This document shows, piece after piece, positions 1-34,205 of a DNA stretch of 34,205 nt. Below the pieces are notes generated by a model that was given only the letters and a program-made list of their open reading frames with translations, made no database searches and was not told the origin of the DNA. Position 1 is the first letter of the stretch. Every line of letters begins with the position of its first letter. The position numbers and the translations under genes are program-made. This DNA is from a virus. The stretch covers positions 1 to 34,205 of IMG/VR virus record IMGVR_UViG_3300045125_000030, one strand, 5' to 3'.

Positions 1-1
1 A

Positions 2-184
2 AAGGTAATTAAAGAAGGTAGTTCAGTTGAAGTTTTAGTTGACCATATGGACGGAATGAAAGGTTCAACTGCAATCATTAGAAGTTATTCGTTACCTGCA
101 AATCTTTCAGATATTACAATGAAAGACGGAATGAAAATGAACAATCACAAGTGGTTAACAAATGACGAAGTTAAATTGAAATAG
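2..184 (+). CDS. 3' end of a DUF1541 (YdhK)-like protein, truncated by window edge
   Basis: The reading frame is open from base 2 to a TAG at 182-184 and has no start in the window. It gives 60 residues. The stretch HMDGMKGS, followed about 30 residues later by NHKWLTNDEV, resembles the repeat unit of DUF1541/YdhK proteins (HMxGMKGAxA...NHKWVTxxE). Those are small, usually secreted or lipid-anchored bacterial proteins of unclear role. This would be a host-type or cargo gene rather than a phage structural gene. It is followed by a tiny Lys-Pro ORF and then an attC-like dyad. The family call comes from motif memory only. Confidence 0.5.
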   Translation, partial: KVIKEGSSVEVLVDHMDGMKGSTAIIRSYSLPANLSDITMKDGMKMNNHKWLTNDEVKLK

Positions 185-235
185 GAGAATCAAAACGCCT
201 TTAAATTTTTGAATAACAATTAAATTAGTAAAGTT

Positions 236-295
236 ATGGGAAAACCAATGACAATGCCAATGAAACCAAAACCGAAGCCAAAGCCTAAAAAGTAA
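236..295 (+). CDS. tiny Lys/Pro-rich peptide (19 aa), doubtful
   Basis: ATG to TAA encodes MGKPMTMPM followed by alternating K and P residues. It lies between the DUF1541-like gene and the first attC-like dyad. There is no clear Shine-Dalgarno sequence, although Bacteroidota often lack one. The KP run is typical of the tail of a longer basic protein, so it may be the end of a frameshifted gene rather than a free peptide. No function is assigned. Confidence 0.25.
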   Translation: MGKPMTMPMKPKPKPKPKK

Positions 296-343
296 CTTCT
301 GTTTTAAAATGTAACCAGTTCTATTCGGTTCTGGTTGCATTTC

Positions 344-407
344 TGCTAACGTTTTGCAGCTTGGCGTTCGGCTGAGGAACGAAGCTGACGCTAAGGTGCT
401 GTTATAT
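344..407 (+). repeat. attC-like dyad element, copy A
   Basis: The element starts TGCTAAC and ends GTTATAT. Internally GCAGCTTGGCGT (357-368 region) can pair with ACGCTAAGGTGC (389-400 region), with one mismatch and one G-T wobble. A smaller hairpin (GTTC...GAAC) lies inside. Bulged inverted repeats bounded by xxxxAAC and GTTxxxx are the known design of integron attC sites (consensus RYYYAAC...GTTRRRY). The outer boxes here deviate from that consensus. Copy B at 2753-2819 is almost identical, with 59 shared positions from TAACG to GTTATA. Confidence 0.55.
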
Positions 408-435
408 GAAGGCGGGATTATTAAAAAAAGTTGAT

Positions 436-2681
436 ATGAAACACGAAACAAAAAATAAAAAAATGCGAAGCGAAGGTCAAACCTAACGGCTTTGAAAAAG
501 CCGACTATTTAAAGTTTCTTGAACAGAAACAAAAATCACATATCCTAAGTGGATTTGATGTTGAAGAAAACGGACTAAACAAATTTATGTTTCCGTTTCA
601 AAAATTCATTGTAAAACGAGCATTGAAAGCTGGTAAGTATGCAATTTTTTGCGGATTGCGGCTTAGGTAAAACATTGATGCAGTTAGAATGGGCAAACCA
701 AGTAAACAAGCAAACTAATAAAACCAGTATTAATACTTGCTCCGCTTGCTGTTGCAGGACAAACAATAAAAGAGGGTGCAAAATTTCACATTGATATTTG
801 GCAAGTATGACGGTTCAAATGCACCGATACAAATTAGCAATTACGAACAACTTGAAAATATTGATTTGCAGTTTGTTTGCCGGGATTGTATTGGATGAAA
901 GTAGCATACTGAAAAACTTTGAAGGTGCAACAAAGAAACTGATTTTAGATTTATTTGCTAAAACACCTTACAAACTTGCTTGCACCGCAACACCAAGCCC
1001 AAACGACCCGATGGAGTTAGGCAATCATTCAGAGTTTTTAGATGTGATGAGCCGTAATGAAATGCTTGCAATGTATTTTGTTCACGATGGCGGAGAAAAC
1101 TGCAAAATGGAGATTGAAAGGACACGCTGGAAAATTGTTTTATCAATTCATTGGGAGTTGGGCTATAATGCTGAACAAACCAAACGATATAGGTTTTGAA
1201 ATGGAAGGGTATCACTTGCCTAAATTGAATTTGATTGAAAAGCAAATTGTAACACCGAAAAAGAGATAACGGCAGTTTGTTCAATGATGCAATAATTTCA
1301 GCGACTAACTTTAATCAGAGTTGCGACTTACAAAAATTCAGCGACTTGATGAAGTGGTTGAAATTGTAAAGCAAAAGCCCGATGAAAATTTTATCATTTG
1401 GATTAAGCAAAATGAGGAAGGCGAAATGCTGAAAAAACTACTGCCAGATGCTAAAGAAGTAAAAAGGAAGCGATAGTAACGAATACAAAGAGAAAACTCT
1501 TTTAGGGTTTGCAAACAATGAATTTAGAATACTGATTACAAAAACAAAAATTGCATCATTCGAATGAACTATCAAAACTGCCGCAATCAGATTTTTGCAA
1601 GTTTGGATTTTTCATTTGAGGGATTGTATCAGTGCGATCCGTAGGAGTTACCGATTTGGGCAAAAGAATGAAGTTGATATTTACTTAATCACAACCGACA
1701 CAATGAGCAATGTAAATGAAGCAATAAACCAAAAAACAAAAACAATTTGAAATTATGCAAGACGAAATGAGCCAAGCGGTAAACGCAAACCTAAACGGCA
1801 AATTAATGAGTAAAGCCGATTTTGATATTACAGAAGAAAAAAACGAATGGTATAAAATTAAACGAGGCGATAGTTGCCAACTTATTACAGAACTTGAAAA
1901 TGAAAGTCGTAGTGGCTTCTGTTTCTCTCCTCCATTCGCAGAACTTTACATACTCCAGTCATTTGGAAGATATGGGCAACAAGTAGACTATAAAGAATTT
2001 TTAATGCAGTTTGGTTACTTGATAAAAGAACTGCACAGAGTAATGAAACAGGGTAGAAATGTTTGTGTGCATTGTATGGACTTGCCTATTCAGAAAGGCA
2101 AAGAAGGGTTTATCGGACTTCGTGATTTTAGCGGAATGATATTGAGGGCTTTTGAAGATGCTGGATTTATTTATGCTTCACGAATTACAATTTGGAAAGA
2201 CCCTGTAATTGAAATGCAACGAACAAAAGCACTTGGATTATTGCACAAGCAAGTGAAGAAAGATAGCACAATGATAGAGTGGGAATACCTGACTATGTAA
2301 TGATTTTTAGAAAGGATGGCGAAAGAACAGATCCGGTTACAAATAATCAAATGAGTGTTGATTTATGGCAGAAAATTGCTTCGCCTGTTTGGATGGATAT
2401 TGATTACGGAAACACATTGCAGGGTTTCAGAAATGGCAGAGAGGAAAATGACGAGAAACATATTTGCCCTTTTGCAACTTGATACGATTGAAAGATTGAT
2501 TTTGCTTTACTCAAATAGAGGTGATACTGTTTTTACTCCGTTTATGGGTATCGGTTCAGAAGTTTATCAGGCAGTAAAAATGGAACGCAAGGGGATAGGA
2601 TTTGAGTTGAAGGAAAGTTATTATGACCTTGCAAAAGCGAATGTTAAAATGGCTGTTCGTACTAAATCAACTTGTCTTTAA
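436..2681 (+). CDS. SNF2-like helicase / beta-class DNA methyltransferase fusion (frameshifted)
   Basis: Joining frames across about a dozen single-base breaks gives one protein of about 750 aa. The first half is a superfamily 2 helicase. Walker A reads CGLGKT (near 655-675) and the Walker B equivalent is VLDESSILKNF (near 890-920). Motif III is TATPSPNDP (near 985-1010), and a motif VI-like RRSYRFGQK lies near 1640-1670. The second half is an amino-methyltransferase with catalytic SPPF (near 1925-1940) first and the SAM-binding motif FTPFMGIGSE (near 2530-2560) last. That order marks a beta-class N4-cytosine or N6-adenine enzyme. Such fusions are known as phage or island self-methylation or restriction-type proteins. 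The start at ATG 436 is followed by a poly-A indel. It sits alone between two attC-like dyads, like a cassette. The breaks could be true decay, but the same error pattern runs through the whole window. Confidence 0.75.
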
Positions 2682-2687
2682 TCTAAT

Positions 2688-2732
2688 GGCTTTGAAAAAA
2701 CCAGCTGCGGTGGGGTATTTTTATTTTGCATT
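2688..2732 (+). terminator. possible weak terminator after the helicase-methyltransferase
   Basis: Directly after the stop at 2681, a short stem (ACC-loop-GGT, with extra G-rich pairing) is followed by TATTTTTATTTT. The stem is short, so this is a weak candidate. Confidence 0.25.
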
Positions 2733-2752
2733 CACGAACGTCCATCACGCCT

Positions 2753-2819
2753 GCATAACGTTTTGCGTGGCTTGGCGTTCGGCTGAGGAACGAAGCTTGA
2801 CGCTAAGGTGCTGTTATAC
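2753..2819 (+). repeat. attC-like dyad element, copy B
   Basis: The element starts GCATAAC and ends GTTATAC, two boxes complementary at six of seven positions. The interior pairs CTTGGCGT with ACGCTAAG, as in copy A. It differs from copy A only by GTG for A after GTTTTGC and by one added T before TGACGC. It lies 3' of the methyltransferase in the same orientation, so the unit 408-2819 has the form gene plus 3' attC, the layout of an integron cassette. Confidence 0.6.
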
Positions 2820-2871
2820 GCTGGGCGGTTTATTAACGATAAAATTAAATAGAATTCGAAAGATCTAAAGA

Positions 2872-3041
2872 TTGTATGAATTTCAGGCAAAACAGATTGA
2901 AGATACATTTCGATTAGTTGCAAGAATATTAGAAAGCCAAGATAATGAAAACGAGTGTTGACAAGAGATGTGATGCAAAGTTGGGAAATGATTAAAAATG
3001 TTTTGGCTGAAAAAATAGATACTCATGTGCCACGAATGTAG
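2872..3041 (+). CDS. small unknown protein, about 57 aa (frameshifted)
   Basis: From TTG 2872 (or an ATG lost to an indel) the frame reads LYEFQAKQIEDTFRL. After a one-base deletion near 2953 it continues TRDVMQSWEMIKNVLAEK to TAG 3039-3041. The amphipathic pattern suggests a small helical protein. It follows copy B of the attC-like dyad by about 50 bases and precedes another half-dyad. I do not recognise a family. The start is uncertain. Confidence 0.45.
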
Positions 3042-3045
3042 CCTT

Positions 3046-3066
3046 GCGTATAACTAGGCTGCTAAC
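3046..3066 (+). repeat. partial attC-like boxes at the left cassette/phage junction
   Basis: GTATAAC at 3048-3054 is the exact reverse complement of the closing box GTTATAC of copy B. TGCTAAC at 3060-3066 repeats the opening box of copy A. No matching closing arm is seen before the next gene, so this is a half site or a degenerate copy. It marks the place where cassette-like DNA ends and phage-like genes begin. Confidence 0.35.
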
Positions 3067-3095
3067 CGCTATAAATACACGCATATACAACAACT

Positions 3096-3394
3096 ATGAT
3101 AACAAATAAAAACAAAACAGACCATTACATTAAGCAAGGTATGGGCAAGTTATTAATTAACTTTTTATCCTCAGGTCTTACCTTTACGATGCTTGTGTTA
3201 AGCTATCTATATCCTATCATATGGGTAAACGTCTTTTAGATTACGAAACACATCATAACCCTGTATCTTACATTAAAAGAGATAAGGAGTTATTATTCTT
3301 AGACGAAATGAGTTACGGTAACGATAGTTTTAGAAACCTATTAATACCTCATTTTGAAGAAAAACAGACTTATACAATAATGTCTAAACTATAA
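3096..3394 (+). CDS. phage-like unknown protein, about 99 aa (frameshifted)
   Basis: ATG 3096 gives MITNKNKTDHYIKQGMGKLL and continues to about 3170. After a one- or two-base indel the frame moves to that of ATG 3221 and runs to TAA 3392-3394 (end YTIMSKL). Read as one protein it is hydrophilic and contains HMGKRLLDYETHHNP and LLFLDEMSYGND. Read separately it would be a 47-aa and a 57-aa ORF. No family is recognised. It is the last plus-strand gene before a terminator shared with the minus-strand operon, so it probably ends the rightward transcript. Confidence 0.45.
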
Positions 3395-3398
3395 ACAA

Positions 3399-3428
3399 AG
3401 CCCCTTTAAATTAGGGGCTATTTTTTTT
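3399..3428. terminator. two-sided rho-independent terminator between convergent arms
   Basis: AGCCCCT (3399-3405) pairs perfectly with AGGGGCT (3413-3419) across a 7-base loop and is followed by eight T on the plus strand. On the minus strand the stem is followed by a looser T-rich stretch. The stop codon of the last minus gene (3411-3413) lies at the edge of the stem. Confidence 0.85.
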
Positions 3429-3512
3429 GTCATTATCAATCCACTCAAATATTATCCACATACCTACTACATAGATAACAAAAACACAAAATAACCTCCA
3501 CTCAATAGGCAT
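3411..3512 (-). CDS. 33-aa single-pass membrane protein
   Basis: MPIEWRLFCVFVIYVVGMWI is followed by a short acidic/basic tail ending DNDKKNSP. There is one clear transmembrane segment (about residues 7-24). The start overlaps the previous stop as TAATG, so the genes are translationally coupled. The stop sits in the terminator hairpin. As the last gene after the endolysin it is a candidate small lysis protein (holin or accessory), by position only. Confidence 0.55.
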   Translation of the reverse strand: MPIEWRLFCVFVIYVVGMWIIFEWIDNDKKNSP

Positions 3513-3721
3513 TATTTATCAACGGTAGTCTTAGCCACCGCAGCAGCGATAACTCCAGCAGTAGCCATATAGCCACCAATAGTTACTAAAGCCGCTGGTA
3601 AGGCTATTGGAGCAGTTGCAATAGCAGTACCGATAACACCTAAAGTGATACCGATATTAATTACTTTTTTAAAGTAGTTTGGTGTAGGTTTTTTCAACCT
3701 ATCTAAAGTTTCTTTCATCAT
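3512..3721 (-). CDS. hydrophobic small protein, holin candidate (69 aa)
   Basis: The first 20 residues are basic (MMKETLDRLKKPTPNYFKK). They are followed by two Gly/Ala-rich hydrophobic stretches (about residues 22-42 and 45-64) and a short tail ending TTVDK. Two membrane spans in under 100 residues next to an endolysin is the usual holin profile, but no family motif confirms it. The gene is intact and is followed by an overlapping 33-aa membrane gene. Confidence 0.55.
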   Translation of the reverse strand: MMKETLDRLKKPTPNYFKKVINIGITLGVIGTAIATAPIALPAALVTIGGYMATAGVIAAAVAKTTVDK

Positions 3722-3724
3722 AAT

Positions 3725-4172
3725 TTATATATTAAAATATTTATTACCCATCATTCTTAAATTTTGTTTACGGTTAGGTCTGCGCCTTGTTAAAGAAACG
3801 TACCCAATCAGGCTCAGTTACCGTTCCATTTTCCCAAATCAACTGATCATAGCTTAAATTAGCTTTAATCCACTCAAACACCTCAGCATTGGTTAAACCT
3901 CCAAACACTTGTGCATCTATATCCATTGCTTCGCCTTGTAAGTGCTGACTGGTTAAACTGCCACCAATGGCACGATTAACAAGTTCAGACCTGTAGAATG
4001 ATGTAACCGCTATTGGCTTGTTAAAATGCGCCCTAAGTGGCTCAAATATATTCTCAGCAAGGTATTTCATATTATCCAAATGTTCGGGTGTAGGCTCATT
4101 GCTTAACCTCATTCTGATAGCTTGTTGGCTCTTAATGGCTTCAGCTAATGTTATATGTTTACTTATATTCAT
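3725..4172 (-). CDS. endolysin, M15-type peptidase (frameshifted near the end)
   Basis: The protein starts MNISKHITLAEAIKSQQA. It carries the peptidase M15_3 pattern: SFYRSELVNRAIGG, then SQHLQGEAMDID (zinc ligands H and D), and a late PDWVR segment. This family cleaves peptide cross-links in peptidoglycan and is a common endolysin of Bacteroidota phages. The annotated frame would stop at 3774. A one-base shift near 3805 gives the expected VSLTRRRPNRKQN tail and a stop at 3725-3727, about 148 aa in all. Family members usually have a W-H-V-S ending; here the H codon is disturbed at the indel. The start overlaps the previous stop (ATGA). Confidence 0.8.
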
Positions 4173-4483
4173 TTGTTTTCTAATCTTTCTAATCTACGTT
4201 CAATATGCTCAAAAATCCTTTTAACATTTCGGCAGAGTTCTTGTTATTTTCTTGAATGCCGCTTATTTTTTCTAAAAGTATTTTGTGATTATTTTCTAAG
4301 TTTATTTTTATGCTCACTCCAATATCGCTTACTTTCAATCTCAACTTTAGTAAGTTCCTTTTTTAAATCCTCAATATCTTTCTGCATCATCTTAATATCT
4401 TTTAAAAATCCCTTAATAAAATACGCCCCAATGGCTAATAAACTGCTCAATGCTAATATTAATATATCTTTGAAGTGGTACAT
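4169..4483 (-). CDS. membrane-anchored coiled-coil protein, spanin- or lysis-associated candidate (frameshifted)
   Basis: One N-terminal transmembrane helix (about residues 7-26, ILALSSLLAIGAYFI) is followed by a charged heptad-like helix (DIKMMQKDIEDLKKELTKVE). The first frame stops at 4289. After an A-run indel the coiled coil continues (LLEKISGIQENNKNSAEM) and ends EHIERRLERLENK at 4169-4171, directly overlapping the endolysin start. A TM-plus-coiled-coil protein of about 105 aa just before the endolysin fits an inner-membrane spanin-like or phage Rz-type role. That role is inferred from shape and position. Confidence 0.5.
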
Positions 4484-4486
4484 AAA

Positions 4487-4663
4487 TTAATGCGCTATAA
4501 CTATTATTTGTGCTTCGGATGGTTTTTCTTTAACGGTTTGTTCATATACTAAAGATAATTGACAATTATACTTTTGTTGAAGTTCTTTTAACTCCAGCAC
4601 AAAGTCATTTATCCTTTGCTGCTTTTCGGCTTCTATTGTTTTTTTGGCTTCTTCAACGGTCAT
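4487..4663 (-). CDS. small helical protein of unknown function (58 aa)
   Basis: MTVEEAKKTIEAEKQQRIND is followed by a hydrophilic helix and a short beta-like end (SEAQIIVIAH). The start overlaps the fibre gene stop (ATGA). Similar short EAEKQQR proteins often follow tail fibre genes in Bacteroidota phages. It could be a fibre chaperone, but nothing in the sequence proves this. Confidence 0.5.
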   Translation of the reverse strand: MTVEEAKKTIEAEKQQRINDFVLELKELQQKYNCQLSLVYEQTVKEKPSEAQIIVIAH

Positions 4664-5469
4664 AATCCAAATATTGTTTTATTATATAAATAATTTTGAG
4701 TAATTTCTTTTTGAGATAAACATCTATTATACATCAAAAAATTATAAAAATACATTTGTACTGATGATGTGGCATTTCTTGCAAAGCCTATATTTGATGT
4801 AGTACCATTCCAACTGATATTAGATACTACATTATTAACACCTCTACCCATTGATAATTGACCGTTAACAAATATGCGAGTATAACCATCTTTAACTGCA
4901 ATAGTAATTATATATATGTTTGAGCCATTACTTATTACTGAATTATTTGCAGCATATTGAAATCCAACATCATTACCAAATGATACAAATAAATTATTCG
5001 GGTCTAATTGTCGTATTAGTTAATCCTAAATAAAAACCAGTTCTTCCAGACACATAACTAATTAAATAATCAAAGAAAAACAACTAACTCCACTTCCTAC
5101 AGTATTAGGCTTAAATGCAAATTGAAAAGTAAAATCATTTTTTATTATACCATTTTTTATATTAGTGCTTTGTTGTTGAACACCACTACCATAATATAAT
5201 CCACCAAAACTATCTTGACTTGTTACACCATTTGCTGTATAACTAAATCTATTTACATCAATACTTTGCCATAACACTTGACTGTAATTAACATCAAAGC
5301 TTTCTTTTCTATTTACATCTAAATAAAGTATTAAATCTTTTTTAATATAACCTTTATTAACTGTATCATAAACACCATTAACTAAACCATTATCAATACC
5401 AGTATTTAATCCGTTACTGATACCATTAATAATATTACTATATAAACCGTTATGTAAACCGTTATCCAT
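4660..5469 (-). CDS. tail fibre/adhesin with N-G repeats and LamG-like lectin domain (frameshifted)
   Basis: Residues 1-40 are a run of N-G-L/I/V units spaced about every 4-5 residues (NGLHNGLYSN, NGISNGLNTG, NGLVNGVYD). The rest reads as a concanavalin A-like/LamG jelly roll: LILYLDVN at the start, FTFQFAFKPN in the middle, the typical DGYTRIFVNGQ strand, and the closing FYNFLMYNRCLSQKEI motif that marks LamG laminin-type ends. Two indels near 5000-5080 break the frame. It is the most distal gene of the tail block and is a good candidate for host-surface or polysaccharide binding. Confidence 0.65.
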
Positions 5470-5919
5470 TATTGGAAATCAGAGCAATGAGCAGTTAACC
5501 AGGCAGACTTAGTAGAAGATAAGTTAGCTAAAGTTGTTGCCTTTAACACATCGTTTTCAATTAATGGAATATATTGTCTGCCTGTATTATCAATAGGAAG
5601 TCCAGGTAAGTTAGTTCCGTTTAAAAAATCAACTGGAAACCTTGCCGCATTGGTATTACCACTTGACAAAGGTATGTTAACTAAGCCTATTGGCACTACC
5701 GTTGAACCTCTATAAATGTATAAAAATACGTTTATAGTTACTGTATCATCAGTTGAAGCCATTAATGATAATACTCTGCCGCCTTTAGTTCCAGCAGTAT
5801 AAATAGTTACACCATTAGTATTACTTCCTAAAGTACCTACTAGTAGTTCCTGTTAATACTCCAACACCGCTTTTAATTACGTTTGCGACTATTGGTATTT
5901 GATTTGCTGCTAATGCCAT
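5469..5919 (-). CDS. tail-associated structural protein (about 150 aa, frameshifted)
   Basis: It begins MALAANQIPIVANVIKSGVG. After a one-base insertion near 5840 it continues GTLGSNTNGVTIYTAG and GGRVLSLMASTDDTVTINVF. This is a beta-rich, Ser/Thr-rich sequence ending TAHCSDFQ at 5469. The end and the next start share the ATGG/TAA region. The composition is that of a virion protein. It lies between two fibre genes and may be a fibre connector or decoration protein. No named family is recognised. Confidence 0.55.
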
Positions 5920-5925
5920 TTTTTA

Positions 5926-6145
5926 TTAGTTTAAAATATCTGAATAATTTACTTTATTTACAAAGCTATCAACGGATTGAATAGTTAGTATTAAATTTTT
6001 TTCCCACGCTAACTGTCTTATTGAACTTTCGTTTAATTCGGTATGGTGAAAAATAAAAGTTATCTGTTCTTGCACTCCCTGTATTGGTAGCCATTTCATC
6101 CAATATATCATCATAATTAGATGTAGTCATTTTTACGTTTGCCAT
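5926..6145 (-). CDS. small phage protein, about 72 aa (frameshifted)
   Basis: It starts MANVKMTTSNYDDILDEMAT. After an indel near 6088 it continues VQEQITFIFHHTELNESSI and ends VNYSDILN at 5926. The sequence is mixed alpha/beta, with no signal peptide or membrane segment. It lies inside the fibre block and is probably a small assembly protein. The family is unknown. Confidence 0.5.
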
Positions 6146-6149
6146 TTTT

Positions 6150-7126
6150 TTAATAATTATAGGTTGATTTAAAAGAGTATATTAATAAATAGTCCTGGTC
6201 ATCAATTACTATTCCATCCACATAACTTTTAATTGCTTTTTGTGATGGTATAGTAGTGTCCGAAGTACCTAAACTTGTACTCGTACTAAAGTCTAACTGA
6301 CTAAACACATCCGTACCAGTTGAATAAGGTATTTTATTTGCACCAGTTGAAAGTCCAGCAAGTGCGGTTAAGGTTGCATCTAAAGGTTGATATGTAGAAG
6401 CCGCAGCAGTAGTAGTTAATAATGTTAATCGAGTTGGAGTATCATCTGTATAATATAGGTTAGTACCATCGCTTTCTATTGATCCGCTTATTGGAGTAGT
6501 AAGTAAAGTTCCAGATACTATTTTTAAAGGTGCTACACTTGAAGTACCAGCGGCAATAGTTAGTCTATGACTTGTACTTGGGGATGATTGAATACCTGTT
6601 TGACCATTATTATTAATAGTTATTCTTGCAGTTCCATTAGTCCTTAACGATAAAGAGTAATTATCATTAGTACCTAATTCTACATTAGCACCAAAGTTAT
6701 TACCCCTTTTTTAAATAGATTATTATCTACATAAGTTATTAAATCAGTCTGATCTGCTAAGTTTCCTGTAATTAATCCCCAAACAGCAGCACCTCCACCC
6801 TCAGCCCAATGATAACCAGAAGCATTTGTGTACTTTAATACCTTATCATCAATAGGTGCAGCAATATTATCTAAATGACCGGATGCGTTCCAATATGTTA
6901 ATCTATTAGTTACAGGGCCACTTGCTATAGCTATTTGTCTAATGTTATTATTAAATCTTAGATAAAACTTTTCATCAACTAAGTTAGCAAATGCTTCACC
7001 AGCATAAATATCTGTACTTGACCATGTGCCATCTGTAAAGTCATTACTTGGGGCTGCTGTAGGTGCTTGTGCCGCAGTTGTACTTCTCTTTAATAATATT
7101 CTGCTATCTTGAATGCTTAATCCCAT
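6150..7126 (-). CDS. tail fibre / receptor-binding-type protein (frameshifted)
   Basis: The first part (6680-7126) starts MGLSIQDSRILLKRSTTAAQ, typical of Bacteroidota phage fibre N-termini. It holds AVWGLITGNLADQTDLITYV, a segment common in phage fibre shafts. After an indel near 6705 the frame continues with low-complexity fibre sequence, including NGTARITINNNGQTG, SIESDGTNLYYTD and SQKAIKSYVD. It ends YSFKSTYNY at 6150, giving about 325 aa. The start overlaps the preceding stop (TAATGGG). No chaperone domain is seen at its end. Confidence 0.65.
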
Positions 7127-7557
7127 TACTCTGGTATATTACAATTATCTCTTAAATAGTTTACTCTAATGCTTAAATCAATATAAACACCAGCCCACTC
7201 ATTATCAAACCTTTCTGTAAAGTATTGAGCAGAGTTAGTTTTAATGAGTGTAAAATCATCACTTTCAGCTTCTTCATCTAACTTGCTTAATATATCCATA
7301 CATATTAATGTTTGATCGCTTAATACTTCAGTTTCATTCGCTTCATCTTTATCTACTAAATCCATAAAAGCAAATTAAATTGGTAAACAATAGCCTTAGA
7401 TTCAATGTTAAATCCTCTGGGTATAACCCACATAGTTGAAGCATTAACACCTCCATCTGCTTCAAATTCCCAACTATCACCCCATCCATAGGATTTAATT
7501 TGAAGATGGTTATTTGCCAGACTTTCTAATTTGCTCTTTAATTGGTTTATCTGTCAT
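7126..7557 (-). CDS. phage head-tail/neck protein, unknown family (about 143 aa, frameshifted)
   Basis: ATG 7557 gives MTDKPIKEQI, then an indel near 7510. The frame continues LANNHLQIKSYGWGDSWEFE and SMWVIPRGFNIESKAIVYQF. After a second indel near 7370 it runs MDLVDKDEANETEVLSDQTL to TAA 7126. It lies between the DUF6712-like connector and the fibre gene, where neck or tail-completion proteins are expected. The function is inferred from position only. Confidence 0.5.
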
Positions 7558-7569
7558 GCTTTGTTATCT

Positions 7570-7629
7570 TTAAAAAGCCATTAGCTTCTTCTCATTATCA
7601 CCTTGTTTATATCCTTTTCTTCCAGCCAT
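7570..7629 (-). CDS. 19-aa basic peptide, possibly a frameshifted longer gene
   Basis: ATG 7629 reads MAGRKGYKQGDNEKKLMAF and stops at 7570-7572. It begins just after the connector stop. The sequence looks conserved in character (MAGRKGY-KQG). An indel in the A/T run near 7572 would extend it by a few residues into the next start. Confidence 0.35.
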   Translation of the reverse strand: MAGRKGYKQGDNEKKLMAF

Positions 7630-7630
7630 T

Positions 7631-8221
7631 CTATAATAAGAAAGTATAATTATCCTCACATCTGTTACTATCTGAATTATCTGCATATTTCATACTTGAT
7701 GGCTTATAATTATCGCAGTCTAAATTCATACCAGTTTGATAAGCTTGTCTATATGGATGTAAAGTATCTACATCATTACCTGGATTCAAATACAAAGGAT
7801 AAATAGTATCATTTGATTCTAAGAATTTAATTAATCGCTTTGTGTAAAATTCAGCTTTATTTTTAAAGTTATTTGCTACAGTTATTAATTCTTCCAGATC
7901 AGCAGATTGACTATTTTCGGAGTTCTTTTTAACAACTGACTTATTCATGAATTTATAAGTCAAAGGTATAGTACTATCAGCCATAACCCACCATATAACA
8001 ACTGGTTGAATATAATCCTGAAGCAAATCACGATTAGCATTAGTAACTGTATTAGCAGTTATTTGAGCCTTTATTTCATTATAAAGTCCGGTACCTAATA
8101 TTGGATGTATTTGCATATCCTGAACTTGTATAATAGTAGTTCTAAGAAGTTTGTCATCTACATTCTCATTTATAAAGCTATTTTCTTTTAGCTTATTTTC
8201 TGATATAAATAATACTGCCAT
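7631..8221 (-). CDS. head-tail connector, DUF6712-like
   Basis: The 196-aa protein starts MAVLFISENKLKENSFINEN. The block LLRTTIIQVQDMQIHPILGT followed by GLYNEI is the hallmark of a connector family of Bacteroidota phages (DUF6712). A second helical part follows (WWVMADSTIPLTYKFMNKSV). Connector proteins of this type join the portal to the tail tube. The gene is intact except perhaps for the last residues. It follows a small beta protein with a one-base gap, so they are co-transcribed. Confidence 0.65.
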   Translation of the reverse strand: MAVLFISENKLKENSFINENVDDKLLRTTIIQVQDMQIHPILGTGLYNEIKAQITANTVTNANRDLLQDYIQPVVIWWVMADSTIPLTYKFMNKSVVKKNSENSQSADLEELITVANNFKNKAEFYTKRLIKFLESNDTIYPLYLNPGNDVDTLHPYRQAYQTGMNLDCDNYKPSSMKYADNSDSNRCEDNYTFLL

Positions 8222-8222
8222 T

Positions 8223-8472
8223 TTATCTGTTTATTATTCGTTGCACATAATTAAAATCAGCCCATTCATCAATATTGTTTAGCTGTGTTTGAATAGCACT
8301 TGTAGTTCCTTTAACATAGCTTTAACTCGGTTAAACTTGGATAAGTAGCAACAGTCAAACTTGATACGGTATTAGATGCACTAAAATAAGCTATCTCATT
8401 TGTAGTGCCACTTGGTAAATCTATATAATCAAACTTACCGCTAAAAGGATTAAATGTTAATGAAAGTGCCAT
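8223..8472 (-). CDS. small virion-associated protein, about 84 aa (frameshifted)
   Basis: MALSLTFNPFSGKFDYIDLP leads into a SGTTNEIAYFSASN segment. After an indel near 8320 the frame continues VKGTTSAIQTQLNNIDEWAD and ends QRIINR at 8223. Many Bacteroidota phages carry this N-terminal pattern (LTFNPxTGKFD) on small tail or fibre-base proteins. The start is in TAATG overlap with the upstream stop. Confidence 0.5.
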
Positions 8473-9239
8473 TATGTTTTAGTTACGCTATCTAATCTAC
8501 TACCTGTGTATGCTAAAGTTAAAGTGCTTACAGTTGAGCCGCTACTACCACCAGTCTTAAATATTACGGTTGTTAAATTCGTGCCTGTATATCCTAAACT
8601 TATATAATCATATTTACTCGGCACTAAACTATTTAAAGTCTGAAGTTCACTAATTTGTGTATCTTGTTTAACACTTGTTGCAGCCCCTGTTGGTAGGCTT
8701 ACCGTTCCACTTACATTATTTATATTCCACGTTCCCGATTGTGTGGCTGCTACCGTTCCTGTTACATCAGCTTCAACATTGTTAATGCCCTGATGGTGTT
8801 ACTTTAACATCAATATAACCACCGCCACCGCTTGTTGTTTTACCATGAATTACTGAATTAGTAATTAAGCCTACATCACTTGAACTAATGGCTGTTCCTA
8901 TCTGCTTAGTATTAACAACCCAGCACCATCAGTTATCTTTGTTTGCTGCGTTCCGTTGGTTTGATTTGCGCTTGTTGCTATTAATGATGTATCAATAGAT
9001 GCTGTAAATGTTTGATTAAGATAACCATTTATGGTATTTCTCAATGCAGTTGCAGATGCTGAAGATGGTACAGTTACATCGGTATAAAGTATTTTTAAAT
9101 AATCGTTATTACCATCATAACTAAAAACAATATAATCACCAAAATCTCTAACACCACAAACAGCTTTAGCCAGATTTCTCGTTGCGCCATTTTCAACTAT
9201 TTTGAGTGTTGCAGTATCGTTATAGATTTGATAACTCAT
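8472..9239 (-). CDS. phage structural protein with QSGTWNI fibre-like segment (about 255 aa, frameshifted)
   Basis: The first part (8898-9239) starts MSYQIYNDTATLKIVENGAT. After an indel near 8915 the frame gives GAGLVNTKQIGTAISS and YIDVKVTPSG, then AATQSGTWNINNVSGTVSLP and TGAATSVKQDTQI. The last two are recurrent in appendage proteins of many phages. The C-terminus is a beta-rich LTLAYTGSRLDSVTKT. The start overlaps the portal stop by 4 bases (ATGA). It is probably a neck or head-fibre protein; the exact role is unknown. Confidence 0.55.
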
Positions 9240-11483
9240 TTCTTAACTATTTTAACAGGTTGCCAAATATGTCTGCAATATGGGGTAGTAGTATTAGTAT
9301 TAGGATTATGATAATAACCCCCTCTTTGTTCCCATACATTATAATCCATTAGACTTGATAACTTATTTATATCGGTGCGGCTAAATAACTTAAATTTATT
9401 ATTATCGGTATTAGTTGCATTAATCATTTCTCTGCAAAACTCCCTTGTAGTATCTATAACTGATGGCCCTTTAACCGTTGGATTCTTAGCATACTTATAA
9501 TACACCTCAATCATTTTAACTTTTGGCTCACTATCTTTAAATATTGAATTACCCTTGTCGGTTATCTTATATTCCATTTCGTTGATGCCATAAGATTTAA
9601 TTTCTTTAATCGTCAATAATACCCTCATCTTTTAACACTACAAGTCTATCATTAACCTCTGATTGCTCTACTCTTGAAGTTTTAGCAATAGCCGGAATAT
9701 CTAATCTTTTGTTTCCTTTAATAGAAGCTAAAATACTTTTATCTAATTGAGTTAACTCAAATTCAGCCGCAAATTTAAAACAGTTATCAGATGTAAATTC
9801 TTCGCCAAAGCTTAAAAATATATCTAACTTTCTTCTTGTCATCCATGACCTCGAAGTAAAATCACCCGAATATAATTCAGCATATTTCTCACCAGCTTCG
9901 CTTAATAATCTGCGATGTTCACCAGCTATATTTACTTCTTCAATTAGAGATAATTCCTTTAGTCTTAAAATTAATGGCTTTATATTTTCAATCGGTATAT
10001 TAAGTAATACACTTAGCTGTTTGTCATCCAGCATAGGGGCTTTATTCAATAACTGTAATGCTTTAGTCTGTTCAGCAGATAAATCAATACTAAATTGCTG
10101 ATCGTTCACTTCGCCTAAAAAAGTTAATGCTTCTTCATCACTTAATCCAAAACCAGACTTAATCATTAATAAGGCCTGTTCTTTAGTGATTTTACCTTTG
10201 TCGTAATTTCTAACTATACGCATTAAGTTTTGCGTTTGGCGGCCAGTTAAACTTTTTAAATGGTCGTTAACCATTCCTTGAGGTTGCGCCTGATCTGGTG
10301 ATTGTTCTACTACATTAACTGCTAATGGTGGTAACCCTACATACTCTCTTATTTCTTCCTTTAGTCATTACACTTACTAAAGTGCTTTCTGTAAATGATA
10401 TACCTAAACTTTTATTCTTTATAATCTTTAAAGATGTAGCTATACCATTTATCTTTAGCCAAAGTATTAAAGCATTCTTCTAATAACCTTTGCTTAGGAC
10501 TGATATAATTAACTTGGAATGCTTCCTGTGCATCATTAATTACATTACGAGCAAATGCTGATTCACTATCTACACCAAATAACTGAGGGCTTGTAACTTT
10601 ATGTCCTGTAAATATTTCTTGATTTGTATCTTTTCTTAACTGCTCAAATTGTTTATCTAAATCAGATGGTTGAAGTGGTAAAATATCTGGTTTCTTTTCA
10701 GGGCTATCACTAAAGTTAATTACTACACCTCCAGCATTATCCAGTACCTTGAAATTTAGCCTTTAATTTTTCTTTCAATCTCTTTTTGCTTTTCAGGATT
10801 GTTAGGCACTCCATTGTTGAAGTTAACCATCATACCAGCAGCAAAGCCTTGTTTAATATTGTTTAAATGGAAGTTGTTAATCTCTACATCCGTTTCAATC
10901 GCAGCTATAGCACCAATGTATTCAGGGATAGGATAAGTATCTAATCCAGTCCTATATTGTTTAAAATAATAAATATAAGTACCCTCTCTTTTAGCAGTTG
11001 GTTTCCAAACATTATAAGTTATTTTTTCTGCTCTACTTCCTAATGCCCAATTATCAGAATAAAGTATAATATTATCATCTTTAACTTTGCGTAATTTAGA
11101 TATATCAACATGGCTTATTTGAGCAATTTTATTGCCTACTAAACCAAAGTCTATCTGTAAAGCAAAGCCGCCAAATAACTCTAAATCCCACGATATTTAA
11201 ATATATTTATCTAAATTCTCACCATTAACATTATTGATAAAACTTTGTAATGCTGTATCTTCAGACTTTTCAAACCCTTGTCCGGTTATAAATAAAGCCT
11301 TACCACTAATAATAGCATTATGCTTAGATGACCTATTAACTAATTCAATTAAGTATTGAGGATATAAATTATTATCACCAAACAGAATTATATCTACCCT
11401 TTATCTCTTTTAAATTCAGGTACTTTGTGATTTTCAAATGCAATATGGCTAATTTTATATTCGCCTTTTAAACCTCTACTCAT
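9236..11483 (-). CDS. portal protein with long winged-helix-like C-terminal extension (frameshifted)
   Basis: The N-terminal part starts MSRGLKGEYKISHIAFENHK. It contains FGDNNLYPQYLIELVNRSSK and DTYPIPEYIGAIAAIETDVE, and ends with NDAQEAFQVNYISPKQRLLE, the pattern of Bacteroidota phage portals. It carries on through GMVNDHLKSLTGRQTQNLMR, the usual portal C-terminal helix. Two winged-helix-like modules follow (AEQTKALQLLNKAPMLDDKQ; LTQLDKSILASIKGNKRLDI). The end reads RGGYYHNPN...PYCRHIWQP, a Cys/His motif. Breaks lie near 11410, 11200, 10755, 10440-10365 and 9610. Two ORFs overlap at 9606-9628. I join them because the wing of the last module spans the break, giving about 745 aa. The alternative is a separate 130-aa gene at 9236-9628. 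Confidence 0.75.
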
Positions 11484-11875
11484 TATAAACGTAGTTAATA
11501 TTATTAGTATTATTCAATTTATTATCTGCTGTTGGTGATTCTATTACTTGTACTTTACCTACCTCTACTATTCCAGTTGCAAGGGGCCGGATCTAAGTTA
11601 CTTGAACTTGTTTGCTCATAAACTTTATATTTATAAAATCCAACAAGCGGCAACTCAATCTCACCATCCAAAGGATTAGGACTGCTATTTGTTTCAATAA
11701 TAGCAAATAAATTATACCTATCAGGATAGGTAGAAGTATCAGCAGCGATAAACTTGTAATAATCCCTTGTTTCATCTGATTGAAAAACAAATAAATAATA
11801 AGGACTTGTTAAAGTGCATTTTTCTGTTAAAGTTAATGCTACATTATTTGTACTTCCTTTCGTTATCTGTATCAT
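11476..11875 (-). CDS. small phage head-tail protein (about 133 aa, frameshifted)
   Basis: MIQITKGSTNNVALTLTEKC, then PYYLFVFQSDETRDYYKFIA and a DGEIELPLVGFYKYKVYEQ strand set, make an Ig-like all-beta fold probable. An indel near 11580 shifts to VGKVQVIESPTADNKLNN and a stop at 11476. The stop overlaps the portal start. The start has the box TATACTTAC 4 bases upstream, present twice, and follows a strong terminator, so this gene probably heads a new transcript with the portal. The role is unknown. Confidence 0.6.
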
Positions 11876-11879
11876 ATTA

Positions 11880-11899
11880 GTAAGTATAAAGTAAGTATA
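11880..11899 (-). promoter_or_regulatory. double TATACTTAC box before gene 11476-11875
   Basis: Two copies of TATACTTAC (minus strand) occupy 11880-11888 and 11891-11899. The nearer copy ends exactly 4 bases before ATG 11875. The same box with the same 4-base spacing occurs at 14822-14830 and 21584-21592. Here it follows a terminator, so it may be a phage promoter -10-like element giving nearly leaderless mRNA, or a translation or regulator site. Confidence 0.5.
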
Positions 11900-11908
11900 T
11901 TATGTAAC

Positions 11909-11936
11909 AAAAAAACCCCATGCCATCGACATGGGG
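11909..11936 (-). terminator. strong rho-independent terminator after the tube-like gene
   Basis: On the minus strand CCCCATG (11930-11936) pairs perfectly with CATGGGG (11916-11922) around a 7-base loop, followed by seven T (11909-11915). Confidence 0.85.
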
Positions 11937-11967
11937 CTAAAAGCCTAAACTACGATAAAGACTTTTG

Positions 11968-12483
11968 TTATGCTGTTAGTCCAGCTATTAATCCGCTTGA
12001 TACTTCTTGACATGGTGCTTCTTCCATACCTTGAAAGTTCAAAGTATATCCGTTAAAATCACCCATTGCAGTACCTGTAGCAGCGGTTGAGTTAGTCATT
12101 TCACATCCGTTGTTCTCACCTAATAACCAGTATTTACCATTACGGTCTAATACTATAATCATTACGTTATTTTGAGCCATCAGCTTAATCTCATTTCTTA
12201 AAGATGCAGCCATTTTACGAATTGTGAATTGTAATACTTGCTCATAAAAAGTAGTTCCATTAGCACTATTACGAGTAATGTTTTCTACTAAATTTGAAGT
12301 TTCTTTTTGCAATTCATAGGTAAAGAATTCTTTTACCAGCACTTAAAGTAAATGCGGTTATAATTCCATCTCGCAGCAGTTATTGAAGCTTTATTCGATA
12401 ACTCTGTGATGTAAATTTTCTTTATACCACCTACGCTATCGAACGCAGTCTAAAGTATATCCGGAAGTTAAAACACAAGCCAT
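11968..12483 (-). CDS. tail tube-like / major structural protein (about 171 aa, two compensating indels)
   Basis: It starts MACVLTSGYTLDC, then after an indel VGGIKKIYITELSNK. It then reads FFTYELQKETSNLVENITRN, FYEQVLQFTIRKMAASLRNE and the strand VMIIVLDRNGKYWLLGENNG. The ending FNGYTLNFQGMEEAPCQEV is typical of a small, highly expressed tube protein found between the capsid and portal genes of Bacteroidota phages. The gene stands alone between two strong terminators, which fits a highly expressed virion protein. The tube role is inferred, not proven. Confidence 0.55.
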
Positions 12484-12496
12484 ATTTTTATTTTAA

Positions 12497-12522
12497 TTAA
12501 AAAACCCCCACCATTAAGGTGG
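12497..12522 (-). terminator. rho-independent terminator after major capsid gene
   Basis: The minus-strand stem CCACC (12518-12522) / GGTGG (12508-12512) with a 5-base loop is followed by extra G and then a T run (12497-12504 read on the minus strand). It lies 32 bases after the capsid stop. Confidence 0.75.
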
Positions 12523-12554
12523 TGAGAGGCTTTAAGGTTAAATTAATTAGTTAA

Positions 12555-13464
12555 TTAAGTATTAGCGTATTTAACGATTTCAGATGGTATTGCTACTTGC
12601 CATCCTCTGCGGAAACGGAATGAATACTTTACATTGTCATCATCCTGTGAATACCAAAGCGCAGCCTTTTCTTCTTCACCCTCCATATCAACACCTATAA
12701 CCATGTTAGATGGTAATAAAGCATACATTTCATTAGTTCCATCCAAACCATGTACTGCTTTCAATTTATATGGTGAATTTTCAACTCTAATCTCACCATA
12801 TACAGAAGCATCAAACATGTGGAAGTGATTATCAGCACTAATCTTATTTAAGTAAGTAGTGTAAGCATCATAACCGCAGAAGATAGTAAATTCAGGATTA
12901 CCCTTTAATGAATCTGGTACTTTAGAAACAATATCACGTAAAATTGTACGGATGTTAGTTTCATTAATTGTAGAAGAAGTTGCGCAACTACTCCAGAAGC
13001 AGCTTTGATAATTTTAGCCAAACCATCATAACGGTTAATGTAAGCATTACCTGATGCAGTATCACCTTGCCAATCTGCCACTTCTAAACGTGCCATAATT
13101 TTTTTAGTGATCTCATCTACAATAACACCTGGCACATCAGCTTCAGAATATCTTTGACCATTCTTTAAAAGGATTTGAGTCCATTTAGTTTCTAAATCAC
13201 GTAAACACATAATCTCTTCAAACTTCACCGCTTTAGTAGTGATTGTTCTTTGAGTAAATATAGTTGTACCTGATGCGTTAAATCCATGAAGCACCATCTT
13301 GTGGTACTGGATCAACTGTTAATATTTGTAAAGCAGCAGCACTCTTTACTCCTGTTTGAATTTCTGCTAATGCAGCAGTTTCTGCTTTGAACTGAACGGC
13401 AGCAATTAATTTTTTACTTTGCTCCGTTAGTATAATTTGATAAACTTGATACTACAAATGACAT
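12555..13464 (-). CDS. major capsid protein (HK97-like; frameshifted)
   Basis: It starts MSFVVSSLSNYTN and reads across indels near 13430, 13290 and 12985. Recognisable parts are AVQFKAETAALAEIQTGVKS and KFEEIMCLRDLETKWTQILL, then VDEITKKIMARLEVADWQGD (spine-helix region) and PEFTIFCGYDAYTTYL. The C-terminus has YALLPSNMVIGVDMEGEEEK and FRFRRGWQVAIPSEIVKY, as expected for a capsid P-domain end. Total about 300 aa, normal for a capsid without a delta domain. It is preceded by scaffold and protease genes and followed by a terminator. Confidence 0.75.
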
Positions 13465-13468
13465 AATA

Positions 13469-14058
13469 TTAGTTATTTAAAAGGTTTCTTAATTCGTTAA
13501 TTTTATCAGTTCTTTTATTAGAGCTGAATTTGTTTTCTACTGATGCAGCTGGGTATTTACTAATCCCTCTACTACTGCATAAGTCTTAGTAACTACTTCT
13601 TTAATGCTGTTTAAATCTTCAACTTTAGCAAATGATTGAGCAGCTACTGTTTTTTCAATACCCTCAATTCTTGCAGTTAATGAATTTAACACCTCAGATA
13701 AAGTGTTGATTTGTGTTGTAAAATCCGCAGTAGTTTGTTCAACTTCAACTTCAACTTCTGGTTGTTCTGCTTTTGGATTTATTTCAGATATAGCCCCATT
13801 AAGTATAACAATAACAGTTCCATCTTCCAATGTATGCGCCCCTCCGGTGCTGGTACTAATTGGCCGCTGGTGTCTTTCATCGTTACTTCAGAGCCTGCTG
13901 CTAATTCACCCTCGATGGTTAATTCTACCCCCTCAGCTGTTTTAACAGTTGCAAAAGTTTCTGTAACAACTTCGGTAGTCTGACTACCAAATGTGCTTGT
14001 AAAACACATTTTTAAGCTGTTCAAATTTTTCGATTATTAAATTGTTTTTATCTGACAT
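13469..14058 (-). CDS. capsid scaffold-like protein (about 195 aa, frameshifted)
   Basis: MSDKNNLIIEKFEQLKNVF is followed by a Glu/Thr-rich central part (TAEGVELTIEGELAAGSEV, EDGTVIVILNGAISEINPKA), then an acidic EVEVEVEQ run. A coiled coil follows (FTTQINTLSEVLNSLTARIE) and the end is KRTDKINELRNLLNN. A long acidic protein with a C-terminal coiled coil between protease and capsid genes is the standard scaffold position. Breaks lie near 14010, 13825 and 13550. An ATACTTAC box lies 17 bases before the start (14076-14083). Confidence 0.65.
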
Positions 14059-14088
14059 GATGTTTGTCTTTAATAGTAAGTATTTATA

Positions 14089-14817
14089 TTATTTATTTTG
14101 TGCCAGTAAAAGTAATTCATCCATTATTTTTAACATCACACTATAAGCATTATCAACCTTTGTAAGTGATTGATTAAACATACCCTCTACGCTAAAGCCT
14201 TTAAATACTCCAGTCTTAATATAAGTATCCCAAATGTCATTATTTTCTACTTTAAAGCTACCAAACCAACTGCCCTGTGGTATATCGCCAAAACCCTCTG
14301 GGGCTTTAATACCTCTGGTGTTATCAATAATAAAACTTTCAAACATATAAACACCATCAATAGTAAATTCAGGATTGTGCATTCCGTTAACAGATGATTG
14401 ATTGCCTTGCTTGAAAAACTTGTTTACTATCTTCTCAATCGTGTCTGGTGTGAATATTACGTTATACTCGCCATTTTGCTCATCTCTGCGATAAATAGGA
14501 GTATTAGCTAACATCAATACACCACTTACTATTCTACGTTCTTTGTCTGTAGTCTGGAAGCCAAATGATTTATTATTAGCAGCATCCCATTTAGCATAAC
14601 AAATGGCTGCTGCCTGATCTGTTTCCTTACCATTGCTAACTTCTACACCTATACATCTGCTTACAAATTCTTCCTGATTTTCGCCCTTTCTTGGCTCAAC
14701 TATAAAATCACTTTTAAATTGTTTCCAGTTCAACTCAATGGCTGGTTTATCTACAAATGCAACAGCAGCTACTCCTGTTTCATCATTCTCATTAATTTCT
14801 AAATAATATGTGTTCAT
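14089..14817 (-). CDS. prohead maturation protease, S78_2/XkdF-like (242 aa)
   Basis: The gene is intact. It begins MNTYYLEINENDETGVAAVA with AFVDKPAIE. The centre carries ERRIVSGVLMLANTPIYRRD and the segment NGMHNPEFTIDGVYMFESFI, with a catalytic-type His in MHN. The C-terminal part is GSWFGSFKVENNDIWDTYIK followed by VFKGFSVEGMF. This is the pattern of XkdF-type prohead proteases (Peptidase_S78_2), serine proteases that trim scaffold and capsid. An ISR-like N-terminal insert (EEFVSRCIGVEVSNGKETDQ) is also seen. The TATACTTAC box lies 4 bases before ATG. Unusually, the gene follows the tail tape measure. Confidence 0.75.
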   Translation of the reverse strand: MNTYYLEINENDETGVAAVAFVDKPAIELNWKQFKSDFIVEPRKGENQEEFVSRCIGVEVSNGKETDQAAAICYAKWDAANNKSFGFQTTDKERRIVSGVLMLANTPIYRRDEQNGEYNVIFTPDTIEKIVNKFFKQGNQSSVNGMHNPEFTIDGVYMFESFIIDNTRGIKAPEGFGDIPQGSWFGSFKVENNDIWDTYIKTGVFKGFSVEGMFNQSLTKVDNAYSVMLKIMDELLLLAQNK

Positions 14818-14821
14818 AATT

Positions 14822-14830
14822 GTAAGTATA
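14822..14830 (-). promoter_or_regulatory. TATACTTAC box before the protease gene
   Basis: TATACTTAC followed by AATT and ATG. The spacing and core match the boxes before genes 11476-11875 and 20861-21579. No terminator separates it from the tape-measure gene, whose stop is at 14835-14837. Confidence 0.45.
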
Positions 14831-14834
14831 ATAT

Positions 14835-16624
14835 TTACATAACTTTTGCTTTTCTTTTAATACCAGCCACTCCATCCTGTGTAGATGTTATATCGGATTC
14901 CAATACATACACCTTAAACTGGCCTTGTTGATTAGCACCCTCGCCACTTTGATTTGATACCCTTTGACCGCTAACATCTGAAGTGAATCCACCAGGCGCA
15001 TTAGTCTGTGGCATATTACTACCTCCAGCTGATGGTATTGCACCTCCTCCACCTAATGTTGGTGTAGATGTACCAGAACTTGAACTGCTTAATATTTGTT
15101 TAGCTTTAGCTATATTAGTTAATATTTGTGCAATTCCTGAAGCAAATTGAGCAATACCAGCACCACCAAAAGTAACTGCATTTGCAGGATTAGCATTAGA
15201 TGCAGCAACTAAAGCAGATATAAGCTTTGGCTGTATCTATACCAATTTGAACTAATGCAGCGGCTTTATTAAATTTTTCTAACTTTTTTGGTCTTTTATA
15301 AAAGCATTTCCTAAAGCTATAAGTCCATTACTTATATCTGTTGCTGCTTGAAGTCGAGCATTTGCTATTGCTATTTCACTATTAAATATTTGTTTATTTC
15401 TTTCAGCAACTATTTCTTTTTGTTTTTCAGCATCAAAGGTTGCTATCTCTATTCTTTTATTGTTAAATGTTGTTATATTTTCTAAACTCTTTTTATTCCT
15501 ATCTTCATCTATTTTTAAAGCATCTTCTTTTATTTGATTTAATCCTTGTTGTCTTTCATACTCTAATTTCAAATTGTTAAAAAAATCAGCAGTTGCCTTT
15601 TCTTCTGCTTTTTTCTTATATCAGATATGGTCTTTTGATGCTGTATTTCTAATATCTGTAACTCTAAATATTTATCCTTATACTCGTTACTTTCTTTTGT
15701 TTTTTGAATTTCTAACAGTTTTAATTCTTCTTCTAAAAGTTTTTTCTTTGCAGCATAACTATCTTTACCCTGTGCTTCAATTAACTTAATTTCTCTTTCA
15801 TGTGTCTTAACCAAACTCTCTAATAACTTTGCTTCTCTTCTTTAGCTTGATTATTATTTTCTTCAATATATGCCTTTGTATAAGCTTCACTCACTCTCTT
15901 ACCAAAAGTTCCAGCTACATCAACTGCTTTACTAAATTCAGCTTTAAAAACATTACCAATAACCTCACCAACTATTTTAAAACTTTCAATAATTGAGCCT
16001 AAACTGCCCATCGCAATTTTCTTTACCCTATCAAATAAATTGCCTAAGCCACCTAAAGCTGGAAATGTTTTATCAATCCATGATATTAATTCTTTCCAAT
16101 TAGATATTAATACACCTACTACAACTGAAAATGCACCTATACCAGTTGCTATTAATGCACCTTTAAGAGTAAATAAAGCCCTTATGCTATTACCTATAGC
16201 ATCTTTTGCTAATCCGAAATATTTACCAAACTCCCTTACTTGGTCAATACCCTGTGCTAATGCGGTGGCAGATTGTACTTTTAATAATGCCTTTTCAACT
16301 TCTTTGCTCTCAGCACCAAAAGAGCCATTGCACCCTGAGCAGCTTGAAAACCACCAGCTATACTTGAAGCTACTCCAGCAATAGTCTGAAATTTCTTGTC
16401 CCGGATCTAATGCCTTAACCTCATCATTAAAATCTTGTAACTGGTCTTTTAATTCAGCAACTTTTTTAGCAGCTTCTTTATATGCCTTTGAACTTGTATC
16501 ACCTGAAGCTACTAATGCCTGTGCTTCTTTAGTTGCTTCTTTTAATTGTTGTTTTAATCCTATTAGCTGATTCTGCTGCTTGACTTGCATCAGCAACTAT
16601 TTTTAAACTTACTTCTTTAGCCAT
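14835..16624 (-). CDS. tail tape measure protein (about 595 aa, frameshifted)
   Basis: It starts MAKEVSLKIVADASQAAES, a usual tape-measure opening. Long helices follow (QQLKEATKEAQALVASGDTS; AYKEAAKKVAELKDQLQDFN). Then comes a membrane-like region (ALFTLKGALIATGIGAFSVV) and an amphipathic helix (LISWIDKTFPALGGLGNLFD). The C-terminal half is coiled coil rich in Lys/Glu (KLLEEELKLLEIQKTKESNE), followed by Ala-rich helices and a Gly/Ser-rich linker ending GIKRKAKVM. Breaks lie near 16555, 16395-16330, 15825, 15600, 15285 and 15225. Its length predicts a fairly short flexible tail. It is the last tail gene before the head genes. Confidence 0.8.
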
Positions 16625-16654
16625 ATTAAATTATATTTTTCGCCACCATCAATC

Positions 16655-18967
16655 TTACCAATGGTGCTTGTTGCTTGTTATACTTCTTACATTGTTAAAA
16701 CTACCCTCAATGATGTTATAAAAGCTGGTTGCACCTAATGCCCTAACCTCATCTTTACTTCATCTATTAATCCAAAACTTCTGGCAGATTCATAAACAGT
16801 TACCACATCTTCCTGTAGATGGGGCAAAACTTTTAATCTTTAATAATTCAACTTTTGTCAATCCATCGGATAATGGATTAAAATCAATAATCTTATTTAC
16901 CCTGAAGAAATGGCCATCAACAAAAATGTTATCTGTAAATTTAAATTTGCTATATCTAACGCAGTTAAAGCCATATTACAAAGATAACCATCTTACTATC
17001 CTTATCCGTTATTTCATCAATATACTTAGCCCAAAATTTACCATATAAAGTAGCATTGGTTAAAGTAGTTGTTGAATAATATAACTCGGATGGTGCTAAG
17101 TCATAACGAATAGCAACTGTTGGACTGCTTATGTTATCAGTTTCTAATCCATTATACCACACCATTCTAATCTTAGCATCTCTGGGTACATCTTCATCTT
17201 TTGCTAAATAAGTTACCTCGCCAATAAATGATGTTACATTTCTTCTCGTTGCTGGGGATGCAGCAAATATGGGCCTTATTTCTTTAGTGCCATTTACAAA
17301 GTCATTATCAATTATAACTTCATAATCACCATAAATCTCAGGGTATTTTTCGGAATAATCTTTATTTATTAAATCATCATCATTTTGAAAACCAAACTTA
17401 AATACATTTGTAGTTAAGTTAGCCATTGGTACTATATCAATATTATTTATGTCTAATTTAGTAGTCCAATCTTTCTCAGTTCCACTTCCAAAATAATCAT
17501 TATAGGGCTCAATGTTTAACTTCTTAGCAAATTGCTTATCCTGTTCTAATTGAAGATTAAAGCACTTTTATTAAACTTGTTAAAAAATCTTTAATCTTTA
17601 TTTTATCTGGAATTAATTTATTGATTTCTAAAGTTTGCGATGTATTTAAAACTATACCAGAATTACTTACTACATTATAAAAATCATAACTATTAACACT
17701 ATTTGAATAAATAGATACCTGCATGGGTACTATTGTAGATGTATATAATTCTCCGGTAGTAGTATAATTAAATACCATAATATATGAGTCATTTGGATAT
17801 GCTGTTTCATTAACTGCTATATCAAATGATTGTGCGCCCATTGTTATTTTATCAGGGCTACCAGGATTAGGCGTTGTTGCACCTACATAATAAGGATGTG
17901 ATGATGTGGCTAATAAAGTTAAAACACTTGCTCTACTTCTGTATAATTTAAAATTTAATGTAAATACTAAATCGCCATTAGTTATAGCTTGTGGACAGTC
18001 AAATGTTATACTATTTATTGTAGCACTAAAATAAACAGTATGATTAGTTCCTTTTTTTATGTTAACACTATAAGGATCTAAAGTTCTATCATATAAATTG
18101 CTTTGGTCTAATAATTCACCCCATGATAAATTTGCATTACTATTTTTATTTACTCCTGGATTTTTAGTAAAAAATGCTTCACCTGTTCTAAATGGTACAT
18201 CAAAAAAACCACCGTAATTAATTGTACCATAATAAAGTTTAAATGTTCTTTCAACTACCTCCGCATTGTTTAATGAATACTTACTCTTATTGAATGGTAT
18301 GCAAAAGCTTCTTAAAATAATTAGTGTTAAAAAAGTTACTATTGTACTGATACCCATACTTAGCAAATATCTTATCTACAAATGTTTTTACAAATATAGC
18401 TGGATATGGTGCTACTTTATAAGTACCAATAGGCTCAACACCATTGTAGGTTGAATTAAATATAACTCCTGATCCTAATGTATATGATGGGGATGGATTA
18501 CCATAACTATAAGCATTAACATTAGCAGTAGTATATTCTTGATTGAACTCTGACAAATCTAAGCTGGTTAATTCATCTTCGCCAATATCCTCAAATATAT
18601 TCTTAACATTACTGATTACTACTATATCATAACTTGTAGGCTCATAATTCTGTTTATTGACTTTAAGCACCTGACAAAAGCCATTCATTACTTCTAAATC
18701 ATCAATCGTAACTCTGCAATTAGCTTTTTTATTAGGATTGAAATCAGGTGTAAAGTTTAACCCTGTGCTGCCTATTACCCTCCCTATCTCAAATAACTGA
18801 CTAAATAACTTATTATTAGTCTTACTTGCTGGAATAGTTATTGTTTTAGAATAATTTGCTTGTCTGCTCTCAGGCTCTCTAATATCTGATATGTTATAAG
18901 TAAACGATAAGTTTAAGTCATCATTAACATCTATTAGTGTTTCATTTATGTAAATCTTAGCCCTCAT
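16655..18967 (-). CDS. large tail/baseplate hub-like protein (about 770 aa, frameshifted)
   Basis: It starts MRAKIYINETLIDVNDDLNL, then SKTITIPASKTNNKLFSQLF, the opening of a large conserved tail protein of Bacteroidota phages. The middle (17557-18290) is beta-rich (VERTFKLYYGTINYGGFFDV). A third part (16965-17560) has RRNVTSFIGEVTYLAKDEDV. The end reads FTDNIFVDGHFFRVNKIIDF followed by PLSDGLTKVELLKIKSF. Breaks near 18290, 17560, 16950 and 16750 split it into separate ORFs. I join them because order, strand and typical terminal motifs fit one gene. It lies directly upstream of the tape measure; the hub role is inferred. Confidence 0.65.
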
Positions 18968-20262
18968 TAGTAAGTCTGGGATTTATAATCATAGGTTAAT
19001 TCAATGGTTAAGGATAAGTTAAACACTTTATCCTTTTGTCTGTATTTAGTTTCATAAGCAGTATCAACAATATTAACTGCTCTTAATGTGGTTGCATTTT
19101 CTTCTAAATACACTACCGGACTTGTCATTAATTCTTCTAACCATGCCGCTTCAGTTTCATTAATCCAATCTGTTTGAATTACATATTGTTTGCGGCTTGT
19201 ATTAATCATGTTAACATTATTCCTATCTGATGCTGAATAAGACCATGCACCAGCATTAACAACTCCATAGGGCCTTTTATAGTTTTTGCGCTCTATTACA
19301 TTATTCTCAATATAATACTTGTCAAAATTAAAGAAGTCAAAACCTCCCTTTCTGTTTAACCAATGTAACCTAAATACTTGCGGACTATTGCAATAATCAA
19401 CAATGTTAATTCTAAAGCTATAAGTCTGGCCATAGGTGGGATGTTTACCAGCTACAGTATAATAAGCTACGTTACTTGTTAATATCGGTTGACTTCCACT
19501 TATAAAGTCTAATGCCCCTATCTGTGCAATGTTATACGTTCCTACAGGTATCCTTATCATAAAGCCCTCTATTGGATCTGTGCTTTGAGCAAAGTCTATA
19601 TTAACCTCATAAGTTCCTAATAAAGTACCAGCTGAATTATAAGTCTTAATTACTGTGCTTTGTACTAATCCATCATTCAAATTACCACTATCTAAGTTCT
19701 CACAAAGCAAATAACCATAGCCATTTTGATTTAAAGCCATATCTAAACCACTTGATAATGGCGCATTAGTTAACCATTTATTTGTAGTATAACTATTATA
19801 TTTTAACAGATAATTATTTTTATTGTACGTTGCAAATTCTTCAAATGGCAAAGCACCATTCCAAACATATTTGCTGGTTGCATCACCAACAGTACCATAC
19901 TCATAAATAGTTCCTGTTGCTGATGGTGAGCCTGATGCACTTGCTGAATATATCTCTTGCGAATAACAAGTAATGCGCTTAACTGAATTACTACAATCAC
20001 TTGCTTTAGTTATACCCAATGCAAAGTCATCTGTAATATAATCTCTAATTACTCTCGATAAATCAAATACAGCATAACCATCTGTATTAGTTGGATTTTG
20101 CAAAGTTGCTATTGTAACTGGATTAGATGTATCACTACTATCTACTACTACAAAGCTTATTTTAAAATTAAAGTTGCCTGAATTATCAGAACTTAGCACA
20201 AATATATAAGGATTATAAATCGGTTGGTGCTGTGCTGGTTGCTGATTTACTGTTATTGCCAT
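18967..20262 (-). CDS. tail structural protein, 431 aa
   Basis: The ORF is intact. It starts MAITVNQQPAQHQPIYNPYI and continues with a fibronectin- or Ig-like set of strands (FNFKISFVVVDSSDTSNPVT). A domain with FRLHWLNRKGGFDFFNFDKY follows, and the end is YETKYRQKDKVFNLSLTIEL. The LNRKGGFDFFNF segment is conserved in tail proteins of Bacteroidota phages. It overlaps its neighbours by one base or so at both ends (TAATG type), so it belongs to the tail operon. A distal tail or tube-initiator role is possible but not shown. Confidence 0.65.
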   Translation of the reverse strand: MAITVNQQPAQHQPIYNPYIFVLSSDNSGNFNFKISFVVVDSSDTSNPVTIATLQNPTNTDGYAVFDLSRVIRDYITDDFALGITKASDCSNSVKRITCYSQEIYSASASGSPSATGTIYEYGTVGDATSKYVWNGALPFEEFATYNKNNYLLKYNSYTTNKWLTNAPLSSGLDMALNQNGYGYLLCENLDSGNLNDGLVQSTVIKTYNSAGTLLGTYEVNIDFAQSTDPIEGFMIRIPVGTYNIAQIGALDFISGSQPILTSNVAYYTVAGKHPTYGQTYSFRINIVDYCNSPQVFRLHWLNRKGGFDFFNFDKYYIENNVIERKNYKRPYGVVNAGAWSYSASDRNNVNMINTSRKQYVIQTDWINETEAAWLEELMTSPVVYLEENATTLRAVNIVDTAYETKYRQKDKVFNLSLTIELTYDYKSQTY

Positions 20263-20894
20263 TATTTAAAAGTTGTTAAATTAATCGTTAATCCCTCGCT
20301 TGTTATTGCTATTAAATCTTCCTCTATTGCTTTATATAAATCTGAATTAATAACATCGGTATAAAAGTAAGTTGGCTCAATACCATTCCAATAAATACCC
20401 CATCTTATCTTATCTACCATTCTGCTTTTCTTTAATTTGTCAGCTACTCTGCTTGTTTGCCTTACTCTCATTCCTAACTTCGCTGAACTGAAACCAGATT
20501 GAAACCTAATCCATTTACTTATTGGCTCAAATGGTGGTACTTTAGGCCCTTTTGGAGGAAAGTTAATAACCCTATTGCGGTCAATACCCCCTTTACTCTT
20601 TTTGCCTATACGACCATCATTAACATATTTATAATAATCTTCTATTAATAATTCCAATGTAGGTTTACCATTAGGCTCAGATGCTATTGCTTCCATCGTA
20701 TCAATAAGTACACCTCCGGCTCTTTTCTTCTTACGTTCTAAGTTATCACGAAGCCTTTTAATTATTTCATCGCCATAATCATCTAAAAGTAAAGTAATGG
20801 CAGATAAGGTTGCTTTGTTTAGCAAGTCATCTTTGGTAAAATCAGTACCAAATTGTCTTATTATTTTTGCAACATCGCCTTTTGCAACTGCCAT
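20262..20894 (-). CDS. tail completion-like protein, 210 aa, unknown family
   Basis: The intact ORF starts MAVAKGDVAKIIRQFGTDFT. It has helices with AITLLLDDYGDEIIKRLRDN and NLERKKKRAGGVLIDTMEAI, then a KSKGGIDRNRVINFPPKGPK linker and FYTDVINSDLYKAIEEDLIA near the end. Basic, helical, about 200 aa, between a chaperone-like gene and tail proteins: this resembles HK97 gp10-type tail-completion proteins in size and place. The sequence match is not strong enough to name it. Confidence 0.55.
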   Translation of the reverse strand: MAVAKGDVAKIIRQFGTDFTKDDLLNKATLSAITLLLDDYGDEIIKRLRDNLERKKKRAGGVLIDTMEAIASEPNGKPTLELLIEDYYKYVNDGRIGKKSKGGIDRNRVINFPPKGPKVPPFEPISKWIRFQSGFSSAKLGMRVRQTSRVADKLKKSRMVDKIRWGIYWNGIEPTYFYTDVINSDLYKAIEEDLIAITSEGLTINLTTFK

Positions 20895-21579
20895 TTTCTT
20901 TTATCTTTTAAATATGATAACCAATTTAAAAACTCAACTACATTCAAATTTAATACATCATTAATCCTAAGCACATCCTCCTTTGCCAATTCATCTAAAG
21001 TGCAGTACCATCCCCAATGCTCATAGAATCCCTTATCATTGTCAATAATTCCCTCTGCTGTGTCTTTATCTGTTTGTTCAAATAATCCTGAATATCTGGT
21101 AACGAACTTTTAAAACAGTCAAAAAAACCACTTATCGGAAACACCACATCCATTGTTAACTTCTTTCTAAATATCTCAGACCTTTCATTAAAATTAACAT
21201 CGTATTTCTCACCTTTAGGAATACAGATAATAGCTAATATTTGATGTAACTTATCATTAATTAACTCAGGATCTTTAGTCATTTCGGATAAGTCAATAAA
21301 CTGACCTGCTGTTTTCTTTTCCATTTCCCAATGCACCTTATATTCAATACCATCAATAGTAAATAAAGTCTGCATATCACCCTCAAACATATCTTCCAAA
21401 AATTCTATTTGCTTTGCTAAATATTTAAACTTTTCAATCGGATAATACATTATATCATCTTTTGAAATATTAAATAAATAACTTACTAATTCAACTTCTT
21501 TGTTAAAGTTAGGTAAATCAGTTTTAGCAATAGCAAGTATGTGCTGATACTGCTCAATGGTTATATCTTTCCAGGTCAT
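20861..21579 (-). CDS. tail assembly chaperone-like protein (frame change near the end)
   Basis: MTWKDITIEQYQHILAIAKT, then ELVSYLFNISKDDIMYYPIE and FTIDGIEYKVHWEMEKKTAG, then ELINDKLHQILAIICIPKGE. This combination is usual for an early tail-cluster protein in Bacteroidota phages. The first frame stops at 20995. A shift at the T-run there continues DELAKEDVLRINDVLNLNVV to TAA 20861-20863, overlapping the next gene. Siphophage chaperones use programmed frameshifting, but in this error-rich sequence an indel is equally likely. A terminator and a TATACTTAC box precede it, so it starts the tail transcript. Confidence 0.6.
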
Positions 21580-21583
21580 ATCT

Positions 21584-21592
21584 GTAAGTATA
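21584..21592 (-). promoter_or_regulatory. TATACTTAC box before the tail operon
   Basis: TATACTTAC followed by AGAT and ATG (21579), the same 4-base spacing as two other boxes. It lies 27 bases after the terminator at 21619-21646, where a new transcript would be needed. Confidence 0.5.
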
Positions 21593-21618
21593 ATAATAAA
21601 CAGATATGTGTTTAAAGT

Positions 21619-21646
21619 AAAAAACCCCTATTACACGAATAGAGGG
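21619..21646 (-). terminator. rho-independent terminator before the tail operon
   Basis: The minus-strand stem CCCTCTATT (21638-21646) pairs with AATAGGGG (21625-21632) with one bulge and a 5-base loop, followed by six T (21619-21624). It ends the terminase/sugar-module/DUF3310 transcript. Confidence 0.75.
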
Positions 21647-21687
21647 CCTACATAACTACAAAAACACCTTACACTATGAATACAAGG

Positions 21688-21882
21688 TTATTTCAAAGAT
21701 AATAAATTAATCTCACGTTCTAAATAATAAAGTGCCTTTTCTAAATCCCTTAACTCAGATTCGCCCTCTTTTTTACCAGCCCTACTAACATACTTTATAA
21801 TATTACCCCTATTGAAGTTTAATTGCTGGGCTTCTATTAAATCTATCGGTTGTACTTTGGCTTTGTAATGGTCGTTATGCAT
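21688..21882 (-). CDS. DUF3310 protein (64 aa)
   Basis: HYKAKVQPIDLIEAQQLNFN, then NIIKYVSRAGKKEGESELRD and ALYYLEREI, match the DUF3310 pattern almost position by position. DUF3310 proteins are very common small phage proteins, sometimes annotated as nucleotide kinase-like; their biochemical role is not settled. The gene is intact, with ATG overlapping the end of the GT2 gene, and a terminator follows. Confidence 0.85.
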   Translation of the reverse strand: MHNDHYKAKVQPIDLIEAQQLNFNRGNIIKYVSRAGKKEGESELRDLEKALYYLEREINLLSLK

Positions 21883-22608
21883 AAGGCTTATAATAATTAT
21901 TTAATCTATTCATATTTTCTATTTCTATCCCATAAATAACAGCATTCTTCTTTAAGCTTTCATCTTTCATTTTTCTATAATCACCATTATCATCTTGCCC
22001 ATAAGGACTGCCCGAATGATGTGCAGTTCCAATATCTAAATACCCACAAATAACTCCTGACTTCTGGCACCGGTAATTATATTCGCTATCCTCCAACCCA
22101 TAAGGATTATACGCAGTATTGAAGTAACCTACATAATCTAATAGCGATATATTAAAAAAGTACATCCAAATATTGTTTCAGATGGAATGTATTTTTTATC
22201 CTTAACTGTTATTTTTTGACTTGGTAAATGCTCAACTGAATGAATAGCTAAATACTGATGCTCTTTGTCTATAGCTAAATAGGTTTCATAAAATTCTTTT
22301 AACCAGTTATTAGGTAAATCAATATCATTACCAATATTACAAATGAAGTCATAACCTAAATGTTTTGCCATATTCCAAAGGAAGTTAAAGCCCGAAGCTA
22401 CTCCTATATTTTCTTTTTTCTTTACATAATAAGTAACATTGGGGGCAATTAAATTAACTACCCCATCTATACTACCCTGATCCAATGCAAAAAAATCAAA
22501 GTCAATTCCAACCTTTGCATTTGCATTTTCTATTGTTGTTTTAGTTAAACTTTCCCTGTTTAGTGTTATAAAACATACCGCTATTTTCGGCTGACTTGTA
22601 TTGCTCAT
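21875..22608 (-). CDS. GT-A glycosyltransferase, family 2-like (frameshifted)
   Basis: Residues 1-20 (MSNTSQPKIAVCFITLNRES) are the usual GT2 first strand. NIGVASGFNFLWNMAKHLGY is the conserved nucleotide-sugar binding segment, and CNIGNDIDLPNNWLK holds the metal-binding D-x-D (DID). After an indel near 22150 the frame continues LLDYVGYFNTAYNPYGLEDS, with the ED acceptor motif, and ends NNYYKPYA. Length is about 245 aa. It shares 68 bases with the acyltransferase gene in another frame. It probably transfers a sugar to a phage or host surface glycan; substrate unknown. Confidence 0.75.
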
Positions 22609-23128
22609 TTATTACTTGTATATCCCAATTTAACAATGTATTTAACTTATAATGGTTAGTGCCTATTTCATGCGCTGGACTTCCAACAACTTTAGCAAAT
22701 GGCTCTATTAAACTTTTCTTTGTTACAACTGATCCCATACCTACCATGCTACCACCACCAATTAAACTGAATTGATGTAAAGTACAGTTAATACCTATAT
22801 TAGTATAATTACCTACCTTACAATGACCAGCCATAACAGTATGAGCAGATATAACACTATTAGCACCAATGTAACCATCATGCCCTATGTGTACTCCTTT
22901 CATAATAAAGCAGTTTTGTTCAATAATAGTAGGTAGATAAATCCCTGAATCAATAGTTACATGGCCCGTTATTATCGTTCCTTTTTTAATAATAACCCCC
23001 ATATTTACACTATTATAAAACTTAGTATGCTCAGGAGGTGCGCCAATAATACAATAAGGCCCAATTTCTACATCATCATCTATCTGAACATTGGGATATA
23101 TTAATGCGGTAAGGTGTATCTTCTTCAT
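22541..23128 (-). CDS. LpxA-like left-handed beta-helix acyltransferase (195 aa)
   Basis: The ORF is intact, starting MKKIHLTALIYPNVQIDDDV and IGPYCIIGAPPEHTKF. Hexapeptide repeats of the [LIV]-G-x4 type run through (VIIKKGTIITGHVTIDSGIY; IGHDGYIGANSVISAHTVMA; CKVGNYTNIGINC). GMGSVVTKKSLIEPFAKVVG is the usual closing coil. This is the LpxA/UDP-sugar O- or N-acyltransferase fold. It sits between two glycosyltransferases, which suggests a sugar-acylating step in one pathway rather than lipid A synthesis. The true C-terminus could be shorter if an indel hides a stop. Confidence 0.8.
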   Translation of the reverse strand: MKKIHLTALIYPNVQIDDDVEIGPYCIIGAPPEHTKFYNSVNMGVIIKKGTIITGHVTIDSGIYLPTIIEQNCFIMKGVHIGHDGYIGANSVISAHTVMAGHCKVGNYTNIGINCTLHQFSLIGGGSMVGMGSVVTKKSLIEPFAKVVGSPAHEIGTNHYKLNTLLNWDIQVINEQYKSAENSGMFYNTKQGKFN

Positions 23129-24142
23129 AAGCTATTAAATAAATCCTCTCGTATTTTATTGACTGACTTAATATGATATTTATCCTTAACAGTTTCATAA
23201 AGGCTCATACCTAAATCCTCCTCCAATGCCTTACTTTCATTTATCTTTCGCATAGATTTAAACCATTCATTGCCCTGTGCCTGATCTACCTTTAAGCAGT
23301 TAGTATCATTAATTACTAATGAATACGGATGTATATCGCTTACAATAACAGCTTTCTTTTTAAATCCAGCTTCCAGCATTTTTAACTCACTCTTACATCT
23401 GTTAAATTCATTCTTCTTTAAAGGAATAAGTACAGTAGTGAAGAAGTCATAAAGCCTACCATAATTATAAACATCTTGGCCATCTATCCTAACAAACTTA
23501 TCATAATCCCCTCCGGTAAATATATTCTCAAACTGATCCCAAATAGCACTCGGATAATAACCGCCTAAAGATAGAATTATATTTATTATCTCTGGCTAAT
23601 CTTAAACTATTTGTCAATAGTTCTAAATCCCCCCAATGATTAACACCTCCACACCATCCAAATACAGTATAATCATTATGCACATTGCTTTCAGTTTTCC
23701 ATTGGGCCTGTTCAGGATCTATAGCATTGGGTGCTATAATAATGTTATCATTAAATTTCTTTAATTTATTAGCTAAATAGTTATGAGTGGTGATTATTGC
23801 TGCTGCATTTTTAGCAAGTTTAATTAACTTACCAGGTATATCATAATACCTATATGAGCCATAAAGTAAATGGTCTTGGGGTAAGTTCCATAAATCATCA
23901 AAATCTATAACATATTTAATGCCTAATGACTTTAAGCGGTTAATCTGTAAGTCTGAATCTACAATGCCATTTAATCGGTTAAACCATACTATCTCAAATT
24001 CTTTTAACTGAATATCTGACATCACCATCCAATTCATTAACCTGTGTTAAATCAAAGCCATTAAGATGGTGTAATGGTATTTCAATCCGATGGTAAGTAC
24101 ATCCATCTACTTTCGATGGAATGATAGCAAGTATTTTTTCAT
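23125..24142 (-). CDS. GT-B glycosyltransferase, family 4-like (frameshifted)
   Basis: Frames join to about 338 aa. The opening is KILAIIPSKVDGCTYHRIEI after a poly-A indel at the start. Then comes VIDFDDLWNLPQDHLLYG, and AAAIITTHNYLANKLKKFND followed by APNAID, the usual GT4 inter-domain switch. FGWCGGVNHWGDLELL follows, then FNRCKSELKMLEAGFKKKAV with the acidic residues of the donor site. Breaks lie near 24040 and 23570, with an awkward stretch 23380-23530 that stays in the shifted frame. The end overlaps the acyltransferase start (ATGA). It starts directly after terL, so it shares the terminase transcript. Confidence 0.75.
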
Positions 24143-24152
24143 TTTTCGTAGT

Positions 24153-25325
24153 TTATATTATTAAGTATTCGCCTTTATTCTGTGTTAAGCTATTTAAACA
24201 AGCATATCTAAGAGCATCAATAGCATGATTATTAAAGTCTATTGGCTTTGGAAGTATATTACCATCCTTATCTTGCTGCCATTGGTAAGCCCTTAATTCT
24301 TTAATTAAATTTAAACTATTTTTAGTTACATTTAATTTATGTGTCTAATTAAATCAATACCAGCCCTAATACTGTCTGGGCCTTTTCTCGCACCCTCAAC
24401 TGCTTTAAATCCATTTCTATAAATATCTTCAATACTCTATAGGCTCGGCACTATCAGCAATTATCTTATCATAATCATTTATGCCAATGGCCCTGAATCG
24501 TTGAGTTAAATCAGAATTGGTTAATCCAGTTTGATATATCAATTCATCTACAAATAACTCCCATTCATTTTGTAAACCCCAACAAGTGAAGCTGGATCGT
24601 TGCTAAATCCAAAGTCTAAACCATAAGCTATAAAAGTCTGCTTCTTTAGGTATTCTATCAACCTGGTTAAATTCAAAGATAGTATTTTGTAAACTACCTA
24701 ATAAACCTAAACCGTAAACTTTCCACCAGTTACTCCAATATGCTGATGTTTCTGCTTTATCTTTAGCTTTCTCAATCTCTTTAACAATGGCCGGATCAAG
24801 TGCTTCATTGTCTTTATAAGTAAGTATAAGAAAGTCAGAATCAGCATCATTTAATAAATGTTCATGCACCCAAAATTCATTTGATGGATTATAGTCTAAA
24901 TAAATAAAATTCTTTGTCCTTATCGATAGTTGCTGATATGCTTCAAAGCTAATATTATTACACTCGTTAATAAATAACACATCCCTCCTTGCACCTCTTA
25001 ACTTATCTGGCTGGTCATGCACTAAAGAACTCGATAAATGAATTATTACTAAACTTATATTTTAGACTGGATTTATTCCATCGGTCATCTTTGTAATTAC
25101 CAGTCCACATCATTATTTTTAAGAAGTCTTTAATTGCCCCTCTCTTTAAATGTGGTATGCTTTCAGCAACTACACTAATCTCAGTCATTGGCTTCTGAAT
25201 AGCATAGGTAATTAATAAAGGTAATATACTAAATGTCTTAGATGAGGAAGTGCCATGTTGCACTATCTTAACCTTTTACGCAACTGAGCAATCTTAAGCG
25301 CAATGCTTGTCGTCTTTTGAAACAT
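24153..25325 (-). CDS. terL: terminase large subunit (frameshifted)
   Basis: It starts MFQKTTSIALKIAQLRKRLR overlapping the terS end. Walker A is HGTSSSKTFSILPLL, and the Walker B-like acid pair is in DVLFINECNNISFE. The coupling region follows (IRTKNFIYLDYNPSNEFWVH). The nuclease domain begins at GLDFGFSNDPASLVGVYK, with the first catalytic Asp, and continues ADSAEP and FNNHAIDALRYACLN, with the last Asp. Breaks lie near 25020, 24625, 24440 and 24345. Length about 390 aa is slightly short but complete. This motor packages DNA into the head; the nuclease makes the cuts. Confidence 0.85.
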
Positions 25326-25741
25326 CTAAATTAATTCCTTTAAATATTTGTATCTCACCCTCGTGTTTAGTTTCTTGCTTTTCAGATAATCCGTTAATTC
25401 TTGCAGTTAAACTTGCATTATATAATCCAGCCATACCTCCAGATATTTGATTCTCCCTGATAATCCGCTTAATACGTGTAGAGATAGTACAAAATTCTTC
25501 ATAAGAATTATTAGTATTTTCTAAATAATGACTAACAGTTATATTTTTTGTAAAGCAATAAACTTCAAATCCATCAATAGATAATGGTCATAGTGTCTAT
25601 AAGTTCATATTCCTTATTTCCATCTCTACCTACAAATACCATTTTTCTAATTGGATTTTGTTTAACCCAATCTAAATATCCATTAAATAACTCTAAAAGT
25701 TCTTCAGGACTATTTATTTTTCTTGGTCTGCCTCGTTCCAT
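25294..25741 (-). CDS. terS: terminase small subunit, gp3/packaging-like (frameshifted)
   Basis: MERGRPRKINSPEELLELFN with YLDWVKQNP is the conserved N-terminus. LSIDGFEVYCFTKNITVSHY is the helix-turn-helix part. TISTRIKRIIRENQISGGMA with GLYNASLTARINGLSEKQE is the oligomerisation/C-terminal part of the GP3-package family. One indel near 25585 shifts the frame. It overlaps the upstream gene by 28 bases and the terL start by 32. It binds the pac site and recruits the large subunit. Confidence 0.75.
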
Positions 25742-25983
25742 TTTCTTTTGGTTCTTAATTCTTTAATTGCATCAGGATAATAGTAATGATAAAGCCTTAT
25801 AAACATTTCTCTAACACAACTTCCACAATGCAGTTGAACATTACCGTTGTATAAGTAAGTATAAATTTCAGATAAACTGACCACCACATTATAATTTCCA
25901 CTTGGCAAATAATTATGGTCAATTACTAAATCAGCTAAAGGTTTGGCTGCTATAAGTCGGTCTAATATAATCTTATCATCCAT
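25714..25983 (-). CDS. 89-aa phage protein with Cys pair, unknown
   Basis: The intact ORF starts MDDKIILDRLIAAKPLADLV. The sequence LHCGSCVREMFIRLYHYYYP holds a CxxC pair, and the end is basic (KELRTKRKWNEADQEK). It lies between a small membrane protein and terS and overlaps terS. Proteins with this layout are common just upstream of terminase genes in Bacteroidota phages. I do not know a function. Confidence 0.6.
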   Translation of the reverse strand: MDDKIILDRLIAAKPLADLVIDHNYLPSGNYNVVVSLSEIYTYLYNGNVQLHCGSCVREMFIRLYHYYYPDAIKELRTKRKWNEADQEK

Positions 25984-26200
25984 TTGTCAATTATTTGTGT
26001 TGTTAATGCAGTAAGTCCAGCAAGTGGTAAACATAACTTAGTTTGTTCAACAATGATAAACCAAAGTAAACCTAACCAAAAGCCCATGCAGATAGTACAG
26101 TTAAATGGTTTAACATCCACCTCTTTACCTATTGTTATAACAAATATCCAACTCAAGCTGGATATAAGTAGGAAGGTAGAATTAAGTCTATTGTTGACAT
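25962..26200 (-). CDS. small membrane protein with C-x2-C loop (frameshifted)
   Basis: ATG 26200 gives MSTIDLILPSYLYPA. After an indel at the GCTTGAG stretch (near 26155) the frame continues SWIFVITIG. The loop KPFNCTICMGFWLGLLWFII and a further hydrophobic stretch (LPLAGLTALTTQIIDK) give two or three membrane segments with a conserved Cys pair. It overlaps the sigma-like gene and the next CDS. No known role; holin-like or superinfection roles would be guesses. Confidence 0.55.
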
Positions 26201-26698
26201 ACTCTTTTGTTGATTTAATTGAATTATAAATACTCCTGGCTGGTATTTTAGTTTTTTTAGCCAGTTGTCTAATGCTTTTTATATTCTAAATGAAGTTCAA
26301 ATATTTTCTGCTCATACCATCCACGTTCAGCAATTATTTCTTTACAGGTTTGATATTCAATATCAAAAGCTCATCTTCTTCGGTGTCATAAGTATCTTCT
26401 TCTTCATCTTTATAATCGTAAAATTTCCAATCCATAACTGGCTCAAAGTGTTTCATCTCTCGGCTAAATGTAGATGTATTCTCACTCCGGTATTGATTAG
26501 TACATACCCTAACAAAGTACCATCTCAAATTACCCTGATCTGCTGCTTCCTCAATACCTTTGCATTTACCCTCCAGAACATTAAGAACGATATGCTGAAA
26601 CAAATCATCGGCTAAGTCTTTACTTCGGGCTATTTTTCGGCATATTTGCCTGTAAGTTGCTCTTTGTAAAGTGTTTCAGCTATTATTTGTGCAGTCAT
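26125..26698 (-). CDS. sigma-70-like transcription factor candidate (frameshifted, 3' end uncertain)
   Basis: ATG 26698 follows GGTGGGAG, a good ribosome site. After an indel near 26635 the frame reads SKDLADDLFQHIVLNVLEGK and NLRWYFVRVCTNQYRSEN, like sigma region 2. An acidic linker follows (KDEEEDTYDTEEDELLILE). After another indel near 26345 comes ERGWYEQKIFELHLEY, then SIRQLAKKTKIPARSIYNSI, a region 4-like helix-turn-helix. Such proteins in Bacteroidota phages are called sigma factor-like. It starts the terminase transcript, so it could switch on late genes. It has no firm match, and a DNA-binding packaging regulator is an alternative. The stop is hidden by an indel. Confidence 0.6.
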
Positions 26699-26716
26699 AC
26701 TCCCACCAAATTAATA

Positions 26717-26724
26717 CAAAAGTA
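26717..26724 (-). promoter_or_regulatory. Bacteroidota -7 box (TANNTTTG) before the sigma-like gene
   Basis: On the minus strand TACTTTTG, matching TANNTTTG, the -7 element of Bacteroidota vegetative promoters, lies 18 bases before ATG 26698. A TTG at the usual -33 position is not evident. It would drive the sigma-like, terminase and sugar-module transcript. Confidence 0.4.
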
Positions 26725-26808
26725 TTACAAATATCTGATAAATAAACATGTATCTCTTGTAAATTCATAATTTTTTCAATAAAAACGGTGTGTGCCTGAT
26801 CGTAGGCC

Positions 26809-27296
26809 TTAAAATGTAATGTGGTCATGTGGTTTAAGGTTATCAATTAATTTCAAATATAATTCATAAAATTGATTAAAGTCGGTTATAATAAAGTAAT
26901 AACCTCCAGCTTTCTTTATATCAGCTTCATATTTGCGCTGTGCTGCACTTTGTCTGTCCTTACCTATCTTAACCTCAAACTTAACAGAAAAGCCATTTAT
27001 AACGCTGCTAATGTCGGCAGAGCCTTTTGTACTTCCAGATGGTGTCCAGGTTACTGAATTAAAGTTACGGTTAAAGGATTCATCTTTTGGGCCTTTATTA
27101 ACTCTTGCCACCCCCATTGTGTTAATCCGTTCAGCTTGATGTCCGTTAAGCTGAAGCCAGTCGATAACCATTTTGGTTAAACCATTGTAGTTTTATCACG
27201 AATATACCGGAATAGGTATAGCATGAGTGGGAAGTTTTGGATGTTTAGCTTTAAGACTACTATTTTTAATTGTTTAAGAATCTCGGTTGGTTTCAT
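26809..27296 (-). CDS. VRR-NUC-type nuclease (frameshifted)
   Basis: It begins MKPTEILKQLKN. After indels near 27260 and 27195 it continues TNGLTKMVIDWLQLNGHQAE and RINTMGVARVNKG. The nuclease core is SGSTKGSADISSVINGFSVK then FEVKIGKDRQSAAQRKYE, the catalytic D...E-x-K with a following Q. The end is GYYFIITDFNQFYELYLKLI. This fits the VRR-NUC branch of PD-(D/E)XK enzymes, many of them junction-resolving or structure-specific nucleases on phages. It probably resolves recombination intermediates before packaging. The repeat cluster lies immediately upstream. Confidence 0.7.
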
Positions 27297-27300
27297 ATTT

Positions 27301-27540
27301 CATTTATTCGTTTTACACTCCATTTAACAACTCATTTACACTTTTCATTTACACACATAACTAATTAATAATAAATATATTATATAATTTGTAAAAATGA
27401 AATTATAAATATTTAGTAAAACTTTATTTTTTTTATTTTTTTATAAGAAACATTATAGTTTTTCCATTTACAAAATTTCGTTTTCAAAGTTATTTATCTG
27501 ATTTATATAATATATTGCGTGTAAATTGTAAATGGATTAA
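27301..27540. repeat. cluster of CATTTACA-type repeats in an AT-rich gap (origin candidate)
   Basis: CATTTACAC occurs at 27333-27341 and 27346-27354. Degenerate copies lie at 27310-27319 (TTTTACACT) and 27320-27328 (CCATTTAAC), spaced 12-13 bases. Further copies are CCATTTACA at 27464-27472 and inverted GTAAATTGTAAATGG near 27521-27535. The stretch between is almost pure A/T. It separates the helicase gene from the nuclease gene and partly overlaps the possible end of the helicase. Iteron-like repeats beside a replication gene suggest an origin or regulator site, but the copies are loose. Confidence 0.4.
27485..27492 (-). promoter_or_regulatory. possible -7 box (TAACTTTG) upstream of the nuclease gene
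   Basis: The minus strand reads TAACTTTG, a match to TANNTTTG, 189 bases before ATG 27296. No clear -33 TTG. In such AT-rich sequence chance matches are likely. Confidence 0.25.
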
Positions 27541-28812
27541 AATTAGAACGGACATTTCTCCCTCATTTTGTATTTTTTCAATGTTTATAATGGTTTCAGC
27601 ACTTTTTGTAAAAATTTAAACTAGGTTTGGCCGTTGTTTTTTTATTAGCATACGGATCAGGAATTTCCAAACGGAATATATCTAACCATACCATTTTGCT
27701 CTAATTTTAATTCATTTTTTAGCACTTTATGGATATAATTATGGGTAATATTGTTATTATTTTTAAAAAATGGTCTTTAATATCGGTTGCAGTAAGCTTC
27801 AAAAAAGGTTATTGATTCATTATTATTAAAGAAATCATCCAGCAAAATCTCTAATTCTTTATGCAAACTGCTTTTAGATTCTTCTTTTATTTCGGTTAAT
27901 TCATTGGTAGTTATTTCATCAATAGTAAAAACCATTCTGGATTTACTGAAGTCAATATCATCTAATTGGGATAAATATTTAAGAAATTTAGGAATCTCGT
28001 TAAATAAATCCTTTTCAATATTAGTATTCAGTTTAGCAACTGGTCTAATTTTACGCACCCAAAATCTAACTTCCTCATTATCAATTTTCATAAAATCCTT
28101 TTCTTTATTAGTACATAGAATTACTTTACCAAAAAAGGGGATAGAGTATTCAGAAACAAACTTTTGCGAAACGGATATACTTTTTGCGGTGGCTATTGAT
28201 TTAAGTTTTTCAACTGATGCAAGTTTTTCTATAACAGCTTTCATCTACCACCATTATTATATTCTTTAGTAGCATAGATAGAGTTAAAGCTGGAAGTTAA
28301 GTCATGAGGATTAATAAGTACAGCATTTTCCCCGAATATCATGTGTGAATCCAATTAAGAAAAGTTGTTTTGCCAGCCTTCACGTTCAGTAGATACAAGT
28401 GATAAAATAGGTAATATTTGTTTTAGGATATTCATAAAGGACTTTCATGTTACTTTAATCCTAAATGTAACTGATCCCCAAAGATGTGGGATTATATCTA
28501 CCTAAAGAAAAAGGAAATATGTCAAAATCATTAATTAATGCCTGATCTTCTTCGGTAGTAGAGAATTTGTTATAAAGATTAAAAGACATCCATTTTTAGA
28601 AATTGGGATAAAAGTTTTATTATCTGGTATGATGTCAAAGTCATGAAGCTTGCAAGTCATTTTTAATAAATTTTTATCCTTGATCCTGTTTAATTTCTTC
28701 TGCTCTTCCAGGCTTTAAGCAATCTATGTTTACCACCATATCTATGTCTATCCTTATTGATTATTTTATAATAATCACCTCCAACTCTGATATATGGTAT
28801 TTCTAATTTCAT
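27490..28812 (-). CDS. replicative helicase/NTPase, DUF5906 (D5-like) type (frameshifted, 3' end uncertain)
   Basis: ATG 28812 starts MKLEIPYIRVGGDYYKIINK, the usual opening of this phage family. After several indels come KLHDFDIIPDNKTFIPI and DQALINDFDIFPFSLG. The P-loop STEREAGKTTFLNWIHMIFG follows, then LINPHDLTSSFNSIYATK and the acidic Walker B-like IIMVDES. The intact 27777-28244 part has KFVSEYSIPFFGKVILCTNK (sensor-like Asn) and RFWVRKIRP (Arg finger-like). The C-terminus continues KNNNNITHNYIHKVLKNELK; the stop is at 27490 or earlier (about 27543). It should unwind DNA at the phage fork and acts with the BT4734-like gene upstream. Confidence 0.7.
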
Positions 28813-28822
28813 GATAAAAAAC

Positions 28823-29136
28823 CTAACGAAGTTCATAGCATCGAAGTAATTTTTTTGAATTTAACTGCTGTAAAGCAGCATAAATTGCCGAGCATTTATT
28901 ATTGACAAACGATAAGTCCAAATTCGTTATCAGATAATATTTGCACCATTCCATTAGTTTGGCATTTAAAAATAACTTTTGTAAGGTTATCCACATTAGC
29001 GACTTCAGTATCAGAAACAAAGTGATATTTAATATTTTCGGAAAAAATTACTTTTAAAATCACCATAAAAGTTAAAATAATCAACTGGATTAAGATTTAT
29101 ATTTTTTTCTTCTCTTAATAAATTTTTTGGATTCAT
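28823..29136 (-). CDS. replication-associated small protein, about 104 aa (frameshifted)
   Basis: MNPKNLLREEKNINLNPVDY and FNFYGDFK, then after an indel NIKYHFVSDTEVANVDNLTK, VIFKCQTNGMVQILSDNEFG and a last helix with AIYAALQQLNS. The end may be at 28823 or just before ATG 28812. It is always placed between primase-like and helicase genes in this type of phage, as far as I can tell. No enzyme motif. Possibly a helicase loader or primase partner, which is a guess. Confidence 0.5.
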
Positions 29137-29137
29137 A

Positions 29138-30040
29138 TTATAAGTTTAATGGTTGTAGCATACGCTTAGCAATCCTCGTTCTGGCAGTTTTTTTATAAAT
29201 ATCTGGCCTTTTTGTGATAAATAAGCATTATTATTAATTATCAGTTTGTCAATAAGATAAATGGCATCTGTTTGAGTAATATATCCGCACCAGCATAACC
29301 ACCTAAAGCATAAGCGGCTGCTCTTAACTGGAGGATGACCGTTATCAACAATCTTAATCAATAGCTTTTTTAACAATATAACCTACATTATTAGTAAAAT
29401 CTTTATCATAAAAAATAAATACTTCTTTGGAATTTCTGCAGGAATATATTTTTAGTCCAGGTTGTATAATCAGTTCTAAAAAGTATATTTTTATCATAGG
29501 ACTTATAAACATAGGAAGTACACAATTTTTAAAGGCAAAATCAAAGCCTTTATAAATACCTAATTCAAACTCAATGGCCATAAAATATTGTTTAAATTCT
29601 TCTATCGTTGACAAATAGGAATAGAAACAAATGCTCTTACTCTTTTAGAAGCGGATAACCAACAGCGATTATAAATTTATATTATCAAATAAAGCTTATT
29701 TAAATTCCTGAGCATAATCTTCTTCAAGTTTGTAAATCTAAAGCTAATAATCCAGAATTGATTAATATCGGTATAAACTCTTTTGATTTACTTTGACACA
29801 AGGAGTAAAATAATAAAGTTTAGATTTTAACCTTTGCTTTTCTGCCTGGTCATTTCTTTCATCAGCTAATTTAATCTGTTCAAATATGTGTAAAGTTTCT
29901 TGTTTTGGATTTTTTAACTGATTTAATAAAGCGATCTAAAGTAACAAGGCCAATGGCAGTAGTATCTTTTAATATTAGCCGGATAGTAGTTAAAATTTAT
30001 ATTTTGCATTAATCTTTAAATATTGAGTATTATTAAACAT
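29138..30040 (-). CDS. BT4734/VirE N-terminal domain protein, primase-like (frameshifted)
   Basis: It starts MFNNTQYLKINAKYKFN. It continues VTLDRFIKSVKNPKQETLHI, then SKLYYFTPCVKVNQKS, GLLALDFDKLEEDY and a RAFVSIPICQTIEEFKQYFM block. Those match the BT4734-like (VirE_N) domain, whose LxLDxD motif carries acidic residues as in primase-polymerase folds. The C-terminal 90 residues (NVGYIVKKAID, HPPVKSAAYALGGYAGAGYI, TQTDAIYLIDKLI) are the following helical domain. Breaks are frequent in 29350-30000. It probably primes or regulates phage DNA synthesis with the DUF5906 helicase. Confidence 0.7.
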
Positions 30041-30137
30041 AATTTTCTTTTGTTTTAACTATTTCAACAGCATGATAAATTGATTGAGCCAAAACTTTAA
30101 AGATATTGTTTGGCGATATAATTTTATAAAGTTTCAT
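30033..30137 (-). CDS. 34-aa small protein
   Basis: MKLYKIISPNNIFKVLAQSI then a HAVEIVKTKENYV tail. The stop overlaps the BT4734 gene start. A T-rich GGGGTTTTTT stretch just upstream may be a weak terminator. The role is unknown. Confidence 0.45.
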   Translation of the reverse strand: MKLYKIISPNNIFKVLAQSIYHAVEIVKTKENYV

Positions 30138-30242
30138 GATATAAAAAACCCCTAAAAGTTATAAAGAGGGCAGTCCGAGGGTGATTAAGGTTAGACCTTA
30201 AATTGTTCAATTATTCCTGCCCGAATAATTTTTTAAATATAA

Positions 30243-30971
30243 TCAAAACTTATCATCATTCAAATATACAGAAGCTTTAAATACTAAATCTTCTAACATT
30301 TGTTTATCTTCTTCAGGGATAATAGCTAATTACTTTTAAATTTTTATAAAACCACCCTCAATTAAATAAGGTAATTGTTCATCCGTTGCATAGCTCTACC
30401 CATTTAATACCGTTTTCTTGAGCCATTTTCTCGAATAGATGTCGAAGTTCTGATTGATAGGGACAATAGATCAATTAACTCCAGCCTTAGTCTGCATTCG
30501 GTCAATATTGCATTAGCGACTAACTGCCAGTAGTATTGCTTCGCCACTTTGATGGTATAATCAATTAGTGCTTTGTTTATCGTTACATCTCATATAAATT
30601 GGCAAAAAGACTTTAGATGTAGATGGGCACTTATATGTCCATAACTACACCATCTTTAACCCCATCTGGACTACCTGCCCAAAATTCGAGAAGCTGGTAA
30701 CGATTTATGGTCTTATCAGATGCTAAAGTGATATTCTAATCCTAATACTTCAAAGGCTCTTTGCTTCGTTCAAGTTTGCCCCGATCGTAATAGATGCCTT
30801 GCATGAGATTCGCTCGGATAGATCTTCTGCCGAGTTGTTCTCTCAAATGTCTTTCTTCAATATGAGTCAAAGCTAGCTTGACCGAAATTCTTACCGGATC
30901 TGTCCTTTTTTTGTTAGGTTATCAGATTTCGCTGGTTGTAAATCTTACCAACACGATTTATGTGTGTTCAT
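30243..30971 (-). CDS. YqaJ-like recombination exonuclease (many frameshifts)
   Basis: The frame is broken about ten times, but the nuclease core is clear. An SLTHIEERHLREQLGRRSI region precedes YYDRGKLEEAKAFEVLGLEY. Then comes AGSPDGVKDGVVMDIKCPST, the PD-(D/E)XK signature with D in SPDG and D-x-K in DIKC. VAKQYYWQLVANAILT follows, then a C-terminal YPEEDKQMLEDLVFKA helix. This is the lambda exonuclease/YqaJ fold, which resects DNA ends to give 3' strands. It lies directly after the Rad52-like gene (start overlaps its stop), making a classic exonuclease-annealing pair. An exact start at ATG 30971 is likely. Confidence 0.65.
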
Positions 30972-31615
30972 ACTTTAGTTTAGTTTTTAAATGGTTATAC
31001 AATTTTTTAAATGAATTAGCTTCTTTATTGTTAATTATACGTTCAGCGGCATCGAGTTCAGTTAAAGTTAATTTATCCTTTACCTGTTCAAATAACTCTA
31101 TTATGTTATCTATTGTAGGCATATCATAAGCACCGCTGAACTCAACAGCATCGGCCCTGTTTAAATCTTTGCCGAATAGCTTACCTAAATGATGGGCCGC
31201 ATCTTTAAGGGCGTAGGATTTAGCAATAGGTAAAGCCATTCCGGCTGCATTACGGTTAATGTTTTGCAACTCAGAAGCACTACTACCAGCTTTTACTTGT
31301 ATATCAGCGGCCCCCACACCATCGTGAAACGACCATTCTCCTGTAATGGGATTAAGATAATGCAGTCTAATATGGCAACTAATAGCATTAAACAACTGTT
31401 TTATATTCAATCACCTCACATTTCCATTGCTGAAAGATACGAGTTAAAAGAAATTCCACCTTATCAATAGGTAAGTAAAGGCTGTTATTAGCAAATTTAT
31501 TCTGCTTTACCCATGTTTGAGGTGGTTGCTGATTAAGTAAAGTATTAAGCTGATCGTGTTTGAACGCAGCTTGAATATCCTTGTTAAGGTCGGCTAATGT
31601 AGGTAAATTGCTCAT
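30958..31615 (-). CDS. Rad52/Rad22-like single-strand annealing protein (one frameshift)
   Basis: MSNLPTLADLNKDIQAAFKH and YLPIDKVEFLLTRIFQQWKC start the protein. After an indel near 31390 it reads QLFNAISCHIRLHYLNPITG, EWSFHDGVGAADIQVKAGSS and SYALKDAAHHLGKLFGKDLN. The LNP...GEW...DG and ALKxAAxxLGKLFG segments are those of Rad52-type annealing proteins on Bacteroidota phages (about 218 aa). A linker and a helical end follow. It should coat and anneal the single strands made by the exonuclease gene that overlaps its end. A RecT- or Erf-type protein is the alternative. Confidence 0.65.
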
Positions 31616-31618
31616 AGA

Positions 31619-31929
31619 TTAGAAAGGCAAACCATCATCGGATGGGAGTTAACAATAGGTTTAGCTTGATGACTAACGGATGTATTTGTAGTTTGACTGG
31701 GTGTATTTTCCCAAATAACGCTTACCATTACCAATGAATTGTCTGTTAGTTTTAGCGGCTCTTTCTTCTTTAGTCTGAGCATTCCAGGCACTAACATTAT
31801 TACCATAGGCATCTGCTTCATCTTTTAATTCAACGGTTATGTTATAATATTTAGATCCGTTAGGGTGGTTGTTAATTTTGACTTGTCAATTTTTGTCAAG
31901 TCGATTGAAAGGTTAATTAGTTTTGACAT
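31619..31929 (-). CDS. single-stranded-DNA-binding-like protein with DDGLPF tip (frameshifted)
   Basis: ATG 31929 reads MSKLINLSIDLTKIDKSK. After an indel near 31875 it reads NGSKYYNITVELKDEADAYG, then NNVSAWNAQTKEERAAKTNR. After further shifts it is WENTPSQTTNTSV, and the last residues, in the frame ending at TAA 31619-31621, are DDGLPF. An OB-like N-terminus, a polar low-complexity linker and an acidic DDxLPF tip are the hallmarks of bacterial-type SSB, whose tip binds partner enzymes. At about 104 aa it is shorter than host SSB. It precedes the annealing gene, so it probably works in replication and recombination. Confidence 0.65.
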
Positions 31930-32080
31930 TTTGTTTAGTTTTAGTAGTTAATATAGTTTCTAATTGATGTGATAAATAGGCACATAAGCTTGGTGCTGGT
32001 GCTACCTTTTTACGCAGTTTATCAGCTACGTTCAATGCTTCTTTAGATAAGAAGATTGTTTTGGCTTGTTTTTCTTTCAT
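31913..32080 (-). CDS. 55-aa basic protein, first gene of the minus-strand operon
   Basis: MKEKQAKTIFLSKEALNVAD, then KLRKKVAPAPSLCAYLSHQL and an ETILTTK end. The short strand followed by two helices resembles a ribbon-helix-helix or other small DNA-binding protein. Its stop region overlaps the SSB-like start by 17 bases. As the first gene next to the divergent promoter it could be a regulator, but this is a guess. Confidence 0.5.
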   Translation of the reverse strand: MKEKQAKTIFLSKEALNVADKLRKKVAPAPSLCAYLSHQLETILTTKTKQNVKTN

Positions 32081-32209
32081 GGTGCTAAATTAATAAAATA
32101 ATAATAAACTTTAATAAATTATATTAACAAAATAATGTTAATAAAAATTATTAGGATATATTAAAATAATAGTTAGCTTTGTGTCATTAACCAATAAAAC
32201 AAAACAACT
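32081..32209. promoter_or_regulatory. divergent control region between the two transcription arms
   Basis: This is the only place where genes on the two strands point away from each other. It is almost pure A/T (many TTAATA and TATTAA units). It holds a clear Bacteroidota -7 box for the plus arm (32174-32181) and several weaker candidates for the minus arm. An early promoter pair is expected here. Confidence 0.6.
32174..32181 (+). promoter_or_regulatory. Bacteroidota -7 box TAGCTTTG for the plus arm
   Basis: TAGCTTTG matches TANNTTTG and lies 28 bases before ATG 32210. The expected -33 TTG is not evident (the region reads TTATTAGG). The following leader is A/C-rich with AAAACAAAACAA just before the start, a usual Bacteroidota translation enhancer. 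Confidence 0.55.
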
Positions 32210-32464
32210 ATGAAACTACAAGATCTACACCAAAAGTATGCTTTACTAAGTGAAGCATTAGCCGGTACCAGGACTAAAGTTGATATCATTAACATTGACT
32301 TAGACAAAGAAAGTTTTAAGGCATTACATAAAGAAGCTGGAGAGCCTACAATGTATGAGCCTAATAATGGAATGCACGAATACTGGTTTAGCATTAAAAT
32401 TAAGGATTTATACATTTACATTAACTTTAAACCCAAAGCCATTACCACTTATGAAACTCTTTAA
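32210..32464 (+). CDS. 84-aa unknown early protein
   Basis: The intact ORF is MKLQDLHQKYALLSEALAGT, then an acidic strand (VDIINIDLDKESFKALHKEA). The C-terminus is beta-rich (MHEYWFSIKIKDLYIYINFK). No family is recognised. It is the first gene of the rightward arm, just behind a good promoter box, and overlaps the next start by 14 bases. Small proteins here often act on host functions. Confidence 0.6.
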   Translation: MKLQDLHQKYALLSEALAGTRTKVDIINIDLDKESFKALHKEAGEPTMYEPNNGMHEYWFSIKIKDLYIYINFKPKAITTYETL

Positions 32465-32588
32465 ATTTACTTATACCTATAAAGGTCGGCAAATATCGGA
32501 GGATATAAAAGCACTCGATAAAATCCTTGCGATTAAACAATTCAGTAAAATGTACCCTTATGGGGTACTTTGTCTAATCTTCAAATAA
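32451..32588 (+). CDS. 45-aa unknown early protein
   Basis: MKLFKFTYTYKGRQISEDIK, then a helix ALDKILAIKQFSKMY. The end holds an inverted repeat GTACCC...GGGTAC (32552-32568). An indel could have cut the true end. It overlaps the preceding gene. No function. Confidence 0.5.
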   Translation: MKLFKFTYTYKGRQISEDIKALDKILAIKQFSKMYPYGVLCLIFK

Positions 32589-32598
32589 TCAGAATAAG

Positions 32599-32818
32599 AT
32601 GACAATAGACTTCAAAAGGGCATCGCTTAGATATAGATGCCGAAATAACCAAAGACTTCAGCACATACGATACACCAACAAGGGCTACGGAGTGCGATAT
32701 ACAAGCTATTCAATATAACGGTGTGGAGGTTACAGACTTATTACTTGACCTTTTAAGCGTAAATGATTATATTAACTTACAAGAACTAATTATAAAAGAG
32801 TATGAAAACAACGTATAA
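32599..32818 (+). CDS. about 72-aa unknown protein (one frameshift)
   Basis: MTIDF, then after an indel near 32620 HRLDIDAEITKDFSTYDTPT followed by ATECDIQAIQYNGVEVTDLL and a helix NDYINLQELIIKEYENNV. Acidic; TAA at 32816-32818 overlaps the next start by 17 bases. A conserved look (strand-rich then helix) but no known family. Confidence 0.5.
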
Positions 32819-33012
32819 CAAACTATTCAGAGCAATAGCAAATCTAATAGACCGCATTGTATATGCGGCACAAATGTTTCCTACCAGAAACCCCACAAGT
32901 CCAAATTGGCTTTATAGTCATCGGATAAGCTTCAACTGCATATCCAGATGGCACCAGGTATGAGTATTTAAACGGATGTCATATCAGTCAGATTAAACGC
33001 AAAAGGTTGTAG
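32802..33012 (+). CDS. unknown protein, last gene before the right cassette-like DNA (frameshifted)
   Basis: MKTTYNKLFRAIANLIDRIV starts the gene. One frame runs on to a stop at 32963. A better-looking continuation is FLPETPQVQIGFIVIG then ASTAYPDGTRYEYLNG and CHISQIKRKRL, ending TAG 33010-33012, but it needs two indels. The attC-like element starts immediately after this stop. No function. Confidence 0.4.
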
Positions 33013-33014
33013 GG

Positions 33015-33197
33015 TAACGTTCGGGCGGTTGGCGCAGTGCGTATTATTAACAACTAAAAATTATTAGAATGACAACATGATGAAATTTTGAAAAAACACG
33101 AAGATGAAAACGAATATCACTTGCACGAAGTTGATAGAAAATGGGTAATTGCCGCTATGGAAGAGTATGCAGCATTGCGCCAACCGCTTGTTATGCG
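33015..33197 (+). repeat. attC-like long inverted repeat, element C
   Basis: GCGGTTGGCGCAGTGC (33025-33040) pairs with GCATTGCGCCAACCGC (33172-33187) at 15 of 16 positions. Outside the arms are TAAC (33015-33018) and GTTA (33189-33192). The 131-base loop holds the start and first third of the zinc-ribbon gene, so the right arm is coding. Confidence 0.5.
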
Positions 33198-33294
33198 TGC
33201 GTTTACCGCCTGTCCGAGCTGTGGAAGCGATAAGATATACTTTGAAAGTTGGTGGACTTGTCGAGAATGTACGCATGATTGGGGCGGTAAATGA
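33069..33294 (+). CDS. zinc-ribbon protein, about 75 aa (frameshift at start)
   Basis: ATG 33069 leads, after an indel, into HDEILKKHEDENEYHLHEVD, RKWVIAAMEEYAALRQP and a zinc ribbon CPSCGS...CRECTHDW, with two CxxC knuckles 16 residues apart. Small ribbons of this kind bind zinc and often nucleic acid or protein. It lies between dyads C and D, and dyad D opens right after its stop (TGATGCATAAC). The family is not recognised; the start may instead be TTG 33088. Confidence 0.6.
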
Positions 33295-33295
33295 T

Positions 33296-33427
33296 GCATA
33301 ACGTGCTGATGCTATACGAAGGCGGGGGAATAGATGCACACCTTGTCAGCCTTGCACAAATGACAAATAGTAGCACAACTGTTCAATTGCGGAATGCTGC
33401 CCCGCTTTTGTATAGCATTTGTTGGCA
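33296..33427 (+). repeat. attC-like long inverted repeat, element D
   Basis: ATGCTATACGAAGGCGGG (33309-33326) pairs with CCCGCTTTTGTATAGCAT (33401-33418), 16 of 18 positions by strict pairing. The outer boxes are GCATAAC (33296-33302) and GTTGGCA (33421-33427). No gene is seen in the 74-base loop. The total of 132 bases is similar in size to long attC sites such as the Vibrio VCR type. Confidence 0.55.
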
Positions 33428-33447
33428 GCAGTTAATTTTAAACGAAT

Positions 33448-33842
33448 ATGTCACAAAATGGAATGGGCGTTATGCTCGGAATCTTGGGAGGAAATGAAGA
33501 AACTGTAAATACAGTAAAAAGCTCCTTGAACAAAACGATTGAAAAAGTTTGGCTTGATGAAGAAACTAATAGGCTAAACTTCAAATTTACAGACGGTACA
33601 GGAATGTATTTGCTTGATGATGGACAAAGCTGCTGCGAACATAGATATATGGTAACGGCTGATGATTTGACTGAATATGCTGATGCCAAACTTTTGGATT
33701 TGGAACTGAAAGATGCTCCCTGACCAAGAAGGACGAAGATGGAGAAGTTCACGAAATACAATTTTTAGATGTAAAAACTGATAAAGGAGTATTTCAAATG
33801 GCAAACCACAACGAGCATAACGGATATTATGGAGGATTTTAG
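33448..33842 (+). CDS. DUF7448-like protein, about 131 aa (one frameshift)
   Basis: MSQNGMGVMLGILGGNEETV, then EKVWLDEETNRLNFKFTDGT, LLDDGQSCCEHRYMVTADDL and AKLLDLELKDAP. After an indel near 33720 the frame gives GEVHEIQFLDVKTDKGVFQM and NEHNGYYGGF. FxDGTGxxLxDDGQSCCExRYM and the closing THNEHNGYYGGF are the marks of the DUF7448 family, found on phages and mobile DNA; function unknown. It sits between dyads D and E like a cassette. Confidence 0.7.
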
Positions 33843-33868
33843 GTTAGTAGCACGTCCACTTTAATTGC

Positions 33869-33959
33869 TGCCAACGGTTGCGTATATGAGAGGTACGCCA
33901 CCGAGATTATGAACTGAAAAAAATAAGCTTCTGCGTATCTCTTATATACGTTGTTAGCA
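33869..33959 (+). repeat. attC-like inverted repeat, element E
   Basis: Outer boxes are TGCCAAC (33869-33875) and GTTAGCA (33953-33959), complementary at six of seven positions. The inner arms CGTATATGAGAGGTACGC (33881-33898) and GCGTATCTCTTATATACG (33933-33950) match at 16 of 18. A 34-base loop lies between. At 91 bases this is the cleanest attC-like element in the window. Confidence 0.65.
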
Positions 33960-33996
33960 GTAGTGTTTTAAATATTAACAATTAAATTTTATAAAA

Positions 33997-34205
33997 ATGG
34001 CAAAAGAAACCAGCAAACAAAAACTTGCAAACTTAATTCAAAGCTACCAACAAGTAGTGAAATGCGCACAATCTCTTTATGACGATACCGATTTTAAAGA
34101 TTGGGCTGTTAATTTATCTCTTAAAGCTCAAGACGACATTAAAGAAGTTAAGAAAAATTAAAAGATAAATTTTCTATTGATTATGATACTGATACTGCAA
34201 AATCA
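33997..34205 (+). CDS. small unknown protein, runs off the window (frameshifted)
   Basis: MAKETSKQKLANLIQSYQQV, then KCAQSLYDDTDFKDWAVNLS and a helical end. One frame stops at 34159-34161. After an A-run indel the frame stays open (EKLKDKFSIDYDTDTAKS) to the last base. It follows element E by 37 bases. No family is recognised. The start of the window does not continue this protein in an obvious way. Confidence 0.5.

Follow-up and report, generated by a model that had tools for sequence, protein, structure and literature searches.

A probable trans-exchanged integron-type cassette array in a circular Bacteroidota phage genome, and candidate integrases without the I2 insertion

Sedentary chromosomal integrons consist of an integrase gene (IntI), an attI site and gene-attC cassettes. 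The I2 helix has been reported as the feature that gives integron integrases single-strand recombination (PMC7790495), and one survey that required I2 found few complete integrons in Bacteroidetes (PMC9024848). Integron sites in phages are already known. Qi et al. 2023 described CALINs, clusters of attC sites without an integrase, in virulent phages; these attCs were recombinogenic with IntI1 in the laboratory, DNA methylases were noted among the cargo, and illegitimate recombination at the array borders was proposed (PMC9892861). The locus described here is like the CALINs in having integrase-free attC cassettes in tailed phages, which for the CALINs include a Flavobacteriia phage, and in carrying a DNA methylase. 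Unlike the CALINs, it belongs to a phage lineage with fixed docking sites and repeated independent insertions, for which there is a matching host attI and integrase family without I2, its genes have inverted polarity, and its kind is apparently abundant in Bacteroidota phages. The wider system, Bacteroidota genomes and related phages included, shares with sedentary chromosomal integrons the R'/R'' grammar, the G|TT crossover point, hairpin attCs with one better-folding strand, and, in Bacteroidota genomes, an attI beside a tyrosine integrase. It departs from them in that the candidate integrase has no I2 insertion, its gene in chromosomes has the attI at the 3' end, and the phage cassette genes face attI. 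The I2-less integrase and the inverted phage cassettes look new relative to the journal papers found.

The DNA we analysed (the window) is a stretch of 34,205 bases that makes up one entire IMG/VR virus record. Its right end codes for MAKETSK...DTDTAKS and its left end for KVIKEGSSVEVL..., part of a DUF1541 protein. Both halves occur as one uninterrupted ORF in virus contig L325 (3909-4301), which encodes a 131-aa protein in a single cassette. Once joined, the ends of the window match L325 across the junction at 77% identity over 539 bp, with one extra base, and the left-end half is 95% identical to L325 over 60 aa. Since the split gene is whole in L325 and the box at site E matches the box at site A across the contig ends, the record is a circle whose linear form begins and ends within cassette E. 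The two end clusters of attC-type sites (A and B; C, D and E) therefore form a single array, which runs from 33019 to 34205 and then from 1 to 3054 (4,241 bp) and holds five cassettes in the order C, D, E, A, B. It lies in the + strand early-gene cluster of the phage. The features are as follows.

33015 to 33193, + strand: attC-type site C, with R'' TAAC at 33015-33018 and R' GTTATGC from 33190
33025-33040 and 33172-33187, + strand: arms of site C, 94% complementary, enclosing a long loop that holds the start of a 68-aa ORF
33018|33019: border between phage and array, at site C
33088 to 33294, + strand: gene of cassette C, a 68-aa Cys-rich ORF (CPSC..CREC)
33299 to 33424, + strand: attC-type site D; its R' GTTGGCAGCA complements the R'' of E
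33448 to 33723, + strand: gene of cassette D, DUF7448 family (PF24240, 4.8e-6 and 6.9e-5 in two frames)
33872 to 33956, + strand: attC-type site E; its R' GTTAGCAG complements the R'' of A across the ends
33998 to 34205, + strand: 5' half of the cassette E gene (MAKETSK...), which resumes at position 1
1 to 184, + strand: 3' half of the cassette E gene (DUF1541, PF07563, 1.6e-7)
347 to 404, + strand: attC-type site A (covariance model, 80.8 bits as a training sequence)
798 to 2682, + strand: gene or genes of cassette A, split by frameshifts, with a helicase-like N part named by eye
about 1926-2636, + strand: N6_N4_Mtase DNA methylase of cassette A (PF01555, 1.1e-15)
2756 to 2816, + strand: attC-type site B; its R' GTTATACGC complements the docking R''
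3046 to 3054, + strand: last R'' (GCGTATAAC), a 9-nt complement of the R' of B
3054|3055: border between array and phage, after the last R''
3055 to 3096, + strand: phage-side docking half-site (attI-like), TAGGCTGCTAACCGCTATAAATACACGCATATACAAC, sharing CCGCTATAAATACACGCWTATACAAC with the L081/L096 docking site
3055 to 33018 (about 29.96 kb), mostly - strand: phage body with tailed-phage genes and no integrase

Sites A and B have the form TAAC-GNTTTGCAG-arm...arm-GTGCTGTTA, which C, D and E show in a longer and diverged form. The original prediction, which described C, D and E as attC-like dyads directly behind phage genes, located real elements, whose limits are refined here to run from TAAC or CAAC through the end of GTTN. 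It placed the array at 33013-34205; an array is there, but it continues past the contig end into 1-3054. The proposed gene-plus-attC units are cassettes, but in them the attC comes first and the gene second, and the border between phage and array falls at 33018|33019. D and E each adjoin a small gene, as claimed, but C overlaps its ORF, which starts in the attC loop and runs through the 3' arm and R'. That both ends form one array, that the genes are inverted, and that an integrase family exists in Bacteroidota chromosomes, plasmids and some phages had been overlooked. The cassette D gene also matches phrog_2650 (6.7e-5) and probably extends to about 33840 in another frame. The cassette A gene or genes share 66-72% amino acid identity with cassettes in L256 and L296.

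The phage body encodes an M15 endolysin (3774-4172), a portal protein, an XkdF-type protease, DUF3310 and DUF5906 proteins, and a large terminase at about 24.2-25.3 kb, whose relatives among isolates are Flavobacterium, Polaribacter and Bacteroides phages. A six-frame search found no tyrosine integrase in the window, as had been stated from the sequence alone, and none was found in the 16 nearest related records searched. The assembly is indel-rich over the whole window (1-34205), with the terminase, portal, methylase and other genes in frame-shifted pieces; these broken frames look like uncorrected long reads.

In integrons, the R'' of an attC complements the R' at the start of the same cassette, and hence each R' in an array matches the next R''. 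This grammar is present in the window. The R' of C (GTTATGC) pairs with the R'' of D (GCATAAC) over 7 nt, that of D with the R'' of E (TGCTGCCAAC) over 10 nt, that of E with the R'' of A (CTGCTAAC) over 8 nt across the contig ends, and that of B with the junction box at 3046-3054 over 9 nt. The match from A to B is weak, at 5 nt only. A Rfam search, with no attC family in that database, gave nothing relevant. Several sites escaped an ad hoc scan for arms, and we used a covariance model together with the R'/R'' link rule instead. The model (R1) was built here from short sites of the A/B type; it scores A and B strongly, both being in its training set, and finds weaker independent sites in relatives. 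Single-stranded DNA folding of the + strand gave z values of -3.35 (A), -1.80 (B), -2.10 (D) and -4.31 (E). Folding of the bottom strand had been suggested as a check, and the hairpins are stable, but the + strand outfolds the - strand at each of these four sites. The gene-sense strand also outfolds its opposite in 124 of 125 viral sites, which fits the gene-sense strand as the recombining one. In Polaribacter phage P12002L, one convincing box link (14503-15197) stands among chance ones.

We compared the array with those of related phages, in which the terminase is 91-92% identical. L092 to L096 carry insertions at one identical nucleotide, GGGTTGTAAC|cassettes...AAC|TTGTTTATTGCCGC, and their cassettes all differ: one each in L093, L094 and L095, two in L096 and at least four in L092. 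L097 holds three cassettes at GGATAAC|...AAC|TAATATATAACCGC. Both L097 and the window use other positions of the same operon than L092-L096. Phage genes border the array of relatives on either side, and their order matches. The docking site of the window lies one gene further along and has the 26-nt element CCGCTATAAATACACGCWTATACAAC in common with the L094 type. Arrays thus occur at three positions of one early operon (window 32800-33018 and 3055-3400; L094; L097), and the docking element is common to two of the three, as if the docking site had moved. HNH and GIY-YIG-like ORFs are inserted near the docking site in relatives (L094, 5225-5690 region; L097, 2890-3470). Neither the exact attP-like joint nor the predicted empty docking site had a match in IMG/VR.

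Single units come and go exactly. L241 and L244 have flanks that are 100% identical, and L244 has one extra 748-bp unit bordered by G|TTACCGGC...attC...G|TTACC; the difference is a clean gain or loss of a single cassette. Gain or loss at G|TT (AA|C on the gene strand) is seen in relatives and not in the window itself. We searched for this attC type with the pattern TAACGNTTTGCAGN{20,50}GTGCTGTTA, the counts from these collection scans being lower bounds. Genome contigs totalling 257 Gb gave 11 loci, of which 9 are in Bacteroidota, and viral contigs in IMG/VR gave at least 119 stretches. In 109 of 118 new viral loci we found 230 distinct linked cassettes. Some cassettes are common to otherwise different contigs; one of 544 bp is shared at 94% identity by a 170-kb contig (L240) and far smaller phage contigs. 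These comparisons bear out the suggestion that mobile attC cassettes are joined to phage DNA: the R'/R'' chain links the units, cassettes vary at one nucleotide in relatives, and the same cassettes turn up in unrelated contigs. Neither outcome named beforehand as refuting the suggestion occurred, with model R1 in the place of an attC model, and the genes do not keep to one order.

A candidate integrase family was identified in Bacteroidota. Among the nine Bacteroidota genomes with this attC type, none had a match above the cut-off to TIGR02249, the model of canonical integron integrases. In one of them, L131, a tyrosine recombinase of 382 aa adjoins the end of an array, and 20 of 198 Bacteroidota genomes contain proteins at least 50% identical to it. 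In 20 of 23 loci an AAC|TTGTTTATATGCGC-like (AAC|T.GTTTATATGCGC-like) site follows the integrase stop codon at a distance of 70-106 bp. A complement of the attI-side R'' 9-mer was present upstream in 15 of the 18 loci that could be tested; mismatched locus pairs, which served as a chance control, gave 5 of 298. This attI is conserved. KDR and H.LRHS are separated by 58-59 residues in these enzymes. Their match to the integron-integrase profile breaks at positions 178-238, and that to the solved integron integrase 2a3v breaks likewise, indicating that the candidate enzymes lack the I2 insertion; candidate host and phage integrases are alike in lacking this additional domain. The best curated family for the chromosomal enzyme is NCBIfam NF040815 (recomb_XerA_Arch, "site-specific tyrosine recombinase/integron integrase"), which it matches at 223.5 bits, just above the cut-off of 220, while the viral enzymes fall below it; NF040815 is a naming model and provides no evidence for attC recombination. 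A plasmid of Chryseobacterium sp. SNU WT5, with integrase WP_143853951.1, holds a complete system of this kind, and in C. oryzae the same attI adjoins another first cassette. An I2-less enzyme acting on these hairpins is unexpected given the reported role of the I2 helix (PMC7790495).

Junctions of related phages resemble this chromosomal attI. With a motif built from chromosomal attIs only, the junction comes first among 14-20 thousand positions in L093, L094, L095 and L097, and second in L096. The window junction as sequenced ranks 1817 with the same motif, and 220 of 516 with a motif from viral docking sites. With one base removed it scores 12.5, equal to the best site in the window, and it fits the viral docking class TANNGCTAANCGC only if that base is a spurious insertion. 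This class includes TATTGGCTAAACGCTAT in L233 and TACCGGCTAACCG in L219. The fit of its junction to attI is the weakest link for the window itself.

Some phages encode integrases of their own. Integrases of 251-279 aa are present in 7 of the 118 pattern-fetched viral loci and in L153. These 8 enzymes cluster in a single clade (99/97) that falls among the integron integrases, with XerC/D-like proteins split off (100/100). Rows XER_L118 to L121 of the tree repeat integron integrases under a wrong label, and the group change counts there were disregarded. In L213, L227, L296, L303 and L153 a box-linked array runs into AAC|attI and then the integrase gene, indicating that some phages carry complete integrons. 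L227 and L303 are identical in integrase and junction. The window phage has cassettes and a docking site only. L224 contains a gene-less mini cassette (GTTATGGCATCGTTTTAATGTGCCATAAC) at about 4470-4550, between the last attC and the viral attI and integrase. L153 is a 109-kb contig of a Bacteroidales MAG in which an array of about 10 kb ends at an integrase of the viral clade; it may represent a large phage and not a chromosome.

Host and phage cassettes differ in gene polarity. With orientation called automatically from the longest ORF, chromosomal cassette genes face away from attI (36:2) and viral ones toward it (219:7), whereas the attC sequences have the same polarity relative to attI in both. 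The opposite gene polarity indicates that the phage cassettes are a distinct pool, not host arrays acquired by chance. In 62 of 219 cases, the viral ORF begins inside the attC loop and reads through R'. The cargo includes DNA methylases (the window; MT-A70 in L092), a PAPS-reductase-like protein (L095) and the small phage families phrog_10066 and phrog_23161.

We consider it very likely that the window is the complete circular (or circularly permuted) 34.2-kb genome of a Bacteroidota tailed phage whose five-cassette integron-type array is exchanged in trans. The enzyme, the strand and the timing of this exchange are what we infer. Action in trans is proposed because the window phage encodes no integrase, and the candidate enzyme is assigned by motif similarity because none was found in the record or in the 16 nearest records searched. 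An I2-less integrase from a host integron or from a co-infecting, integrase-bearing phage would act during infection, folding the gene-sense attC strand into a hairpin and cutting it at AA|C. The cassette would then be joined either to the docking site of the phage or to a different attC. Facing attI, the genes could be read from phage promoters upstream of the array, which would serve as an exchangeable slot for small phage genes, DNA methylases among them. The methylases plausibly counter host restriction. We also think it likely that a separate Bacteroidota integron lineage without the I2 helix exists together with an exchange network dedicated to phages, with its own docking sites, its own integrase clade and inverted cassettes that often start inside attC.

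Our initial reading was that the phage is a prophage in one attC of a bacterial integron, with 1-3054 and 33019-34205 as bacterial flanks. Taking the phage out would indeed restore attC C in good form (GCGTATAAC|GTTCGGGCGG...), with cassettes in both flanks. We dropped this model because the arrays of relatives have phage genes on both sides in matching order and because the circle closes, the window ends being halves of one gene across which box E fits box A. The lack of a phage integrase and the viral rather than chromosomal polarity of the cassette genes also argue against a prophage, which we regard as very unlikely. The dyads might instead be simple terminators or RNA structures that separate a fixed set of small phage genes, given that they sit between genes and fold stably. 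No T-run follows the arms, however, neighbouring R' and R'' boxes are complementary, and reading frames cross the 3' arm, with many viral ORFs starting inside attC. Different genes at one nucleotide in relatives and the exact one-cassette difference between contigs rule this reading out, leaving it only the slightest probability.

Two further explanations accept the cassettes and differ in how they move. They could be relics of homologous or illegitimate recombination with host integrons that are immobile as units, a route that PMC9892861 offers for other phages; the window has no integrase, and the sequence obtained for its docking site is degenerate. Against such relics, otherwise identical contigs differ by a single cassette, several independent insertions share one nucleotide, and a polarity opposite to that of host cassettes excludes simple import of a host array. 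We judge this explanation quite improbable. A canonical I2-bearing IntI could also move the cassettes in place of the I2-less family, as attCs of a Polaribacter phage recombine with IntI1 in E. coli (PMC9892861). This is unlikely: TIGR02249 is absent above the cut-off from all nine Bacteroidota genomes with this attC type, and in chromosomes, a plasmid and phages it is the I2-less enzyme that has attI and arrays beside it.

If exchange in trans is correct, phages own a site-specific means of exchanging small genes one at a time, DNA methylases and PAPS-reductase-like genes among them, in place of random mosaicism. It would give anti-defence genes a direct route between unrelated phages. It would also challenge the view that the I2 helix enables recombination of single-stranded attC (PMC7790495), and integron surveys that require I2 would miss these integrases. 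Very large viral contigs, L254 (246-kb) and L240 (170-kb), carry the same attC type, and L254 also carries an integrase. The array region of the Chryseobacterium sp. SNU WT5 plasmid (L329, 13272-17054) contains an IS110-family transposase and a group II intron, which resemble attC-targeting elements in other integrons.
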